Positions 1-64,000 of a stretch of DNA of 64,000 nt are shown one piece after another (the first letter of the stretch is position 1; every line of letters begins with the position of its first letter). Source of the stretch: Anaerolineae bacterium (GTDB lineage: Bacteria > Chloroflexota > Anaerolineae > Promineifilales > Promineifilaceae). The notes beneath the pieces were generated by a model. The model saw only the letters and a list, made by a program, of their open reading frames with translations, had not been told where the DNA came from and searched no databases. Location of the stretch: the NCBI GenBank assembly GCA_023954475.1, contig JAMLHW010000018.1, forward strand, positions 1 to 64,000. Reading direction: 5' to 3'. Both the position numbers and the translations under genes were made by a program.

Positions 1-345
1 CAACTGATTTTTCGCGGCAGTCGGGCATTTCAGGAGGTTGTGTTTCACCACAAGCCGTCGCGCACGGTGATTCTGACTGATTTGATCGAAAACTTTGAAG
101 CAGCGAAGGTGAGTTGGCAATACCGGTGGCTGGTAACACTGGCAGGTACGAAGCACCCGGACGGCAAGGCACCGATCGATATGCGGATGACGTTTTGGAG
201 AGGCAAAAAACAGGCGCGTCAATCGGCCGAAACGATCATCGGCTGGCAACCGGAGCGCGTCATTCTGGCGCATGGCCGCTGGTACCCGGAAAACGGCACA
301 GCCGAGCTAAAGCGCGCCTTCCGCTGGCTCGGCAAATTCGATTAG
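1..345 (+). CDS. DUF4336 domain protein, 5' end outside window
   Basis: C-terminal part of a DUF4336 protein, a family with a metallo-beta-lactamase-like fold and no established reaction. The reading frame is open to the first base of the window, so the gene starts upstream; the GTG at position 40 is internal. The fragment carries the family signature EVVFHHKPSRTVILTDLIEN near its start and a terminal stretch with VILAHGRW, the expected late histidine region. It ends in the usual family position after an Arg-Trp-Leu helix. A 134-bp gap with no recognisable element separates it from the convergent glycosidase gene. Confidence 0.8.
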   Translation, partial: QLIFRGSRAFQEVVFHHKPSRTVILTDLIENFEAAKVSWQYRWLVTLAGTKHPDGKAPIDMRMTFWRGKKQARQSAETIIGWQPERVILAHGRWYPENGTAELKRAFRWLGKFD

Positions 346-479
346 GACGCTGGTTTGATGAGCTTGAGGGGTTGCGGGAGCGCGAGCATCCTGCTCGCCA
401 ATGATAATGCGGCCAAGATGGTCGCGCTCCGATCCGCCAGTTTAGCGATTTGCAAACGGCGCTAAGTCAAGTCAGGTTC

Positions 480-3155
480 TCAAGGCGTTTCCAGCCCATA
501 ACCAAACGGGAACAGAACGGCTTCATCGGTGATGGTCGTGAAATCCAGCGGCAGTTGATCGGCGCTGAGCGGCCATGTGAATGCCGTCTTGCCCGTAAAC
601 GGCTTGTCGCCGAACAACACATCCGCCACACCCTGCCCTTCTGTCCCCGGCAACCACGCGGCAACCAGAGCATCCCAGTCGGCGACGCGGTCGGCAATCA
701 GCAGCGGACGGCCAGACACCAGCACGACGGCAAGTTGATCACATGTTTCGGCCAGCCGGTTGACGGTGCGCAGATCGGTGACGGGTAAACGCAAGGTCTC
801 GCTGTCACCGACACCTTCGGCATATGGCTCTTCACCAACCACCCCGATACAGACGATCGGCTCGTCTGCGTCGATGTCGCCAAATTGCGCGTATTGGTTG
901 TAGATGACATTGGTTTCGGCCGAAACCGCGTTTTGAATCCCTTCCAAAATGGTCGTGCCTGGTGTGATGGCGCCCTTTTTGCCCTGCCACTCAATCGTCC
1001 AGCCGCCGGACTGTATACCGATGTCATCGGCGGCCGCACCGGCCACGTACAAAGTCGGCAAATCTTTGGCCAATGGCAGCAAATCACCGTCATTTTTGAG
1101 CAATACCTGCGACTGTGCCACAGCATCCCGCGCAACGGCGCGATGCGCTTCTGATCCGACCAGCGGCACTAGATTCGGGTCGGAGTACGGATGTTCAAAC
1201 AAACCCAGCGCAAATTTCACGGATAAAATGTTACTGACTGCTTCGTCAATGCGCTCCAGTGACACATCGCCATTGGCAACCGCTTCGGTCAACGTATCGA
1301 TAAACATGTCCGCGTCATACGGCACCATGTTCATGTCGACGCCGGCGTTGATCGACTGCACCACGGCGGTATAGTAGTCGGGATCGACCTGATCAATACC
1401 GGCCCAGTCGGACACGATAAAGCCGTCAAAACCGAGTTCTTCGCGCAGCACATCGGTGATCAGATAATCTTGTCCGTGCATTTTCATGCCATCCCAACTG
1501 GAGTAGGAAATCATGATATTTTGCGCACCGGCTTCGATCACGGCGGCATACGGCGGCAGGTGGACGGCGCGTAGCGTTGCTTCATCGACTTCGGTAACGC
1601 CCTGATCGATCAGGTAATCGCCGGTGGTGGAACTGCCCCACGCTGTGCCGCCATCGCCGACGTAGTGCTTTGGCGTGCTGAGCACAGTATCGGGCGCGGC
1701 GAGATCGTCACCTTGCAGCCCTTGTAGATAGGCGCTCGCCAGTGATGAGACAATGTCGGTGTTTTCGCTGTAGCTTTCGTAGGTGCGACCCCAGCGGATG
1801 TCCTGCGTCACCGGGACGGCGGGCGCGTAATTCCAGTAGATGCCGGTGGCGATCATTTCCTGTGCGGTAATTCGGCCGATTTCGGTCATCAATTCCGGAT
1901 TGTTAGCCGCGCCCAGCCCGACATTGTGCGGAAACACGACAGCGCCATACACATTCGCGTGTCCGTGCACCGCATCAACCCCATAAATGAGGGGAATGGC
2001 GAGACTGGTTTGCAATGCCTGTGCCTGGAAGCCGTCAACCATTTCAGCCCACGCTTCGACGGTGTTGGTGTCCGGCGAACCGCCGCCACCACTCAAAATG
2101 CCACCGAGATATTTGTTAGTGATGTCGTTGCCACGAACGCTGCCTTTCTCAATCAAGGTCATCTGGCCGATTTTTTCTTCTAGTGACATACGCGACAGCA
2201 AATTGGCAACACGCATTTCGATCGGCAATTCCGGATTCTTGTACGGTGAGTCGGGGTCAGCCGGAACCTGTGTCGGCAGCGGTGTTGGCACCGGCGGCTG
2301 CACAACGACGCTGTCCTGACCGATTTCGTAGAAGATCAGCTGTCCGAACACACTCGGATCGCGATAGGAGTTGTCCGCCATATCGGCCGCTGACCAGATG
2401 GATTTCTGGTTGCGATCAGCTTCATTGGCTCCGTTCAAATGGGCCTGAAAGCCGATAACGTTGCCGTGTGTGTCGGCTATGTTCCAGACGGTATTTTGCA
2501 GCGGAACGGCCAGTTCGACCGCATACCCGCGCTCGGTTGCGACCACAACAGCTTGCGCATCTGCGGTTTCGTTTTGTATACCACCAAAGATCACGTCGTC
2601 TGCATTTCGGCCGATATTGAGCGGCGGAACCGTGATTTGAGCGACGCCGTTGACGTATTCGCCCAAGTCGAGATCGCCGGCCGCATTGATATAAAACTCG
2701 ACCGAATCCTCATTCCAGTATTCGGTTCCGTGCTGGTCTGTAATAATGATCGGATCGATGACATCGGCCATCATGTACAGATATTGGTCGTCCGCCGCAG
2801 CGGCAAACGTCATGGTTGTATCCCAGGCGACGACGGATGTGTCGGGTATCGTGACCCGTGGCACGCCTGCCCAATCGCTCAAATCGCCGTCCAGGGTCAT
2901 GGTCATCGGGAATGGGGCATAATACGTTTCGTTAGGCTCACCGGCGGGAGCGAGGTTACCCGATTCGGCCGAAACCTCGGCAACCTCCGCTGCTTCCTCT
3001 GTGGCCGTGGGCGCGACCGTGGGTGTATCTGCCGGGTCTGAAGCCGTTGCCGGCTCGGTTGCAGCGAGCGGCGTGACGGTTTCGCTGCCGTTGCTACATG
3101 CAACCAGCAGCATCAGCAACAATACGATCAGAAGATAGCTGTGTTTGTTTCTCAT
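480..3155 (-). CDS. Glycoside hydrolase family 3 beta-glucosidase lipoprotein with N-terminal CBM9-like domain
   Basis: Predicted exported beta-glucosidase (891 residues) that would release glucose from beta-glucan oligosaccharides. Residues 1-20 form a lipoprotein signal with lipobox LVAC (Cys20). A Thr/Ala/Pro/Glu-rich linker follows. Residues about 84-275 look like a CBM9/DOMON-type carbohydrate-binding domain (LDGDLSDWAGVP, YWNEDSVEFYINAAGD). From about 305 to the end is a GH3 barrel and C-terminal domain: KHYVGDGG holds the conserved Lys-His (496-497) and GFIVSDWAGIDQV holds the catalytic nucleophile Asp583. The start ATG is preceded by GGTGAGGGAG. With the two GH16 genes upstream on the same strand it makes a plausible laminarin-type pathway: GH16 enzymes cut the chain, GH3 finishes the oligomers. 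Confidence 0.92.
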   Translation of the reverse strand: MRNKHSYLLIVLLLMLLVACSNGSETVTPLAATEPATASDPADTPTVAPTATEEAAEVAEVSAESGNLAPAGEPNETYYAPFPMTMTLDGDLSDWAGVPRVTIPDTSVVAWDTTMTFAAAADDQYLYMMADVIDPIIITDQHGTEYWNEDSVEFYINAAGDLDLGEYVNGVAQITVPPLNIGRNADDVIFGGIQNETADAQAVVVATERGYAVELAVPLQNTVWNIADTHGNVIGFQAHLNGANEADRNQKSIWSAADMADNSYRDPSVFGQLIFYEIGQDSVVVQPPVPTPLPTQVPADPDSPYKNPELPIEMRVANLLSRMSLEEKIGQMTLIEKGSVRGNDITNKYLGGILSGGGGSPDTNTVEAWAEMVDGFQAQALQTSLAIPLIYGVDAVHGHANVYGAVVFPHNVGLGAANNPELMTEIGRITAQEMIATGIYWNYAPAVPVTQDIRWGRTYESYSENTDIVSSLASAYLQGLQGDDLAAPDTVLSTPKHYVGDGGTAWGSSTTGDYLIDQGVTEVDEATLRAVHLPPYAAVIEAGAQNIMISYSSWDGMKMHGQDYLITDVLREELGFDGFIVSDWAGIDQVDPDYYTAVVQSINAGVDMNMVPYDADMFIDTLTEAVANGDVSLERIDEAVSNILSVKFALGLFEHPYSDPNLVPLVGSEAHRAVARDAVAQSQVLLKNDGDLLPLAKDLPTLYVAGAAADDIGIQSGGWTIEWQGKKGAITPGTTILEGIQNAVSAETNVIYNQYAQFGDIDADEPIVCIGVVGEEPYAEGVGDSETLRLPVTDLRTVNRLAETCDQLAVVLVSGRPLLIADRVADWDALVAAWLPGTEGQGVADVLFGDKPFTGKTAFTWPLSADQLPLDFTTITDEAVLFPFGYGLETP

Positions 3156-3314
3156 GAGACTCCCTCACCTTCCTGATTATGAAGACATACCCACCAATGA
3201 TACACCAATTTCATGCCCAATTTCGGCCGAAAGCGACTCCCGTCCATCATCAACGCAGATAAAACTTCTTGAAAGACACGACAGCCGCAGGTGAGAATCG
3301 ATGCCTAAAGAGCA

Positions 3315-3361
3315 AGTAGCTGGTTATTGGTGGGTGTAAGCCCGACCAATAACCAGCTACT
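3315..3361 (-). terminator. 17-bp perfect stem-loop downstream of the giant GH16 gene
   Basis: AGTAGCTGGTTATTGGT (3315-3331) is perfectly repeated in inverted orientation at 3345-3361, with a 13-nt loop that itself contains GGG/CCC. It lies 29 bp beyond the stop codon of the 1770-residue gene and before the GH3 start, so it is placed to end or stabilise the giant transcript. There is no T-run on either side, so it may act as an RNA 3'-end stabiliser or attenuator rather than a classical intrinsic terminator. Confidence 0.65.
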
Positions 3362-3389
3362 AATAATGCTACAGAGCTTTTACCTGGGC

Positions 3390-6300
3390 CTACCGAATCC
3401 GTTTGCTATTAAAAGCAATACCCACCATCAGCAAGCCGACAAGGGCAACAAGCAGCAACGGAACCAACCAGATGTTGGCGCTGCCGTTCAGACTCGACAA
3501 GTTAGCTGAAGTCGGTGCCTGATTGACAACCACAATCGGCCCATGTGTCGTCGTCGTACCGTCTGTGGCGACAGCAACCAACCAGTAATTGAGTGTACCG
3601 ACCGGTGCAGTCGCATCGACCAGTGCATAACTGCTGCCTGTACCGGCGGAACTCGTCGATGCGATCAGGTTTTCGTTAACCTGAACACCATCAGCGAATG
3701 CGCCCGCGCTGCGAATCACATTGAAGCCGGCGTTGTCAACTTCGGCGCTGGTCACCCATTCGACCAAAACGGAACCATCCGCTTGTGGTTCGGCCGAAAA
3801 GTCATCCAACTCAATAGCAGTGGGAATGCCGGTAACGAGACGGATTTGATCGAGCATGAACTCACCGGCTACCTGCGGATTACGGTCACCACTGTCGGGC
3901 ATTTGGAAACCATAGCCCCAAACCTCGTTCAGTCCAAGGCCATCATTCGGCGCATTGTCCGGCTGCGTAGCGCTGCGGGTGAATCCGATAAATGGCAATG
4001 TGATCTGCTGCCATCCCGTGAAGTCATCGACAAAGGTCGCATCGAACCGTTCGGCCGAATTCGGGGCTTGATATACCCGCACATAGTCGACCAGCGTCTC
4101 CTGCGGGAACGTCAGATCAGGGCTTATGGATCCACCAAAGTTGCCGCCGATGGCGAAGTTGAGAATCAGGAAGAACGGATGGTTGAACACCCACTCGTTC
4201 GGTGCCACGTCGGCCGGTATGGCATTGTGATAGTTGATGCCATCCACGTACCAATGAATCTCATCCGGTGTCCATTCGATTGTGAACGTATGGTATTCAT
4301 TGGCAACAGGTTCGCCAAAGTCGTAAGTGCCGCCAAAGGACGAGCCGCCGGAGTAACCAGGGCCGTGAATCGTGCCGAATATTTCGTTCGGGACACGGCT
4401 GACATATTCCATAATGTCAATTTCACCGGTCTGGGGCCATCCGACCTCACCGATGTCTGTGCCGAGCGACCAGAACGCCGGCCAGAGACCATCTTCGCCC
4501 GTCGGCATCTTCATGCGCGACTCAATGCGGCCGTACTCGAATTCTGATTTGTACCACGTGATGAGGCGTGCCGATGTGTATTCACACGGGCCGTAGTAGC
4601 AGATGAGATCCGTATCTTCGGGAAGTTGGTCAAGGGTAATAACGAGATTACCGTCGCCGTCTGTTGAAGCATTGGCCGGATCGTCGGTGTAGAACTCGAA
4701 TTCTGCGTTACCCCATCCCGGATTGTCATTGAGCGTGCCGTCACCAATCTCGTGTGTCCACTTTGTCGGATCAGGCGGCGTGCCTGCCGGCGTGTTGAAC
4801 TCGTCAGACCAGACCATGACCCATTCATCAGGTGGTGTTTCGGCCGTTGTCGCTGCCTGGTTGTCTTGCAGTTCAAACGTATAGGTTTCGCCTGAATTGC
4901 TGCCGTAGAACCAGAAGCTGATGCCGTCGTACAGGCTCCAATCCTCTGGGCCGACAAATGTCGTGCCAAACCCGGCCGGTCCATTATCGGTATTGTAAGA
5001 TCCGTCAAGCACCTGCTCGTATGTCCCTTGTCCGGGCAGTGCGTCCGGATCGCCGGCCATGAGTTCGGTGATGTCGAGCGTGATGTCGCCGTAGGTTTGC
5101 ATGTTGTGGAAACCTTCAAAGTCATTGATCAGGGTTTCATCTTCCGGATCATCATCGAGGATGTTGAGAACCGTTTGACGACGGAAGCCCAGTTCAGCGT
5201 TTTCGGCCGAATACAATACCAGCATGAGGTTACGGTCGCCGTCGTGTTTGGCGTTGTCAAACGTCTCGACGGTGAACGAGGCAGCCGTTTCGCCCGGAGC
5301 AAAGACCAGTTCACCGGCAACAGGTGTGAAGTCGCGATAAGGAATCGCATAACTTTCGGCCGAAGCATAGGTAACCGTAACTGCTTCCGTCGCCGACATA
5401 TTGAGCGTTACCGTAATCGTCGCTGTTTCGCCTTCCACTACCTCATAGTCGCTGAGTTCGTATTGCGCTGTCAGCGGCACATCAGCACCGGAGTTGCCCC
5501 AGACCGAAAAGTCATCGTAGTAGTAATTGTTTGTGCCCATATCGACTGAGCCGTAACCACCAATGGCATAGCCATGAACTTCAGTCAGGTTAAAGCCGTC
5601 ATTGGGTGCACCGTTGCCAATTTCCTTGCGCGTGAATTCGTCCCAGGTGAATTGGAAGAATTGCCAACCGTCAAAGTCATCGGGAATATCAATGCTCCAC
5701 CGTTCGGCGTCATCGACTGTGGAATCGGGATTGCGATTGTCGAGAACATCGACAAACAATGTGCCGCCCGTATTGTTGCCATACAACCAGAAGCAAACAC
5801 CTTGATACCCTTCCCAATCGACCGATACCCATTCATCAACCGTTTCGTTTGTAAAAGCGTTGACAAAGACAGCAAAAGCACCTGGTGGCAACGTATTCAG
5901 TTCATCGAGTACGTTGTTATCGGCCGGTGCACCAGGAACCTGGGTTGGTGGCGTATCCGTTATCGATGCTTCAATAGAGCCACCGCCACCGGCAACCGTG
6001 AAGTAGCCGACCGGTATGCCGTTCGGATCCGTGCCGGATGGCAACTCACCATCTTCAAAGTCGTCGACGACATCGACACGCACCACAAGGCTTACATCGT
6101 CGATATAGTAATCATTGTCCATCGGTGCTGCGCCGAAACCGCCAAACGCGTAGCCGTGCACTTCGGTCAGGTTGAAGCCGTCATTGGGAGCGCCGTTGCC
6201 CACATCTTTACGAACAAATTCGTCCCAACCGATCTCGAAATATTGCCAACCATCAAAGTCGTCATTGATGTCGTAGACAAATCGCTCGGCATCATCCGTA

Positions 6301-8702
6301 GTGGAGCCGGGATTGCGGTTGTCGAGAATATCGACAAATATCACGCCGCCGGTGTTATTGCCGTACAGCCAAAAACCAAATCCGGAATAACTGCTCCAAT
6401 CCTGTGGAACCCATTGGTCAGCCGTCTCATTCGTGAATTTGTAAGAAAAACCGGCGAATGATCCGGGCGTGACGAAGAGATGTTCTTGCAGTGCTTTATT
6501 ACCTGCGGCCGAACCGGGCACAGGCGCAGGCAATGTTTCCGTTATGGCAAGAGAAACGGTTGACGAACCGCCGGCAAAGTAATCATAGCCCACTGTGTTG
6601 CCGTCGGGATCCGTGCCGCTGAAGATCTCACCTGTCTGGTAATCCTGAATGATGACGTTTTTGCCGGACGGCGTGTCGGTTTCATCGTCACCGATGATCA
6701 GTGTCGCCGGATTGGGGTTGCCCAGTTCCGCATTTTCGGCATCGGAGAGAGTCAGAATGACAGTGCGTGCATCGTCGTTTTCATCATTATCGAACGTTTC
6801 GACAGTGAACGCTTGTTCCGTAACGCCGGGTGCAAAGACGAGTTGACCGCTCGTAGCGGTGTAATCACTTCCTGCGACTGCTGTGCCATCGCTGGTAGCG
6901 TAGGTGACGGTCACAGTTTCGGCCGAAAAAGTGGTCAACGCCGCGGTAATGGTAGCCGTGTTGCCTTCCATCACATTGAATTCACTGCTTGCAAAAGCAA
7001 CCTTGAGCGTCACATTACCTGCATCGCCAAATACACTGAACATATCCAACACGAGCGAACCGCTCGAAACAGGCAATGGATAAGCCCAGGCCCGGATATC
7101 GATCAAGTTGAGGCCGTCATCCGGTGCTCCCGGCTCCTGGAACCCACCGCGCACAAACGTCGACCAGGGAGCAACAATTAGCTGCCAACCATCGAAGTTG
7201 TCTTCAAATGTATGCACGAAGCGCTCGACAACCGGGTTGCCGGGCGTCCCGTCCTGTATTTCAAACGTAAACGTGTCACCGGAATTGTGGCCATAGAACC
7301 AATATGTAATTCCATCCAGATCACTCCAATCGCGCCCTTCCGCAAACGTCGCGCCAAAGCCGCCGAAACCGACACCGCCACCTGCAATGTCGAATGTACC
7401 GGAAATAATGCCATTGTCGCCTACTTGTCCAGGCTGCGCATATGGAGAATCATCGGCTACAGTTGCCAACGCGGGATTGACCGTACCCCCATATTGGAAC
7501 CAGCCCGGCGGATAATCCGGATCAAAGTCAGCAAACGGATCAATGTTGGTCACTTCAATGTTGTCCAGCATAAATTCACCGGAACTGACCGGCAGAGGGA
7601 ATACCCACGCTTTGATAGCATTCAACTGGAAGCCGTTATCCGGTGCACCGGGGTCCTGGAAATCGCCCCGGACAAACGTCGAAAATGGAATCAAGATAGT
7701 GCGCCAACCGGTAAAATCATCGACAAACAGCCCGTGGAAGCGTTCGACAACCGGATCGGAACCATCCTGAGCTTCAAATGTGTAGGTCAGCCCACTGTTG
7801 TTGCCAAAGAAATCAAATGTAATCGCCTGATAATCCGTCCAATCCTGACTGGGTAGCAAGGCACCAAAGCCACCAAAACCGGCTCCCGCAACGTCGTAGG
7901 TGACAGACAACACGTCGTTGCCGTCGATGTTGATCACGTTGGCATTGACTATACTCGAATAGACGAACCAATCGGCCGGAAAACCGCCTTCAAAATCAGC
8001 CACCACAGGTGGGAACTCGCCGATTGTCGGCTCGCCTGCCGTGAACGCAAACAGGTCGAAATCAACTTCAACGGTTGAACCGGAGCCGCCGACAACGCCG
8101 CTAATCACGATCACAACTTCGTCCAGATTGCCGTTAAACGTACCGTCGCCACCGGTAAACAGGTTGATAAAACTACTGACCGGCGCACTGATTTGAGTCC
8201 ATTGATCATCGAACTCGGCACTGGTGAAGACCGTATCCAAGCGGAAAGAGTCTTCCTCGCCATCTGTCCAACCGTTACCGTCAAGGTCTTCACGAATCGT
8301 GATTTCGAGTGTGTATTGGTCGACTGTCGCATTGCTCTGGTTATACACCCAAACTGAGAACCAGGGATCGGCCGGCGGTACAACTTGTGCTGCATTGTCA
8401 AAGTTATTGAAAGCGCCACCGTAAAAGCCACTTGCTGTCCCTTCACCACCCCAACCGGTGCTGAGATAATAACTGCCTTCGTATGGATGGTCGTCGAGGA
8501 CACCGCCACCGCCGCCGGCAGCGTTGCCACCGAAAAAGAGCCAATCGGCCGAATCGCCGTCTTCAAAATCATCGATGATGGTGAGTTCGGCTACTGGTTC
8601 GGCCGAAACTCTGGTACTACCCATGGCCCCCATCAGCGCAAAAACGCCGAGCAGGACAACGGCCAGCGCTGCCAAAATAACAAACAATCTATTGCTTTTC
8701 AT
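3390..8702 (-). CDS. Giant surface protein: CBM-like modules, two Calx-beta domains and a GH16 beta-glucanase nested in the last CBM
   Basis: 1770-residue secreted, cell-anchored beta-glucanase. Residues 1-34 are a signal peptide. Four kinds of module follow: 40-222 a jelly-roll-like domain; 230-387 and 395-558 related CBM11/CIA30-like modules (FVDDFTGW, DNFDGWQ); 565-674 Calx-beta; 680-875 and 876-1068 another pair of related modules; 1075-1187 a second Calx-beta; then a further CBM-like module split into 1190-1282 and 1548-1624. Between those halves lies GH16 (about 1290-1545) with the catalytic GEIDIME motif (Glu1427 and Glu1432). A fibronectin-like region (VLVEWVTSAEVDNAGFNVI) precedes a C-terminal membrane segment (about 1743-1763) and a basic tail NSKRIR, consistent with membrane or sorting anchorage. 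Start ATG has GGAGAAT upstream. Substrate (laminarin, mixed-linkage glucan or other) is inferred from the GH16 subtype only. Confidence 0.9.
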   Translation of the reverse strand: MKSNRLFVILAALAVVLLGVFALMGAMGSTRVSAEPVAELTIIDDFEDGDSADWLFFGGNAAGGGGGVLDDHPYEGSYYLSTGWGGEGTASGFYGGAFNNFDNAAQVVPPADPWFSVWVYNQSNATVDQYTLEITIREDLDGNGWTDGEEDSFRLDTVFTSAEFDDQWTQISAPVSSFINLFTGGDGTFNGNLDEVVIVISGVVGGSGSTVEVDFDLFAFTAGEPTIGEFPPVVADFEGGFPADWFVYSSIVNANVINIDGNDVLSVTYDVAGAGFGGFGALLPSQDWTDYQAITFDFFGNNSGLTYTFEAQDGSDPVVERFHGLFVDDFTGWRTILIPFSTFVRGDFQDPGAPDNGFQLNAIKAWVFPLPVSSGEFMLDNIEVTNIDPFADFDPDYPPGWFQYGGTVNPALATVADDSPYAQPGQVGDNGIISGTFDIAGGGVGFGGFGATFAEGRDWSDLDGITYWFYGHNSGDTFTFEIQDGTPGNPVVERFVHTFEDNFDGWQLIVAPWSTFVRGGFQEPGAPDDGLNLIDIRAWAYPLPVSSGSLVLDMFSVFGDAGNVTLKVAFASSEFNVMEGNTATITAALTTFSAETVTVTYATSDGTAVAGSDYTATSGQLVFAPGVTEQAFTVETFDNDENDDARTVILTLSDAENAELGNPNPATLIIGDDETDTPSGKNVIIQDYQTGEIFSGTDPDGNTVGYDYFAGGSSTVSLAITETLPAPVPGSAAGNKALQEHLFVTPGSFAGFSYKFTNETADQWVPQDWSSYSGFGFWLYGNNTGGVIFVDILDNRNPGSTTDDAERFVYDINDDFDGWQYFEIGWDEFVRKDVGNGAPNDGFNLTEVHGYAFGGFGAAPMDNDYYIDDVSLVVRVDVVDDFEDGELPSGTDPNGIPVGYFTVAGGGGSIEASITDTPPTQVPGAPADNNVLDELNTLPPGAFAVFVNAFTNETVDEWVSVDWEGYQGVCFWLYGNNTGGTLFVDVLDNRNPDSTVDDAERWSIDIPDDFDGWQFFQFTWDEFTRKEIGNGAPNDGFNLTEVHGYAIGGYGSVDMGTNNYYYDDFSVWGNSGADVPLTAQYELSDYEVVEGETATITVTLNMSATEAVTVTYASAESYAIPYRDFTPVAGELVFAPGETAASFTVETFDNAKHDGDRNLMLVLYSAENAELGFRRQTVLNILDDDPEDETLINDFEGFHNMQTYGDITLDITELMAGDPDALPGQGTYEQVLDGSYNTDNGPAGFGTTFVGPEDWSLYDGISFWFYGSNSGETYTFELQDNQAATTAETPPDEWVMVWSDEFNTPAGTPPDPTKWTHEIGDGTLNDNPGWGNAEFEFYTDDPANASTDGDGNLVITLDQLPEDTDLICYYGPCEYTSARLITWYKSEFEYGRIESRMKMPTGEDGLWPAFWSLGTDIGEVGWPQTGEIDIMEYVSRVPNEIFGTIHGPGYSGGSSFGGTYDFGEPVANEYHTFTIEWTPDEIHWYVDGINYHNAIPADVAPNEWVFNHPFFLILNFAIGGNFGGSISPDLTFPQETLVDYVRVYQAPNSAERFDATFVDDFTGWQQITLPFIGFTRSATQPDNAPNDGLGLNEVWGYGFQMPDSGDRNPQVAGEFMLDQIRLVTGIPTAIELDDFSAEPQADGSVLVEWVTSAEVDNAGFNVIRSAGAFADGVQVNENLIASTSSAGTGSSYALVDATAPVGTLNYWLVAVATDGTTTTHGPIVVVNQAPTSANLSSLNGSANIWLVPLLLVALVGLLMVGIAFNSKRIR

Positions 8703-8774
8703 AATATTCTCCGTTTGGAACTGTGAGATGTATTTTACGGCTCTTGCCGCATCAATTTACAGACACTTTTTTGC

Positions 8775-9635
8775 CTATTGTTGAGTTTGATATACCCGCA
8801 CATAGTCAACCAACATACGCTGCGGAAAGACGGTCGATTCATCCGGATACCCCGGCCACAGACCACCAACGGCGACATTTAACAGAATGAAAAAGGGTTG
8901 ATCATAGACCCATTCACCGGGCACATCGGCGGGCGTCAGCGAAAAATACGGAATACCATCCATGTACCAGCGGATTTCTTCCGGTTCCCACTCAACAGCA
9001 AACTCGTGAAAATCGGCCGAATAAGGTTCACCTGCCAGATAACGGCTGGCTCCAATCCCATTCCCGCCGGAATACCCCGGACCGTGAACTGTCCCATGGA
9101 TCATCTGTGGCTCTCGGCCGATGTTTTCCATGATGTCAATTTCGCCACTCGTCGGCCAACTTACCGTTGTGATGCTATCGCCAAGCATCCAGAAAGCAGG
9201 CCAGATGCCCTGCCCTTCCGGAATGCGAATGCGTGCTTCAATCCGGCCATATTGCCACGATTGCAATCCCTGTGTTTTGAGACGCGCAGACGTGTGATCC
9301 TGGTTGACAAAACGCTCTTGTCGCGCCTCGATGACAAGCATCCCATCTTCAATACGCGCGTTTTCAGGTCGGTCTGTATACGTTTGAGCTTCAGAATTGC
9401 CCCATCCGTTGCCACCGATATCAAATTTCCAGTTGTCGTGATCAATGTCGGGACCATCAAACTCATCGTGCCAGACCAGATTCCATCCCTCTCGTTGCCA
9501 TTCAGGGGTTGCAGTTGGTTGCGGGGTCGGTGCAGGAGTTAGTGTGGGGATCGCAGGTGAGGCTTGGGCTCCACAGGCAACCATCAGTGCCATCGAACCC
9601 AGTATAAAAATCAATACTTTGAGATGCTTACTCAC
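8775..9635 (-). CDS. GH16 family endo-beta-glucanase lipoprotein
   Basis: Compact one-domain GH16 enzyme. I place the start at GTG 9635 (286 residues) because GGGAG lies six bases upstream and this gives a short, normal lipoprotein signal ending in LMVAC; an in-frame start 17 codons upstream gives an odd N-terminus. A Pro/Thr-rich linker precedes the catalytic domain, whose GEIDIMENIG motif supplies the nucleophile and acid/base (Glu165 and Glu170). It ends in DYVRVYQ, as does the GH16 domain of the neighbouring giant protein, so the two are paralogous catalytic units, one free and one modular. It is divergent from the LacI-type regulator and shares its operator region. Confidence 0.9.
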   Translation of the reverse strand: MSKHLKVLIFILGSMALMVACGAQASPAIPTLTPAPTPQPTATPEWQREGWNLVWHDEFDGPDIDHDNWKFDIGGNGWGNSEAQTYTDRPENARIEDGMLVIEARQERFVNQDHTSARLKTQGLQSWQYGRIEARIRIPEGQGIWPAFWMLGDSITTVSWPTSGEIDIMENIGREPQMIHGTVHGPGYSGGNGIGASRYLAGEPYSADFHEFAVEWEPEEIRWYMDGIPYFSLTPADVPGEWVYDQPFFILLNVAVGGLWPGYPDESTVFPQRMLVDYVRVYQTQQ

Positions 9636-9696
9636 AGCATGCTCCCAACGCCTGCTTGTAATCGCTTTCGATATATTGGCGGACAATGACGAGAAG

Positions 9697-9711
9697 TTGA
9701 AAGCGTTTTCA
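9697..9711. promoter_or_regulatory. LacI-family operator-like palindrome, site 1
   Basis: TTGAAAGCGTTTTCA is an imperfect palindrome with central CG, the usual shape of LacI/GalR-family operators. It lies 62 bp upstream of the small GH16 gene start. A near-identical copy in opposite orientation is found at 9824-9838. Placement suggests control of the divergent GH16 gene. Confidence 0.65.
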
Positions 9712-9818
9712 CAATAATAGCATTGGATAGGTTGTCAGTCAAGCTATGTCTTGACAATTTTGTTGCTAAACGATACCGCGTTGCTCTGATTTGGGACACC
9801 AAACGACGGTATTCCATT

Positions 9819-9847
9819 TTGTATGAAAACGCTTTCTATGTTACATT
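9819..9847 (+). promoter_or_regulatory. lacI-type regulator promoter with operator site 2 between -35 and -10
   Basis: A candidate -35 TTGTAT (9819-9824) and -10 TACATT (9842-9847) are separated by 17 bp. The spacer is almost entirely filled by the operator-like palindrome TGAAAACGCTTTCTA (9824-9838), which equals the reverse complement of site 1 with one mismatch. This is the geometry expected for autorepression. The two sites are 127 bp apart centre to centre, compatible with a repression loop. Confidence 0.6.
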
Positions 9848-9869
9848 ATCAAAAAGGGATAATTCGCGC

Positions 9870-10892
9870 ATGGCAGCAAGTAAAGAACGCATCACTATTC
9901 AGGACATCGCCGAGCAATCCGGTGTATCAATCAGCACCGTTTCACGCGTGTTGAGTGGCAACGCGGGTGTCACGGAACCGAAACGTCAAGCCGTTTTAGC
10001 TGCGGTAGACAAGCTGGATTATCGGCCGAATCTCTTTGCACAAGGTCTGGCGAGTGGTCAGTCGATGTCGATCGGCGTCATGACCCAGAATTTCGGCAGC
10101 GCTTTCTATGACGCCATCCTGCGCGGTATCATCGCCGGTGTCGAAAAGAGCAACTATTCCCCTTTGTTTGCTGATGGCCGCTGGCGCACCGATATTGAAA
10201 GGCGCGCCCTGCAAACACTGCTGAATCGGCGCGTTGACGCCCTGATCCTGCTGGGAACCCAACTCGATAGCGACGATCTGCTCGATCTCAAAAAGCAAAT
10301 GCCTCTGGTGATCGTTTCGCGCTCCGTTGCCGGCCTCGAACAAAACTGCCTCGTCGTTGATAACTACAAAGCCAGTTTCCAAGCTACAACCCACCTGCTC
10401 GACCGCGGACACCAGCATATAGCCCATATCACGGGTGCTTTGTCGGAGTCCAATGTATTGCGCGACGGCGCACAACGCCTGGCCGGTTATCAGGATGCCT
10501 TGCGCAAGGCAGGCATTGAACCATCCCCAAAGCTCGTTGTGGAAGGCAGTTTTCGATCCCAATCCGGTTTGCTGGCAATTGAGACGCTATTGACACGTGG
10601 CAAACCGTTTAGCGCCATTTTTGCGGCCAATGACCAAATGGCGACAGGCGCACGGCTTGGCTTGTACCGGCGGGGAATCCGCGTACCGGACGATGTATCG
10701 TTAATTGGTTTTGACGACCAGCCTCACTCAGCCTACATGACGCCACCTCTGACGACGGTGCGACAACCGGCCGAAGAGATGGGGTTGATGGCAGCGCAGG
10801 CTGTGCTTAATCAATTGCAAGGCAAGCCTTTTGCGTTGCCCATGGTTTCGGCCGAATTAATCGTGCGCGAATCAGTCAAACACATTTACTGA
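9870..10892 (+). CDS. LacI-family transcriptional regulator
   Basis: 340-residue repressor of the LacI/GalR family. The N-terminus has the classical helix-turn-helix (ITIQDIAEQSGVSISTVSRVLSG) and hinge helix (LDYRPNLFAQGLASG), followed by a periplasmic-binding-protein-like sugar sensor domain (ANDQMATGARLGLYRRGIRVPDDVSLIGFDD). I chose ATG 9870 because it gives a normal family N-terminus and has AAGGGA upstream; the 49-codon extension in the same frame runs through the promoter. Divergent orientation to the GH16 gene and the paired operators make it the likely local regulator of beta-glucan use, probably released by a glucan oligosaccharide. The conserved YRPN motif is encoded across a TCGGCCGA palindrome. 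Confidence 0.92.
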   Translation: MAASKERITIQDIAEQSGVSISTVSRVLSGNAGVTEPKRQAVLAAVDKLDYRPNLFAQGLASGQSMSIGVMTQNFGSAFYDAILRGIIAGVEKSNYSPLFADGRWRTDIERRALQTLLNRRVDALILLGTQLDSDDLLDLKKQMPLVIVSRSVAGLEQNCLVVDNYKASFQATTHLLDRGHQHIAHITGALSESNVLRDGAQRLAGYQDALRKAGIEPSPKLVVEGSFRSQSGLLAIETLLTRGKPFSAIFAANDQMATGARLGLYRRGIRVPDDVSLIGFDDQPHSAYMTPPLTTVRQPAEEMGLMAAQAVLNQLQGKPFALPMVSAELIVRESVKHIY

Positions 10893-10909
10893 TAGCATTT
10901 TTCTGCTGC

Positions 10910-11875
10910 TCAAGACCAGGCAGTTGTAGCGTCGAGAGCTGCCTTTTCATCGCTGCCGAGATCGATGGCAGCTCCGCGCAGCGTATCCTCCAACTGCGCT
11001 AGCGTGTTGGCGCCTATGATAGCTGATGAGACAGCGGGATTAGCCAATACCCAAGCAATGGCCGTCTGTGCAATTGTTGCATTATGTGCGTTGCCGACCT
11101 CTTCCAGCATGTCGACAGCGGCGAATCCCTGCTCATTCATATAGCGTTTGCGAATGCCGTCCGCACGGTCCGACTCCGGCAAATCACTATTACGACGATA
11201 TTTGCCCGTCAGGAATCCGCCGCCAAGCGGGCTATACGGAATGACACCAATACCTTGATCGAGGCAGAGCGGCTGCAATTCACGTTCAAATTCAGCGCGG
11301 TGTACCAAACTGTAATGTGGCTGCAAGCTATCGAAACGGGCTAACTTGTTGACATCACTGATCCACAAGGATTTTGCCAAAAGCCAGGCAGGATAGTTGG
11401 AGCAGCCGATATAGCGCACCTTGCCGGCACGAACCAGATCGTTCAGAGCACTCAATGTTTCGTCCAGCGGTGTTTCCTGGTCCGGCCAATGCACCTGATA
11501 GAGATCAATGTAATCTGTCTGAAGGCGGCGTAAACTGGCTTCGGCGGCAGCCATAATGTGCTGACGCGAAAGGCCTTGATTGAGCGGACTATCACCCATT
11601 TGACCGCGCACTTTAGTTGCAATAATTAGTTCTTCGCGGCGCACACCGCGTTGAACAAGCCAATTGCCGATGATTGTTTCGCTAACGCCGCCGTCGTTAC
11701 CCTCCACCCAACGCGAGTAAACATCGGCCGTATCAAAAAAGTTGCATCCCAACTCAACTGAACGCGTCATGATGTCGAAAGAAGTCGGCTCGTCGGCCGA
11801 CCAGCCAAATTGCATCGTACCCAGACAAATAGTAGAAACCTTGAGGCCAGTGCGGCCCAAACGACGATATTCCAT
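10910..11875 (-). CDS. Aldo/keto reductase
   Basis: 321-residue NAD(P)H-dependent aldo/keto reductase, (beta/alpha)8 barrel. The tetrad is visible: Asp in FFDTADVYS, Tyr in the same segment, Lys in IIATKVRG and His in YQVHWPD. The C-terminal SSAIIGANTLAQLEDTL segment is the usual cofactor loop. The closest family type by sequence style is the YghZ/MocA-like soluble oxidoreductases acting on small aldehydes or sugars; no specific substrate can be read. AAGGAG precedes the ATG. It is convergent with the LacI-type regulator with only 17 bp between stop codons. Confidence 0.9.
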   Translation of the reverse strand: MEYRRLGRTGLKVSTICLGTMQFGWSADEPTSFDIMTRSVELGCNFFDTADVYSRWVEGNDGGVSETIIGNWLVQRGVRREELIIATKVRGQMGDSPLNQGLSRQHIMAAAEASLRRLQTDYIDLYQVHWPDQETPLDETLSALNDLVRAGKVRYIGCSNYPAWLLAKSLWISDVNKLARFDSLQPHYSLVHRAEFERELQPLCLDQGIGVIPYSPLGGGFLTGKYRRNSDLPESDRADGIRKRYMNEQGFAAVDMLEEVGNAHNATIAQTAIAWVLANPAVSSAIIGANTLAQLEDTLRGAAIDLGSDEKAALDATTAWS

Positions 11876-12159
11876 GGTGTTGCTCCTTATAATGTGCTAC
11901 CGTTAAATCAGGATGGTCGCTGAGTCGGCTGTGTGCAGCCGGTTGCAGCATGCCCAACTAGCAGAAAACGGATAGTTGTGGAAATCTTGTGACAACAGTT
12001 TAGTCGATCCCTGTCGTTTTAGACAACTGTGTTCATCGGCATTGTCGCAACTGGTTGCCAAGCTGGATGAAATCGCAGAGACAGTATAAGATCGGAAGCG
12101 ACAGACTCGATTACAGCTTATTCACGCCTTTCGCACCGTACATTTATTGGAGAAACCTG

Positions 12160-13368
12160 ATGGCAAAGCCTACATTCAACTGGAGCGATCCTTTTCTGCT
12201 CGATGCGCAACTCACGGACGAAGAGCGTATGGTGCGCGATACGACTCATGCCTATTGCCGGGACAAATTGATGCCCCGGGTGCTACAAGCCCATCGGCAC
12301 GAGACATTCGATCGCAGCATATTTTCTGAGATGGGAGCGATGGGTTTGCTCGGTTCCACACTGCCGGAAGCATACGGTGCAGCCGGTCTCAACTACGTTT
12401 GCTACGGTCTCATCGCACGAGAAGTCGAACGCGTCGACAGTGGCTATCGAAGTGCGATGAGTGTGCAAAGTTCGCTCGTCATGTATCCGATTTTCGCCTA
12501 TGGATCAGAACCACAGCGTCAAACCTATCTGCCAAAACTCGCATCCGGTGAATGGGTTGGCTGTTTTGGCCTGACTGAGCCGAATCACGGCAGTGATCCC
12601 GGCAGTATGGAGACGCGTGCCCGCAAGACAGACGGTGGCTGGATACTACATGGCAACAAAATGTGGATCACCAATTCGCCAATTGCCAATGTGTTTGTCG
12701 TTTGGGCCAAAGCCTACGGCGACGATGATAATCCGATTGGTGCTAAAGATGGCGACATTCGCGGTTTTATCCTGGAAAAGGGGATGAAGGGGTTATCTGC
12801 GCCTAAAACGGAAGGCAAATTCAGTTTGCGGGCGAGTATTACCGGCGAAATTGTGATGGATGAGGTGTTTGTGCCGGACGATAATCTGCTGCCGGCTGTC
12901 AAAGGCCTCAAAGGCCCATTTGGTTGCCTCAACAAAGCACGCTACGGCATCTCGTGGGGTGCGCTCGGTGCGGCGGAATTCTGTTGGCATGCGGCGCGGC
13001 GCTATACGCTTGACCGCACGCAATTCGGCCGACCACTCGCTGCCAACCAGCTCATCCAACTCAAACTCGCCAATATGCAGACAGAAATCTCGATTGGGCT
13101 GCAAAGCGTGCTGCGCGTCGGCCGAATGCTGGACGATGGCACAGCAGCGCCCGAATTGATCTCACTCGTCAAGCGCAACTCTTGCGGCAAGGCATTGGAC
13201 ATCGCACGCGTCGCCCGCGACATGCACGGCGGTAACGGCATTTCAGACGAATTTCACGTCATCCGTCACGTGTTGAATCTCGAAGCGGTCAACACGTACG
13301 AAGGCACGCACGACATCCACGCGCTCATTCTAGGTCGGGCACAAACCGGGATTCAGGCGTTTAACTGA
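12160..13368 (+). CDS. gcdH: Acyl-CoA dehydrogenase, glutaryl-CoA dehydrogenase type
   Basis: 402-residue flavoprotein of the acyl-CoA dehydrogenase family. The region [18 protein letters not shown] with catalytic Glu381, and [15 protein letters not shown] with the substrate-carboxylate-binding Arg, are those of glutaryl-CoA dehydrogenase, which oxidises and decarboxylates glutaryl-CoA to crotonyl-CoA in lysine, tryptophan or benzoyl-CoA breakdown. The FAD-binding region ([16 protein letters not shown]) is intact. ATG 12160 is chosen because it has GGAG seven bases upstream and gives the family length; a 35-codon in-frame extension has no homologous look. The 284-bp upstream gap holds no other gene. 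It stands alone, not in a visible degradation operon. Confidence 0.88.
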
Positions 13369-13398
13369 CTAGCGTCGGTGCGCGTTAACAGCGGCCGA

Positions 13399-13426
13399 AG
13401 GGTGCAGACAAGATGCCATGCACCCT
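13399..13426. terminator. Hairpin between gcdH and the convergent MoaD-like gene
   Basis: AGGGTGCA (13399-13406) pairs with TGCACCCT (13419-13426) over a 12-nt loop in the convergent gap. There is no T-run, so it is a candidate bidirectional terminator by position and shape only. Confidence 0.5.
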
Positions 13427-13451
13427 CACGATGCGGCACTGCCGTCAGCCA

Positions 13452-13748
13452 TTAGCCGCCTGCCAGAGCGCCAATGATGCGAAACGGTTCTGTGCCGGAT
13501 GCGATTGGCTCGGGTAGCGGTGCATCGGCCGAAACGTGTGACCAATCTTCACCACAAGCAAAAAAACGGATGAACGCGCGGCGTTGCTGCGTATTGTGAT
13601 CGCGAATCGTGCCGCGCAGCATCGGGTATGTCGCTTCCAGTTCATCGATGATCGCGCGTTGTGTCACCGGTGCTTCCAGTTGTAGTGTGACCTCTTTGTC
13701 GATCTGAGCTAGATTGCGCAGATGGTAGGGCAATGCGACGCGAATCAT
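13452..13748 (-). CDS. MoaD/ThiS-family ubiquitin-like protein
   Basis: 98-residue beta-grasp protein ending in the diagnostic Gly-Gly (GALAGG), as needed for C-terminal adenylation and thiocarboxylate formation in sulfur carriers (molybdopterin synthase small subunit, ThiS) or for protein modification (SAMP-like). ATG 13748 is chosen: it overlaps the upstream stop as ATGA, while a longer in-frame start lies inside that gene. Internal PMLRGTIRD is typical of the MoaD group. The tight coupling to an Asp-box propeller rather than to moaE or thiG suggests a role outside ordinary cofactor synthesis; function is not known. Confidence 0.8.
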
Positions 13749-14860
13749 GGCAAGGTCTGTACCTCTACCGACAATACGGCAGGCAAGTCGCGCACAATCG
13801 CCTTCCAATTGTCACCACTATCGGCCGAAACATACACCTGACCGCCCGTCGTGCCAAAATAAATGCCGCACGATGCCAGCGTATCAACAGCCATTGCATC
13901 ACGCAGGACATTGACATAGCAATCGCTTTGAGGCAGGCCGTTTGTCAGCGCTTCCCACTCATTGCCGCCCGACCGGCTGCGATAAACGCGCAGCTTGCCT
14001 TCCGGCGGATAGTGCTCCGAATCACTCTTGATCGGAACGACGTAGATCGTTTCCGGCTCATGGGCATGCACAGAAATGGGAAAACCGAAATCACTGGGCA
14101 GATTACCGCTCACTTCATACCAGGTGTCACCGGCGTTGTCACTGCGCATCACATCCCAATGCTTCTGCATAAACAACACGCCCGGTTTCGTAGGATGCAT
14201 CGCCAAATTGTGGACACAATGACCAACTTCGGCTGTAGCGTCCGGCAATTCAAAAGGCGAAATCAGCCCCTGGTTGATCGGTCGCCAGGTCGCGCCGCCA
14301 TCGTCGGAGCGAAATGCGCCGGCTGCCGAAATAGCGACATAGATCCGGTCGGGATTGCCGGGATCGAGGATGATGGTGTGTAGGCACATGCCGCCTGCAC
14401 CGGGCTGCCACAGTTCTCCTTTGGCGTCGCGCAGACCTGGCAGCTCCTGCCACGTTTGTCCGCCGTCACGCGAACAGAACAGCGCCGCATCTTCCACACC
14501 TGCGTAAACTGTATCGGGGTCGCTCGGTGAAGGCTCCAAATGCCAGACGCGTTTGAACTCCCAGGGATGCTGCGTGCCGTCAAACCATTGGTGTGTACCG
14601 GGTGTGCCATCGTAGAGAAATTCGTTGCCGACCGGTTCCCACGTTTTGCCGCCATCGTCGGAACGCTGCATCAGTTGACCGAACCAGCCATTCGACTGGG
14701 ATGCGTATAACCGGTTCGAATCGGCTGACGAGCCCGCCATATGATAGATTTCCCATCCCGCAAAAAGGGGACCATTGACATCCCACTGTTCACGTTTCTC
14801 ATCTGATGTCAGAATAAATGCACCTTTGCGGGTGCCAACCAGAACTCGTACGCCACTCAT
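13745..14860 (-). CDS. BNR/Asp-box beta-propeller protein (sialidase-fold)
   Basis: 371-residue predicted beta-propeller with at least five Asp-box repeats of the form S-x-D-x-G-x-T-W: [59 protein letters not shown]. These resemble sialidase or VPS10/sortilin propellers, but no sialidase catalytic residues are evident, so enzyme activity should not be assumed. No signal peptide is present (N-terminus [17 protein letters not shown]), implying a cytoplasmic protein. AAGGAG precedes the ATG. The stop overlaps the start of the MoaD-like gene, so the two are translated together. Confidence 0.85.
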
Positions 14861-15296
14861 ATCTTTCTCCTTCAGGGCTGTATGCAGCTAGTGATCAATT
14901 TGATGTTTTTAGTAAGTTGACACGCGAACAGGAATCTGGCTTTCGGCCGAAATCGTGCGGAGCAACTCAAACCTTATTGTAGCCAAGATCACCATGCAAT
15001 GGGTACTTTTCTGCGGAAACGACTAGCATGTAACAGACAGCACCGCCGCGACTGGTGGCAAGCTGCCTGATTGATATCGTTGTCGGCGTCATGAGGAGCA
15101 AAACTATCCAGGTCACAGTGTGAGACATTGCATTCAGTTCCGGCATACCGCTTTGAATGCCAATCCGGTTCCGGTAAAGTAGCCGGAATGCTGGCTTTTT
15201 CAGAACAGTGAGTCGTTTGCAGCGCAGTTTCGGCCGAAATGTCACATTTTTGCATTTGGTGGTGTTTAGATAGTTAAAAGCGCAACAAATGGCGAC
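14861..15296. other. Intergenic region with divergent promoters presumed, no gene seen
   Basis: This 436-bp gap separates the divergent propeller gene and ECF sigma gene. Two TTTCGGCCGAAA palindromes lie here (14942-14953 and 15229-15240), one near each gene. A short open frame on the minus strand (14967-15245) has an implausible composition and no ribosome site. I see no RNA gene or clear hairpin. Confidence 0.5.
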
Positions 15297-15842
15297 ATGA
15301 TGACAACCGTGAGCAACAAGCTAACCGCAACCACAGTGAGTACAAGTCGTGACGACGACTTCGACACACTCTTTCTACGCCATTACGATCGCGTCTACGG
15401 CTTGCTCTATCGACTGGTAGGCACAGGCGCTGAAGCAGAAGATTTGGCACAAGAGGTTTTCCTCAGACTGTATCAAAATCCGCCGCGACGCCGTGACTCC
15501 AATATCGGCGCATGGCTTTATCGCGTGGCGACCAACAGCGGTTACAATGCGATTCGCGGACGCAACCGCCGGTGGCAGCGCAACCTGTTGCTGGTCAAAC
15601 AGCCACAAGAAAACGATGATCCACAGCGGCAAGCCGAAGTAAATGCTGAAAAAATGGCCGTGCGGACGGCCCTGGCGACATTATCACCACGACACGGCCA
15701 ATTGCTGCTATTGCGTCAAATGGGATTGAGTTATGCGGAGCTAGCCACAGCATGTGATATGAATCCGGCTTCGGTCGGCAAAACATTGTCACGAGCGGCG
15801 GACGCTTTCCGCGCTGCCTATCTCGCAGCCACAGAAGGGTAA
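15297..15842 (+). CDS. ECF-type RNA polymerase sigma factor
   Basis: 181-residue extracytoplasmic-function sigma factor. Region 2 is about residues 25-90 (LFLRHYDRVYGLLYRLVG, AEDLAQEVFLRLYQ, GAWLYRVATNSGYNAIRGR) and region 4 about 120-175 (LSPRHGQLLLLRQMGLSYAELATACDMNPASVGKTLSRA). Two adjacent ATGs (15297, 15300) are possible starts. The gene is followed after 4 bp by a membrane protein with one transmembrane segment, the usual place for an anti-sigma factor, and then by an ABC-2 transporter. It probably controls an envelope response and its own operon. Confidence 0.92.
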   Translation: MMTTVSNKLTATTVSTSRDDDFDTLFLRHYDRVYGLLYRLVGTGAEAEDLAQEVFLRLYQNPPRRRDSNIGAWLYRVATNSGYNAIRGRNRRWQRNLLLVKQPQENDDPQRQAEVNAEKMAVRTALATLSPRHGQLLLLRQMGLSYAELATACDMNPASVGKTLSRAADAFRAAYLAATEG

Positions 15843-15846
15843 CATC

Positions 15847-16827
15847 ATGGATGAACAACCTGATCTGAATCAGACTTTGGAACAACTCGAGCTATTGGCA
15901 CCGCATTCGGCCGAAAAACACCCTACCCCACATGCCGCTCTGCTGCGCTTCAAAAACAGTCAACCTGCACCACGGAGGTCATTTGTGATGAAAAACTGGA
16001 AACCGGTCGCAGTCGGCCTTTTTGCCGTCCTGGCTCTGATCTTTATCTTCAGCTTTGCACCGACACGGGCGCTGGCCGATGATTTCCTCGGTCTGTTCCG
16101 CGTGGAGAAATTTGCGCCGATTTCGATTGCACCAGAGCAACTCGCTGTGCTTGAAGAAATCGCCGATTCCGGTCTCTTTCCCGGCGAACTGATCATGGTC
16201 ACAGAACCGGGACCGGAACGCGTTTATACGAGCTTCAACGAAGCTTTCGAATCGCTTGAAACACCTTATTACAGTTGGTTCACGCCGGAGTTCGGGTTGG
16301 GGATGCCACAAGAGTTTGTCGTACAACCGGGCGGCAGTGCTCAGTTGACCGTCAATCTGGACAGTGCACGGGCCATTCTGGAAGCGGTCGATGTCGATCC
16401 GCTGCTGCTGCCCGACAGTCTGGACGGTGCCGTGGTATCGGCCGAACTCTACGACGCATTATTCCTCGACTATGGCGCAGTCCAATTGCTGCAAACACCG
16501 GTTCCGGACGTCAACTACCCTGACGATGTCGATCCGACCGTCATTGGCGAAGCGGCCCTGCGCTTCCTGGGCATGGATGATGACGAGGCGTATCGACTAG
16601 CGCACAACATCGACTGGACAAACACGTTGGTCATGCCCGTGCCAACTGAGCTGGCCTCGTTTTCCGAAGTCAAAGTCGGGGATACAACCGGCATTGCCGT
16701 CGAAGCACTCGACTCTGACGGCAGCATGATCATGTGGCAGTCATACGGCATGGTCTACATGCTCACCGGTACCGGCGACTACACTAGCGATGCGTTGCTG
16801 ACTATTGCCAACACGATTATGAACTAA
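15847..16827 (+). CDS. Single-pass membrane protein, probable anti-sigma partner
   Basis: 326-residue protein with a short cytoplasmic head (about 1-53), one transmembrane helix (about 54-76, VAVGLFAVLALIFIFSF) and a large outside domain of about 250 residues. The architecture and position directly after the ECF gene suggest an anti-sigma factor, but no zinc-binding anti-sigma motif (HxxxCxxC) is present, so this is an inference. The outer domain resembles nothing I can name; it contains repeated acidic loops (PDVNYPDDVDP, MDDDEAYRL). AGAAGGG precedes the ATG. Confidence 0.7.
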   Translation: MDEQPDLNQTLEQLELLAPHSAEKHPTPHAALLRFKNSQPAPRRSFVMKNWKPVAVGLFAVLALIFIFSFAPTRALADDFLGLFRVEKFAPISIAPEQLAVLEEIADSGLFPGELIMVTEPGPERVYTSFNEAFESLETPYYSWFTPEFGLGMPQEFVVQPGGSAQLTVNLDSARAILEAVDVDPLLLPDSLDGAVVSAELYDALFLDYGAVQLLQTPVPDVNYPDDVDPTVIGEAALRFLGMDDDEAYRLAHNIDWTNTLVMPVPTELASFSEVKVGDTTGIAVEALDSDGSMIMWQSYGMVYMLTGTGDYTSDALLTIANTIMN

Positions 16828-16838
16828 CACAACACGCC

Positions 16839-16872
16839 AGAAACCGAGTTTTTCCGAAACAACTCGGTTTCT
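16839..16872 (+). terminator. AGAAACCGAG-family hairpin
   Basis: AGAAACCGAGTT (16839-16850) pairs perfectly with AACTCGGTTTCT (16861-16872). It lies between the anti-sigma-like gene and the ABC ATPase gene, so it may partly separate their expression. The same hairpin family appears at 19441-19474 and, more diverged, at 32454-32483. Confidence 0.65.
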
Positions 16873-16883
16873 CAGGGTAAATG

Positions 16884-17816
16884 ATGCCGGATTACGCCAT
16901 CGAAACAACGCATCTCCGCAAAGAATTCGGCCGAAAAGTAGCTGTTGCCGACCTCACCCTGCAAGTAAAGCGGGGTGAGGTTTTCGGTTTTCTCGGCCCT
17001 AACGGAGCCGGCAAAACGACCTCCGTCAAAATGCTGCTGGGCCTGACGGCACCGACAGCAGGCGACGCCACATTGCTCAACGCGCCGCTCGGTGACCGCC
17101 GTACACGGACACGCATCGGCTACTTGCCGGAGCATTTTCGCTTTTATCCATGGCTCAAAGCCGTCGAATTCCTCGATTTACAGGGGCGACTCTATGGCAT
17201 GGAAACGCAGCGACGCCGCAACGTGATCCCGCAACTCCTGCAGCGCGTCGGGTTGGCACAGGCAACTGAACTGAAGCTGGCAGCATTTTCCAAAGGGATG
17301 ACGCAGCGCATTGGACTGGCGCAGGCGCTGATGAACGCGCCTGATCTCGTCTTTCTCGATGAACCGACATCCGGACTTGACCCGCTGGGACGACGCCTGG
17401 TGCGCGAAATCATTGCCGAAGTCAGTGCCACGGGTACGGCAGTGTTTCTCAACTCGCATTTGCTCAGCGAAGTGGAGCAAACGTGTCATCGGGTGGCGTT
17501 TATCCGTGAAGGACGTGTGCTGGAAACGCATGATTTGTCGCAGTGGGATGAGGATGCAATCTCGGTAAAGATGCGTGTGGGCCGGATTTCGGCCGAATTG
17601 CTCGCTCATTTGCAAACCCTATCGGCCGATGTGTATCAAACAGATGACGGCTTTGTGCATGTGACCGTTTCGGCCGAAAAAGATATTCCCACACTTGTCA
17701 ACTGGCTCGTCGCCCACAATCATGCACTCTACGAACTCAACCTCGAACGCCTGTCGCTCGAGGATCGCTTCCTCAAAATCATCGGCAACCACAGCGGCGA
17801 CACCCTCACAGCCTGA
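16884..17816 (+). CDS. ABC transporter ATP-binding protein
   Basis: ATPase subunit of an ABC-2 type exporter or membrane-remodelling transporter. Walker A (FLGPNGAGKTTSVK), signature-like FSKGMTQRIGLAQAL, Walker B (LVFLDEPTSGLDPLG) and the H-loop (SHLLSEVEQ) are all intact. The C-terminal ~80 residues beyond the nucleotide domain are a regulatory tail; it is unusual in holding three TCGGCCGA palindromes within 90 bp (17589, 17622, 17670), encoding Ser-Ala-Glu or Ser-Ala-Asp each time. Two neighbouring ATGs exist; 16884 has better spacing to AGGG. Three bases separate it from the permease gene. Confidence 0.92.
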   Translation: MPDYAIETTHLRKEFGRKVAVADLTLQVKRGEVFGFLGPNGAGKTTSVKMLLGLTAPTAGDATLLNAPLGDRRTRTRIGYLPEHFRFYPWLKAVEFLDLQGRLYGMETQRRRNVIPQLLQRVGLAQATELKLAAFSKGMTQRIGLAQALMNAPDLVFLDEPTSGLDPLGRRLVREIIAEVSATGTAVFLNSHLLSEVEQTCHRVAFIREGRVLETHDLSQWDEDAISVKMRVGRISAELLAHLQTLSADVYQTDDGFVHVTVSAEKDIPTLVNWLVAHNHALYELNLERLSLEDRFLKIIGNHSGDTLTA

Positions 17817-17819
17817 TTT

Positions 17820-18659
17820 ATGACCATCATCACCATTGCCCAGTTGACTATCCGCGAAGCCCAACGCCGCAAAATTTTGTGGGCTGCGCTGTTGATGGGC
17901 ATCTTGTTTTTGCTCGTCTTCGGCATCGGTCTGCACCTGATCTGGCGCGAAATGACGCTGGATAATCCCTACGATGCGCCGGAAATGTTCGAAGTGCCGG
18001 CCAACTTTCTGACAATGGCCGGTCTCTACGTCACAAACTTCCTCGTTGTCATCATGGCCGTTCTCATTTCAGTTGCGTCCATCTCCGGTGAGATTGAATC
18101 GCATCTGGTCGACATCCTGATCACCAAGCCGATGAACCGCCGCGACCTGATAATGGGCAAATGGCTCGGTTTTGGCGTCATGACAACTCTCTACACCTTC
18201 ATGCTCGGCGGCGGCGTCATGCTGATTTCCCGTCTCGTCACCGGCCTGGCGCTGCGACAGCCCATAGCGGGCATCAGCCTGATAGCCCTCAACGCGCTCG
18301 TCATGCTCACAGTCAGCATTGCCGGTGGCACCCGGCTTTCGACATTGGCGAATGGCGTTGTCGCGTTTATGCTGTACGGCCTGGCATTCGTCGGCGGCTG
18401 GGTGGAAGCGATCGGCGGTCTGTTTCGCAACGAAACAGCCGTCAATCTCGGCATCGTATCGAGCTTATTGCTGCCGGTGGAAGCATTGTGGCGCAAAGCG
18501 GCGATCATTTTTCAGCCCCGCATGACCGGCAGTACATCGTTCGCCGGGCCATTTGTTGTTACCAATGAACCCAGCGATGTAATGGTTGTCTATGCCGTTG
18601 TTTATATTGTCGGTTTGCTTGCTTTTGCTTTGTGGAGCTTTCAAAAGCGTGACATGTAG
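17820..18659 (+). CDS. ABC-2 type transporter permease
   Basis: 279-residue integral membrane protein with about six hydrophobic segments (IREAQRRKILWAALLMGILF at the start; FLVVIMAVLISVASI; LVVYAVVYIVGLLAFALWS-like segment near the end). The motif SISGEIESHLVDILITKPMNRRDLIMGKW is the cytoplasmic coupling region typical of ABC-2 permeases. It pairs with the ATPase encoded just upstream. The substrate is unknown; linkage to an ECF sigma factor suggests an envelope-stress or efflux role. Confidence 0.9.
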   Translation: MTIITIAQLTIREAQRRKILWAALLMGILFLLVFGIGLHLIWREMTLDNPYDAPEMFEVPANFLTMAGLYVTNFLVVIMAVLISVASISGEIESHLVDILITKPMNRRDLIMGKWLGFGVMTTLYTFMLGGGVMLISRLVTGLALRQPIAGISLIALNALVMLTVSIAGGTRLSTLANGVVAFMLYGLAFVGGWVEAIGGLFRNETAVNLGIVSSLLLPVEALWRKAAIIFQPRMTGSTSFAGPFVVTNEPSDVMVVYAVVYIVGLLAFALWSFQKRDM

Positions 18660-18768
18660 GCGATCCTGCGCAGTTGTCGTTTCGGCTTTGTCAATGTAAG
18701 CTTGACATGCGCTAACATCAAGTTTCTGTCTGGAACAGATAGCATTTTCACGTACGAACAAGACCACT

Positions 18769-19434
18769 ATGGCTATCAAACTCGCCCCCTCAATTCTCGC
18801 CGCTGACTTTCGCCACCTCGAAGCTGACTGTCTTGCCGCAATTGATGCAGGCATAGACTGGCTGCACCTGGACATTATGGACGGCCATTTTGTCCCCAAC
18901 ATCAGTTTTGGACCTCTAGTTGTACGCGCACTACAGTCACTACGCGAAAAGCATAGTATTTTTCTTGACTGCCACCTCATGATTGATAACCCCGATGCAT
19001 ATATTGAGGCTTTCGCTAAAGCCGGGGCACAAAATGTGACCGTCCATGTCGAAGCAACCCGGCATTTGCATCGGACTATCGAGCTCATCAAGTCGCACGA
19101 CATGCAAGCAGGCGTGACACTTAATCCGGCAACGCCGCTATCGACATTAGTTGAAGTGCTGCCGCTGGTCGATCTGGTGCTGATCATGTCCGTCAATCCG
19201 GGATTTGGCGGACAGCGCTATATTCCCGGCAGCAGCGACAAAATCCGGCGGCTGCGCGGCATGTTGGATGCAGTCGGCTCTCACGCATGGCTGCAGGTAG
19301 ATGGTGGTATCGGGCCGGATAATGCTGCCGAAGTTATCGCTGCGGGTGCGACGGTGCTGGTAGCCGGCAGTGCGGTGTTTCAGGCTGATCGGCCGATTGC
19401 CGACGCTGTTGCTGCGTTTCACGCTGTCTTTTAA
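18769..19434 (+). CDS. rpe: Ribulose-phosphate 3-epimerase
   Basis: 221-residue TIM-barrel enzyme interconverting ribulose 5-phosphate and xylulose 5-phosphate in the pentose phosphate pathway. It starts with the family motif KLAPSILAADF, has LHLDIMDGHFVPNISFGP carrying metal ligands, the conserved MSVNPGFGGQ phosphate loop and LQVDGGIG with the catalytic Asp, then VAGSAVF. Length and all motifs are normal. It stands alone between intergenic gaps and is followed by a strong hairpin. Confidence 0.96.
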   Translation: MAIKLAPSILAADFRHLEADCLAAIDAGIDWLHLDIMDGHFVPNISFGPLVVRALQSLREKHSIFLDCHLMIDNPDAYIEAFAKAGAQNVTVHVEATRHLHRTIELIKSHDMQAGVTLNPATPLSTLVEVLPLVDLVLIMSVNPGFGGQRYIPGSSDKIRRLRGMLDAVGSHAWLQVDGGIGPDNAAEVIAAGATVLVAGSAVFQADRPIADAVAAFHAVF

Positions 19435-19440
19435 TGCTGC

Positions 19441-19474
19441 AGAAACCGAGCTTTTCCAAAAAAGCTCGGTTTCT
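19441..19474 (+). terminator. Terminator hairpin of rpe (AGAAACCGAG family)
   Basis: AGAAACCGAGCTTTT (19441-19455) pairs over 15 perfect base pairs with AAAAGCTCGGTTTCT (19460-19474), with a four-base loop. It begins six bases after the rpe stop codon. It shares its stem sequence with the hairpin at 16839. Confidence 0.8.
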
Positions 19475-19589
19475 CACTTTGGCCAAAAGTCAGTAGAAAA
19501 TGCAGACGTTCCTCACTATTAGGCAGTGTTGCATGGTGTGATAATGGCAGGTCAGGTGAATGACCATGTCTGAACAAAGGAAAAACAGT

Positions 19590-20195
19590 ATGCAACCGGA
19601 TCCCTTTGCCAATATTCATACATTGCCGGTTGATGCTGTCTGGCAACAGGTGCTTACTGTCGCGCCGCTAGTTGTGATCGGCACACGAGAAGCCGACGGC
19701 ACGCCTAATCTGGCACCGAAGCATATGGCCATGCGGTTTAGTTGGGCCGATCACTACGGCTTTGTCTGCACGCCACGACATGGTACGTACCAGAACATTG
19801 CGCGGGACGGCGAATTTACCGTGAGTTACCCACGACCCAATCAAGCATTGTTTGCAGGTTTGGCAGCCGGACAACGGGATGAAGATGACGTAAAGCTGTC
19901 TCTGGCAGCTTTGCCAACCTTTAGTGCACAGCAGGTAAATGGCGTCTTTTTGGAAGACGCGTACTTGTTTCTCGAATGTCGGCTGGAAAGATTGGTGGAA
20001 GAATTGGCGGATAATTGTTTGATTATCGGCCGAATCGTTACTGCCCATGTTTCGGCCGATGCAATGATCAGCGCCGAGCGTAGCGTCAACGATATGCTGG
20101 CCGACTCACCGTTGCTCGCTTATCTCGATTGGGGCCATTTCTCAAGCATAGAACACAGCGCACCATTTCCTTTTTTATCTGATTTCAAGCGCTGA
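19590..20195 (+). CDS. Flavin reductase-like (FMN-binding split barrel) protein
   Basis: About 201 residues. The sequence VVIGTREADGTPNLAPKHMAMRFSWADHYGFVCTPRHGTYQNI is typical of the flavin reductase-like / split-barrel FMN-binding fold, which binds FMN and reduces it or uses it for small-molecule reduction. I prefer ATG 19590, which has AAAGG nine bases upstream; an in-frame ATG at 19560 also has a possible AGGTGA site. Nine bases separate it from the peptidase gene, so the two may be cotranscribed. Substrate unknown. Confidence 0.8.
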   Translation: MQPDPFANIHTLPVDAVWQQVLTVAPLVVIGTREADGTPNLAPKHMAMRFSWADHYGFVCTPRHGTYQNIARDGEFTVSYPRPNQALFAGLAAGQRDEDDVKLSLAALPTFSAQQVNGVFLEDAYLFLECRLERLVEELADNCLIIGRIVTAHVSADAMISAERSVNDMLADSPLLAYLDWGHFSSIEHSAPFPFLSDFKR

Positions 20196-20204
20196 TGAAA
20201 ACCG

Positions 20205-21398
20205 ATGAACCACGTTACAGACCAGATCTACACCTATTTGGGCACACACCATGACGACATGGTTGCCTTTCTCAAACGCCTTGTCCTGGCAGAATCTCCT
20301 TCAACCAGACCCGAAACACAAACCGTACCATTGGCACTGATTTGGGAATTTCTGAACGACCTCGACTATACCATCCACATCACACCAGGTGAAAAAACGG
20401 GCGGCTATCTGACCGCATATCCCCGGTACAGTTATCAACGACCGCAACAAATGCTGATCGGGCATTGCGATACCGTCTGGCCGCTGGGCACGCTGAAAAC
20501 CATGCCAATTGACATAGGTGACAACGTGATGACCGGTCCCGGTGTCTACGACATGAAAGCCGGACTCACCCAGATGCTGTTCGCGCTGCAAGCACTCCAT
20601 GACCTGGAGTTGGAGCCGGCAGTTGCACCGTTTGTGTTTGTCAACAGCGATGAGGAAATCGGCAGTCGGGAATCGCGGACAGCCATTGTCGATCTGGCAC
20701 CGACAATGGATCGTGTATTTGTTTTGGAACCGGCTTTAGGACCTTCGGGCAAACTCAAAACAGCGCGCAAAGGTGTGGGTCAGTTCACGGTGCACGTTAC
20801 CGGCAAGGCCGCCCACGCCGGACTCGATCCGGATAAAGGCGTGAGCGCCATCTGGGAGATGGCATACGTAATCCAGCAATTGCAGGCGCTCAACGATTTG
20901 ACGGTCGGCATATCGGTCAATGTAGGCGTGGTGAAAGGTGGTTTGGGTTCAAACGTGATCGCACCGGAAGCTTCGGCCGTTGTCGATGTGCGGGTGCCGT
21001 CGCTAGCTGCTGCGGAGCATATTAAACAGGCAATCCTGACGATTAAACCACATTTGGCAGGGACGACGGTAACGATACAAGGGGATTTCGGCCGACCACC
21101 GCTCGAACGCACGCGAGCCAACCAAATGTTGTGGCAATTGGCGCAGCAATCGGCCGATGCCATTGGGGTTACGCTCGAAGAAGGCATGGCCGGTGGGGGA
21201 TCAGACGGCAACTTGACCAGCCCATATACCGCGACGCTAGACGGCATGGGCGCGGTTGGCGACGGCGCCCATGCAGCGCATGAATTCATTTATCTGGACA
21301 AAATGGTGGAACGGGGAGCCATTCTGGGCGACATGCTGTTGCAACCGCCACTTTCAGAATTGGCGAAGGACAACATACTGGCCGCAACGATGGTGTGA
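20205..21398 (+). CDS. M20 family metallopeptidase (glutamate carboxypeptidase-like)
   Basis: 397-residue zinc peptidase of the M20/CPG2 group. Metal and catalytic residues are present: GHCDTVWP (His87, Asp89), GVYDMKAG (Asp116), and the general base and ligand pair in NSDEEIGS (Glu150, Glu151). The middle section GVGQFTVHVTGKAAHAGLDPDKG is the dimerisation/lid domain characteristic of the carboxypeptidase G2 and acetylornithine deacetylase branch. No signal peptide is present. It is likely to hydrolyse a small peptide or N-acyl amino acid. Confidence 0.9.
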   Translation: MNHVTDQIYTYLGTHHDDMVAFLKRLVLAESPSTRPETQTVPLALIWEFLNDLDYTIHITPGEKTGGYLTAYPRYSYQRPQQMLIGHCDTVWPLGTLKTMPIDIGDNVMTGPGVYDMKAGLTQMLFALQALHDLELEPAVAPFVFVNSDEEIGSRESRTAIVDLAPTMDRVFVLEPALGPSGKLKTARKGVGQFTVHVTGKAAHAGLDPDKGVSAIWEMAYVIQQLQALNDLTVGISVNVGVVKGGLGSNVIAPEASAVVDVRVPSLAAAEHIKQAILTIKPHLAGTTVTIQGDFGRPPLERTRANQMLWQLAQQSADAIGVTLEEGMAGGGSDGNLTSPYTATLDGMGAVGDGAHAAHEFIYLDKMVERGAILGDMLLQPPLSELAKDNILAATMV

Positions 21399-21421
21399 TG
21401 GGGTATTTCGGCCGAAAAAAA

Positions 21422-21441
21422 GGGGTGACAAACGTCACCCC
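21422..21441 (-). terminator. Rho-independent terminator of the DUF1269 gene
   Basis: On the minus strand GGGGTGAC, loop GTTT, GTCACCCC is followed directly by TTTTTTT, a textbook intrinsic terminator 37 bp after the DUF1269 stop codon. A palindrome TTCGGCCGAA begins in the same T-run (21407-21416). Confidence 0.88.
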
Positions 21442-21478
21442 AGATCAATCCAAAGTTTTGAAACAATAACCGTAGCGA

Positions 21479-22003
21479 TTATGCTGCGTCGGCTTCAGCT
21501 TCGCCGGCTTCCACATCGTGGCCGCTGAACACTTCACGCAATTGCGCTTCTTGCTCGTCTGACAGCGATGTCTGCATGATCGTACCGTTGCTGAACGCCT
21601 GCAATTCTGGCAGCACCTTGTCAGCGGTCGCCTCACGCACCAGCAAGAAAATGGCAGAATGCCCCGGCTCAATCGTCTCGCTGACTTCTTTGATGAACTT
21701 GTCATCAATACCGATATCCGAGAATTTGCCGGCCAACGCGCCGGAAATGGCGCCGATCGCCAGACCGAGCCACGGCATAAAGAACAGCAACCCGATCAAC
21801 ATACCCCAGAATGCGCCACCCAGCGCACCAGCACCAGTCAGGCTTGTAACTTGCTTGACTTTGACTTTGCCATCAGGCTTACGAACGGCAACAGCCGCAT
21901 CTTCAAGCGTAATGACGTGCTGCTTCTGCAGATTAATCAGCTTATCGCGCAACTCAAATGCTTCGTGGTCATTAGGAAATGCCACAACAATCATATCAGA
22001 CAT
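21479..22003 (-). CDS. DUF1269 family membrane-associated protein
   Basis: 174 residues. An N-terminal ferredoxin-like segment (MIVVAFPNDHEAFELRDKLINLQKQ) is followed by a central Gly/Ala-rich hydrophobic hairpin (GALGGAFWGMLIGLLFFMP, GLAIGAISGALAGKFSDIG) and a C-terminal part (AIFLLVREATADKVLPELQ). This is the DUF1269 layout; the function of the family is not established. ATG 22003 is selected for the AAAGGAG site upstream; a longer in-frame start is unsupported. It is one of three paralogues in 11 kb, the others at 31868 and 32503. Confidence 0.88.
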   Translation of the reverse strand: MSDMIVVAFPNDHEAFELRDKLINLQKQHVITLEDAAVAVRKPDGKVKVKQVTSLTGAGALGGAFWGMLIGLLFFMPWLGLAIGAISGALAGKFSDIGIDDKFIKEVSETIEPGHSAIFLLVREATADKVLPELQAFSNGTIMQTSLSDEQEAQLREVFSGHDVEAGEAEADAA

Positions 22004-22228
22004 GTGAAATTTGCTCCTTTGACTTGTTTGCTTGAAACAGGGCCAATGGCACGCTGCCATGGTTCCCCGCATTAACCAGCTTCTATTGTAACATAGGCAT
22101 GATCAGCATCCCGTAAGAAGCATGTAAGACTGGCCGATGTTTGTCTTTGTCGGAATCGGCCGAATCCATCTTGATTATTCCGGCCACCTACTGAATAATA
22201 CGAACAATAGCTGACGGGAGAGTGTCAT

Positions 22229-24013
22229 ATGCTCAAATCATTCAGTCGCTTGTTCGTAATCTACAAAGGATACCGACTCAAGCTCATTTTTTCACAGGTA
22301 CTGCTGTTCATATCCGCCCTGTGCATGATCGGCGTCGCTACCTTAACACAGCGTCTTATCAACGAAGGCATCGCCCAAAACGACATCGAAGTCGTGCTGC
22401 AAACCGGCATCTGGATGGCACTTCTGGCAGTCATCGCCGGTATAACGATGGCAGGAACGGCTGCATACGCCGTGTTTTTCTCGCAGGGAACAGCCTACAT
22501 CATTCGTGCCCGGCTGTACGAAAAGATTCAGGAGTTCTCGTTTTCCAACTTCGACCGCTACCGGACCTCCAACCTGCTCGTACGCTTGAATGCCGACGTC
22601 AACAACATCATGAACGCCGTCATGTATTCGGTGATGTTGCTGCTCTACGCACCCTTCATGGTTCTGATTGCCTTCACACTGGCGTTGATAAACACGCCTA
22701 ATCTGGTCTGGATCATGATCGTCGTCACGGTTATTGTGCTCAGCATCATGGCAATCCTCGTTCCGCGCATTTTCAATGCCTACGATGAACGCCAGAAACG
22801 TCTCGATGATGTTAACAACACTTTGCAGGAAAACCTTTCCGGTGTACGCGTGGTCAAGGCATTTGTACGCGAAGAACTGGAAGTCGAACGATTTCGAACG
22901 CGTGCGGACGCCATGCGTAAACCGGCTTTTCGCGCTGCGTTTAGCGTTGCTTTTTTCTCGCCCATGCTGTCCGGCATTTCGCAGTTGGCGATTGCAACAT
23001 CTATTCTCATCGGTGGTACGCAAGTGCTGGAAGGAACGGGTCTGAATATTGGCGAATTGATCTCGTTTACCCAATATCTGAATATGGTGATCATGCCATT
23101 GGCATTGATGGCTGTTGTCGTTCCGTTCTTGCTGCGAGGCGACACATCGGCCGGACGCATTTTTGAAGTTTACGACGGCGTCGCCGACATTCTCGACAAA
23201 CCGGAAGCGCGTGTCCTTACGCCCGAGGAAATCAAAGGCAAAATTGTATTCGACAACGTGACTTTTGCTTTCCGGCGTCCTGACGGCAAGTTGGATCCAC
23301 CGGCACTCAAGAACATCAATCTGACCATTGAACCGGGTGAGAGCATCGGTATTTTAGGCGCTACCGGCTCCGGAAAAAGTGCCATGGTCAACCTCATTCC
23401 ACGCTTTTACGATGTCACCGAAGGCACAATCACCATCGACGGTGTCGACGTACGCGATATTCAACAGGAAAGCCTGCGCCGAATCGTCGGGGTTGGTTTG
23501 CAAGAAGCTGTACTCTTTCAGGGTGATATTCGCTTCAACCTGAAATTTGGTGCACCTGATGTTGACGACGAAGTGATGCGTAATGCTGCCAAAGCGGCCG
23601 ATTCATACGGATTTGTTTCCAACCTGCCAGAAAAGTGGGAAGCGCCGGTTGCAAGACGCGGCTACAACTTCTCTGGTGGCCAACGCCAACGTCTGTCGAT
23701 GAACCGCACGCTGACGACCCGCCCACGCATATTGATTCTCGACGACAGCACCAGCGCGCTGGACGTAGCGACCGAAAGTCGTGTTCAAGATGCGATCCCA
23801 CGGTTTGCGCCCGACTTGACAACAATATACGTCGCGCAACGCATTAGCGCGGTGCTCAATCTGGACAAAATTATCCTTTTGCAGAATGGCGAAATTGTCG
23901 GCGTTGGCAATCACGAAGAACTGATTACCAACAACGCACTGTATCAAGAGATTTACGAGTCACAGTTGGGCGGCGGGGTCATTGCCGGAATCGAAGAGGA
24001 GGTGACAGCATGA
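22229..24013 (+). CDS. ABC exporter half-transporter, degenerate-site subunit
   Basis: 594-residue membrane-plus-ATPase half-transporter. Six transmembrane helices (about 1-320) precede the nucleotide domain with Walker A (LGATGSGKSAMVNL) and a canonical signature (NFSGGQRQRLS). The catalytic glutamate after Walker B is Asp (LILDDSTSALD) and the switch histidine is Gln (VAQRIS). These changes mark the degenerate partner of heterodimeric exporters such as TM287/288 and BmrCD. GGGAG precedes the ATG. The stop overlaps the next gene start by ATGA. Confidence 0.93.
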   Translation: MLKSFSRLFVIYKGYRLKLIFSQVLLFISALCMIGVATLTQRLINEGIAQNDIEVVLQTGIWMALLAVIAGITMAGTAAYAVFFSQGTAYIIRARLYEKIQEFSFSNFDRYRTSNLLVRLNADVNNIMNAVMYSVMLLLYAPFMVLIAFTLALINTPNLVWIMIVVTVIVLSIMAILVPRIFNAYDERQKRLDDVNNTLQENLSGVRVVKAFVREELEVERFRTRADAMRKPAFRAAFSVAFFSPMLSGISQLAIATSILIGGTQVLEGTGLNIGELISFTQYLNMVIMPLALMAVVVPFLLRGDTSAGRIFEVYDGVADILDKPEARVLTPEEIKGKIVFDNVTFAFRRPDGKLDPPALKNINLTIEPGESIGILGATGSGKSAMVNLIPRFYDVTEGTITIDGVDVRDIQQESLRRIVGVGLQEAVLFQGDIRFNLKFGAPDVDDEVMRNAAKAADSYGFVSNLPEKWEAPVARRGYNFSGGQRQRLSMNRTLTTRPRILILDDSTSALDVATESRVQDAIPRFAPDLTTIYVAQRISAVLNLDKIILLQNGEIVGVGNHEELITNNALYQEIYESQLGGGVIAGIEEEVTA

Positions 24014-25842
24014 AAGACGATGCAAGTTTGACACCTGCTTTTCAGAAGAAAGATGATACCGGCAAAATTCTCGGCCGATTGGTTACATATATGGCCGGTG
24101 GCGAAGCCAAAGGTCGCTTCATAATCGCCTTGATCATGCGCATCTCCGGCCTGATTGGCCTGATTCTACTGCCAACATTCACCGGTCAGGCAATCAACGT
24201 CGCCAGCGATCCGAATGGTTCGGTGGCAGAATTGCAAATGTGGATTCTTTACGCCTTCATTGCCGGTATCGTTTATCTGACTTTGAGCTGGTTCGCGGAG
24301 CGGATATTCTCAGATTTGGCGACAAAAGGATTGTTTAAGCTGCAAACAGCGCTATTCAACCACATGCAGACATTGTCACTGACATTCTTTGACCGTCAGC
24401 CTTTGGGGCAATTGTTGAGCCGTGTTTCAAATGACACAGAGGCAGTAGCTTTGTTTTACGAGCAAGCTGTTGCGCAGATTATACGCGCCATTGCCCAGAT
24501 CAGTCTGATCGTCATCGTCATGTTGATCGTTGACTGGCGTCTTGCAATTGCCGCGTTGTTGATCGTGCCGGTTATGCTCATTTTAACCTCGATTATTCAA
24601 CGGGCATCGACACCGGCCTTTGCCAAAATGCAGGAGACAATGGGTGATTTGAGCGGATTCCAGGAAGAGACAATTTCCGGCCACAAAGTGATTATCAGCA
24701 ACCGGCGTCAGGATTGGGCTACGCAGGCCAATGAACAATTAGCCGGCGGCGTTTTCGATGTCGGTAGCAAGGCGTATTTCACATCGCTGCTCCAGATGCC
24801 GCTCACCAGTGCTTTAGTCGTACTGCAAATCGTCATCGTGTTGATCGTCGGTGCATTTCTGGTCATCGACGGCCAGACAACCCTCGGTGTGGTGATTTCG
24901 TTTACCGGATATGCTGCACTGCTTTCCGGACCGTTATCCGAAATTGCCAACCTGACCAGCACGACGTTGACAGCCGTCGCCGGTGGACGCCGTGTATTTG
25001 CCATAATGGATGAGCAACCTACCATCGTCGATGCGCCGGATGCTAACGATTATGAGTACACAGGTGGGCGCATCGAGTTCAAAGATGTCGACTTTAGCTA
25101 TGTTCCAGGGCGAAAAATTCTCAAGCACAACACATTTGTGGCAGAACCGGGGCAGAAAATTGGTATTTGTGGTCCGACAGGTGCGGGAAAGAGCACAATC
25201 ATGAATATCCTGACCCGTTATTACGATATTGATAGCGGAACCATCTTGATCGACGGTCAGAATTTGGAGGCTTTGACACAGGTCAGTTTGCGCGAGCAGG
25301 TCGGCATGGTGTTACAAGAAGCATTCTTGTTTTCGGACACCGTAATGAATAATCTCAAGTATGCACGCGACGGCGCAACTGACGAAGAATGTATCGCGGC
25401 GGCGAAACAAGCAAATGCGCACGAATTCATTGTCAACTTGCCTCAAGGGTACGACACGATGATGATCGAACGTGGGTCTAATCTGAGTCAGGGTCAGCGG
25501 CAGATGATCACTATTGCCCGCGCCATGGTTGCCAATCCGAAGATCATGATTCTCGACGAAGCGACGAGCAATGTCGATACACGGACAGAGAAGCTAATTC
25601 AGGAAGGGCTTAATCGCCTGATGGAAGGTCGGACGAGTTTTGTCATTGCACACCGCCTGAGCACGATTCGCGACTCGCACAAGATCATGGTACTAAACGG
25701 TGGTGAAATTGTTGAGATGGATTCGCACGACAATCTGATGGCGGCGAAAGGTTTTTACTATGCCCTGTACATGAGCCAATTTAAGGGTCATGGTCCTGAG
25801 AGCGACCAACGGAGTGCGACAACTGATTGGATTAGCACTTGA
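24010..25842 (+). CDS. ABC exporter half-transporter, catalytic subunit
   Basis: 610-residue partner of the preceding half-transporter. Walker A (CGPTGAGKSTIMN), canonical Walker B with catalytic Glu (MILDEATSNVD) and switch His (IAHRLS) are present, while the signature is the noncanonical LSQGQ. Together the two proteins thus form one hydrolytic and one degenerate ATP site, as known for heterodimeric multidrug exporters. Overlapping genes ensure balanced synthesis. Substrates are probably lipophilic compounds or lipids; nothing in the sequence decides. Confidence 0.93.
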   Translation: MKDDASLTPAFQKKDDTGKILGRLVTYMAGGEAKGRFIIALIMRISGLIGLILLPTFTGQAINVASDPNGSVAELQMWILYAFIAGIVYLTLSWFAERIFSDLATKGLFKLQTALFNHMQTLSLTFFDRQPLGQLLSRVSNDTEAVALFYEQAVAQIIRAIAQISLIVIVMLIVDWRLAIAALLIVPVMLILTSIIQRASTPAFAKMQETMGDLSGFQEETISGHKVIISNRRQDWATQANEQLAGGVFDVGSKAYFTSLLQMPLTSALVVLQIVIVLIVGAFLVIDGQTTLGVVISFTGYAALLSGPLSEIANLTSTTLTAVAGGRRVFAIMDEQPTIVDAPDANDYEYTGGRIEFKDVDFSYVPGRKILKHNTFVAEPGQKIGICGPTGAGKSTIMNILTRYYDIDSGTILIDGQNLEALTQVSLREQVGMVLQEAFLFSDTVMNNLKYARDGATDEECIAAAKQANAHEFIVNLPQGYDTMMIERGSNLSQGQRQMITIARAMVANPKIMILDEATSNVDTRTEKLIQEGLNRLMEGRTSFVIAHRLSTIRDSHKIMVLNGGEIVEMDSHDNLMAAKGFYYALYMSQFKGHGPESDQRSATTDWIST

Positions 25843-25869
25843 TCTATGAGCATTGACGTTGAATAACAC

Positions 25870-25902
25870 TGCCCAACTTGTGCATGTTTGCCAGGTTGGG
25901 CA
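25870..25902 (+). terminator. Terminator hairpin after the ABC exporter operon
   Basis: TGCCCAAC (25870-25877) pairs with GTTGGGCA (25895-25902). It lies 28 bp after the second half-transporter stop. Ten bases further on is a TTCGGCCGAA palindrome (25911-25920), itself able to fold. Confidence 0.6.
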
Positions 25903-26057
25903 ATCAGGTTTTCGGCCGAAAACAGATCTATCATACCCCTTGATTTCGCATATCCAACACTGGTATAATAAACGGATGGTACATTGCTAATGTCCATACT
26001 CTATCCACAGTGAGGAGAATGGCGACTTCTCCCGAATAAACAATTGGAGGTACTGAG

Positions 26058-26705
26058 ATGACGTTTGAACTTTTGTGTATGGGCTTAATTGCCTTCATTT
26101 TCGGTTCAGTTTTGGTGTTTTTTGGCTACAGATTGTTCCTGATTTTGATCCCGATTTGGGGCTTTTTCTTTGGGTTTGGACTTGGCGCACAAACTGTGCA
26201 ATACGTGCTCGGTGACGCCTTTCTGGGTACAGTCACAGGCTGGGTCGTCGGCTTTTTCGTGGCGTTGATCTTCGCCGGTCTGTCGTATCTGTTTTATCTG
26301 GCTGCTGTTGCCATTTTGTCCGGCTCACTCGGTTATGCCCTGACAGTTGGGCTTCTGGGAGCTATTGGCCTTGAGATGGGCTTCCTGGTCTGGCTGATTG
26401 CCATTGTCGTAGCCGTCATTTTTGCAGTTGTCGTTTTGCGCTTCAACATCCAGAAATACGTGATTATTATCGCCACCGCGGCACTCGGTACCGGTGCGAT
26501 CATCCTCACGATGTTGGCGATGTTCGGCAATTTGACGCTCATCCAATTAGTTGAAAACCCAGTCAAGGTTGCTATTGACAATTCATTCCTGTGGCTGCTT
26601 TTCTTCCTCGTCGTTGCCGGATTGGGAATCGTGGCACAGATTCAAGCTAACCGCAATTGGGAAATTGAGACGTACAATCGTTGGGCTGAGATGGAAGGAG
26701 CATAG
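26058..26705 (+). CDS. Multi-pass membrane protein, DUF4203-like
   Basis: 215 residues with about seven closely spaced hydrophobic helices from residue 5 to about 195 (LLCMGLIAFIFGSVLVFFGY, GWVVGFFVALIFAGLSYLFY, VWLIAIVVAVIFAVVV, FLWLLFFLVVAGLG). The pattern with FGYRLFLILIPIWGFFFGF resembles TMEM198/DUF4203 proteins, whose role in bacteria is unknown. The short C-terminal tail (NWEIETYNRWAEMEGA) is polar and likely cytoplasmic. GGAGG precedes the ATG. It is a monocistronic unit with its own terminator. Confidence 0.75.
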   Translation: MTFELLCMGLIAFIFGSVLVFFGYRLFLILIPIWGFFFGFGLGAQTVQYVLGDAFLGTVTGWVVGFFVALIFAGLSYLFYLAAVAILSGSLGYALTVGLLGAIGLEMGFLVWLIAIVVAVIFAVVVLRFNIQKYVIIIATAALGTGAIILTMLAMFGNLTLIQLVENPVKVAIDNSFLWLLFFLVVAGLGIVAQIQANRNWEIETYNRWAEMEGA

Positions 26706-26774
26706 TAGCGTTTGGGTAAGTGAGTTCCACTCGGCCGACGTTTCGGCCGAAGCGTCTTTTCCAACAAATACAGG

Positions 26775-26800
26775 CACGCCTGACCCGCAGGCGTGTCTTT
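26775..26800 (+). terminator. Rho-independent terminator of the DUF4203-like gene
   Basis: CACGCCTG (26775-26782) pairs with CAGGCGTG (26788-26795), followed by TCTTTTTG. Two TCGGCCGA copies lie just upstream (26731 and 26743), only 12 bp apart. Confidence 0.85.
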
Positions 26801-26855
26801 TTGCGTTATAATGGCTTCCTTTACAACATATTATTATCGGTTTGCATAACGAGTT

Positions 26856-26863
26856 GATCAACT
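26856..26863. repeat. Target-site duplication of the ISAs1 element, left copy
   Basis: GATCAACT directly precedes the left terminal repeat and is repeated exactly at 28082-28089 after the right one. Removing the element and one copy restores AGTTGATCAACT, a 12-bp palindrome, as the insertion target. Confidence 0.92.
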
Positions 26864-28081
26864 CAGGGCAATTGCATTCTATTTGCCAAATAGGATTTTC
26901 TCCATGTAGGTATTGTCCCAGCCAGCCTTCAATCGTTTGACAGCGATACTGGCTTTGACCGAGTCTTCCTGCCGAATGAGATTGAGCGCCCAACGGCGCA
27001 GAGCCGCCATGTTTTCTTGGCCATTGCCTTTTCGCAATCGGCTTTCATCCTCGCGAAACGCAATATCCAGTACCCAATGCACTTTGTTTTCAACGCCCCA
27101 GTGTGAGCGTGTGGCGGCCAAGATGTGTTGAGCGTCAGGCTCCAATGATGTGATGTAGTAACGCGTATCTGGTTTACGGCGCTTATCATCCGTTGAGCGT
27201 CGTCCGGTCACTTTGACAATACTTCGTAGTTCAGGCCAATGATGTTTGCGACGCAAAAAAGCTAACCATTCCGGGTCAGCGATAACCCAACAACGACGTA
27301 TCTCAACGCGACCATGTCCTTTGCTAACCTGGTCGACATAATCCATATTCGGTTGGTCGAAGTTGTCAGCATTTGCAAAATGAAACAGATGGTCAACATC
27401 TTCGAAAAGTGTGCCTTGATTCTTTTTCAAGGCGAGTAAGTAATCTCCCTCCAGGTCAATCACTTGTCGTGCTATCTCACGCTGACAGCCCATGGCATCA
27501 ATTGTTACGATACACCCTTTCAACAACAACATATCCAACAGGTGTGGTATTGCAGTGATTTCATTCGACTTGGCGTCGACTTTCACCTGGCCCAATACCA
27601 GGCGATTCGCCTCAGACCAGGCATTGACCATGCGAATTGCGCCCTTTTTGCCCCCTTTTGTAAAGGCACGACGAATTGCCTTGCCGTCAATTGCAATGAT
27701 GTCGCCACCACTCATTTCTTGGACATCGCTGATCCATTGCATGAAACTGTTTTGGAGTTGTACAGGATCGAGTAGCAAGAATACTCGGCGGAAAGTATAT
27801 TGTGTTGGAACACCATGCGGCATTTCTAAAAACTGGCGAAACCAGCTTTCCTTACTCCTGGCATATTCTTCAACTGCTGGCCAGCTATCCGCGTGAGCAA
27901 TCACCGCACACAACGCTATAGTAATGACCGTGATCAGTGGATGACGAGTACCTTCTCGTCGTCTTGGATCCTCAACTTCTTCAAAGTAATCTGCGATAGG
28001 AGCGGTTCGATTTGGAAACATTGGTACATACCTCGGTTTCCTCTAAAACTACTCTGTTATTTTGAGAATGCAATTGCCCTG
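26864..28081. mobile_element. Complete ISAs1-family insertion sequence (1218 bp)
   Basis: The element is bounded by 17-bp perfect terminal inverted repeats CAGGGCAATTGCATTCT (26864-26880 and, inverted, 28065-28081). It carries one intact transposase gene on the minus strand and is flanked by the exact 8-bp duplication GATCAACT. All parts needed for movement look undamaged, so the insertion is probably recent. It lies in the gap between the DUF4203-like gene and the K+ channel gene without breaking either, though it may have separated the channel gene from upstream control sequence. It contains no TCGGCCGA palindrome. Confidence 0.94.
26879..28021 (-). CDS. ISAs1-family transposase
   Basis: 380-residue DDE-type transposase of the ISAs1 (H-repeat-like) family. 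The N-terminal region (IADYFEEVEDPRRREGTRHPLITVITIALCAVIAHADSW in part) and the conserved blocks GDIIAIDGKAIRR, IVTIDAMGCQREIA and DYLLALKKNQGTL carry the first two Asp; the Glu-containing block includes RSHWGVENKVHWVLDIAFREDESR. The stop codon overlaps the left inverted repeat, as is common for compact IS elements. The gene is full length without frameshift. Confidence 0.95.
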   Translation of the reverse strand: MFPNRTAPIADYFEEVEDPRRREGTRHPLITVITIALCAVIAHADSWPAVEEYARSKESWFRQFLEMPHGVPTQYTFRRVFLLLDPVQLQNSFMQWISDVQEMSGGDIIAIDGKAIRRAFTKGGKKGAIRMVNAWSEANRLVLGQVKVDAKSNEITAIPHLLDMLLLKGCIVTIDAMGCQREIARQVIDLEGDYLLALKKNQGTLFEDVDHLFHFANADNFDQPNMDYVDQVSKGHGRVEIRRCWVIADPEWLAFLRRKHHWPELRSIVKVTGRRSTDDKRRKPDTRYYITSLEPDAQHILAATRSHWGVENKVHWVLDIAFREDESRLRKGNGQENMAALRRWALNLIRQEDSVKASIAVKRLKAGWDNTYMEKILFGK

Positions 28082-28089
28082 GATCAACT
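28082..28089. repeat. Target-site duplication of the ISAs1 element, right copy
   Basis: GATCAACT, identical to 26856-26863, directly follows the right inverted repeat. The match is perfect, indicating little time since insertion. Confidence 0.92.
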
Positions 28090-28209
28090 TGGTTTCGAAG
28101 TAAAACCAGTTTCGACTTGAAAAACAGTAGTTTGTCTCGTCATGCCCGTCCGAATATTAAACTCGAACGGGTATTTTTCTGTCAAGCGTTTATATAGAGA
28201 GGTGCTCCC

Positions 28210-29064
28210 ATGCAACAAGCGGATGATACTAAGGAACTGAAAAGCAGCGGTTACGAAATATTTATCCTGCTGATTTCGATTCTATCTGTTTTCAACTTGC
28301 TCATTCAATTCGTGCCACGCGTGAGTGAGGAAGTCACTGATGTAGCCAGACTAATCGATGGCCTCCTTATTGTCATTTTTATGGCAGACTTCCTGTACCG
28401 GTTTTTTACCGCTGAATCCAAGTCTCATTATTTCTTCCGCAATTGGGGCTGGGCTGACTTGTTGGCGAGTTTGCCTTTCCCGCAGGCACGCATTTTCCGC
28501 ATGTTCCGCATCGTGCGCGTCATTCGGTTACTGCGTGAACATGGCGGCAAGCAGATGATTGGCGAAGTCTTGCGCGATCGTGCAGGCAGTGCTCTTTATT
28601 TGACCGTTTTTACTGTCTTCATGCTGCTCGAATTTGGTGGCATGGCAATACTCCGCGCTGAGCTCGATGCACCTGGCGCTAATATCACAACAGCCGGCGA
28701 TGCAGTCTGGTGGGGCCTTGTGACCATTACGACGGTCGGGTACGGCGACTATTACCCCGTGTCCAGTAGCGGGCGACTGATTGCCATGGTTGTCATGGTT
28801 GTCGGCTTGAGCTTGTTTGGTGTGTTAACCGGTTTCCTGGCTACCGTTTTCGATCCGGATGAGGACGAGTCAAAGTCGGCGGACGACGCTATAGTCGGCT
28901 CCGACACGTCATCGCAGATTAGTGAAGTAAAGCGCCTGCTCGCAGAGCAGGAAAAATTGGCCGCAGCGATGCGTGGTCAGTTGGCTGCACTGGAGAAATT
29001 GCTGTCCGTTTCGGCCGAAACAACCGGCAACGGATCAGAATCCGTTCAGGATAGCCCTGCCTGA
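28210..29064 (+). CDS. Voltage-gated-like potassium channel
   Basis: 284-residue six-helix K+ channel subunit. The S4-like helix RIFRMFRIVRVIRLLR (94-109) has an Arg every third or fourth residue, and the selectivity filter TTVGYGD (174-180) lies between S5 and S6. After S6 the C-terminal tail (from about 215) is acidic and then helical (VKRLLAEQEKLAAAMRGQLAALEKLL), probably a coiled coil assembling the tetramer. GAGGTG precedes the ATG. The upstream region was altered by the IS insertion 121 bp away. Followed by the AI-2E-type permease and SPFH genes. Confidence 0.92.
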   Translation: MQQADDTKELKSSGYEIFILLISILSVFNLLIQFVPRVSEEVTDVARLIDGLLIVIFMADFLYRFFTAESKSHYFFRNWGWADLLASLPFPQARIFRMFRIVRVIRLLREHGGKQMIGEVLRDRAGSALYLTVFTVFMLLEFGGMAILRAELDAPGANITTAGDAVWWGLVTITTVGYGDYYPVSSSGRLIAMVVMVVGLSLFGVLTGFLATVFDPDEDESKSADDAIVGSDTSSQISEVKRLLAEQEKLAAAMRGQLAALEKLLSVSAETTGNGSESVQDSPA

Positions 29065-29157
29065 TCAACCCAATAATGACAGCCACTACAAACAACGATA
29101 AAATAGCAAACTGTACAAGTAAATCCCCAACGTATTGTGAAAGATTTGAGGGAAACA

Positions 29158-30504
29158 ATGGCTACGACTGATTCACCTTCCCCACAAGATACCGACCGAC
29201 TGAATGCCTTGACACGTTCTCAGCATGCCTGGCGTGCCTTCGGCCGACGCATACGGAGCATCACACCCTCAGAACTTGGCCGCTCGTTATTGGTGCTCGG
29301 CGTCATCGGCTTATTGCTCTGGCTCATTATCGGCTCCTGGCCCGCACTCGTTCCCTTTCTCATTGGCGGCGTCTTCGCTTATATCATGTTGCCATTCGTA
29401 AACTGGATGGACCGGTTTATGCCGCGCGCGCTCGCCACGACAATCAGCCTTGCAATTGCTTTGGGAATCGTCTTCTACTTCATTGTCTCCTTGGTACCTA
29501 TCGTTGGTCAGGAAGCGACCCGCCTCCAGGCAACCATCCCGTCAGTCGATGAGATACGCACCCAAGTTGACGAAATTGATGATTGGGTCGCTACCCTACC
29601 CGGACCAACTCAGACGCTGGTTAATGATATGGCATTGGAAGTCGAAGGACGTCTGGCAACCAATTACGATCAACTGATCGGCCGATTGGTAGACAGAACC
29701 GTTGCAGGCGTCATCACATTGGTCAATACAATCAGCTTCATTCTCGGTTTCGTCATTGTGCCCGGTTGGGTATTTGCCGTCCTTGTAGATCAGCGTCGTG
29801 GCACGGAGGAACTCGACAAACTGCTACCGCAGACAATCCGCGGCGACTTCTGGGCTGTGGCTCGCATCCTTGATCGCACATTCCGTGCATTTGTGCAGAG
29901 TCAGATTGTACAGGCAATCATCACCGGAATTGGCGTATACATCGGTCTAGGTCTGATCGAGAGACTGTCTGACGTTTCGTACCAATATAAAATCCTGTTT
30001 GCAATCGGAATTGGTTTATTCCAATTGATACCGGCGATTGGAGCCGTTTTGGGTGGTGCTATTGCCTTTTTACTGGCACTCATCAATTCGGTTGAAGCGG
30101 CCATCGGTGTGCTGCTCGTCATCATCGCTGTGCAATTGCTGATTAGACAATTCGTCACGCCGCGCCTGGAGCGTCGTTTCGTCAACCTGCACCCGGCGCT
30201 GATCGTGATGGCTATCGTCGCTTTAAGTGAATTCGGTATATTATGGATTCTCCTCGCAGCACCCATCATTGTCGTCATACGCGATCTGCTCACGTACACA
30301 TATGGTCGCATTGGCGATCCGGCACGACCGGCCGGCATATTGCCCAACGATACGGCAGCCGATGCCAGACGCGGATCACTGATCATGACCGGTCAGATAG
30401 CGACAGCGCCACCACAACAACCGATACCGGTCGTTTATCGCCGAGGACGTTCGGCACGAGCCGTCCAACAAGCACGTTCCAAGACAAATTCACAAAACGC
30501 GTAG
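29158..30504 (+). CDS. AI-2E family transporter
   Basis: 448-residue membrane protein of the AI-2 exporter/TqsA (PerM) superfamily. Seven to eight hydrophobic helices are visible, with the family region LFQLIPAIGAVLGGAIAFLLAL and the late LLIRQFVTPRLERRFVNLHP block typical of the group. Members export small molecules or act as Na+/H+ exchangers; which applies here is unknown. ATG 29158 (GAGGG five bases upstream) is preferred to the in-frame GTG at 29137. A 21-bp gap leads to the SPFH gene. Confidence 0.87.
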   Translation: MATTDSPSPQDTDRLNALTRSQHAWRAFGRRIRSITPSELGRSLLVLGVIGLLLWLIIGSWPALVPFLIGGVFAYIMLPFVNWMDRFMPRALATTISLAIALGIVFYFIVSLVPIVGQEATRLQATIPSVDEIRTQVDEIDDWVATLPGPTQTLVNDMALEVEGRLATNYDQLIGRLVDRTVAGVITLVNTISFILGFVIVPGWVFAVLVDQRRGTEELDKLLPQTIRGDFWAVARILDRTFRAFVQSQIVQAIITGIGVYIGLGLIERLSDVSYQYKILFAIGIGLFQLIPAIGAVLGGAIAFLLALINSVEAAIGVLLVIIAVQLLIRQFVTPRLERRFVNLHPALIVMAIVALSEFGILWILLAAPIIVVIRDLLTYTYGRIGDPARPAGILPNDTAADARRGSLIMTGQIATAPPQQPIPVVYRRGRSARAVQQARSKTNSQNA

Positions 30505-30525
30505 CAACGCACAAGGATCTGTCCC

Positions 30526-31803
30526 ATGCCCGATGAAAATTATGTTGACCCAATTGGCGATCATACCCAACTGACACAGTCAAAGGTGCCGTTGGAAGAT
30601 GCGGCAGACGCATTTTCCACCAGGGATGAAAGCGGCAAGATCCCTATCGTCATCATACCCAAACACCTCAATCGTATACGCAACGACCTGGTCATAGCGG
30701 CAGTTGCATTGATTGCCGCCGGCATCATTTTGCCGCTTGTGTTTGAAGGAACAGGCTGGATTGCCGCTGTCGCATTGCCGGTTGCCGTTGTGCTGCTGTT
30801 GTTGGGAGTCTGGCGCTCTTTTGTCGTGCGTATTCCCGAAGGCACTAGTGCGCTACTGACGCGCGGCGGACGGTACGTGCGGACAGAGGGGCCGGGCACA
30901 CATTTTCTGCCTCCGTGGATCCTCATTTCTCATCTGGTTACTAAACGGGAAATTCCGTTTGATATTCCGGTTGTCGATGCGCCAACTCGTGACAATGTCC
31001 GTAGCGGCGTCGATTCGCTGGTGACATTTGCCATTGTCGATGCATATAGGTTTGTCTATAGCATTTCGGCAACGGATTTTGATCAGGTTTTTCAGGCTTC
31101 GTGCCAGGATGCGTTGCGAGGGTTGATTCGACAGGTGGACGCATTGCAAGTGGCTGACCTGATGCGCAATGACTTGACCGAGTTACGAACAGCGATCAGC
31201 GCCAATGTCGAACCGTATGGCGTGGAAATCCGCAAGGTCAATATTGTTTTTGCCCAACCGCCGGACGAGTTTATGCGTAGTCTGGAAGCGCAGCAGTTGG
31301 CGGTCTTTCAGCGCAATGAACAAGCAGAAAAGCAGTTGCTGGCCTTGCAACGCCAGCACGATGAGCAAGAATTGTCTTACCGGGAGCTTCTGGCAAAGAT
31401 TGAACGCGCCAAAGAGGAACTCCAGGTACGTAGACAACAAGCGGCTGCACAATCAACTGTATTTGAGCTAGAGGCAGATGCCGAAGCGTTGCGTCTGCGC
31501 CGTTTACAAGAACGTCTTGAACTGTTCCCGGATGCAGCCGAGTATGATGTCGGATCAGCCAAGCTGGAAATTGCACGCGCCTTGGCCGGCAACACGCGTG
31601 CAGTGCTGCAAATCGGTGATGCAGACGATATGGTAAAAGCGTTTATGCTCAAGGACATCATGCCCGATTTCCGTCAAATTAATAAAGCCAGCGAAGAATC
31701 GGTGGAACCTACGGCGAACGTCGTGGTACAATCAGAATCGGCCGAATCTGAAAATGCACAACCTCGCCGGCAGCACAAACAAGCATCGGCCGATAACGAC
31801 TAA
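30526..31803 (+). CDS. SPFH/Band 7 domain protein
   Basis: 425 residues. An N-terminal polar region, two close transmembrane helices (about 45-90: LVIAAVALIAAGIILPLVF, IAAVALPVAVVLLLLGVW) and then a Band 7 domain (about 95-240; RIPEGTSALLTRGGRYVRTEGPGTHFLPPW, VTFAIVDAYRFVY) precede a long Glu/Gln/Arg-rich coiled coil (about 255-345). This is the stomatin/flotillin pattern of membrane scaffold proteins. The C-terminus is low complexity and holds two TCGGCCGA copies within 50 bp. It is probably cotranscribed with the AI-2E-family gene. Confidence 0.88.
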   Translation: MPDENYVDPIGDHTQLTQSKVPLEDAADAFSTRDESGKIPIVIIPKHLNRIRNDLVIAAVALIAAGIILPLVFEGTGWIAAVALPVAVVLLLLGVWRSFVVRIPEGTSALLTRGGRYVRTEGPGTHFLPPWILISHLVTKREIPFDIPVVDAPTRDNVRSGVDSLVTFAIVDAYRFVYSISATDFDQVFQASCQDALRGLIRQVDALQVADLMRNDLTELRTAISANVEPYGVEIRKVNIVFAQPPDEFMRSLEAQQLAVFQRNEQAEKQLLALQRQHDEQELSYRELLAKIERAKEELQVRRQQAAAQSTVFELEADAEALRLRRLQERLELFPDAAEYDVGSAKLEIARALAGNTRAVLQIGDADDMVKAFMLKDIMPDFRQINKASEESVEPTANVVVQSESAESENAQPRRQHKQASADND

Positions 31804-31867
31804 AACCATATCGTTGGTTGCTATTCATACCAACTCATAACTTAGAAACAGGAGCAAAGGAGGCAGC

Positions 31868-32434
31868 ATGTCAAATATCGTAGTTATCATTTATGACGAT
31901 GTCAAGCGGGCAAATGTAGTGAGGCAGGCCATCGCCCAGGCACAAGGCCACGGTTATATCAGTCTTGACGACTCAGCTGTTTTGGAAAAAGATGCTGAAG
32001 GCAAAGTGCACGTTCACAACGAAGTCGATCGCGGCATTAAAGTAGGTGCCGCCAGCGGCAGCTTGATTGGCCTGTTCATCGGAGCGCTGTTTGGCGGTCC
32101 GATTGGAATGCTGGTCATCGGTGGTCTGGGTGGTGCGCTCGTCGGTAAGCTGACTGACATGGGCATCAGCAAGAAATTCGTCCAAGACGTCGGCGATGAG
32201 CTCAAACCGAACACCTCAGCGTTATTCTTCATCGTGCGTGCCGCTAATCCCGATTACGCCGTCGCCGCTGTACGCCAATATGGCGGCTCCCTATATCACA
32301 CGTCACTGCCCAAAGAGGCGGAAGATGAACTCCGCAGTGCGCTAGAGCGCGGAGAACGGTTGCGCAAAGCTGAGGAGCAAAAGGCAGCGTCTGAGAGCAG
32401 CGATTCGACCGAATCCGATACAGAAACAACCTGA
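31868..32434 (+). CDS. DUF1269 family protein (second paralogue)
   Basis: 188 residues with the same plan as the 21479 gene: NIVVIIYDDVKRANVVRQAI start, a Gly-rich hairpin (GAASGSLIGLFIGALFGGPIG, IGGLGGALVGKLTDMGISK) and the ALFFIVRAANPDYAVAAVRQYGG block. The C-terminus adds a charged tail (EEQKAASESSDSTESDTETT). A strong AGGAGG-type ribosome site precedes it. It converges on the third paralogue, with a hairpin between. Confidence 0.88.
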   Translation: MSNIVVIIYDDVKRANVVRQAIAQAQGHGYISLDDSAVLEKDAEGKVHVHNEVDRGIKVGAASGSLIGLFIGALFGGPIGMLVIGGLGGALVGKLTDMGISKKFVQDVGDELKPNTSALFFIVRAANPDYAVAAVRQYGGSLYHTSLPKEAEDELRSALERGERLRKAEEQKAASESSDSTESDTETT

Positions 32435-32453
32435 GTTAAACGCGATTACTTTC

Positions 32454-32483
32454 GGAAACCGGATTGTACAAAACCCGGTTTCT
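32454..32483. terminator. Convergent terminator hairpin, GAAACCGG type
   Basis: GAAACCGG (32455-32462) pairs with CCGGTTTC (32475-32482) between the two convergent DUF1269 genes. The arm sequence is a diverged member of the AGAAACCGAG family at 16839 and 19441. It can serve both strands. Confidence 0.6.
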
Positions 32484-32502
32484 GATTATCCCATTTGCCA
32501 GA

Positions 32503-33030
32503 CTAACTGCGCGACTCGCGCAAATAGGATGCGTCCGGGCTTTTTACTGTGGGTCGATCTCCGGCGATATTGTCGTCAAACATGACCTCATGCAAATTGC
32601 CGCCATGCTGTAACAATGCCGAGCGGAACAAGCCCACGTTAATCTCCTTACCTTCTTCAACTTCAACAAACAACGCGGACGACCCGTTGGTCAATTCCTG
32701 CGTAATCATCTCGACTTTCTCATGGCTGATGCCGTAATCAGCGTGCTTGCCGACATAGCGTCCGGCGGCGGCGCCGATTAGCAAACCCGCTACCGGCCCA
32801 CCGAGTATCGTGCCGGCGACAATTCCCAAGATCGAGCCTTTGGCCGTCGCTTTGCCGGGTGAACCGTGCTTGGGATCCAGCAAGGAAACCTCGCCATTTT
32901 CATCCTTGATCACGATGATGACCTCGTCATACGTAATGCGATGCTCGTGCTTGAGTTGCTTGAGGCTTGCCAACGTTTTATCGGCGCCGTCGGTCGTATC
33001 AAATGTAACAATTGCAATTGAGTTAGGCAT
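32503..33030 (-). CDS. DUF1269 family protein (third paralogue)
   Basis: 175 residues; starts NSIAIVTFDTTDGADKTLASL, then the Gly-rich segment (GSPGKATAKGSILGIVAGTI, GPVAGLLIGAAAGRYVGKHA) and SALFVEVEEGKEINVGLFRSALLQHGGN. It is less hydrophobic in the hairpin than the other two copies. GAGGAG precedes the ATG. Its orientation is convergent with the second paralogue, so the pair did not arise as a simple head-to-tail duplication. Confidence 0.87.
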   Translation of the reverse strand: MPNSIAIVTFDTTDGADKTLASLKQLKHEHRITYDEVIIVIKDENGEVSLLDPKHGSPGKATAKGSILGIVAGTILGGPVAGLLIGAAAGRYVGKHADYGISHEKVEMITQELTNGSSALFVEVEEGKEINVGLFRSALLQHGGNLHEVMFDDNIAGDRPTVKSPDASYLRESRS

Positions 33031-33222
33031 GAGTCACTCCTCTGCCGGATTAGGCATACTAAACCGGCTATATCGGCCGATTGTGGTTATCCGTTTCTTG
33101 CCACCAGTGTAACGATATTGGCAACTTGCAACAACAATTAGCCCAATTTGGTCATCGATCTCGGATATAATCACACGCGGTCATCATATCGGCCGAAATC
33201 ACATCACAGGAGTTGCCCAACC

Positions 33223-34125
33223 ATGCATCTCGTAACGTACCACTACAAACAGGCGACACGGCTCGGCGCACTTGTCGACCATGCCATTGTCGATTTAGCG
33301 ACTGCTGTCGAACGCCACTTCCACACCATACGACTGCCAGAGACAATGATCGACTTGCTGCGCGCTGACGACACGGCGCAACAGGAAAACCATCAATCTC
33401 CCCTTGCCGTACTGGATGAGGCGGTGCATCATATGCGTCCGTATGAACGGCTGCCTCTCGACGAAGTGACGCTGCTCCCACCCGTTCTCACGCCGGAAAA
33501 AGTGATTTGCCTGGGACTCAACTACCGCGCGCACGCAGCTGAAAAACAGATGGCAGCACCTGACTATCCGATGCTGTTTCACAAAACAGCGGGCTCATTG
33601 CTCGGTGCGGGCGGCGCTATCCGCGTACCGCCCGTAGTAAAACAGGTCGATTATGAGGGCGAGTTGGCCGTGATTATCGGCCGAACTTGTTACAATGTTT
33701 CGGCCGAAAATGCACTCGACTACGTGGCGGGCTATAGCTGCGCCAACGACGTCAGCGCCCGCGACTGGCAGTACCGCACCAAGCAGTTTACACAGGGTAA
33801 AATGCTCGACACCTTTTGTCCGTTGGGACCCGCTCTCGTCACAACAGATGAACTCCCCGATCCCCACAACCTGCGCATCCGCACCCTACTCAATGGCGCA
33901 GTCATGCAAGACGGACACACGAGTGCGATGATTTTCAATGTGCCGTTTATCGTCAGCTACATTTCCCAAATCGCAACGTTGAAGCCTGGAGATGTGATCT
34001 TGACAGGCACACCGGAAGGTGTCGGCTTTGCACGCGATCCGCAACTATTCATGCAACACGGCGACACGATCACGGTTGAAATTGAGCGTATCGGAACGCT
34101 AACCAATACAATTGTGGCGCAATAA
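33223..34125 (+). CDS. Fumarylacetoacetate hydrolase family protein
   Basis: 300 residues with the FAH C-terminal barrel: KVICLGLNYRAHAAE, metal ligands in VDYEGELAVIIGR, GYSCANDVSARDWQ and the late TGTPEGVGFARDP. The family includes 2-keto-3-deoxy acid hydratases, acylpyruvases and oxaloacetate decarboxylases; the exact reaction cannot be read. ATG 33223 (AGGAG ten bases upstream) is chosen; the 25-codon upstream extension overlaps a TCGGCCGAAA palindrome and looks non-coding. It stands alone. Confidence 0.88.
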   Translation: MHLVTYHYKQATRLGALVDHAIVDLATAVERHFHTIRLPETMIDLLRADDTAQQENHQSPLAVLDEAVHHMRPYERLPLDEVTLLPPVLTPEKVICLGLNYRAHAAEKQMAAPDYPMLFHKTAGSLLGAGGAIRVPPVVKQVDYEGELAVIIGRTCYNVSAENALDYVAGYSCANDVSARDWQYRTKQFTQGKMLDTFCPLGPALVTTDELPDPHNLRIRTLLNGAVMQDGHTSAMIFNVPFIVSYISQIATLKPGDVILTGTPEGVGFARDPQLFMQHGDTITVEIERIGTLTNTIVAQ

Positions 34126-34176
34126 GAAGAATTTCAAAAAACGGATTTCCGGCAAGCCGCCGGTTTCCTGACAATT

Positions 34177-35073
34177 CTATTCGCTGCGTACCGTACGGAC
34201 AAAATCAGGTGGAATCGGACCGTTCGACCAGATTGCCAGCGAATCGATCTTCATCTCAGCCAACATCGTGACAAAATCAACACAATTGCTGAGATTGGGA
34301 CAACGCTGCTGCATAATCTGCACGTGGAAAGAAAGGTCGCCGCTGCCGGCCTGATCGGCAATAGATTGATAGCGACTGATCGTTTGTTGCACCGCTTGTG
34401 CACGGCTGCCGGCAGACTGCGTTTCAATGAACTTCTGTTCCTGCAACGCAATGCCGCTGACCCCGGATTCAAGCATCGTGCGAATCGTGGCGTCGCTGGT
34501 CGTGTCGAGTACACGGCGCACCGGCCCCCACAACATACTGAACCCGTTTTCTGTCACCAGTCGCGCCACACGCGCTACGATATTTACATTCGGGTCAGAG
34601 CTGTTCAACGTCTGCATTTCGTTGCCCGGCGTCATCCCCTGCCCGTTCTCCGTATTCAAACCAATCGCTGTGACGCCGGCCGCCTGCAATTCGTCTGCTC
34701 GAGCCATCATGCGCTCCGCTTCACCGTAAGAAGTCACCATCACCATTTTGGTCACTGGACCACTCATGCGCAACATGCCATTCAAATCTGATTCCCGAGC
34801 GTAGACAATTGATGGGCCAAATTCATCACGCCAGTTTGACCAGCGAATCATTAGCGGTAGCGTACCGCCTGCATCGGGAATCTCGACATCTCGGGCGATG
34901 ATTGGGTCGGTGCCGGCTTCAGGCTGTTGCTGCTGCGCGGCCAATGGCGCTTGCGCCTGTCCAGCGGCAGGCACATGTACGGCCTCAATGTCAGGCAGAA
35001 GCAGCAAAAAGGCGAAGATAATCATCGCCACGCAAAATAGTATGAATCCAAATCGTTTAGCTGGTGACATCAT
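34177..35073 (-). CDS. Membrane-anchored protein of unknown function
   Basis: 298 residues, unrecognised. One N-terminal transmembrane helix (FILFCVAMIIFAFLLLLP) is followed by a Gln/Ala/Pro linker and a globular outside domain. That domain has alternating beta and alpha segments (VTKMVMVTSYGEAERMMARA, VTAIGLNTENGQGM, SGVSGIALQEQKFIE) consistent with a TIM-barrel-like shape, but no catalytic motif is convincing. Three Cys near the C-terminus may include a disulfide (RCPNLSNC). ATG at 35073 or the next codon is the likely start since the upstream 27 codons are polar. Confidence 0.55.
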   Translation of the reverse strand: MMSPAKRFGFILFCVAMIIFAFLLLLPDIEAVHVPAAGQAQAPLAAQQQQPEAGTDPIIARDVEIPDAGGTLPLMIRWSNWRDEFGPSIVYARESDLNGMLRMSGPVTKMVMVTSYGEAERMMARADELQAAGVTAIGLNTENGQGMTPGNEMQTLNSSDPNVNIVARVARLVTENGFSMLWGPVRRVLDTTSDATIRTMLESGVSGIALQEQKFIETQSAGSRAQAVQQTISRYQSIADQAGSGDLSFHVQIMQQRCPNLSNCVDFVTMLAEMKIDSLAIWSNGPIPPDFVRTVRSE

Positions 35074-35419
35074 AACAAAATGACTCGCGTCAACATCATA
35101 ACGTGTTACGGAGCAATCAGAAAACAAATGCAGCGGCTTTCGGCCGATACTCACCTGCCACTACGCATTGCATAAATTGTCACTCAAATGTAGATAAAAA
35201 AACGTAATACATCTCACATTGAAGAGCCGGTTAGCATGTTGATTGTAGCACAATTGTTCTGCTTTCTCAATCATTTGATCGCTTGCTGAGGATGCTGGAA
35301 ATCGTACTTCTCCGATAAACTGGTTCATGATCTGAAACGGTGCGCACACAGCAGGTTGCTGTACAAGTGCGGTTGTAATAACATCACGACAAATAGTGAT
35401 TCGATGGTGAGGAGTAGTC
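35074..35419. other. Intergenic region, nothing seen except one palindrome
   Basis: 346 bp between divergent genes. It holds one TTCGGCCGAT at 35139 and AT-rich tracts but no open frame, RNA gene or strong hairpin that I can support. The promoters of both flanking genes must lie here. Confidence 0.5.
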
Positions 35420-36613
35420 ATGAAAGCATTGCACGGTATACGCCTGCTCGACCTGACCCATATGCTTAGCGGCCCATACGCGGGCATGATGCTGGCCGAC
35501 ATGGGCGCGGAGACGATCAAAATTGAGCCGCCCGGTCGCGGCGAAGGGACGCGCCGACTGTTGGCGAGCGACCCGGCCAACAGCCTGCACGGTATGGGTG
35601 CGTATTTTCTGACGCTCAATCGCAATAAGAAGAGCATGACGCTGAACCTGAAATCGGCTGAAGGGCTGGCGTTGTTTTACGAACTGGTGCAATCGGCCGA
35701 TGTCGTTCTCGACAACTTCAGCGCCGGCGTCACCGAACGGCTCAAAATCAGTCACGACGAATTGAGCGCCGTCAATCCGCGCATCATCACCTGCACCATT
35801 ACCGGCTTCGGCGAAACCGGGCCGGACAACCAACGCCCGTCGTTTGACATTGTCGCTCAGGCGATGGGCGGCGGCATGTCGATCACCGGCCAACCCGGCA
35901 GTCCGCCGACCCGCGCCGGCATTCCCATCGGCGACCTCGGCGGCGGACTCATGGGCGCCATCGGTGTACTGGCGGCGCTCGTCGCACGCGAGACGACCGG
36001 ACGCGGCCAACATGTCGACATCTCCATGCTCGACACCCAGATCAGTCTGCTCAATTACATGGCGACGATGTATTTCTTGTCGGGAGTAGTACCAGACAAA
36101 CCGGGCAATGCCCATTTCGTCCATGTGCCTTACAACACGTTCGCCTGCCGCGACGGCTGGATTATCGTCGCCGTCATCACCGACAATTTCTGGTCAAATC
36201 TGATGGAACTGGTCGATTTGCCGGAACTCGATACAGAGGAAAATCGCGGACAGCCAGGCCGCTGGCGCAATCAAGAACAGATCAACGCACGCCTGAGCGA
36301 TGTGTTCCGCACGCAATCACAGGCCCACTGGATTGACCGGCTGCAAGCGGCACGCATTCCGTGTGCGCCGGTCAACGATTTTGCCCAGGCGCTGGTAGAA
36401 ACGCAGGTGCAGGCGCGCAATATGGTCGTCGCAGTCGCCCATCCGTCCGGCGACACGGTGCAGATGCCGGGGAATCCAATCAAGCTGTCGGATACGTACG
36501 AGGACAGCTATGCGCCACCGCCATTGCTGGGGCAACATACGGATGAAGTTTTGCGGGAGTTGGGCAAGAGTGAAGAGGAAATCGGCCGAATGCGATCAGC
36601 CGGCATCATATAA
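35420..36613 (+). CDS. CaiB/BaiF family CoA transferase
   Basis: 397-residue family III CoA transferase. It starts with LHGIRLLDLTHMLSGPYAGMMLADMGAETIKIEPP, the hallmark N-terminus, and has the nucleophilic Asp in VDISMLDTQISLL, plus GFGETGPDNQRPSFDIVAQAMGG. Such enzymes move CoA between carboxylic acids (formyl-CoA:oxalate, carnitine, succinate:benzylsuccinate and others); the acid here is unknown. Length is typical. Short intergenic spacing on the 3' side leads to a convergent lipocalin-like gene. Confidence 0.92.
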   Translation: MKALHGIRLLDLTHMLSGPYAGMMLADMGAETIKIEPPGRGEGTRRLLASDPANSLHGMGAYFLTLNRNKKSMTLNLKSAEGLALFYELVQSADVVLDNFSAGVTERLKISHDELSAVNPRIITCTITGFGETGPDNQRPSFDIVAQAMGGGMSITGQPGSPPTRAGIPIGDLGGGLMGAIGVLAALVARETTGRGQHVDISMLDTQISLLNYMATMYFLSGVVPDKPGNAHFVHVPYNTFACRDGWIIVAVITDNFWSNLMELVDLPELDTEENRGQPGRWRNQEQINARLSDVFRTQSQAHWIDRLQAARIPCAPVNDFAQALVETQVQARNMVVAVAHPSGDTVQMPGNPIKLSDTYEDSYAPPPLLGQHTDEVLRELGKSEEEIGRMRSAGII

Positions 36614-36662
36614 ACCGGTCGGCGACAGTGTGCCACACACTCACCGCACAACGACACATCGA

Positions 36663-37580
36663 TCACTGCAACGGAACAAAATCCAGTATGCCAAACTGAA
36701 CTCCGATCCGTGCGCCGCCACGGTACCACGTGTGCAACACTGCTTTGATGTTGCCGTCATGGCTCACCACTTCGCGCCGCCAGACGCGCAGCGCCCGCTC
36801 CAAATGGTGAAACTGGCCGCTGAGCGCCCGCCCGCCGCTCAAGCTGTAGCTGCCGACAACGGAACCGGGTGGCGTCCACGCCTGGCGTTGGTTGGTGTGC
36901 AGCGAAAATGCGCGCGGCATGTCGTCAAAGGCCATTCCATCGAGGTGAACACGCAGGTTGTCATCGTCGCGGCTAACCTGTTCGCGATAAGTCGTCCCAG
37001 CTAACGCCTCCAGATTGCCGTCGAGCGTAGCCAAGGTGCCCGACCATGTGCCTGGCCGATGGAGCAGAATGGCACCGCGCCCGGCAGCCGGATCATCGGC
37101 CAAATCGTAGGCTGACCCGTTGATAAGTGTGGGCATTTCGGCCGAATCCCCCTCCACCATGCGATTGTATTCCCCGACTACGACATAGATCAATTCCTCG
37201 CCACGCGTCAACAGCGCCAATGACATTTGTTTGTCACCACCCGGCAGCACCATCAGGAAAAAACGCTGTGAAAAGCCGGTGACAGCCCAGTAATTGTGGG
37301 CATCAATGAGGCCACTGCTCAACGTCTCGGCATAACCGACGTTGACCGGCCCCTGATAGAGCCGATGCGTCTGCCAATCTTCAATAAAATAATGACCGGC
37401 AAATTTGAACGGCCCGACGAATGACAAATCGATGCGCACGCGGTTTTCGCCGACCTGCTGCTGTACATGACGGCGATCGGTGGCGTTGCCGACAAAGCGC
37501 CCTTGTCCATCATACACTTCGGCCGAACCGATCCAGCGGCCAATGCCCTGCGTGAACCCTTGCCGGCGCGACTCATCCAT
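36663..37580 (-). CDS. Two-half lipocalin-like beta-barrel protein, unknown function
   Basis: 305 residues, not a family I can name. It begins GIGRWIGSAEVYDGQGRFVGNA, resembling the start of the 148-residue neighbour (MGKWEGLCKTFDTDGNFIEA). Alternating short beta segments dominate, with a second barrel-like repeat after about residue 170 (RPGTWSGTLATLDGNLEALAG; VVGSYSLSGGRALSG). No catalytic residue set or signal peptide is visible. It is third in a three-gene unit, 3 bp after the DUF3891 stop codon. Confidence 0.6.
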   Translation of the reverse strand: MDESRRQGFTQGIGRWIGSAEVYDGQGRFVGNATDRRHVQQQVGENRVRIDLSFVGPFKFAGHYFIEDWQTHRLYQGPVNVGYAETLSSGLIDAHNYWAVTGFSQRFFLMVLPGGDKQMSLALLTRGEELIYVVVGEYNRMVEGDSAEMPTLINGSAYDLADDPAAGRGAILLHRPGTWSGTLATLDGNLEALAGTTYREQVSRDDDNLRVHLDGMAFDDMPRAFSLHTNQRQAWTPPGSVVGSYSLSGGRALSGQFHHLERALRVWRREVVSHDGNIKAVLHTWYRGGARIGVQFGILDFVPLQ

Positions 37581-37583
37581 AAG

Positions 37584-38399
37584 CTAGCCTGCTACCAACA
37601 TTACCCGTTGTTCGCTATACGAAATGCCGTCCATCATGGCAACCAGATCGGTCCCTTTAGGCTGGGGAATGACATACCGGCCACGCGTTGCTATGTCGAG
37701 GCGGTGACCAGCAAACGGCCACGGTGACAGTGCATAGTCATCGCCGCCAATCGGCCGAATCACAATCGTCACATCATCACCGACGGCACGCGGCACATTA
37801 GGGAATGTCGACTCAGCCCGTGCCTCAGCGTGAACCATATGAAAATACAGCGCCAACGTGTCAAAAAACTGGAGCAATTTGTAGTTGGTGAACAGAAAAT
37901 CAGCGACAATCCAACCTGCCGTGACCGAATCAGCGGCCAGTCGCGCTTTGAGCCGTTCTTGCCGTGCCAATTCGCCGGCAAGCAGCGCCGTCACCTGCTC
38001 CTTGAATTGCGGCGGAATCAGATCGATGAACACCTTGTCCGACAAACCATAGCGACCATGATATAGGCCATACGTGTGCATGCTGGAGAGCAACCCGCTG
38101 TATGGGTGGTACTTTTCGTTAAAATCCGGTGATCCGGAACCAGTCTCAATGATCCTGGGTAACGGCGTTTTGGTCAAGTGATAGGGTAAACCGGTGTCCG
38201 GATCTTGCAGCATGCGCGCGTCGAGTTCAGCCCAGCCTTCGTCGTGATGCGCAACGGCATACGCCACCGGTTCGCGTGGGTTGAGCGTTGCAAATTGAGC
38301 ATTGCCAAACGCCTGCGCCAAGTGGCCCGACATGCGTGCGTGGTCGGTTTGGAGGATAACGAAATGGGGATTGCCGGTGTCGGCCGATTGCACGATCAT
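37584..38399 (-). CDS. DUF3891 family protein
   Basis: 271 residues matching the DUF3891 pattern: ILQTDHARMSGHLAQAFGN near the start, VAYAVAHHDEGWAELD with a His-His-Asp-Glu group, and GLLSSMHTYGLYHGRYG. The clustered His and Asp/Glu residues resemble a metal site of HD or PAC2-like helical hydrolases, which I infer but cannot prove. It overlaps the upstream gene by ATGA and is nearly joined to the downstream one, so all three act together. Confidence 0.75.
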   Translation of the reverse strand: MIVQSADTGNPHFVILQTDHARMSGHLAQAFGNAQFATLNPREPVAYAVAHHDEGWAELDARMLQDPDTGLPYHLTKTPLPRIIETGSGSPDFNEKYHPYSGLLSSMHTYGLYHGRYGLSDKVFIDLIPPQFKEQVTALLAGELARQERLKARLAADSVTAGWIVADFLFTNYKLLQFFDTLALYFHMVHAEARAESTFPNVPRAVGDDVTIVIRPIGGDDYALSPWPFAGHRLDIATRGRYVIPQPKGTDLVAMMDGISYSEQRVMLVAG

Positions 38400-38842
38400 G
38401 GCTGCACAACCCGTACGAAATCCTGAATCTGGAAGATATGCGTTTTGCCGTCACGGACTTTGTGCGTGATGATACGGCGCGTGTTCGGATCGATGAAATA
38501 ATGGTTGTTATACACCGTTGTTTTGGTCACCTCACTATGGATGGTAAACACGTAATTGAACGCCGTTAACTTTGTGCCTTCAAGCGACAACATTTCGTTG
38601 GACGCGAAACAACGGTTGCCGTCGACGTTGATATCCGTGTGATAGACAGTTTCGCCAACGCCGTATAAATTATCGAAATGCTCGTGCAAGTGCCAGGTGT
38701 TCTCATCCACCCAGTAGACATCCATGTGGACGGCACTGGCTTCAATGAAGTTGCCGTCAGTGTCAAAAGTCTTGCACAATCCTTCCCACTTACCCATAAA
38801 ACATTGGTACGGGCGTTGCGTGGCCGGGCCATAGTTTTTCAT
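38396..38842 (-). CDS. Small lipocalin-like protein, unknown function
   Basis: 148 residues, mostly short beta strands with many aromatic and His residues (HMDVYWVDENTWHLHEHF, VYHTDINVDGNRCFASNEM, YNNHYFIDPNTRRIITHKV). The shape suggests a ligand-binding eight-strand barrel of the lipocalin/DUF3598 kind. It is the first gene of the DUF3891 unit, and its start matches the first part of the 36663 protein, suggesting a family pair. Ligand unknown. Confidence 0.6.
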   Translation of the reverse strand: MKNYGPATQRPYQCFMGKWEGLCKTFDTDGNFIEASAVHMDVYWVDENTWHLHEHFDNLYGVGETVYHTDINVDGNRCFASNEMLSLEGTKLTAFNYVFTIHSEVTKTTVYNNHYFIDPNTRRIITHKVRDGKTHIFQIQDFVRVVQP

Positions 38843-38851
38843 GTTGAGTCC

Positions 38852-39046
38852 TCATAGTGTGATGTTGACCAATTCTGCCACGGTTCGGCATACGGTGCTA
38901 CGGCTCTGGCTACATGTATTTTGCCGATCGATTTCGTCGGGGATCAAGTCACCAGGCTGCCATTCGGCCGAATCAATGCACGCTGCCAGGATTTCCTTTA
39001 GGTATGTGTAAAGAGGGTTGGGAGATGAGTGAGCGATCGAAGCCAT
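38852..39046 (-). pseudogene. Relic of a GntR-family regulator DNA-binding domain
   Basis: The open frame reads NPLYTYLKEILAACIDSAEW, QPGDLIPDEI and SRSTVCRTVAELVN, which aligns with the classic GntR winged-helix start (PLY.QLKE.L...I..G.W.PGD..PSE...SR.TVR.A...L). It then stops, without an effector domain, and recognition-helix residues are changed (QSRSTVC). It is therefore probably a decayed regulator. A TTCGGCCGAA palindrome occupies the Ser-Ala-Glu that replaces the usual Ser/Asn-Gly. It sits directly upstream of the lipocalin/DUF3891 unit, which it may once have controlled. Confidence 0.55.
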
Positions 39047-39186
39047 GACGCACCACAAAACATGTCATAACATTATAACAAGCGTCGATATGGTAGCTGT
39101 GCACCCTGCTTTTGTCAAACCGGGCACACAATGGCAATCTGACTCCAAATCCCTTAGAATAACGTAATTGAAACCGGAAAACAGTA

Positions 39187-39214
39187 TTGTTTTTCGGCCG
39201 AAGTATGTTATCAT
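39187..39214 (+). promoter_or_regulatory. Candidate rpsT promoter with palindrome in the spacer
   Basis: TTGTTT (39187-39192) and TATCAT (39209-39214) are spaced 16 bp. The decamer TTCGGCCGAA fills 39193-39202, immediately after the -35 hexamer. A short leader follows with a small hairpin CTGGT/ACCAG (39233-39250). Confidence 0.45.
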
Positions 39215-39274
39215 CGTCAGGCTCTTACGCCCCTGGTTTATTTAGACCAGACAATATTTTTGAGGATTTGGAAA

Positions 39275-39553
39275 TTGGCTAACATAAAATCTGCAAAGAA
39301 ACGTAACCGTCAAAATGAAAAGCGCCGCATGCGCAACCGCGTCTACCGGTCATCTGCCCGCACCGAAATTAGGAAAGCACGCAGTTTGATCGAAGCAGGC
39401 GAACTTGAACAAGCCGAAGAATCAGTGCGTCACGCGGGAAGCATTCTAGACAAAGCTGCCCGTAAAGGCATTTTGCATCCGCGCAATGCGTCGCGTCGCA
39501 AAGGCCGTCTGATGAAACAGTTGGCTGCTGCCAGGAAAGCGGCCGCAGCTTAA
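39275..39553 (+). CDS. rpsT: 30S ribosomal protein S20
   Basis: 92-residue S20 of the small ribosomal subunit, which binds 16S rRNA early in assembly. ANIKSAKKRNRQNEKRRMRNRVYRSS is the family N-terminus, so the start must be TTG at 39275, with GAGG nine bases upstream; the in-frame upstream frame gives a spurious extension. A UUG start is also used by Escherichia coli rpsT, where it takes part in autoregulation. A hairpin and T-run follow the gene. Confidence 0.95.
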   Translation: MANIKSAKKRNRQNEKRRMRNRVYRSSARTEIRKARSLIEAGELEQAEESVRHAGSILDKAARKGILHPRNASRRKGRLMKQLAAARKAAAA

Positions 39554-39590
39554 GCGCACAAAGATTGTTGATGAACAATTAGGTACTGTG

Positions 39591-39619
39591 GCGTCGTCCA
39601 ATCGGGCGACGCTTTTTTT
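39591..39619 (+). terminator. Rho-independent terminator of rpsT
   Basis: GCGTCGTCC (39591-39599) pairs with GGGCGACGC (39604-39612, one G-U), followed by seven T (39613-39619). Confidence 0.9.
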
Positions 39620-39793
39620 GTTTACGCACCTGTCGTGCCACATTTCTGATTTCCGTATCCAATAAGGTACGACTGAACAACTCTATCGTTCCATAAGTAC
39701 CATGCGACGTTTGCCTTCAACTACAATATGTGGTGAAATTAGGTTGTCTAATTTGACTCTGACCAATCGTTGCACAAAAAGGTAAATTGCCTC

Positions 39794-40513
39794 ATGACCA
39801 ACATAACACTCCCAATTGCACAATTGAAAACATTGCTACAGGCTCAAGGTATCGATCGGCCGGTTGGCTTTGCGCCGTCACACTTTGAGAACGTGAAATC
39901 AGCAAACGCACCTGACTTAACCGATGAAGAACAAGCGCTGATCACCACAGTTGCCAACCCGCAATTCGTAATACGTTCACATAAAGAGATCTCTGGGGCT
40001 GTCGAGGAGACACACTGGTTCTACATTACAGGCGATCATGTAGTTAATGCGACGACAGATTCGGCCGAATGGGCACTTACCCGTTTTGGTGACATCCGCG
40101 CAGTGCTGCATCATATTGAACGTGCGCTCACACCGCGACCCGTACTCGAAGAAGATGCGTACAAATTTGTTGCTGATAGTGAAGATGTGCTGCTCGTACA
40201 GGATATGCGCGATGTATGGGCAGCAGTGCCGGCCCTTTCGATTATTGAAAGCTATGGTCTCGATGTTGCCACCGCCACCGAGCTTTTTGACGCAACAGCC
40301 GCTCCTGAATGGCGAGGGCGCATTGATTTCATGCGCTGCCAGAATAAGGACGTGATTGCCGATCACACCATTCTGATTGTACAGGGCGGCGGTCTGAGTT
40401 GGGTCGGGTATCCGCGTTCACAACGCAAACAACACCTTGTCATCGAAACCGCGCAGTCTGGTGTGATCCATAGCGCTATTGAAGACGGTTGGAACCTCAT
40501 CAACTCCGTTTGA
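39794..40513 (+). CDS. Protein of unknown function
   Basis: 239 residues, not recognised. The composition is soluble and mixed alpha/beta with no signal peptide. Visible landmarks are LTDEEQALITTVANPQFVIR, a central DAYKFVADSEDVLLVQDMRD and the C-terminal ILIVQGGGLSWVGYPRSQRK. ATG 39794 is taken as the start because AAGG lies upstream and the preceding eight codons add only Lys/Cys residues. It has its own gap on both sides and so is probably monocistronic. Confidence 0.65.
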   Translation: MTNITLPIAQLKTLLQAQGIDRPVGFAPSHFENVKSANAPDLTDEEQALITTVANPQFVIRSHKEISGAVEETHWFYITGDHVVNATTDSAEWALTRFGDIRAVLHHIERALTPRPVLEEDAYKFVADSEDVLLVQDMRDVWAAVPALSIIESYGLDVATATELFDATAAPEWRGRIDFMRCQNKDVIADHTILIVQGGGLSWVGYPRSQRKQHLVIETAQSGVIHSAIEDGWNLINSV

Positions 40514-40627
40514 TAATGCGTATCGAGACTGAGGCTTTGCGCACATCCGGGTTCGAACAGCGTCTATCCAGAGCGACTGTTGCGTTGTTGGAGCAAGCTG
40601 CCGGTATAATCGGCCGAATCGATTTCC

Positions 40628-41119
40628 ATGGTAATTAAACCTGCTGCAGTTACCGATTGGCCCGCCATCGAACGCATCTACCGCGCCGGCATTCGCACCG
40701 GTCACGCTACCTTTAGCACCGAAGCAGACATTCCCGATGGCTCTACCTGGTTCGCAGGCAAAATCGATGGTCTTGCATTCAAAGCCATCGGCGACCACGA
40801 TGAGATCATCGGTTGGGCAGCCCTCTCCCCTGTATCGAGCCGCTGTGTCTACGAGGGCGTTGCTGAACTGTCTGTCTACGTTGCACCGGAAGCGATGGGG
40901 CACGGCGTAGGATCGGCATTGCTGGCGCACTTGATTGGAGCGTCAGAAATGGCCGGAATCTGGACATTGCAGGCCAGCATCTTCCCTGAAAACGTTGCTA
41001 GCATACATCTACACGAGAAATATGGCTTCCGCATTGTCGGCCGACGAGAAAAAATCGGCCGACATCACGGCGTTTGGCGCGATACGATTCTCATGGAACG
41101 CCGTTCACCCAAAATATAA
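40628..41119 (+). CDS. GNAT family acetyltransferase, phosphinothricin-acetyltransferase type
   Basis: 163-residue N-acetyltransferase. IKPAAVTDWPAIERIYRAGI and HATFSTE at the start, VYEGVAELSVYVAPEAMGHGVGSALL (acetyl-CoA loop Q/R-x-x-G-x-G/A form) and SIHLHEKYGFRIVGRREKIGR are the Pat/Bar/YwnH subtype. It may acetylate phosphinothricin-like or methionine sulfone/sulfoximine analogues or another amine. Two TCGGCCGA sites lie 18 bp apart at its 3' end, both encoding Gly-Arg, and one more just before its start. Confidence 0.88.
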   Translation: MVIKPAAVTDWPAIERIYRAGIRTGHATFSTEADIPDGSTWFAGKIDGLAFKAIGDHDEIIGWAALSPVSSRCVYEGVAELSVYVAPEAMGHGVGSALLAHLIGASEMAGIWTLQASIFPENVASIHLHEKYGFRIVGRREKIGRHHGVWRDTILMERRSPKI

Positions 41120-41151
41120 AGTCCTTAGTCGGCAGCAGTTTGCTCTTGGCT

Positions 41152-41763
41152 TTATGAAATTGATACGGCCTGATGCAAATACGTGTCATCTGTGGTCTGC
41201 TGCAACAAAAATGCAGCGACATCAGCACGGGCAATTTGCGCCGCTTTAACCGTCAAGCCAACTCGATAGTTTCCGGTCGCAGTATTGTCGGTCAATCCAC
41301 CTGGCCGCACAATAACCCAATCGAGCCCACTCTCCCGAATCGCTTGTTCCTGGCGCTCCATGTCTTCGTACGATGCCTTGAGAATCGTGAGCATTAACGG
41401 CTTAAAAAACATCGGCACATTGTTTTTGCTTTCACCGACGCCGATGGCAGTGACGGCGACCAATCGTCGCACACCGAAGCGTCGCATGGCGTCGATAACG
41501 TTGGCTGTACCGGTGGAAACCAGCCGGTCCGGATTGTCGTCTGTCTTGCGAATCGAAACGATGACGGCATCTTGTCCGGCAACGACTTGATCGACGACAT
41601 TCTGATCGAGAATGTTGCCGGCGACAACGGTTAACTTTTCATCTGAAAGCGTCAGGTTGGCTGGTGTGCGCACCAATGCGGTTATTGTATCGCCTTGTGC
41701 CAATGCTTGTTTTGTGACCTCAAAACCTGTCCCGCCGGTTGTGCCAAATACTGCGATCTTCAC
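41152..41763 (-). CDS. NAD(P)-binding oxidoreductase, atypical SDR
   Basis: 203 residues; N-terminal Rossmann motif FGTTGGTGFEVTKQAL, then GNILDQNVVDQVVAGQDAVI and RRLVAVTAIGVG, the plan of the NmrA/BVR-B-like SDRs. No Tyr-x-x-x-Lys catalytic pair is evident, so it may be a redox sensor or a flavin/biliverdin-type reductase. Gap to the next gene is 78 bp. Confidence 0.82.
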   Translation of the reverse strand: MKIAVFGTTGGTGFEVTKQALAQGDTITALVRTPANLTLSDEKLTVVAGNILDQNVVDQVVAGQDAVIVSIRKTDDNPDRLVSTGTANVIDAMRRFGVRRLVAVTAIGVGESKNNVPMFFKPLMLTILKASYEDMERQEQAIRESGLDWVIVRPGGLTDNTATGNYRVGLTVKAAQIARADVAAFLLQQTTDDTYLHQAVSIS

Positions 41764-41841
41764 TATTACGTCTCCTACTATGTTGTAATTGAATGAATTG
41801 TATTGTGGAACAGGCAGGTGCGGCGCGCTATCAGAACAACG

Positions 41842-42612
41842 CTAGAATTCGGCCGAATGAGTACATGCATCCCGTACAACCTGCAGGTGATGTGGCTTGT
41901 CCACGTCCATCGCCAACGCTGCATGCGGTATCAATCCAACACTCACCGGCGCGTCAAGGAGTCGTTGCGCTGTTTCTTCCAGGTCAGCCATAGCCAGCCG
42001 CCGCAACAAAAGCTTGAGCAACGTCTTTAGACCAACGACACGAGCGATGCGCCATGGCTGTTTACGAGCCGCAATAAGCGCCTCCCACAGCGGCTGATTA
42101 GTATGCAACAGATCGGTGTGCAAAATAAACACGTCAGCCTGAGTTACGACGGCGTCACGCAATCTGGTAAAGGTGCGTTGGGAATTGGGGAATTGGGCTT
42201 CGACAGTCGCTCGTGTGACAAATCGATACGTTATCATGGGCAGCGGAACCGTCGCTGAGGCAATGAAGTCATCAAGCACAGCGGTCGTGATAAGCGGAAT
42301 GTCACCGGTTAACGCCAGCACATGCCCTCCCCCGTGCTGTTCTTGCCATTCTAGCCCGGCGCGAATGTTTCCCAGCAAACTGCCATGATCGGGTACGTAG
42401 ATCACCGGTCGCGCAAACGTCAGTCCCTGGTCGTCATCCAGACCAACGACGACAACTTGCTCGATATGGGTATTTCCTTGACAAGCCGCGACAATGCGCT
42501 CCAGCATCGTTTGTCCGCACACGTCGATGAGCGCCTTCGGCCGACCCTGCGTATAAGGAAAAAGGGGATCATCCGGCTCAGGAATACCGCCGGCAACAAT
42601 AATCGCATTCAT
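41842..42612 (-). CDS. MobA-like nucleotidyltransferase
   Basis: 256 residues starting NAIIVAGGIPEPDDPLFPYTQGRPKALIDVCGQTMLERI, the Rossmann-like sugar-phosphate or molybdopterin nucleotidyltransferase start with the Lys of RPKALI. HVLALTGDIPLI supplies the metal-binding Asp. It lies three bases downstream of the sppA stop codon and is probably cotranscribed. The transferred substrate is uncertain (sugar 1-phosphate or molybdopterin); the C-terminal half is divergent. Confidence 0.85.
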   Translation of the reverse strand: MNAIIVAGGIPEPDDPLFPYTQGRPKALIDVCGQTMLERIVAACQGNTHIEQVVVVGLDDDQGLTFARPVIYVPDHGSLLGNIRAGLEWQEQHGGGHVLALTGDIPLITTAVLDDFIASATVPLPMITYRFVTRATVEAQFPNSQRTFTRLRDAVVTQADVFILHTDLLHTNQPLWEALIAARKQPWRIARVVGLKTLLKLLLRRLAMADLEETAQRLLDAPVSVGLIPHAALAMDVDKPHHLQVVRDACTHSAEF

Positions 42613-42615
42613 CAG

Positions 42616-44415
42616 CTAGCGCCACCTGATCTTGAAGGGCAGCATGTATTGCGGTCGGCCTTCAGCCAGCAACTGAATGTCCTGTCCCCACAAACGCAGC
42701 GCCAGATTCAGCATTGTTTCGGCCGAATCATCCTCTTTCTCGTCATCGGCAGGGCGCGGCAACGTGTACCCGCTGCTCGTAGGATAAAAATTGTAAACCG
42801 GCACGTCAATTTCATCATTCATTGGCAAGCCTGCCAATTGGCGTGCCTGCTGTAATGCATCGACAAAATCGCCACAGCTATCGACGAGCGCATGTGCCTG
42901 TGCCTGACGCCCGGTCCATACCCGTCCACCGCACAACGGCTCTAACGCGTCACGCGTCATCTCTCGTCCTGCAGCAACGACGTCAAGAAACTGCCGGTAA
43001 TTTTCCAGCAGACGACTCTCCAGCACATGCCGCTGCGCCGGCTGTAACGGCGCCGGATCGCTGTATAATCCGGCATTGGCACCACGCGTCAAACCTGTGT
43101 ACTGTACGCCAAGTCGATCCATCAACTCGCTAAAGGACAATCGGCCGATAATCACACCGATCGATCCGGTCAGCGTCAATTCCCGACACATGATGTGGTC
43201 ACCAGCAGCGGCGATATAATACCCACCCGAAGCCGCTGTATCGCCCATGTAAACCAGCACCGGTTTCTTCTGGGCTAGCCGTTTTACTTCGCGGTAAATC
43301 ACATCGCTGGCGAACGCATCACCACCGCCCGAATCGACATGAATGATCAATGCCGCCATGTCCGCCTCGCGTTCTACGCTGCGCAATAAGCGCGATAGCG
43401 GGCGATCAGCCGACACGCGTCCATCCAGAAACGGCACAGGCAGCGGCAACCGACCACCGCCCGTACCGTGCATAATTGGCCCTTCAATGCTGACGACACC
43501 GATGTAGTCGCGTGTCGTGCGCCGCACTTTCTGCAGCATTTGCTTTTGGGCGCGATTCATGGAAAAAATGCGGGCGCGTTTGCCATTGTCGCCACCGAGT
43601 AGGTGCGCCAGTTGGTCATCATAGGCAACATCGTCAATCAAACCCAATTCGTGCGCTGCACCAGCACCGTAGGGAGCGCCGTCGATCAATGCCTGTAACT
43701 GCGCCTGGGCCATGCCGCGCCCTTCGGCCATGGCCGCCGTCAAAAAATCGTAGCGATCGTCGAGCAGCCAGTCGATTTGTTCGCGTTCTTCCGGCGTGAT
43801 CTCGGCCTCGACAAACTGGTTAAAGGCCGTCTTGTAAGGCGAAACGCGAATAACGTCTCCCTGTACGCCGACGCGATCCAGTGCTTTTTTATAGTGCATC
43901 ACATCGGCGCTGAGACCGACAGCCGTAAATTCGGCCGAAAGCGGCGCGATGATCCGATCGGCAGCCGTCGCCACAAAATAATGCGACATATTGAGGTGTG
44001 GTGTGTAGACGACGACTGTTTTACCGGCATCGCGCAAGCGCTGAATCGACTTGCGCAGATTTTGCAAGGTGGCCAAATCTGCTGAAAATCCCAGAAATAC
44101 CAACACGACACCCTTCACATTATCGGCATCGGCCACACGACGGAAATTGGCATTGATCGTCTGTAAACTCAGAGGAGGCGACGGCAACGGCAAACGCCGC
44201 TCGATAAAACCGCGACGCGGTGCGGCGCGTTCCGGCAACGATCCACCTAATGGAAACAAAATATAGTCGATCTGATATTTGCGCCAGCGCCGAATGCGAT
44301 TGCGGATCGCAGTCATGGTGCGCAGACGCGTGTAGCGCAATGAACGTCGCCAGCCTCGTGCGGCATGCACCGTGCGGCGAAAAAATGATGGTGAAGTAGA
44401 TTCTTTATTGGACAT
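42616..44415 (-). CDS. sppA: Signal peptide peptidase SppA, 67-kDa type
   Basis: About 599 residues with two S49 domains, as in E. coli SppA. The N-terminal half supplies the Lys (YKTAFNQFVEAEIT), the C-terminal half the catalytic Ser (YMGDTAASGGYYIAAAGDHI). The enzyme cuts residual signal peptides in the membrane. A basic N-terminus (RRWRKYQIDYILFPLGG) has no clear transmembrane helix, which is unusual. The start ATG 44415 is one choice of several in-frame ATGs; the ORF extends 27 codons further upstream into the serB-like gene's promoter. Confidence 0.88.
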   Translation of the reverse strand: MSNKESTSPSFFRRTVHAARGWRRSLRYTRLRTMTAIRNRIRRWRKYQIDYILFPLGGSLPERAAPRRGFIERRLPLPSPPLSLQTINANFRRVADADNVKGVVLVFLGFSADLATLQNLRKSIQRLRDAGKTVVVYTPHLNMSHYFVATAADRIIAPLSAEFTAVGLSADVMHYKKALDRVGVQGDVIRVSPYKTAFNQFVEAEITPEEREQIDWLLDDRYDFLTAAMAEGRGMAQAQLQALIDGAPYGAGAAHELGLIDDVAYDDQLAHLLGGDNGKRARIFSMNRAQKQMLQKVRRTTRDYIGVVSIEGPIMHGTGGGRLPLPVPFLDGRVSADRPLSRLLRSVEREADMAALIIHVDSGGGDAFASDVIYREVKRLAQKKPVLVYMGDTAASGGYYIAAAGDHIMCRELTLTGSIGVIIGRLSFSELMDRLGVQYTGLTRGANAGLYSDPAPLQPAQRHVLESRLLENYRQFLDVVAAGREMTRDALEPLCGGRVWTGRQAQAHALVDSCGDFVDALQQARQLAGLPMNDEIDVPVYNFYPTSSGYTLPRPADDEKEDDSAETMLNLALRLWGQDIQLLAEGRPQYMLPFKIRWR

Positions 44416-44581
44416 GAGAACGAGGCATCCCGTTACAGGAGACGCCCTGGTAACTCCGCGCAAATTCATTGTTATCGACTGGGCAAACGAGTACAATCAC
44501 GTATTGACAATCAGTCGCCGCTTGCCACATTGTCGTTGCCTGATTGTAAACGCAGTTGTGGACAATGCCAAAAGGATGTAT

Positions 44582-45442
44582 ATGCGTTGGCCTCCCTATC
44601 AACATGTTTTTTTTGATTGTGATTCAACTTTAACGACGGTCGAAGGTATTGACGTATTGGCCGAATCGGCCGATAAAAAATGGCGCGTCGAAGTATTGAC
44701 CAAAGCCGCCATGGACGGCCATCTCGATCTGGAAGACGTCTATGAAAAACGTCTCACGGCTGTCAAACCGACACGCGGTCAGGTTCACGCTATCCGCCAA
44801 GCGTATAAGAATAACACCGTTGCCGATGCCCGTGAATTAATCGCTGCGTTGCATTTCCTCGGACACAACGTCTATATCATCAGTGGTGGGCTACTCGCTC
44901 CTGTCGTCGAATTTGGTGTCTACCTCGGTGTCGACAGCGCCCACATTCGCGCCGTCCCGCTCGAATACAATGCGCTGAGTGGTGAATGGTGGCGCAATCG
45001 CAACGATCCTGACCCGGACATGCGTTATTTAACATTCGACAAAGGCCCACTAACCATCAGCGACGGCAAAGCAGAAATCGTCGCAGAGCTTAAAGGCAAT
45101 CAACGCGGACGGTCGCTACTGATTGGTGATGGCACGAGCGATCTACTGGCCGGTCGTGCCGTTGATTTGTTCGTCGGTTTCGGTGGCGTCGTTGCCCGTG
45201 AGCGCGTTCTGCGCGAAGCACCGGTTTTCATTCACAGCGAGAGCCTGGCACCGCTGCTGGCTGTTGCCGCTGGACCGGGTGCATTGGCAACTTTGCACGG
45301 TACACCGCATGAAGGTCTGTCTAAACGAGCGCATCAACTCATTGCAGCCGATGCTATTTCGTTTACCGATGCCCGACTAGAGCGTAAATTTCGCAACGCG
45401 TATGCAATCAACGACGAACAAGCCTCGGTAGACAGACGCTAA
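44582..45442 (+). CDS. serB: HAD-family phosphatase, phosphoserine phosphatase-like
   Basis: 286 residues. HAD motif I is FFDCDSTLTTVEGIDVL (two Asp), motif II YIISGGLLAPV, and motif IV LLIGDGTSDLLAG. The Glu in motif I and the cap region are those of SerB-like enzymes, which release serine from phosphoserine. Direct neighbour upstream of serA makes it fit for the third step of serine synthesis, the missing aminotransferase (SerC) being elsewhere. ATG 44582 (AAAGG six bases upstream) is chosen; the long 5' extension crosses the divergent sppA start. Symbol by context, not by sequence alone. Confidence 0.8.
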   Translation: MRWPPYQHVFFDCDSTLTTVEGIDVLAESADKKWRVEVLTKAAMDGHLDLEDVYEKRLTAVKPTRGQVHAIRQAYKNNTVADARELIAALHFLGHNVYIISGGLLAPVVEFGVYLGVDSAHIRAVPLEYNALSGEWWRNRNDPDPDMRYLTFDKGPLTISDGKAEIVAELKGNQRGRSLLIGDGTSDLLAGRAVDLFVGFGGVVARERVLREAPVFIHSESLAPLLAVAAGPGALATLHGTPHEGLSKRAHQLIAADAISFTDARLERKFRNAYAINDEQASVDRR

Positions 45443-45475
45443 CCACTCTGTTAGTCGCTGTTACCTTCAATCGCT

Positions 45476-47059
45476 ATGTTTAGAATCTTAATCACTGACA
45501 TCATTGATCAGGTCGGTCTGGATTGCCTGACAGAAGCAAACGACGTGCACTACGATGTCCGCCTTGACCTGGAAAATGGCGAACTCCTGGCGCTGATACC
45601 AGCATATGACGCCGTCATCGTGCGCAGCGGTACGAAACTGGATGCGGCGGTGATTGAAGCCGGCGTCAACTTGAAGGTGATTGGACGTGCCGGCAGTGGC
45701 GTGGACAATATCGACATTCAAGCAGCGACACTGCGCGGCATTATCGTTACCAATGCACCTGAGGCCAATACCATCGCCGCAGCCGAACACACAGTCGCCT
45801 TGTTGCTGGCAGCGGCACGTCGTCTTGTACCGGCGCATTTGTCGTTGGTGGCCGGCGAATGGCGACGTTCACATTTCGTTGGACAACAGTTGCACGGCAG
45901 AACATTGGGCGTGATTGGCTTCGGCCGAATTGGACGTGAAGTTACCCGGCTTGCTCAGGTATTCGACATGGAAGTCATCGCCTACGACCCGTATGTCAGT
46001 GAAGCTGTTGCACGCAAGTACGGCATTACACTGGTCGATCTCGATGATTTACTCGCCGAAGCAGATTACATCACGCTGCATACCGCGCCAACGGCCGAAA
46101 CTGATCGCATTCTCGACGCCGCAGCATTCGCACAGATGCGTGACGGCGTGATTGTCGTCAATGTGGCCCACGGCCTCCTGATTGACGAGGCGGCACTGCT
46201 CAATGCGCTCAATGCGGGCAAAGTGGCGTGTGCCGCCTTGGACGTCTACTATCACGAACCGCCAACGGGCAGTCCCCTCATTGGGCATCCAAGCGTGATC
46301 CACGCTCCTCATCTAGGTGCAGCAACGGTTGAAGCGCGCCACGCAGTGGCAACACAAATCGTCAATCAAGTACTCGATGCGCTGCGGGGCAGCGACTATC
46401 GCAACGCCGTCAATATGCCGTTCCGCGACGGGCCACCGTATCCGGTCGCCAAACCTTATTTGCTGTTGGCTGAGACAATGGGTGTTTTGCAGGCACACAT
46501 GGCTGATGCCCCCATCATGCGGGTTGAGATCGAAGTGTCGGGCGAGCCGGCATGTGAGTTGATTCGGCCGATTGCCGCTGCCTTACTCAAGGGGATCATC
46601 GCCAAAGATGAACCGAACGGCGTCAACTACGTCAACGCGCCGCTTCTGGCAGGCCAACGCAACATTGCCATTACACAGACCAAAGGGCTTGGTGATCTCG
46701 ATTACTCCAACCTGATTTCGTGCCGCGTCTTTTGGCAAGGCGGCGATAGATTGATGGCGGGCGTGCTATTCGGTGGTAGTGAGCCGCGCATTGTGCAGGT
46801 ATCGGATTATCACCTGGAGGCCAAGCCGGAAGGCCACATTCTGGTGATGCTCAACCGTGACATTCCCGGCGTTATCGGGCAAGTGGGTACAATCCTGTCC
46901 GCCTACAATGTCAACATAGCCGAGTGGCGATTGGGACGCTCCGAACCGGGAGGCGAGGCGCTGTCGTTCATCAATCTGGACACTGTGCCGCCCCATACGG
47001 TGATCGATGCGTTGGCGAGTGTGCCGGCCATCAAGAAAGTGACGTTAATTACGCTGTGA
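45476..47059 (+). CDS. serA: D-3-phosphoglycerate dehydrogenase, long ASB/ACT type
   Basis: 527 residues with N-terminal catalytic domain, NAD domain (RTLGVIGFGRIGREVTRLAQ), catalytic Arg/Glu/His (last in HAPHLGAATVEA), an ASB domain in the middle and a C-terminal ACT domain (HILVMLNRDIPGVIGQVGTIL), which in relatives senses serine for feedback control. The conserved Gly-Phe-Gly-Arg-Ile-Gly is encoded across a TCGGCCGA palindrome. It starts 34 bp after serB and its stop overlaps the next start as GTGA, implying coupling. Confidence 0.95.
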   Translation: MFRILITDIIDQVGLDCLTEANDVHYDVRLDLENGELLALIPAYDAVIVRSGTKLDAAVIEAGVNLKVIGRAGSGVDNIDIQAATLRGIIVTNAPEANTIAAAEHTVALLLAAARRLVPAHLSLVAGEWRRSHFVGQQLHGRTLGVIGFGRIGREVTRLAQVFDMEVIAYDPYVSEAVARKYGITLVDLDDLLAEADYITLHTAPTAETDRILDAAAFAQMRDGVIVVNVAHGLLIDEAALLNALNAGKVACAALDVYYHEPPTGSPLIGHPSVIHAPHLGAATVEARHAVATQIVNQVLDALRGSDYRNAVNMPFRDGPPYPVAKPYLLLAETMGVLQAHMADAPIMRVEIEVSGEPACELIRPIAAALLKGIIAKDEPNGVNYVNAPLLAGQRNIAITQTKGLGDLDYSNLISCRVFWQGGDRLMAGVLFGGSEPRIVQVSDYHLEAKPEGHILVMLNRDIPGVIGQVGTILSAYNVNIAEWRLGRSEPGGEALSFINLDTVPPHTVIDALASVPAIKKVTLITL

Positions 47060-48189
47060 CGTTTTCGGCCGAAGAAAGCGTCCTGCTCGCCGCCCTGCGC
47101 ACCGTCACGACCGGACAGCTCATGCCGCCATTACCGTCGGTCGCATGGCACGATGTCTTAGTCCTGGCGCAAGGGCATAAACAAACACCGGCGCTTGCCT
47201 ACGCACTGCGCAACCACGCTGACCGCAACCGCATTCCAGAGCAGATTTGGGCAAATATCAATACGATCACACGACAGCGACGCATTCGCAACGCGGTCAT
47301 GACCGAGGATTTCCTGACTGTCACACATGCGTTGTCACAGGCCGGTATTCCGTCGCTTGCGCTTAAAGGCGTGGCGCTGGCAAATACCGTCTATCCCAGC
47401 GTCGGGTTGCGCTATTTTGACGATCTCGATCTGTTGGTGCAGCCCGATTCGGCCGATGCGGCCCTCGTCGTCCTGCGTCAATTGGGGTATATCCCTCATC
47501 CACGCGCCCGCAGTGGTGACTGGCATCACCGCATCCCGTACACCCATCCGCAGCGCGGCACGACTATTGAGATTCACACAGATGTCGTTCGCCGTTTTCG
47601 TCCAGGTTGGAATTCGGCCGAATTGTGGCAGCGTGCGACTGCATTATCCTTGCAAGGCCAAAACATCTGCGTATTGGCATGCGAAGACGCTCTCATCCAT
47701 GCGGCGTTACATGCGCGCCACACACGCTTCAGCCGCATCAATGCGTTTACCGACGCGGCACTGCTCGTCAAAAGCGGCATTGACAGAGCCATGCTTATGA
47801 GCCTAAGTCAGGATGCCGGCGCAGCCAATGCGCTAGATTTTCTACTGCGCACCGCTGCGGCACTGCAGCTGATGCCGGAACTGCCAACCGTTCCCACCAG
47901 TCGTTTTCAGCAACGCATAACCGGTAGCATCGCCGATTGGAATACATTGACGCCCCATCCAGCCAGTCACCAGATCGGCCCTATACCAAAATTGATTGAA
48001 CTACTGCTGGTGGACTCCTGGCGTGACAGTGCCAGCTTACTGCGAGCTCTACTCATGCCACCCCAGCCGTTTATGCGCAATACGCCACAATACGGCTCAC
48101 TGTCAAAGCGCAACTATATCAGACGCATCGCCATGCGCGGGCATTTAGCCGTGCAAGCGGCGCTAAAAAACAAAAGCGCCGGTAATTAA
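47056..48189 (+). CDS. Nucleotidyltransferase family protein (NTP_transf_5 type)
   Basis: 377 residues starting with GTG that overlaps the serA stop codon (GTGA). The motif LKGVALANTVYPSVGLRYFDDLDLLV (Asp-x-Asp) and TTIEIHTDVVRRF fit the PF14907-like nucleotidyltransferase family found often in polysaccharide and natural product clusters. Function unknown. It has no relation to serine synthesis that I can see; coupling may be fortuitous. A hairpin overlaps its stop codon. Confidence 0.78.
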   Translation: MTFSAEESVLLAALRTVTTGQLMPPLPSVAWHDVLVLAQGHKQTPALAYALRNHADRNRIPEQIWANINTITRQRRIRNAVMTEDFLTVTHALSQAGIPSLALKGVALANTVYPSVGLRYFDDLDLLVQPDSADAALVVLRQLGYIPHPRARSGDWHHRIPYTHPQRGTTIEIHTDVVRRFRPGWNSAELWQRATALSLQGQNICVLACEDALIHAALHARHTRFSRINAFTDAALLVKSGIDRAMLMSLSQDAGAANALDFLLRTAAALQLMPELPTVPTSRFQQRITGSIADWNTLTPHPASHQIGPIPKLIELLLVDSWRDSASLLRALLMPPQPFMRNTPQYGSLSKRNYIRRIAMRGHLAVQAALKNKSAGN

Positions 48190-48197
48190 CCGGCGCT
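48175..48197. terminator. Convergent terminator hairpin overlapping the stop codon
   Basis: AGCGCCGGT (48175-48183) pairs with ACCGGCGCT (48189-48197) over a five-base loop that contains part of the stop codon. It serves the plus-strand nucleotidyltransferase gene and lies 45 bp from the end of the minus-strand jag gene. Confidence 0.72.
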
Positions 48198-48241
48198 GGT
48201 TGCCAATGGGTTCATCGCCCACTACAGTGTAAGATGGCGAT

Positions 48242-49231
48242 TTATGCGTCGTAGTTCTTTTGTTTGCTGCGACGCTTACGCGAACGACGTTTCTTATCGC
48301 CGCTCCCTTCACCGCCCTTGGGGATGATGCTGACGCGGCGACGATCACCTTCACCGCTGCTGCGTGTTTCAACGCGCTCATCTTCGCGCAATGTCATGTG
48401 GACGATACGGCGTTCGTGCGGCGGCATGGCGTTGAGTGTCACGGTGCGACCATCACGCACCGCATTGTCGGCCATACGAAGTGCCAGATTGGCGAGCACT
48501 TCCTGCCGGCGGGCACGGTAGCCGCCAATATCCAGCGCAAAGTTGGTACGATCGTGGATTGTCTGGCTGGTCATCTGACGCAACAGGAATTGAATCGCAT
48601 TCAGCGTCGCGCCCCGGCTACCGATCAAATCGCTGAGGCTATCTCCATCAACAGTGATGATCGGAATGCGTTTGCCGGTAATCTCATCGACATCCGACAA
48701 TTCGGCCGAAACAACACCATCGTATTCCATTTTAGTCAGCAGCGTTTCCATATGCTTCATGGCAACTGACACTTCGGTGCTGGTCAAAAGCTCACGCAAA
48801 ATCTCGGCTTCTGCAGCCGCGTCAATAACTGGCTCCGGCTCCGGTTTTTCGTCGCTGGTGCTTTCGTCATGTTCATCTTGCTCAACATCGGGAGTGCCGA
48901 TAACAGGTTTCACAACTTCTGCAACGGTTGCCGGTTCAGCCACGTCAACAGTTTCCGGCGTCGACTCAGCATCTTCTGCAACATCGGGAACGTCACTCTC
49001 AGCAACTGGCACTGGTTTTTTTGCCGGATCAGTCGCATCCAGTGGGTCAACCACCAATGTCAACCGGACTGAAGCGTCACGCTTGCCAATGCCCAGTAAC
49101 CCCTTACTGCCCTCATCCAAAACTTCTACAACAACTGCGTCACGCTTGGCATTTAGGATGCGCAGACCTTTATCTATAGCGGCTTCCACATCCGGGCCGC
49201 TCGCCTCAATTTCGTGTTTTATCACCGACAT
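48242..49231 (-). CDS. khpB: Jag/KhpB RNA-binding protein
   Basis: 329 residues: an N-terminal Jag domain (VEAAIDKGLRILNAKRDAVVVEVLDEGSKGLLGIGKRDASV), a long acidic Pro/Glu/Val-rich linker (about 70-165), then KH (VDGDSLSDLIGSRGATLNAIQFLLRQ with a GxRG-type loop) and R3H (MPPHERRIVHMTLREDERVETRS) domains. KhpB binds RNA with KhpA and affects cell elongation. GAGGTG precedes ATG 49231. Last of the rpmH-rnpA-yidD-yidC-jag cluster. The C-terminus is Lys/Arg-rich (GSGDKKRRSRKRRSKQK). Confidence 0.93.
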   Translation of the reverse strand: MSVIKHEIEASGPDVEAAIDKGLRILNAKRDAVVVEVLDEGSKGLLGIGKRDASVRLTLVVDPLDATDPAKKPVPVAESDVPDVAEDAESTPETVDVAEPATVAEVVKPVIGTPDVEQDEHDESTSDEKPEPEPVIDAAAEAEILRELLTSTEVSVAMKHMETLLTKMEYDGVVSAELSDVDEITGKRIPIITVDGDSLSDLIGSRGATLNAIQFLLRQMTSQTIHDRTNFALDIGGYRARRQEVLANLALRMADNAVRDGRTVTLNAMPPHERRIVHMTLREDERVETRSSGEGDRRRVSIIPKGGEGSGDKKRRSRKRRSKQKNYDA

Positions 49232-49397
49232 AATCACCTCGCTGCAAGATAGCTTGCGCAGTGCAATCTGCAAGCTATGAATTGTAATAGAAACGTACTT
49301 TCTGTTGGCGACCTGACTAACACTCAACGAATCAGGCTGGAATTTCGCCAGATTATCCAGCAAATGCAAGCAAGGTAGTCAAAAAAGTGCTTGAACG

Positions 49398-50330
49398 TCA
49401 GCGATTTTTTGACTTAGATTTACGTTTTGCCTTCTTGGTCGATGGCGGGCGACTTTCAGCGACATCATTTTGCGATGTCGACGATCCAGCGCCTGCCGTA
49501 GACAATGCCGATTCGCTTGCCTTGGCCGCCTTGGATCTCTCCAATTCAGCACGCTCTTCAGCCACACTGCGACGAGCAAGCCAACCCTGGAGCATACTGA
49601 TGAGATTAGCAAAAATAAAGTAGATCGAGACACCGGCAGGAAATTGCAGGGAAAAGAAACCAAACATCAACGGCATCGTATACATCATCTGCTTCTGCAT
49701 GGATGCGGCAGCGTCTTCCGGTTCTTTCTTGCCATCTTTGGCCGGTTTTTTGTTTTTCGTCGTCTGCGGCGTTGGAGTCAGCAATCGTTGGCTGATAAAC
49801 ATCGTGGCGACGACGAGAATTGGTAGTATATAGGTGGGGTCTGGCTGAGCCAGATTTAGCCAAAGGAACGTATTTTTCACTGGTAACAGTGCTGTCACGG
49901 ATTCCAGGCTAAACACGTTTAACCAAACGCGCTCTGATAACTCAAACATCGCTTGTGGTGATGAAGCCAGGACATATTGAATGGCGCGATAGAGACCAAT
50001 AAAAATCGGAAATTGAATGAACAATACCAAACATCCGCCCAATTGTTCCGTTGGACTATAGCCAATCTTCTGGAACTCTTCCTGCATTTTTTGCGGATTG
50101 TCCTTGTATTTGCTCTGGATTTCCTTGATTTGCGGCTGCATCTGCTGCATTTTGATCGTCGAGCGTTGCTGACGAACGTTGAGGGGCAGCATGACGAGCC
50201 GTGTGATGAGCGTAAAAACGGCCAGGGCAAGAAAAAAGTTGTTGAAGAGCAAATCGTAAAGCGCAAGCAATCCATTCGTCATCGAATTGATGACCACGCC
50301 CTGCCAAATTGCGTCCCAAAGTCCACCCAT
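49398..50330 (-). CDS. yidC: Membrane protein insertase YidC/Oxa1 family
   Basis: 310-residue Gram-positive-length insertase. Starting YDLLFNNFFLALAVFTLITRLVMLPLN, coiled-coil loop (KMQQMQPQIKEIQSKYKDN), then QLGGCLVLFIQFPIFIGLYRAI and a late pair of helices. It has no large periplasmic domain (as in Proteobacteria) and ends with a basic tail (STKKAKRKSKSKNR) that may bind ribosomes. It inserts membrane proteins with or without SecYEG. Confidence 0.95.
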   Translation of the reverse strand: MGGLWDAIWQGVVINSMTNGLLALYDLLFNNFFLALAVFTLITRLVMLPLNVRQQRSTIKMQQMQPQIKEIQSKYKDNPQKMQEEFQKIGYSPTEQLGGCLVLFIQFPIFIGLYRAIQYVLASSPQAMFELSERVWLNVFSLESVTALLPVKNTFLWLNLAQPDPTYILPILVVATMFISQRLLTPTPQTTKNKKPAKDGKKEPEDAAASMQKQMMYTMPLMFGFFSLQFPAGVSIYFIFANLISMLQGWLARRSVAEERAELERSKAAKASESALSTAGAGSSTSQNDVAESRPPSTKKAKRKSKSKNR

Positions 50331-50432
50331 AACTTATGCTTCTCCTGACCTGAAGGCTGTGAATCGTTTCACACCCGAAGTCACTATATGTAACACAAAC
50401 CGATGCACCATAATGCGACGTGAGTGTTGACG

Positions 50433-51608
50433 CTACTGCTCTTGGTCATTGTTTTGCAGTGGCATCGACCAGCGCAATATGCCACTTTCCAACTCATACA
50501 CATTGAGTAGCGGTGCATTTCCGTTCTCAGTGTCCTGAATGAAAACGACTAGGGCGTCGTCAACAATTACCGGACTGGTAAAAACCGGGGATGACGTCTC
50601 TACTGTCCACAACTGGGAGCCGTCTTCGGCCGATAATGCGAAAATGGTTCCTGTCGTCGCATTGCGGTCGGCGCGACCTGTTGCTATATACACCACATCA
50701 TCTTGCACCAAAGGGCGTGCAATAACGGGATTAGCGACATCTTTGTCCCAAAGCGGGTTGCCTGTCTCACGATCTACCGAAAATACTTTGCCGCCATTGT
50801 CAGCATAGAATACGGCCGAATCTGTCACAGCCGGCATATCCCAAATCCAGTTAGTTGCATCAGATGACCACAATTCGTCACCGGATTGGGCATCAAATGC
50901 ATGTACTTTGGCATCGTAGCTCGCCACATAAACCACATCGTCTGCCACAAACGGTTTCGCCGAAATCGCACCCGATAATGTGTTTTTCCACTTCTGTTCG
51001 CCAGTGGCCCCATCCAATGCGTAGACCGAACGGTCCATCGATGTCACAAATACTGTTCCATCTTGTGCCGTTGGTTGCCCCCAGATACTTCCTTCCGTTT
51101 CGAGCGTCCACTGAACGCCGCCACCCGGACGACGTTCAATACCAAATACCTTGTTGTCAGCCGTACCTAAATAAATAGCGTCTTCGGTTTGCAGCACTGG
51201 GGCGATGATACGATCCTCAGAGATAGAGGGGCTTGTCTGAACATCACGCGGCGTACCTGATGCAGCGGCTTCTGAATCCGAGAAGTAATAAAGCGAACTC
51301 TTTACTCCAGGCCGAAGCGCTCCCTGACCCTCACCATAATCGCCGAGAACTACGAGATCGTCGTATACAGAAGGCGCAGCCAAATAGAGGATGCGCGATG
51401 GTTCTTCTGGGAATCGCCACACTATTTCCTGGTCTGGAATATTGACGGCGACAACTTCAGGCCCATAGGCGACATATACCTGATCACCTAGAGCACTCAT
51501 GCCAGGCCAATTGGTGTTGGCTTGAATCCCGCATGCTGACAGAAATAATGCAGTGACAATAAACAAGATCAACGCCGGATGAAACCGCATCCGTTTTGTT
51601 TTGTACAA
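50433..51608 (-). CDS. PQQ-like beta-propeller lipoprotein
   Basis: About 391 residues. I choose TTG 51608, with GGAG eight bases upstream; it gives MYKTKRMRFHPALILFIVTA then lipobox LSAC. At least six PQQ-like blades are present (ALDGATGEQKWKNTL, AFDAQSGDELWSSD, SVDRETGNPLWDKDV, ALSAEDGSQLWTVE). It looks like BamB, the outer-membrane assembly lipoprotein, but a function in a possible monoderm is open. It lies between yidC and yidD, which are normally adjacent. Confidence 0.85.
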   Translation of the reverse strand: MYKTKRMRFHPALILFIVTALFLSACGIQANTNWPGMSALGDQVYVAYGPEVVAVNIPDQEIVWRFPEEPSRILYLAAPSVYDDLVVLGDYGEGQGALRPGVKSSLYYFSDSEAAASGTPRDVQTSPSISEDRIIAPVLQTEDAIYLGTADNKVFGIERRPGGGVQWTLETEGSIWGQPTAQDGTVFVTSMDRSVYALDGATGEQKWKNTLSGAISAKPFVADDVVYVASYDAKVHAFDAQSGDELWSSDATNWIWDMPAVTDSAVFYADNGGKVFSVDRETGNPLWDKDVANPVIARPLVQDDVVYIATGRADRNATTGTIFALSAEDGSQLWTVETSSPVFTSPVIVDDALVVFIQDTENGNAPLLNVYELESGILRWSMPLQNNDQEQ

Positions 51609-51653
51609 ATTAACTTCTCCGATATGGCCTTTCATCAATTGCCTATCAATCGG

Positions 51654-51863
51654 CTACGGTACTGGATCGTATCCACCTGGATGAAAGGGATGGCATCGGC
51701 CGATACGCTTGATCGCCATCCAGCCACCCTTAAAAAAACCATACTTTTCAATAGCTTCGTAGCCGTAATGTGAACAAGAGGGCGTAAACCGACAACTGGC
51801 GGGCAACGTCTTCGAAAAAGTCATTTGATAGACACGAATCAGGAAAAGGGCGATGTGTTTCAT
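51654..51863 (-). CDS. yidD: Membrane protein insertion efficiency factor YidD
   Basis: 69 residues from ATG 51863: [63 protein letters not shown] in segments gives the family motifs [16 protein letters not shown] and [13 protein letters not shown]. The protein supports YidC-dependent insertion. The longer ORF start 15 codons upstream overlaps sequence near rnpA and is not preferred. Confidence 0.95.
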
Positions 51864-51894
51864 GATTTCTATACGCCGGAACTGCCAAAGCGTT

Positions 51895-52245
51895 TCAGCC
51901 TCTACCACGCACGTTTAACATGTGCGCTCGCTTCAGCAAATACAGTACGGCAGCTTCGACATCGGCAAAGGTGGCCTGTGGCGTTGGATGGCGCACAATA
52001 AACAAACAGTCCCACCCTTCTGCAATTTCATCCAAGTGCAATCGAACAGCTTCGCGCAACAGGCGTTTGGCCCGGTTTCTCTGAACCGCATTGCCAATAT
52101 GCCTGCCGGCAATAAAAGCAAAACGACTGTTCTGGCTCTGATTCGGTTTGAAAAGCAAAATCGCTAATGGATGTTTGCACCGTTGACCACTCTGTCGTAC
52201 TGCCTGAATATCGTTATGCTGCCGCAGCCGATATGTACGCCTCAT
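51895..52245 (-). CDS. rnpA: Ribonuclease P protein component
   Basis: 116-residue protein subunit of RNase P, which with the catalytic RNA matures tRNA 5' ends. The signature [25 protein letters not shown] is clear. It has the expected place between rpmH and yidD. Confidence 0.94.
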
Positions 52246-52337
52246 TGTGATCCAGAGTCTGACGTTTTAGCGAGAACCTGATTCAGGCTATCCAGATTGG
52301 TACGTCAAACAGACACAATAGACATGCTGTCGCAGAC

Positions 52338-52565
52338 CTAATTCTTGACGCCTCCACGGCGGCGTGGTGCTCGGTATGCTGTAGCGCTGGTACCTTTCCA
52401 GTTGACTTTCTTGACATGATTATTCATGCTCACTGACAACCGCTTGCGACCTTTTGCGCGGCGCGATTTCAACACATCGCGGCCTCCACGCGTCTGCATC
52501 CGTTGGCGAAAACCGTGTACGCGCACACGGCGGCGAATTTTCGGCTGATAAGTACGCTTCGTCAT
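52338..52565 (-). CDS. rpmH: 50S ribosomal protein L34 with C-terminal extension
   Basis: 75 residues, start ATG 52565 with GGGAG nine bases upstream. The first 45 residues are normal L34 ([37 protein letters not shown]). About 30 further basic residues follow ([24 protein letters not shown]), where L34 usually ends near residue 45. The frame is intact, so this is a real extension rather than a stop-codon loss by error, unless sequencing is at fault. Confidence 0.92.
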
Positions 52566-52978
52566 TTTCAATTTCTCCCAAAAAAACAGGGCCTTATGCC
52601 CTGAAAAATGTGCAAATTCACCTTACATAGTGAAACCTTGATAGCCGATGAATTATAGCCAAGCGCCTATTCCCGGTCAAATTAACATCCATGATATTCC
52701 AGACGGTCTTATTTTTACCGCCAGGAAACATAAACAGACGACATAGGGCGCGATGTAAACTATGACGTTGAGACAAATGATACGACAAGCTTGTATTGTC
52801 AGGGTCAGCGGAACCATGCCTTTAGCAAGCACGCTGTTTCTGGAACAGTCAATCGTTGTTTTGTCAATCAAGCCTCATGCACTGGTTTCGACCAACTCAA
52901 CCGGTGAAAAGTTACACAGGTAAGCTTGTTATGAACGAGTTGAATCGATGTCATCGGCACATCAAATTGCCACTTCTT
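52566..52978. other. Gap between rpmH and murA, no gene seen
   Basis: 413 bp separating rpmH and the end of murA. In many bacteria dnaA and oriC lie on this side of rpmH, so I looked for DnaA boxes (TTATCCACA) and found none, and dnaA is absent. It must hold the rpmH operon promoter. No open frame convinces. Confidence 0.5.
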
Positions 52979-54274
52979 TCATTCATCAACACGATGAATT
53001 CTGGCACCCAAAGCTGCCAACTTTTCTTCAATGCGCTCGTAGCCTCTATCGATCTGCTGAATGTTGTGAATCTGCGTTGTACCTTCGGCGCACAAAGCCG
53101 CCAACACCATCGCCATGCCGGCACGAATGTCTGGGCTGGCAACGCCTCCTTGCGCGGCAAAGAGCGGAGAGGGGCCTTGAACAATAACACGATGTGGATC
53201 ACACAATACGATGCGTGCGCCCATAAAAATCAATCTGTCGACAAAGAAAAACCGGCTTTCATACATCCAGTCGTGAAGCAGCACGGAACCGGCCGATTGT
53301 GTCGCAATCATCACGGCGATACTCATCAAATCAGGTGGAAAACCCGGCCATGGATGCGGTTTTATTTCCGGGACGCGTGTTCCCAGTGCACTGGAGATCG
53401 TCATCCGCTGTTCTGCAGGCACGAAGATATCTTTGCCTTCATCGATCCAGTCAACTCCGAGTCGATTGTAAACCAGCTTAATCATGTGCAGATCGTCAGG
53501 AGAGATGTTTTTTATGCGAATGGCGCTGCCGGTTACTGCTGCCACACCAATAAAACTGCCGACTTCCATAAAATCTGCACCAATGGTGAATTCTGTGCCG
53601 TTGAGGCGCTCCACTCCTTGAACTATGAGTCGATTTGTGCCAATGCCGTCGATTTGTGCACCCATTTGCACGAGAAAACGGCACAAGTCACGCACGTGCG
53701 GCTCCGAGGCGGCATTGTCGATGATCGTTTCACCTGGGGCCAATACGGCTGCCATCAGCGTATTTTCTGTAGCGGTGACGCTGGCTTCCGGCTGCAAAAT
53801 GTAGCCGCCGCCCTGCAACGGATCGGCGTTCATGCGAAAGAGACCGTCTCGTCCCAGGTTGACGTTGACGCCGAGTTTGCGCAGTCCGGCTATGTGCGTA
53901 TCGAGCGGTCGTCCACCGATAACATCACCACCCGGCAATGGCAGTTCGATATGTCCTGTACGCGCCAACATTGGCCCGGAAAAGACGAATGATGCCCTGA
54001 TTTGCGTCGCCAGAGCCGCGTCCAACTCCGTCTTGCGGATGTTTTCAGCATGGATGCGCCAGCTTCCATTGCCCAGATCGGTTGCTTCGACACCTAAATC
54101 CTGCAAGACCAGTAGCGTGTTGCGCACATCGAGAATGTTGGGGATATTGTGAAGGATCACAGGTTGATCGGTCAGAATACAGGCAGGGATCAGTTTGAGA
54201 GCGGCGTTTTTGTTTCCGCTGACGGTGACTTCACCGCTTAGCTTATGTCGACCTTCGATGATAAATGTACTCAT
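52979..54274 (-). CDS. murA: UDP-N-acetylglucosamine 1-carboxyvinyltransferase, Asp-type active site
   Basis: 431 residues, first committed step of peptidoglycan synthesis, adding enolpyruvyl to UDP-GlcNAc. N-terminus TFIIEGRHKLSGEVTVSGNKNAAL holds the conserved Lys22. The active-site loop reads LPGGDVIGGRP: Asp117 stands where most MurA enzymes have the Cys that fosfomycin alkylates. Relatives with Asp, such as the mycobacterial and chlamydial enzymes, are naturally fosfomycin resistant, so resistance is inferred. No TCGGCCGA in the gene. Confidence 0.95.
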   Translation of the reverse strand: MSTFIIEGRHKLSGEVTVSGNKNAALKLIPACILTDQPVILHNIPNILDVRNTLLVLQDLGVEATDLGNGSWRIHAENIRKTELDAALATQIRASFVFSGPMLARTGHIELPLPGGDVIGGRPLDTHIAGLRKLGVNVNLGRDGLFRMNADPLQGGGYILQPEASVTATENTLMAAVLAPGETIIDNAASEPHVRDLCRFLVQMGAQIDGIGTNRLIVQGVERLNGTEFTIGADFMEVGSFIGVAAVTGSAIRIKNISPDDLHMIKLVYNRLGVDWIDEGKDIFVPAEQRMTISSALGTRVPEIKPHPWPGFPPDLMSIAVMIATQSAGSVLLHDWMYESRFFFVDRLIFMGARIVLCDPHRVIVQGPSPLFAAQGGVASPDIRAGMAMVLAALCAEGTTQIHNIQQIDRGYERIEEKLAALGARIHRVDE

Positions 54275-54447
54275 GGGAAATCCTTTTGCGGATGTGTTGA
54301 TGCCGGAAAATGACGCATTGTAGCCCTTCCGCGATGCATGTCAAGCCGTTTGTGAGAGCGGGTTGTATGTTGAGATGTCGAGCACGGTTGGTACGTGCCG
54401 ATTTGTCATCGTTGGAAAAGTGATCGTCACACGGTTACAATATTCGC

Positions 54448-55662
54448 ATGGATATTCGAGCAGTTACCCTCTTCAGCGAACATTATGTCAATCCCGCCGC
54501 GCATGCACCATTTATTCAGGCAGCAGCTACAGCATTTCACGTTCCGGTCCAATCACTGCGACTGGCAACGACACCGTTTCCCGATTGGCTGGAGGCGGGT
54601 GACCTGGGTGCGGTCACACAACTTGTCAAAGGTTGGCAAACGGCCGGTATTACATATTTGTCACTTGGCCCTGTGCAAATACAGCATGATGCACACAATA
54701 TTCATTTACTACACGAAATCATTGCTATGAATGACGCAGTTTTCGGTAGCGTTGAGGTAGCAGATCAGAACGGAAGGATCGCCTTCGGCCGAATTCAAGC
54801 CACAGCCCGTCTCATCCGCAAGTTGAGCACAACGCATGCAAATGGATTCGGTAACTTGTACATGACTGCCATTGCCAACTGTCCGCCACACACACCGTTT
54901 TTTCCGGTGGCTTACCACAGTGGTGGGCCGACCGCATTCGCGATTGCCGTGGAATCGGCCGATATTGCCCGCAGCGCTTTTCGTGCCACCACAACACTGG
55001 CAGAAGCACGTGAGAATCTGGTGACGTACATTGAGCAGGAAGCCGGAAAACTGGCAGATACAGCAGCACGTTTATCGGCCGAATACAATCTCCCCTTCCT
55101 CGGTATCGATTTCTGCCTGGCTCCATTCCCAACGAACGAAAAAAGTATCGGCGGTGCGCTCGAAGACCTCGGCGCAGCGTTTGTCGGCGCACCGGGTTCA
55201 CTCTTTGCGGCCGCATTTATCACAGACGCAATTCAACGCGCCAGCTATCCGCACTGTGGCTTCAATGGATTGATGCTGCCGGTATTGGAGGACAACGTGG
55301 TGGCACTGCGGGCAGCCGAAGGTCAATTGAGCATTGCTGACCTGCTCAGTTACAGCGCCGTCTGTGGTGTCGGGCTGGACACGGTGCCGCTACCTGGTGA
55401 TGTTGATGAAACAGTACTAGCTGGTATTTTGCTCGATGTCGCTGCGCTGGCGGTGCGGCTCAACAAACCGCTTACAGCACGTTTGATGCCGATGCCGGGA
55501 TTAGCTGCCGGTGATCCACTCACGTTTGACTTTCCCTATTTTGCGGATAGCCGGGTGATGAAAGTGCATGCTCACGGTATCCGAGGTCTCATGCAAACTT
55601 CGGCCGAACTGAAATTGAACCCATACGCCAGTCGCTTAGCCGCAAAGCCACACAGCGATTGA
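54448..55662 (+). CDS. DUF711 family protein
   Basis: 404 residues matching DUF711 (pyruvate-formate-lyase-like fold, unknown activity): NLYMTAIANCPPHTPFFPVAYHSGG, LPFLGIDFCLAPFPTNEKSIGGALEDLG and GFNGLMLPVLEDNVVALRAAEG. Five TCGGCCGA copies would be expected at genome average for two genes this size; this one has four (54785, 54955, 55075, 55600). It is divergent from murA. Confidence 0.85.
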   Translation: MDIRAVTLFSEHYVNPAAHAPFIQAAATAFHVPVQSLRLATTPFPDWLEAGDLGAVTQLVKGWQTAGITYLSLGPVQIQHDAHNIHLLHEIIAMNDAVFGSVEVADQNGRIAFGRIQATARLIRKLSTTHANGFGNLYMTAIANCPPHTPFFPVAYHSGGPTAFAIAVESADIARSAFRATTTLAEARENLVTYIEQEAGKLADTAARLSAEYNLPFLGIDFCLAPFPTNEKSIGGALEDLGAAFVGAPGSLFAAAFITDAIQRASYPHCGFNGLMLPVLEDNVVALRAAEGQLSIADLLSYSAVCGVGLDTVPLPGDVDETVLAGILLDVAALAVRLNKPLTARLMPMPGLAAGDPLTFDFPYFADSRVMKVHAHGIRGLMQTSAELKLNPYASRLAAKPHSD

Positions 55663-55702
55663 AACAGGGTTTTTGAGCATGCCACACACAGATAAGCGAC
55701 AT

Positions 55703-56326
55703 TTATAGCGTGCCCAAATAAGCCAGCACATCTGCTTTTGCCACTACATCCCCGTATTTGCTGTCGATGTCAAACAAGTTCGACTCGTGCGGTGCGCGAT
55801 GGCGATCGCCGACACATTCGCGCGGTATAACTACACGAAAACCATGCTGCATCCCATCGACTGCCGTGGCGCGAATACAGCCACTTGTCGAGCAACCGGC
55901 CAAAATAATCGTATCGATCCCCATGCTCGTCAACATCGCCGCTAACGACGTGCCGAAAAAAGCGCTGGCATATTGCTTGACAATAATGACATCGGCCGGC
56001 TGTGGCGACAGTTCCGGCACGATCTCAGCTAAAGGCTCACCAGAAACAAGCATGCGCAAAACGGGCACTTTTTGCACAAAAATGCCGCCGTCGCGCCCTG
56101 AAGCTGAGTACAACACCTGTGTGTAAATGACGGGAATGCCTTTGTTGCGTGCGCGGGTGAGCAAATCAACGGTTGCCGCAACGGCCACGACGACATCTGC
56201 TGCAAATAAGGGCGAGTCCAGTGTTGTGTACGCTCGAATGAAATCCACGACGAGAATGACCGGTTTTCGGCCGAATCCCAGCCGTCCATCGAACACACCG
56301 GCGTAATTTTGCTGCAAGTCACTCAT
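55703..56326 (-). CDS. Isochorismatase-family cysteine hydrolase (maleamate/N-carbamoylsarcosine amidase type)
   Basis: 207 residues. The catalytic triad is intact: Asp28 (VVDFIRAY), Lys117 (VIIVKQYASAFFGT) and Cys150 (AGCSTSGCIRATA). The motif style is that of N-carbamoylsarcosine amidase and NicF maleamate amidohydrolase. It is the last gene of a minus-strand unit with an alpha/beta hydrolase and a membrane protein, next to a maleate-isomerase-like gene, which suggests an amide of a C4 acid as substrate. Confidence 0.88.
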   Translation of the reverse strand: MSDLQQNYAGVFDGRLGFGRKPVILVVDFIRAYTTLDSPLFAADVVVAVAATVDLLTRARNKGIPVIYTQVLYSASGRDGGIFVQKVPVLRMLVSGEPLAEIVPELSPQPADVIIVKQYASAFFGTSLAAMLTSMGIDTIILAGCSTSGCIRATAVDGMQHGFRVVIPRECVGDRHRAPHESNLFDIDSKYGDVVAKADVLAYLGTL

Positions 56327-56338
56327 TACAACAGGTAC

Positions 56339-57055
56339 CTAAGCCAGACCACGCATTTGATAAGCGACCACCATGCGACTGTAACGCGTTACCGCTTTGG
56401 CACCTAGCCTCCATGCTGCAACCGCAAACGCGCCTTGAGCCAGTGTATTCAGGATTTGCTCCATCCATTGCAACGGGATGGTTTGATCTGGAATACGCGC
56501 CATGCCGCTCAACGCAAAAACGATGACGATGTTGAGCACAAATAAACCCATTACGCCATATTGATGTTGGCGGTATGCCTGCACAATCAGTAGGACAGCC
56601 AGCGCAACGTTGGCAATGGTCGTCAAACCCAAAAAAACAAATCGCCACCGATCAGCCGGCGACATAGTCAGGGCAACGACTACGGCCCCAAACCCGTTCA
56701 ACGCAACGATGATTATTGGAGCCAGCCATGGATTCTTGGGCGCTTTCTTGCCTCGCATAATGCGCTGCGCGTGCCAAACCGCAAAAGCCATGAACGTAAA
56801 ACCGGTGCCCATCCACAGAAAAAGTCCCAAATCCATCCAGGCTACATCCGTTTGACCGTTGCTCAGCGCCATGATCAGTTTCCACAGCGCTTTGAATAAC
56901 CCGCCTAATGTGATCAGCGCCCAACCCAGGTAGGCCATGCGTCCCGCGCTACGGCCGAATTGATCGACCATTCGTGCCAGAATGAACAAACCAAGCGATG
57001 AGAGAATGACCGGCACAAAGTCTTCAAGCGCCAATCCCATTGTAAATGTTACCAT
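56339..57055 (-). CDS. Seven-helix membrane protein of unknown function
   Basis: 238 residues with about seven hydrophobic segments (LEDFVPVILSSLGLFILARM, YLGWALITLGGLFKALWKL, LFLWMGTGFTFMAFAVW, WLAPIIIVALNGFGAVVVAL, VFLGLTTIANVALAVLLIV). Not recognised. Twelve bases separate it from the amidase gene and 17 from the hydrolase, so it belongs to that operon; transport or sensing of the substrate is only a guess. Confidence 0.65.
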   Translation of the reverse strand: MVTFTMGLALEDFVPVILSSLGLFILARMVDQFGRSAGRMAYLGWALITLGGLFKALWKLIMALSNGQTDVAWMDLGLFLWMGTGFTFMAFAVWHAQRIMRGKKAPKNPWLAPIIIVALNGFGAVVVALTMSPADRWRFVFLGLTTIANVALAVLLIVQAYRQHQYGVMGLFVLNIVIVFALSGMARIPDQTIPLQWMEQILNTLAQGAFAVAAWRLGAKAVTRYSRMVVAYQMRGLA

Positions 57056-57072
57056 GGCTACCTCGTTTGCCG

Positions 57073-57903
57073 TTATGCGACAGGATGTGGTTTCGGCCGA
57101 AAATCAACTAATTCTTCGTGCAGAAATTGCCGAATCGCAGCAGCAACGCGTTCCGGCTGTAAGTCGCAGACATAAGCCCCGGCGTCGGCGAGCATCACGG
57201 CGCTACCCTGTGGCAGTCGCGCCGCAGTCGGATACACAGCGTCACACAACGTATCACGATCACCGGCAATGACTAACGTCGGCTGCGTCACATCGTGCAG
57301 ACGGCCGGCAAAATCGTAGTCGAACACGGCGTCGTAAGCCTCGGCTGCGCGTGCGCCGGCCTCAATTGTCAGCAGCGTTTCCCGTTGCAGCAGCCAGTCG
57401 GGCATGTCGGCTGCTTTGGCGGCAATGCGCTGCCACGTTCCTTGCAGATGAGCACCGTCGGTCGTGCCGGGAATCGGCCGAATGCGTTCGCGCAATACAG
57501 CCTTCATCGCATCATCCACCAACGGCGGCCCCCACAAAATAACCCGATTGACCCGTTCCGGATGCATTGCCGCCATCGCGACGGCAATAGCCGCGCCCGT
57601 ATGGTGTCCAAATACGTCACACGCATCCACACCAATTGCATCGAGTCCTGTCCATATCCATTCAGCCCATGAAGGCACTGATGGCGGTGCTGGTAACGGA
57701 TCAGACGCGCCAAATCCCGGCGTATCGGGCGCGATGATCCATCTTTCCTGGCCTAAATGCTGCATCAGACGTTCAAACATGATCGATGAACTGGCAGTTT
57801 GGTGCAAACAGATTAAGGGGTTCGTCGAAGCAGCAGGAGTTGTGGTGCGCAAATGGAGTTGCGTGCTATGGCAAGTGACGTAACGCCTGACGATGCGTGT
57901 CAT
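57073..57903 (-). CDS. Alpha/beta hydrolase with His at the nucleophile position
   Basis: 276 residues of alpha/beta-hydrolase fold; PDTPGFGASDPLPAPP is the usual oxyanion-side motif and TLVIAGDRDTLCDAV the Asp region. The nucleophile elbow reads FGHHTGAA: His101 takes the place of Ser. Both His codons are clear in the DNA. Thus standard Ser-hydrolase chemistry may be absent. An in-frame GTG six codons upstream is separated from the ATG by TTCGGCCGAA; I prefer the ATG. In NicD, a relative by context, Ser is catalytic. Confidence 0.82.
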   Translation of the reverse strand: MTRIVRRYVTCHSTQLHLRTTTPAASTNPLICLHQTASSSIMFERLMQHLGQERWIIAPDTPGFGASDPLPAPPSVPSWAEWIWTGLDAIGVDACDVFGHHTGAAIAVAMAAMHPERVNRVILWGPPLVDDAMKAVLRERIRPIPGTTDGAHLQGTWQRIAAKAADMPDWLLQRETLLTIEAGARAAEAYDAVFDYDFAGRLHDVTQPTLVIAGDRDTLCDAVYPTAARLPQGSAVMLADAGAYVCDLQPERVAAAIRQFLHEELVDFRPKPHPVA

Positions 57904-58033
57904 AATTCGGCCGAATTCCACTGATCTGAACTGGTGCGCCGCGTCACTATGAGGAGATGAAATTGCTTCAACACGGCAATGGTTATAATATTATATTGTC
58001 ATAACAACTTTGTCAATCTGGAGAACCCCGTCC

Positions 58034-58780
58034 ATGCCCCAGGATGCACTCGGTTACCGCAAAAAATTCGGTGTCATCATACCCAGCACCAACACCATCG
58101 TCGAGCCTGATTTCAACGACATGCGCGTACCCGGTGTCACCTGCCACCACGCACGCATCTGGATTCGCGACCAAAATCTGGGTGATGACGACGCTATGGA
58201 AGCACTACTCGAACAAATTCGCGTCGAGATCGAGTTTGCCGTCGCCCGCGTTGTGACGTCAGAACCGGATTACATGGTCATGGGCATGAGTGCGGAAACG
58301 TTCTGGGGCGGCATGGAAGGCAACCGCCAATTCATCCGCCAAATCAAGGCGTGGTCAGGACTCGATGTGGCGACCGGCGCCGAGGCGTGCGAACGCGCCC
58401 TGCATTTGTTTGGCGCGAAACGCATCGGCGTCGTCACGCCGTATCAGCCAATCGGTGATGAAAATGTCGTGCGCTTTTTCAACGAAATCGGATTTGAAGT
58501 CGCGGCGATTAAGGGCCTAAAATGCCCAACAGCCGTGGCGATTGCGCAAGTTTCCGAAGATGAACTGCGCCAGGCGCTGCTCGCCGTCGATGGCGACGAT
58601 GTCGATGCGCTGGTGCAGGCGGGGACAAACCTGAGCATGGTGCGGCTGGCGGACGAGGCTGAACGGTGGCTGGGAAAACCGGTCATCGCTATCAACGCTG
58701 CAACCTGGTGGATGGCGCTGCGTGAAAACGGGATCGACGCAAAAATCTACCGTAGCGGACGTCTGCTGCGCGAATTTTGA
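58034..58780 (+). CDS. Maleate isomerase / arylmalonate decarboxylase superfamily protein
   Basis: 248 residues (ATG 58034, GGAG ten bases upstream) of the Asp/Glu racemase-like fold: KFGVIIPSTNTIVEPDFNDM, GAKRIGVVTPYQPIGDENV, LGKPVIAINAATWWMAL. The two catalytic Cys positions of maleate isomerases seem changed: MGMSAETFW in the first loop and VQAGTNLSM in the second. So a simple maleate-to-fumarate reaction is not certain. It is divergent from the amidase/hydrolase operon with a 130-bp shared promoter region. Confidence 0.85.
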   Translation: MPQDALGYRKKFGVIIPSTNTIVEPDFNDMRVPGVTCHHARIWIRDQNLGDDDAMEALLEQIRVEIEFAVARVVTSEPDYMVMGMSAETFWGGMEGNRQFIRQIKAWSGLDVATGAEACERALHLFGAKRIGVVTPYQPIGDENVVRFFNEIGFEVAAIKGLKCPTAVAIAQVSEDELRQALLAVDGDDVDALVQAGTNLSMVRLADEAERWLGKPVIAINAATWWMALRENGIDAKIYRSGRLLREF

Positions 58781-58786
58781 TTTGGC

Positions 58787-59530
58787 TCAATCGGCATACA
58801 TTTCACCGCGATAGCGTGCTGTGCGCAGTTCAAATTCGTAAGCAGCCAAATCAGGTAAGTCAGCGTCACGAGCCAGCTTAACGGCCAGCTCAATATCGTA
58901 CGGCACACGCACAAGTTCCAGAGAGAAGGACGCCGTTTCGGCCGAATCCAGCACTCCATGCAACACAGCATACGATGCCGTCGCCTCATCAGTTGGATTA
59001 CCGACGCTGCCTGCATTGAACAAGATGCGCCCTCTACCTGCGTGCTGTGAATACGCTTTGTGTATGTGACCGTAACCGACGACATCGGGTTCCGGGTTTT
59101 CGTAGCCGGTCAGGCTGGTATTGTGGAATATGGCAGCTTTGACTGACAGTGCATCTTCCAACTTGACGTAGCCGCTCGTGCTTTCGGCCGAACCGTGTAA
59201 CAAGCGCACCCGTCGTCCGCTCAGCAGAAAGTCATGGCAAAACGGCAGTTCATTGAGTGCAGCCACACGTGCCATCCCCAGCCGCTCGATATGCCAGGCG
59301 ACAATTGGCTCAGCACGTGCACCCCAAAAATCATCCTCCCAATTGCCTTTGATAGCGACCGCACACCGCTCCCGGCACAAATCAACGGCGACATCTGACT
59401 GCGGTCCTTTGCCGATCATATCGCCCAGACAAAACACCGTACGGATAGATCGCCGGGCAATGTCGTTCAAAACAGCCTGCAGCGCAGGCACGTTACCGTG
59501 AATATCAGAAATAACAGCAATTTGATCCAT
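58787..59530 (-). CDS. Metallophosphoesterase, YfcE/DUF2437-like
   Basis: 247 residues of calcineurin-like phosphoesterase fold: AVISDIHGNVPAL (Asp-x-His), CLGDMIGKGPQ, IKGNWEDDF and GYGHIHKAYSQ give the full dinuclear metal set. Substrate unknown (cyclic nucleotide or phosphodiester). The start shares one base with the moxR stop (TGATG), so it is translated with it. Confidence 0.88.
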   Translation of the reverse strand: MDQIAVISDIHGNVPALQAVLNDIARRSIRTVFCLGDMIGKGPQSDVAVDLCRERCAVAIKGNWEDDFWGARAEPIVAWHIERLGMARVAALNELPFCHDFLLSGRRVRLLHGSAESTSGYVKLEDALSVKAAIFHNTSLTGYENPEPDVVGYGHIHKAYSQHAGRGRILFNAGSVGNPTDEATASYAVLHGVLDSAETASFSLELVRVPYDIELAVKLARDADLPDLAAYEFELRTARYRGEMYAD

Positions 59531-60426
59531 CAGAGATTGAGCGCCCGGTTGAGGAGATGCTGCACGCGATCACCCTTTATCCGGGCCACATCATCTTTGT
59601 ATTTGAGAATTACGCCCAGCGTGTCATTGACAACTGACGCGTCCAGTTCCGTGTGACTGAGTGCAACCAGCGCCGTTGCCCAGTCGAGGGTTTCGGCGAC
59701 GCCGGGGATTTTGTACAGGTCGGCTGTCCGCAATTCCTGAATGAATGCCGTGATCTGCTGTGCCAGCTTTTCCGGCGCATCGGGCACTTTTGCCAGGACA
59801 ATATCGCGCTCTTTCTCAAACGACGGGTAGTCGATCCAATGGTAAAGGCAGCGCCGTTTCAGCGCGTCGTGGACTTCGCGTGTGCGATTTGAAGTGAGGA
59901 TGACAACCGGGGGATTTTCGGCCGAAATGGTGCCGATCTCCGGTATCGTAATCTGAAAATCGGATAACAACTCCAGCAAAAACGCTTCAAACTCCTCATC
60001 ACTGCGGTCAATCTCATCGATCAGCAGCACAGGCGGCGCCGGGCCGTCAAATTCAACCGCTTTGAGCAGTGGGCGGCGCAACAGATAGTCTCGGCCGAAT
60101 AAATCGCGCTCTTCGATCCGTTCACCCTGCGCCTCAGCCAGGCGAATGTGCAGTAGCTGCCGCGTGTAATTCCATTCATAGATGGCATGGCTGACATCCA
60201 GACCCTCATAACATTGCAGCCGAATCAACTCGGTATCGAGCAAACGCGCCGTCACTTTTGCCACTTCGGTTTTGCCGACACCCGCTTCCCCTTCCAGAAA
60301 AAGCGGACGCTGCAACTTGAGCGCCAGATACAGCGAAGTTGCCAAGCCCCGGTCAGCAATATAAGTATTTGCTCGCAAGGCACTTTGCAGCGCGTCAATC
60401 GATTCGAAACTCACGGTGTTTCTCAC
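59530..60426 (-). CDS. MoxR-type AAA ATPase
   Basis: About 298 residues. Walker A FLEGEAGVGKTEVAKV, Walker B PVLLIDEIDRSDEEFEAFLLELL and sensor ILTSNRTREVHDALKRRCLYHWIDYP are those of MoxR proteins, chaperone-like ATPases that activate metal enzymes, often with VWA proteins. The start is GTG at 60426, overlapping the toxin stop (GTGA), or GTG 60414. No VWA partner lies in the window; the coupling to a VapBC-like pair is unusual. Confidence 0.87.
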   Translation of the reverse strand: MRNTVSFESIDALQSALRANTYIADRGLATSLYLALKLQRPLFLEGEAGVGKTEVAKVTARLLDTELIRLQCYEGLDVSHAIYEWNYTRQLLHIRLAEAQGERIEERDLFGRDYLLRRPLLKAVEFDGPAPPVLLIDEIDRSDEEFEAFLLELLSDFQITIPEIGTISAENPPVVILTSNRTREVHDALKRRCLYHWIDYPSFEKERDIVLAKVPDAPEKLAQQITAFIQELRTADLYKIPGVAETLDWATALVALSHTELDASVVNDTLGVILKYKDDVARIKGDRVQHLLNRALNL

Positions 60427-60836
60427 CCGCCTTCCGGCCACAACTGGAATCCAGCCTGTGTAAAGTGACGATCAAAAGCAAACGCCTGCCGCAATCCCCT
60501 TTGTTGCATGACGACAAAACTCGTACAGTCGGTAAACGACCACCGCTTGTCGCTGAACTCACAAAACATTTCCCAGGCTAATTGCCATTGCGATGAGTCT
60601 ACAGTGATCAGTTCGGTATGCGGTGAGTCAAAAACCCAATTGCCAAACTGAACCGTCACTTGTTTACCTAGCAGTTTGAGCAAATGCGTTAAAGATTCGT
60701 CCATCACATAGTCAGTCGTCACAAATTGTACGCCGGTTTGCGCCAATGCCCGGTACGCAGCGGCGGCTACATGATGATATTTGTTATCCCGATCAAGCAA
60801 CGAGATCCATCCGCTCGTGTCGACAAAGAGGATCAC
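60423..60836 (-). CDS. PIN-domain toxin, VapC-like
   Basis: 137 residues. The acidic PIN residues are Asp6 (LFVDTSGW), Glu47 (MDESLTHLL), Asp103 (FTDCTSFVV) and Asp122 (AFDRHF). Such proteins are Mg2+-dependent RNases, usually cutting tRNA or rRNA. GTG start overlaps the antitoxin stop as GTGA. Confidence 0.88.
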   Translation of the reverse strand: MILFVDTSGWISLLDRDNKYHHVAAAAYRALAQTGVQFVTTDYVMDESLTHLLKLLGKQVTVQFGNWVFDSPHTELITVDSSQWQLAWEMFCEFSDKRWSFTDCTSFVVMQQRGLRQAFAFDRHFTQAGFQLWPEGG

Positions 60837-61120
60837 AGATTATCCTCATCCATTTCCCAATCGCGGGCGTAAATGTAATTGTCGTGATTCTCTGCGCCGT
60901 CAGCCATGCCGCTGCCCTCCACACCAATCAACTCCCAAATGGGATCATCCTCGCGTAAAATGGGCATGGTTTTTACCGGCTGGTGTTCGACAATGTATTC
61001 GGCCAGCGCTTCGCGGATTTGCAGCGCCATCGTCGTGCCCTGATCGTCAGCGCGTTGCTTGAGCCATTCGTAGATGTCGCGCGGCAAATAGATTTGTGTG
61101 CGGACCATTGGATCTGTCAT
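60833..61120 (-). CDS. Ribbon-helix-helix antitoxin, VapB/CopG-like
   Basis: 95 residues: RTQIYLPRDIYEWLKQRADDQGTTMALQIREALAEYI is a ribbon-helix-helix DNA-binding domain; the acidic C-terminus (ENHDNYIYARDWEMDEDNL) would bind the toxin. GAGGTG precedes the ATG. Presumably represses the whole chain antitoxin-toxin-moxR-phosphoesterase, all of which overlap. Confidence 0.86.
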   Translation of the reverse strand: MTDPMVRTQIYLPRDIYEWLKQRADDQGTTMALQIREALAEYIVEHQPVKTMPILREDDPIWELIGVEGSGMADGAENHDNYIYARDWEMDEDNL

Positions 61121-61172
61121 GAGACACCTCTACATTGTAATGTATACAGCATACATCTACATCTGTTGCGTG

Positions 61173-62075
61173 TCAACTTTTCGGCCGAAACAATCTCACC
61201 AGACGCTGCAAGCCGTCATACAATGCAATCGTTGCATTCCAATCTAGCCGGGTGGTCGTGCGGGCTACATCGGCCGATTGCAGCGCCGCCTCCCCCGGTC
61301 TATCCGGCAAAGCTCCGATCAACGGTTTGCCCGCAGATTGCGTTAACTCGTAGATCAAGCGCACGACATCGGCGACGGGCGTAGCGATTCCCGTCCCCAG
61401 ATCAACAGTCGCGCCGGGTGCGAGATCGGCTGTGAGCATTCGGCCGATTCCCGCGGCCACATCATCGACAAATATCCAGTCGCGCCGCTGCGTACCTGCC
61501 GTCATCGGAAAATCCTGTCCGGCCAGCGCTGCGCGGATGGCTGACGGAACCAGCGCCCGTTCTGCTTGCCCGGGTCCGTACGCTTGAAAGACCATCGCGC
61601 CTGTGATCGGCCAGCCTGCCGTACGAGTGTACATCTCGGCGAAGTTCCACGCAGCCAGTTTGCTCGTCGCGTACACGTTCATGGCACTCAATTCGCCCGG
61701 TGTTCGGCCGATAATGACGCGCTGCACTGTAGTCGTTTTCTCAAAACAGGCACGCAGCAAATTGACCGTACCGCTGACATTGTGGCGCAGCGCCGTTTCG
61801 ACAGCGAGAAACGGATCAGTGACACCGGCCGCTGCCAGATGAATGACAGCATCCGGCTGTGACTCGCGCAGCGCACGAACGGTCAAACGAAAATTGCGCA
61901 GGTCAGCGTAGACGAGTTGGCATGATTGGCGCAATTGGCCCAGTGGTTCGGGCAGCGGCGTGCCCATGCCGTATGCCTCGCGCACGAGCAACGCAACATC
62001 GTGACCGGATTCGAGCAGATAGGGGGTGAGCGTTCGGCCGATAAAGCCGGTTCCTCCGGTAACAAGTACACGCAT
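61173..62075 (-). CDS. NAD-dependent epimerase/dehydratase
   Basis: 300-residue extended SDR. GGTGFIGRTLTPYLLESG is the Rossmann start (the Ile-Gly-Arg encoded by TCGGCCGA), with MNVYATSKLAAWNF as YxxxK catalytic motif and a Ser upstream. Substrates are nucleotide-sugars; with the two upstream genes it likely finishes a CDP-linked deoxyhexose. Holds five TCGGCCGA copies (61181, 61270, 61440, 61704, 62034), the densest gene of this size in the window. Confidence 0.9.
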   Translation of the reverse strand: MRVLVTGGTGFIGRTLTPYLLESGHDVALLVREAYGMGTPLPEPLGQLRQSCQLVYADLRNFRLTVRALRESQPDAVIHLAAAGVTDPFLAVETALRHNVSGTVNLLRACFEKTTTVQRVIIGRTPGELSAMNVYATSKLAAWNFAEMYTRTAGWPITGAMVFQAYGPGQAERALVPSAIRAALAGQDFPMTAGTQRRDWIFVDDVAAGIGRMLTADLAPGATVDLGTGIATPVADVVRLIYELTQSAGKPLIGALPDRPGEAALQSADVARTTTRLDWNATIALYDGLQRLVRLFRPKS

Positions 62076-62076
62076 T

Positions 62077-62150
62077 GTTGATTTCGGATTTTAGATTTCG
62101 GATTATGGGATAACACGATCCTTCACCGAAATCCGAAATCCCATATCCGA
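62077..62150. repeat. Intergenic TTTCGGATT repeat and inverted repeat
   Basis: The 77-bp gap between the two sugar genes is almost wholly repetitive: GATTTCGGATT is repeated in tandem, then TTTCGGATTATGGGAT (62096-62112) pairs with ATCCCATATCCGAA further on. It may fold into an imperfect hairpin and attenuate downstream expression. Resembles dispersed small repeats but only one copy is in the window. Confidence 0.55.
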
Positions 62151-62152
62151 AT

Positions 62153-63124
62153 TTATTCTAGAAATGCCTTGTACCACGCCATCGTCTCGCGCAATCCCGC
62201 TTCCAAATCGTGCGCCGGTTCCCAACCGAGAACGGCATGTGCTTTGGTTGCATCGAGATATTGGTCCTGGATCTCGTTATGGGCCTGGTCAAGGATTATC
62301 GGCTCGAGATCAGGATACGGTGAGATGGCGATGATGGTTTTGACCATTTGCAGTGCAGAAATCGGCCGATTCATGCCGAAATTAAACGCCTGACCCGCCA
62401 CATTGGCCTCTCCGGCCCGCTCCCCGACCAGCATATACCCGTCAACCGCATCGGGAATAAACAGATAATCACGCGTCAACGTGCCGTCCGTACGAATGAC
62501 AGGCCGCTCACCGCGCAGCACCGAGCGAATCGTACCGGGGATGATGCGATTCCAATTCAAATCGCCGCCACCGTACAAATTGGCGAAGCGCGTGACGACA
62601 GTCGGCAAACCATAGGTATGTGCATAGGAACAGGTGATCAAATCGGCACAGCTTTTAGAAACATCGTAGGGATGTTTGCCCTGCAGCGGCACATCTTCAC
62701 GGTACGGCAGTACCGGCTGATCACCATAAGCCTTGTCGCTGCTGGCGACAACGATCCGCTTAATTGTGCCGACACGCCGCGCCGCCTCCAGCAGCACCCA
62801 CGTTCCTTTGATGTTTGTCTCAAATGTGGACATCGGAGCGCGATTGGCAATGCCGACAATGGTTTGGGCGGCGAGATGAAAAACCGTATCGACTTCCCAT
62901 TCGGCCAGAACACGCTCCATCGTCGCGTAATCGGCAACGTCACCATGTACGACATTGATGCGATTAATTGTGCTCGACTGCACCAGCAGAGAGTTCGCTA
63001 CGCCGTCGCGCACCAGCCCGACGACATCAGCACCGTTTTCAACCAGCGCCGCCGTCAACCACGACCCCAATAAACCCGTACAACCAGTTACAAATACGCG
63101 CCGATCGCGCCAGAAATCACTCAT
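62153..63124 (-). CDS. rfbG: CDP-glucose 4,6-dehydratase-like
   Basis: 323 residues. Rossmann motif FVTGCTGLLGSWLTAAL, catalytic SSDKAYGD (Lys131 region) and Tyr153/Lys157 (HPYDVSKSCAD) mark the CDP-glucose 4,6-dehydratase group, making CDP-4-keto-6-deoxyglucose. It is shorter than many (about 355). The next gene upstream makes its CDP-glucose substrate. Together they give the base for dideoxy- or deoxyhexose of an envelope glycan. Confidence 0.86.
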   Translation of the reverse strand: MSDFWRDRRVFVTGCTGLLGSWLTAALVENGADVVGLVRDGVANSLLVQSSTINRINVVHGDVADYATMERVLAEWEVDTVFHLAAQTIVGIANRAPMSTFETNIKGTWVLLEAARRVGTIKRIVVASSDKAYGDQPVLPYREDVPLQGKHPYDVSKSCADLITCSYAHTYGLPTVVTRFANLYGGGDLNWNRIIPGTIRSVLRGERPVIRTDGTLTRDYLFIPDAVDGYMLVGERAGEANVAGQAFNFGMNRPISALQMVKTIIAISPYPDLEPIILDQAHNEIQDQYLDATKAHAVLGWEPAHDLEAGLRETMAWYKAFLE

Positions 63125-63137
63125 CCTTCATCCTTTG

Positions 63138-63950
63138 CTACCAAACTTTCCAGGGTGTATCAGTCTGCCATACTTCCTCGAGTTCCAGCGCGTCCTTTAG
63201 CGTGTCCATCGAACGCCAGAAACCGTTATGACGATACACCATCAATTCGCCCTGTGCGACAAGATCCCGCATGACGCCAGTCTCCAAGGCGATGTCATCG
63301 CCGATGTTATCGCCAGCGCCGATGAGGTCCAAAACAGCCCGTTCAAACAGCATAAAGCCGCCGTTGATCCAGTAGGGCAGCGGCGGATATTGCTGGTACT
63401 CGGTAACGCGATCCGTTTCGTCGGTGTGAAGGACGCCGTATTGATATGCTTTCGGCCGAATGGCTGTCACCGTCGCCAGTTTGCCATGCAAGAGATGGAA
63501 ATCAACCAATCCCGCCAAATCGACATCGCCAACCCCGTCGCCGTATGTGACAAAAAAGCGGTCGCCGGCAAGATAATCAGCGACACGAGCGATACGCGAC
63601 GCCTTATCGGTATTCAGCCCGGTCTCAACCATGTCAATGCGCCAGGCAGCGTGGTCACTGCCGTTGTGAAAATGCAGCGGCGTCTGGTTCGCGTCATTGC
63701 CGATCGTGAGCGTCACATCGCGCGTCATCGCTTCGTAGTCGTAAAAGTAGCGCCGAATCTGATGTCCCGCATAACCCAACGGCAACACAAAATGATTGTG
63801 TCCATACGCCGAAAAAATGCGCATCACATGCCACAATATCGGCCGATCACCCACTTCAACCAATTCCTTCTTGGTCAACGTGCCGCCGCGCATGCGCGTA
63901 CCGGCACCGCCGCAAAAGATCACGACCGGAATATCTGTGTTGTTACTCAT
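63138..63950 (-). CDS. rfbF: Glucose-1-phosphate cytidylyltransferase
   Basis: 270 residues, nucleotidyltransferase: VVIFCGGAGTRMRGGTLTKKELVEVGDRPILWHVMRIFSAYG; GDGVGDVDLAGLVDFH; WINGGFMLFERAVLDLI. Converts glucose 1-phosphate and CTP to CDP-glucose. It is first of three sugar genes visible on this strand. Another minus-strand gene probably ends just upstream: a stop TGA (63949-63947) overlaps the ATG as ATGA and another frame stops at 63943, but only 50 bases are visible and I cannot choose the frame. Confidence 0.92.
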   Translation of the reverse strand: MSNNTDIPVVIFCGGAGTRMRGGTLTKKELVEVGDRPILWHVMRIFSAYGHNHFVLPLGYAGHQIRRYFYDYEAMTRDVTLTIGNDANQTPLHFHNGSDHAAWRIDMVETGLNTDKASRIARVADYLAGDRFFVTYGDGVGDVDLAGLVDFHLLHGKLATVTAIRPKAYQYGVLHTDETDRVTEYQQYPPLPYWINGGFMLFERAVLDLIGAGDNIGDDIALETGVMRDLVAQGELMVYRHNGFWRSMDTLKDALELEEVWQTDTPWKVW

Positions 63951-64000
63951 TGGAAGCCGTGTTGAACAGCGTTTTGCCGGCTGCCACCGCAGCGCTGAGG

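Follow-up and report, generated by a model that had tools for sequence, protein, structure and literature searches.

Carbohydrate-active enzymes are usually pictured as beads on a string, with their carbohydrate-binding modules (CBMs) on flexible linkers. A nested pair involving GH16 is found in GluXyn-1 (PDB 1AXK), which we take to be an engineered construct whose GH16 domain receives its partner; unlike the case described here, it is neither natural nor built into a CBM. Discontinuous arrangements of glycosidase and CBM occur in many genomes in the GH10 xylanases of the Xyn10C/Pm25 type, where CBM4 modules lie inside the GH10 domain (PMC7848910), and the catalytic domain of EngU, a GH148 beta-glucanase, is split by a CBM4 (PMC5725463). 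In TgLaforin, a CBM20 is split by disordered inserts and retains sugar binding, the phosphatase domain being separate (PMC9254107). The present protein shares with Xyn10C/Pm25 the discontinuous architecture in many genomes and with EngU the splitting of one domain by another module, but the nesting is reversed, the catalytic domain being whole and the CBM split. As in TgLaforin, the interrupted CBM appears to fold as one module, whereas its insert is an enzyme domain rather than a disordered segment. CBMs inside enzymes have thus already been published, while a glycosidase inside a CBM is a variant for which our search of open-access text, where absence is weak evidence, found no earlier report.

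The split module is related to the CBM11 of Clostridium thermocellum Lic26A-Cel5E (CtCBM11; 1V0A, 6R31), which has the fold of an intact sister module from the same chain, and both halves of the split module match Pfam CBM_11. CtCBM11 is, however, uninterrupted and has its ligand residues intact, whereas the host module is split and lacks a conserved aromatic. The insert shares the fold, the catalytic motif and 42-51% identity with GH16_3 laminarinases (Nocardiopsis 2HYK, Cellulosimicrobium 3ATG, Thermotoga 3AZX, Pyrococcus 2VY0), in whose entries the catalytic domain, unlike the insert, does not lie within another module.

The window, i.e., the whole stretch of 64,000 nucleotides that was analyzed, contains the gene as a single frame without internal stops. 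Its layout is as follows, the signal sequence, the C-terminal domain and the anchor being readings of the sequence.

3390..8702 (-), whole open reading frame, 1,770 aa, running from a secretion signal through sugar-binding modules, Calx-beta domains, the nested module and a C-terminal domain to a membrane anchor
8601..8702 (-), N-terminal signal sequence, residues about 1-34, hydrophobic stretch LFVILAALAVVLLGVFALMGAMG
7539..8018 (-), CBM11 module 2, uninterrupted, residues 229-388, modelled alone, CtCBM11 match Z 19.5
7017..7547 (-), CBM11 module 3, uninterrupted, residues 386-562
6684..7004 (-), Calx-beta domain 1, residues 567-673, from Pfam
6063..6656 (-), CBM11 module 4, uninterrupted, residues 683-880
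5475..6077 (-), CBM11 module 5, uninterrupted, residues 876-1076
5145..5474 (-), Calx-beta domain 2, residues about 1077-1186, boundaries approximate, from Pfam
4857..5138 (-), host CBM11, first half, residues 1189-1282, strands 1-7, CBM_11 positions 13-103
4059..4856 (-), insert, residues 1283-1548, a laminarinase-type GH16_3 domain with a short linker on either side
3831..4058 (-), host CBM11, second half, residues 1549-1624, strands 8-11, CBM_11 positions 111-180
3483..3830 (-), C-terminal domain, probably Fn3-like, residues 1625-1740
3393..3476 (-), C-terminal hydrophobic segment and basic tail, likely membrane anchor, residues 1743-1770

Pfam recognizes in this frame six stretches of CBM_11 (E 4.6e-57), one GH16 (1.4e-21) and two Calx-beta domains, and has no match for the C-terminal domain. 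Residues about 38-228 (8019-8591, minus strand) make up an N-terminal region that resembles a further beta-sandwich module but that the CBM11 module profile used does not recognize. The signal sequence together with the C-terminal hydrophobic anchor suggests that the product is a surface protein.

The original prediction held that the last CBM-like module ends its first half at FELQDNQ, near residue 1281, and restarts near 1549, the same segments being joined directly in the sister modules. The module alignment bears this out: FELQDNQ occupies residues 1276-1282, SAERFDATF begins at 1549, and FEAQDGSDPVVERFHGLFVDDFTGWR is continuous in module 2. Searched alone, the first half (94 aa) matches the CBM_11 profile with E 3.7e-6 and the second (76 aa) with E 6.3e-10, while the two joined give one contiguous match over positions 13-181 of 182 (E 6.7e-20), with a score far above that of either half. 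The segment between them is GH16 by Pfam (E 5.7e-23). The same insertion site is found in 49 distinct proteins, nearly all from Chloroflexota, which rules out coincidence; across these, 6-13 residues link the first half to GH16 and about 1-8 residues link GH16 to the second half, the exact split depending on the profile boundaries. That a complete GH16 domain lies inside one CBM11 module can therefore be regarded as practically certain.

An AlphaFold2 model of residues 1189-1636, obtained with an alignment of 32 nested sequences, has a mean pLDDT of 88.9 and a pTM of 0.85 and shows one split module of 11 CBM strands, 7 before and 4 after GH16. Module 2, modelled separately (pLDDT 95.5, pTM 0.90), has the identical 11-strand order, and in it the insertion site, the strand 7-8 junction, is a tight turn between adjacent strands. 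The whole GH16 domain thus sits in a turn of the CBM, in keeping with the surface loop that had been predicted, and the model does not resolve into two complete separate domains. Module 2 superimposes on CtCBM11 (6R31) over 156 aligned residues with an rmsd of 2.3, so that the CBM11 jelly roll is a direct fold match for the sister, and for the host a match in strand order only; in the fold search with the nested model, matches to the GH16 domain took up the whole list. A pTM of 0.85 is not normally reached by a two-domain model of unknown relative placement. This value and the short linkers speak for a fixed orientation of GH16 relative to the CBM, and a rigid mounting of GH16 on the host is plausible.

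Against the Nocardiopsis endo-beta-1,3-glucanase 2HYK the inserted domain scores Z 36.0, with an rmsd of 1.3 and 51% identity over 235 residues, and beta-1,3-glucanases are also the top matches of a PDB profile search with the nested query (E 4.8e-102). The catalytic motif GEIDIME is intact, as E1427-x-D1429-x-x-E1432 (E239, D241 and E244 in fragment numbering), and its E, D and E are invariant in 32/32 aligned sequences. The GH16_3 laminarinase motif has been given as WPA...WXX...WPX, with A, K, R, M or L as the third X (PMC6827312). The insert shows WPA and WP (WPAFWSLG...GWPQTGEIDIME), with Q as the third X. Sequence family, jelly-roll fold and the E-x-D-x-x-E motif all place the domain in GH16 and GH16_3, and the protein is probably a secreted, membrane-anchored, multimodular endo-beta-1,3-glucanase.

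Does the host still bind sugar? We take the ligand contacts of CtCBM11 to be Tyr53, Asp99, Arg126, Asp128, Tyr129, Asp146 and Tyr152, with Tyr53 presumably stacking on the ligand. Tyr151, probably the Tyr152 of this list, has been located in the cleft (PMC5686792). An aromatic that is conserved in 88 of 89 intact sister modules is found in none of the 49 hosts, and a motif comparison independent of the alignment gives mostly [WFY][AG]GFTHAF in the sisters and mostly [AP]AxFxRxF in the hosts. The lost aromatic aligns with Tyr53 under two of three aligner settings, HMMER's own alignment putting it elsewhere, and module 2 aligns with CtCBM11 without gaps from Tyr53 to Asp64; on this alignment evidence it is probably the counterpart of Tyr53. 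The other contacts are altered as well. Where CtCBM11 has Asp99, Thr or Ser is found in most hosts; Arg126 has an Arg counterpart in 0/49 hosts (and is mostly matched by Lys in the sisters as well), and Trp stands at the Asp146 position in 36/49 hosts versus 12/89 sisters. In the host of the present protein the seven positions, in the order listed above, read P, S, S, T, gap, W and M in two of three alignments.

In the host, much of the CBM11 core is retained, as is the match to the CBM_11 profile, but the canonical CtCBM11 ligand residues appear to be absent; as far as sequence can tell, it belongs to CBM11 by family, and canonical CBM11 binding would not be expected of it. Because the hosts have lost the aromatic that the sisters conserve, we read the host as a degenerate mount and the sister CBM11s as the grippers, and it is more likely that sugar binding rests with the four uninterrupted sisters. 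A host with altered binding specificity is also possible. The proposal that the active site is held rigidly next to a glycan-binding face is accordingly plausible in its first part and not supported in its second.

In searches with the nested region as query, where CBM sequence, GH16 and second half all had to be spanned, the nested form was found in 26/52 genomes of the family to which this genome belongs and in 35/396 genomes of the class; nearly all remaining matches in the class were GH16 only, with contig-end fragments among the exceptions. The search of the phylum added three further families, and 15 loci were taken from genome contigs; many families thus retain the arrangement. A contig of 385 kb with 72% GC, from an actinobacterial genome of the phylum of an Acidimicrobiales-labelled assembly, carries one nested protein, and the nested form has probably crossed phyla. 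Two further loci, L041 and L045, also carry Actinomycetota labels, for which mis-binning is possible; at L045 (UBA1383 contig, Actinomycetales-labelled) the nested gene is split at about 8188 into two frames within GH16, by sequencing error or decay. Searches of viral contigs and of plasmids for nested relatives matched the GH16 part alone, no plasmid record reaching 80% query coverage, and of the matches listed by a PDB sequence search with the nested profile, none covers both CBM and GH16. Ordinary tandem CBM11-GH16 proteins occur in the same class (L104, L105, L107-L110), so nesting is one option among several for joining the two domains.

In the CBM11 module tree, a branch with a support of 97 separates all 49 hosts from 97 other modules; when 28 more intact modules are added, among them some copies fetched twice, the support is 98. 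This grouping points to a single insertion. The GH16 tree separates four nested proteins from the other 45, and the AU test of a single nested GH16 clade gives p 0.054 with all rows and 0.027 without long branches. However, a short PGP-type linker shared by these four (closely by three) with one larger nested group favours a common origin. Judged from the trees and linkers, a single old insertion is likely, while the GH16 tree makes two insertions, or a replacement of the GH16 domain, possible. The homologue search suggested with the original prediction recovered the type with the insert, in the 49 proteins, and none of the insert-free host type: a flank-joined profile found no empty site in a sample of mostly GH16-bearing proteins, and the intact modules that it recovered and that were placed in the tree all fall among the sisters, none within the host group.

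We have also considered a recent copying of the insert from the neighbouring GH16 gene, which was rejected since the two, although 50% identical, fall in different GH16 tree groups. A recent insertion was likewise rejected on the similar GC of insert (0.55) and host (0.54-0.56).

Some hosts carry additional inserts. In L012 (about residues 395-500), L017 and L021 (loci of G027, G011 and G049), the host CBM11 is interrupted again between strands 4 and 5, by roughly 100 residues with the pattern C..G.GVVPVV... DVNGDG.DLLFHFR and no clear Pfam family. At the same site L019 (G051) has instead, between ETVLEV and ATFNRDF, some 150 residues that are unrelated and apparently helical, and in L018 the site is without an insert.

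The nested gene has the following neighbours.

480..3155 (-), directly downstream, beta-glucosidase of family GH3 with a CBM9-like domain, probably a lipoprotein, from Pfam
8775..9686 (-), directly upstream, free-standing GH16 protein, probably a lipoprotein, sharing 50% identity with the inserted GH16
9723..10892 (+), divergently oriented regulator of the LacI family, probably acting locally

Well away from the nested gene, at 26879-28021 (minus strand), there is a gene for a DDE transposase (DDE_Tnp_1). In two genomes (L090, L092) GH3 and the nested unit are in a single chain; the very long L090 frame (G206, 2715 aa) has eight stretches of CBM_11 together with Calx-beta and the nested GH16, and carries GH3 at its C-terminus. 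At a further locus, L103 (G308:C1:1372000-1376500), a 913-aa frame (stop to stop) has a GH3 beta-glucosidase fused to a C-terminal plain GH16. The GH3, GH16 and LacI neighbours and the GH3 fusions support a pathway for beta-glucans of the type of laminarin, an algal sugar.

The mechanism that we propose, to which we assign a probability of about 0.58 as a whole, is then as follows. The four uninterrupted CBM11s would keep a chain of beta-glucan close to the cell, while the split CBM11, its own canonical sugar contacts decayed, would serve mainly as a rigid frame that fixes GH16 through both termini, because the enzyme is attached by two short linkers instead of one flexible tether. GH16 would cut laminarin-like chains outside the cell to oligosaccharides, which the neighbouring GH3, controlled by the adjacent LacI regulator, would finish to glucose. 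The observed distribution would follow if GH16 entered one CBM11 of a protein with tandem repeats a single time and the product was then inherited vertically, with some transfer.

Several other readings were weighed against this one. The strongest case can be made for a host that still binds glucan with changed specificity, the nesting serving to line up its cleft and that of GH16 along one chain. In the alignment the insertion turn adjoins the loop with the CtCBM11 Asp99, which we take to be a ligand contact, and the hosts have a WxYxF strand with the Trp enrichment at the Asp146 position; but the loss of the sisters' aromatic in 49/49 hosts, the complete absence of Arg at the Arg126 position and the Thr or Ser at that of Asp99 make this reading rather unlikely. 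It is improbable that the nesting mainly protects or stabilizes GH16, its termini being tied into a jelly roll against unfolding and extracellular proteases with no positional role: the same organisms encode stand-alone GH16 proteins without such a frame, even though both termini are indeed held by short linkers and the tolerance of a second insert by one group of relatives suggests that the host is chiefly a robust scaffold.

The two readings that would dissolve the nested module itself carry very little weight. Two separate complete domains, with flanks that do not form one module and a coincidental sequence pattern, have no observation in their favour and are hardly credible in view of the complementary CBM_11 positions covered by the halves, the 7 + 4 strands that make up those of the intact module, and the retention of the nesting in 49 proteins. 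An artefact of assembly or binning could be suspected from the fact that the relatives are mostly metagenome assemblies and from the frame break in L045, yet dozens of independent assemblies have intact frames with diverged sequence (44-75% identity), and insert and host agree in GC, so that we give this explanation almost no credence.

The rigid mount with gripping sisters therefore remains our preferred reading, and a wider proposal may be put forward tentatively, at somewhat less than even confidence: that these proteins make up a class of natural glycosidases whose CBM, after a single ancient insertion and the later loss of its own binding site, has turned from a sugar binder into a rigid holder of the catalytic domain, a class present in at least 14 Chloroflexota families and in Actinomycetota, with holders that in some lineages took further insertions. 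As a conserved natural case of the reverse nesting, it would permit a direct test of whether a fixed geometry of binding and catalysis matters, and the arrangement may serve as a template for linker-free enzyme design. It also carries the warning that domain annotation hides split modules, since Pfam reports the host as two partial CBM_11 matches. For the Chloroflexota, the nested proteins are a pointer to widespread machinery of laminarin-type degradation.
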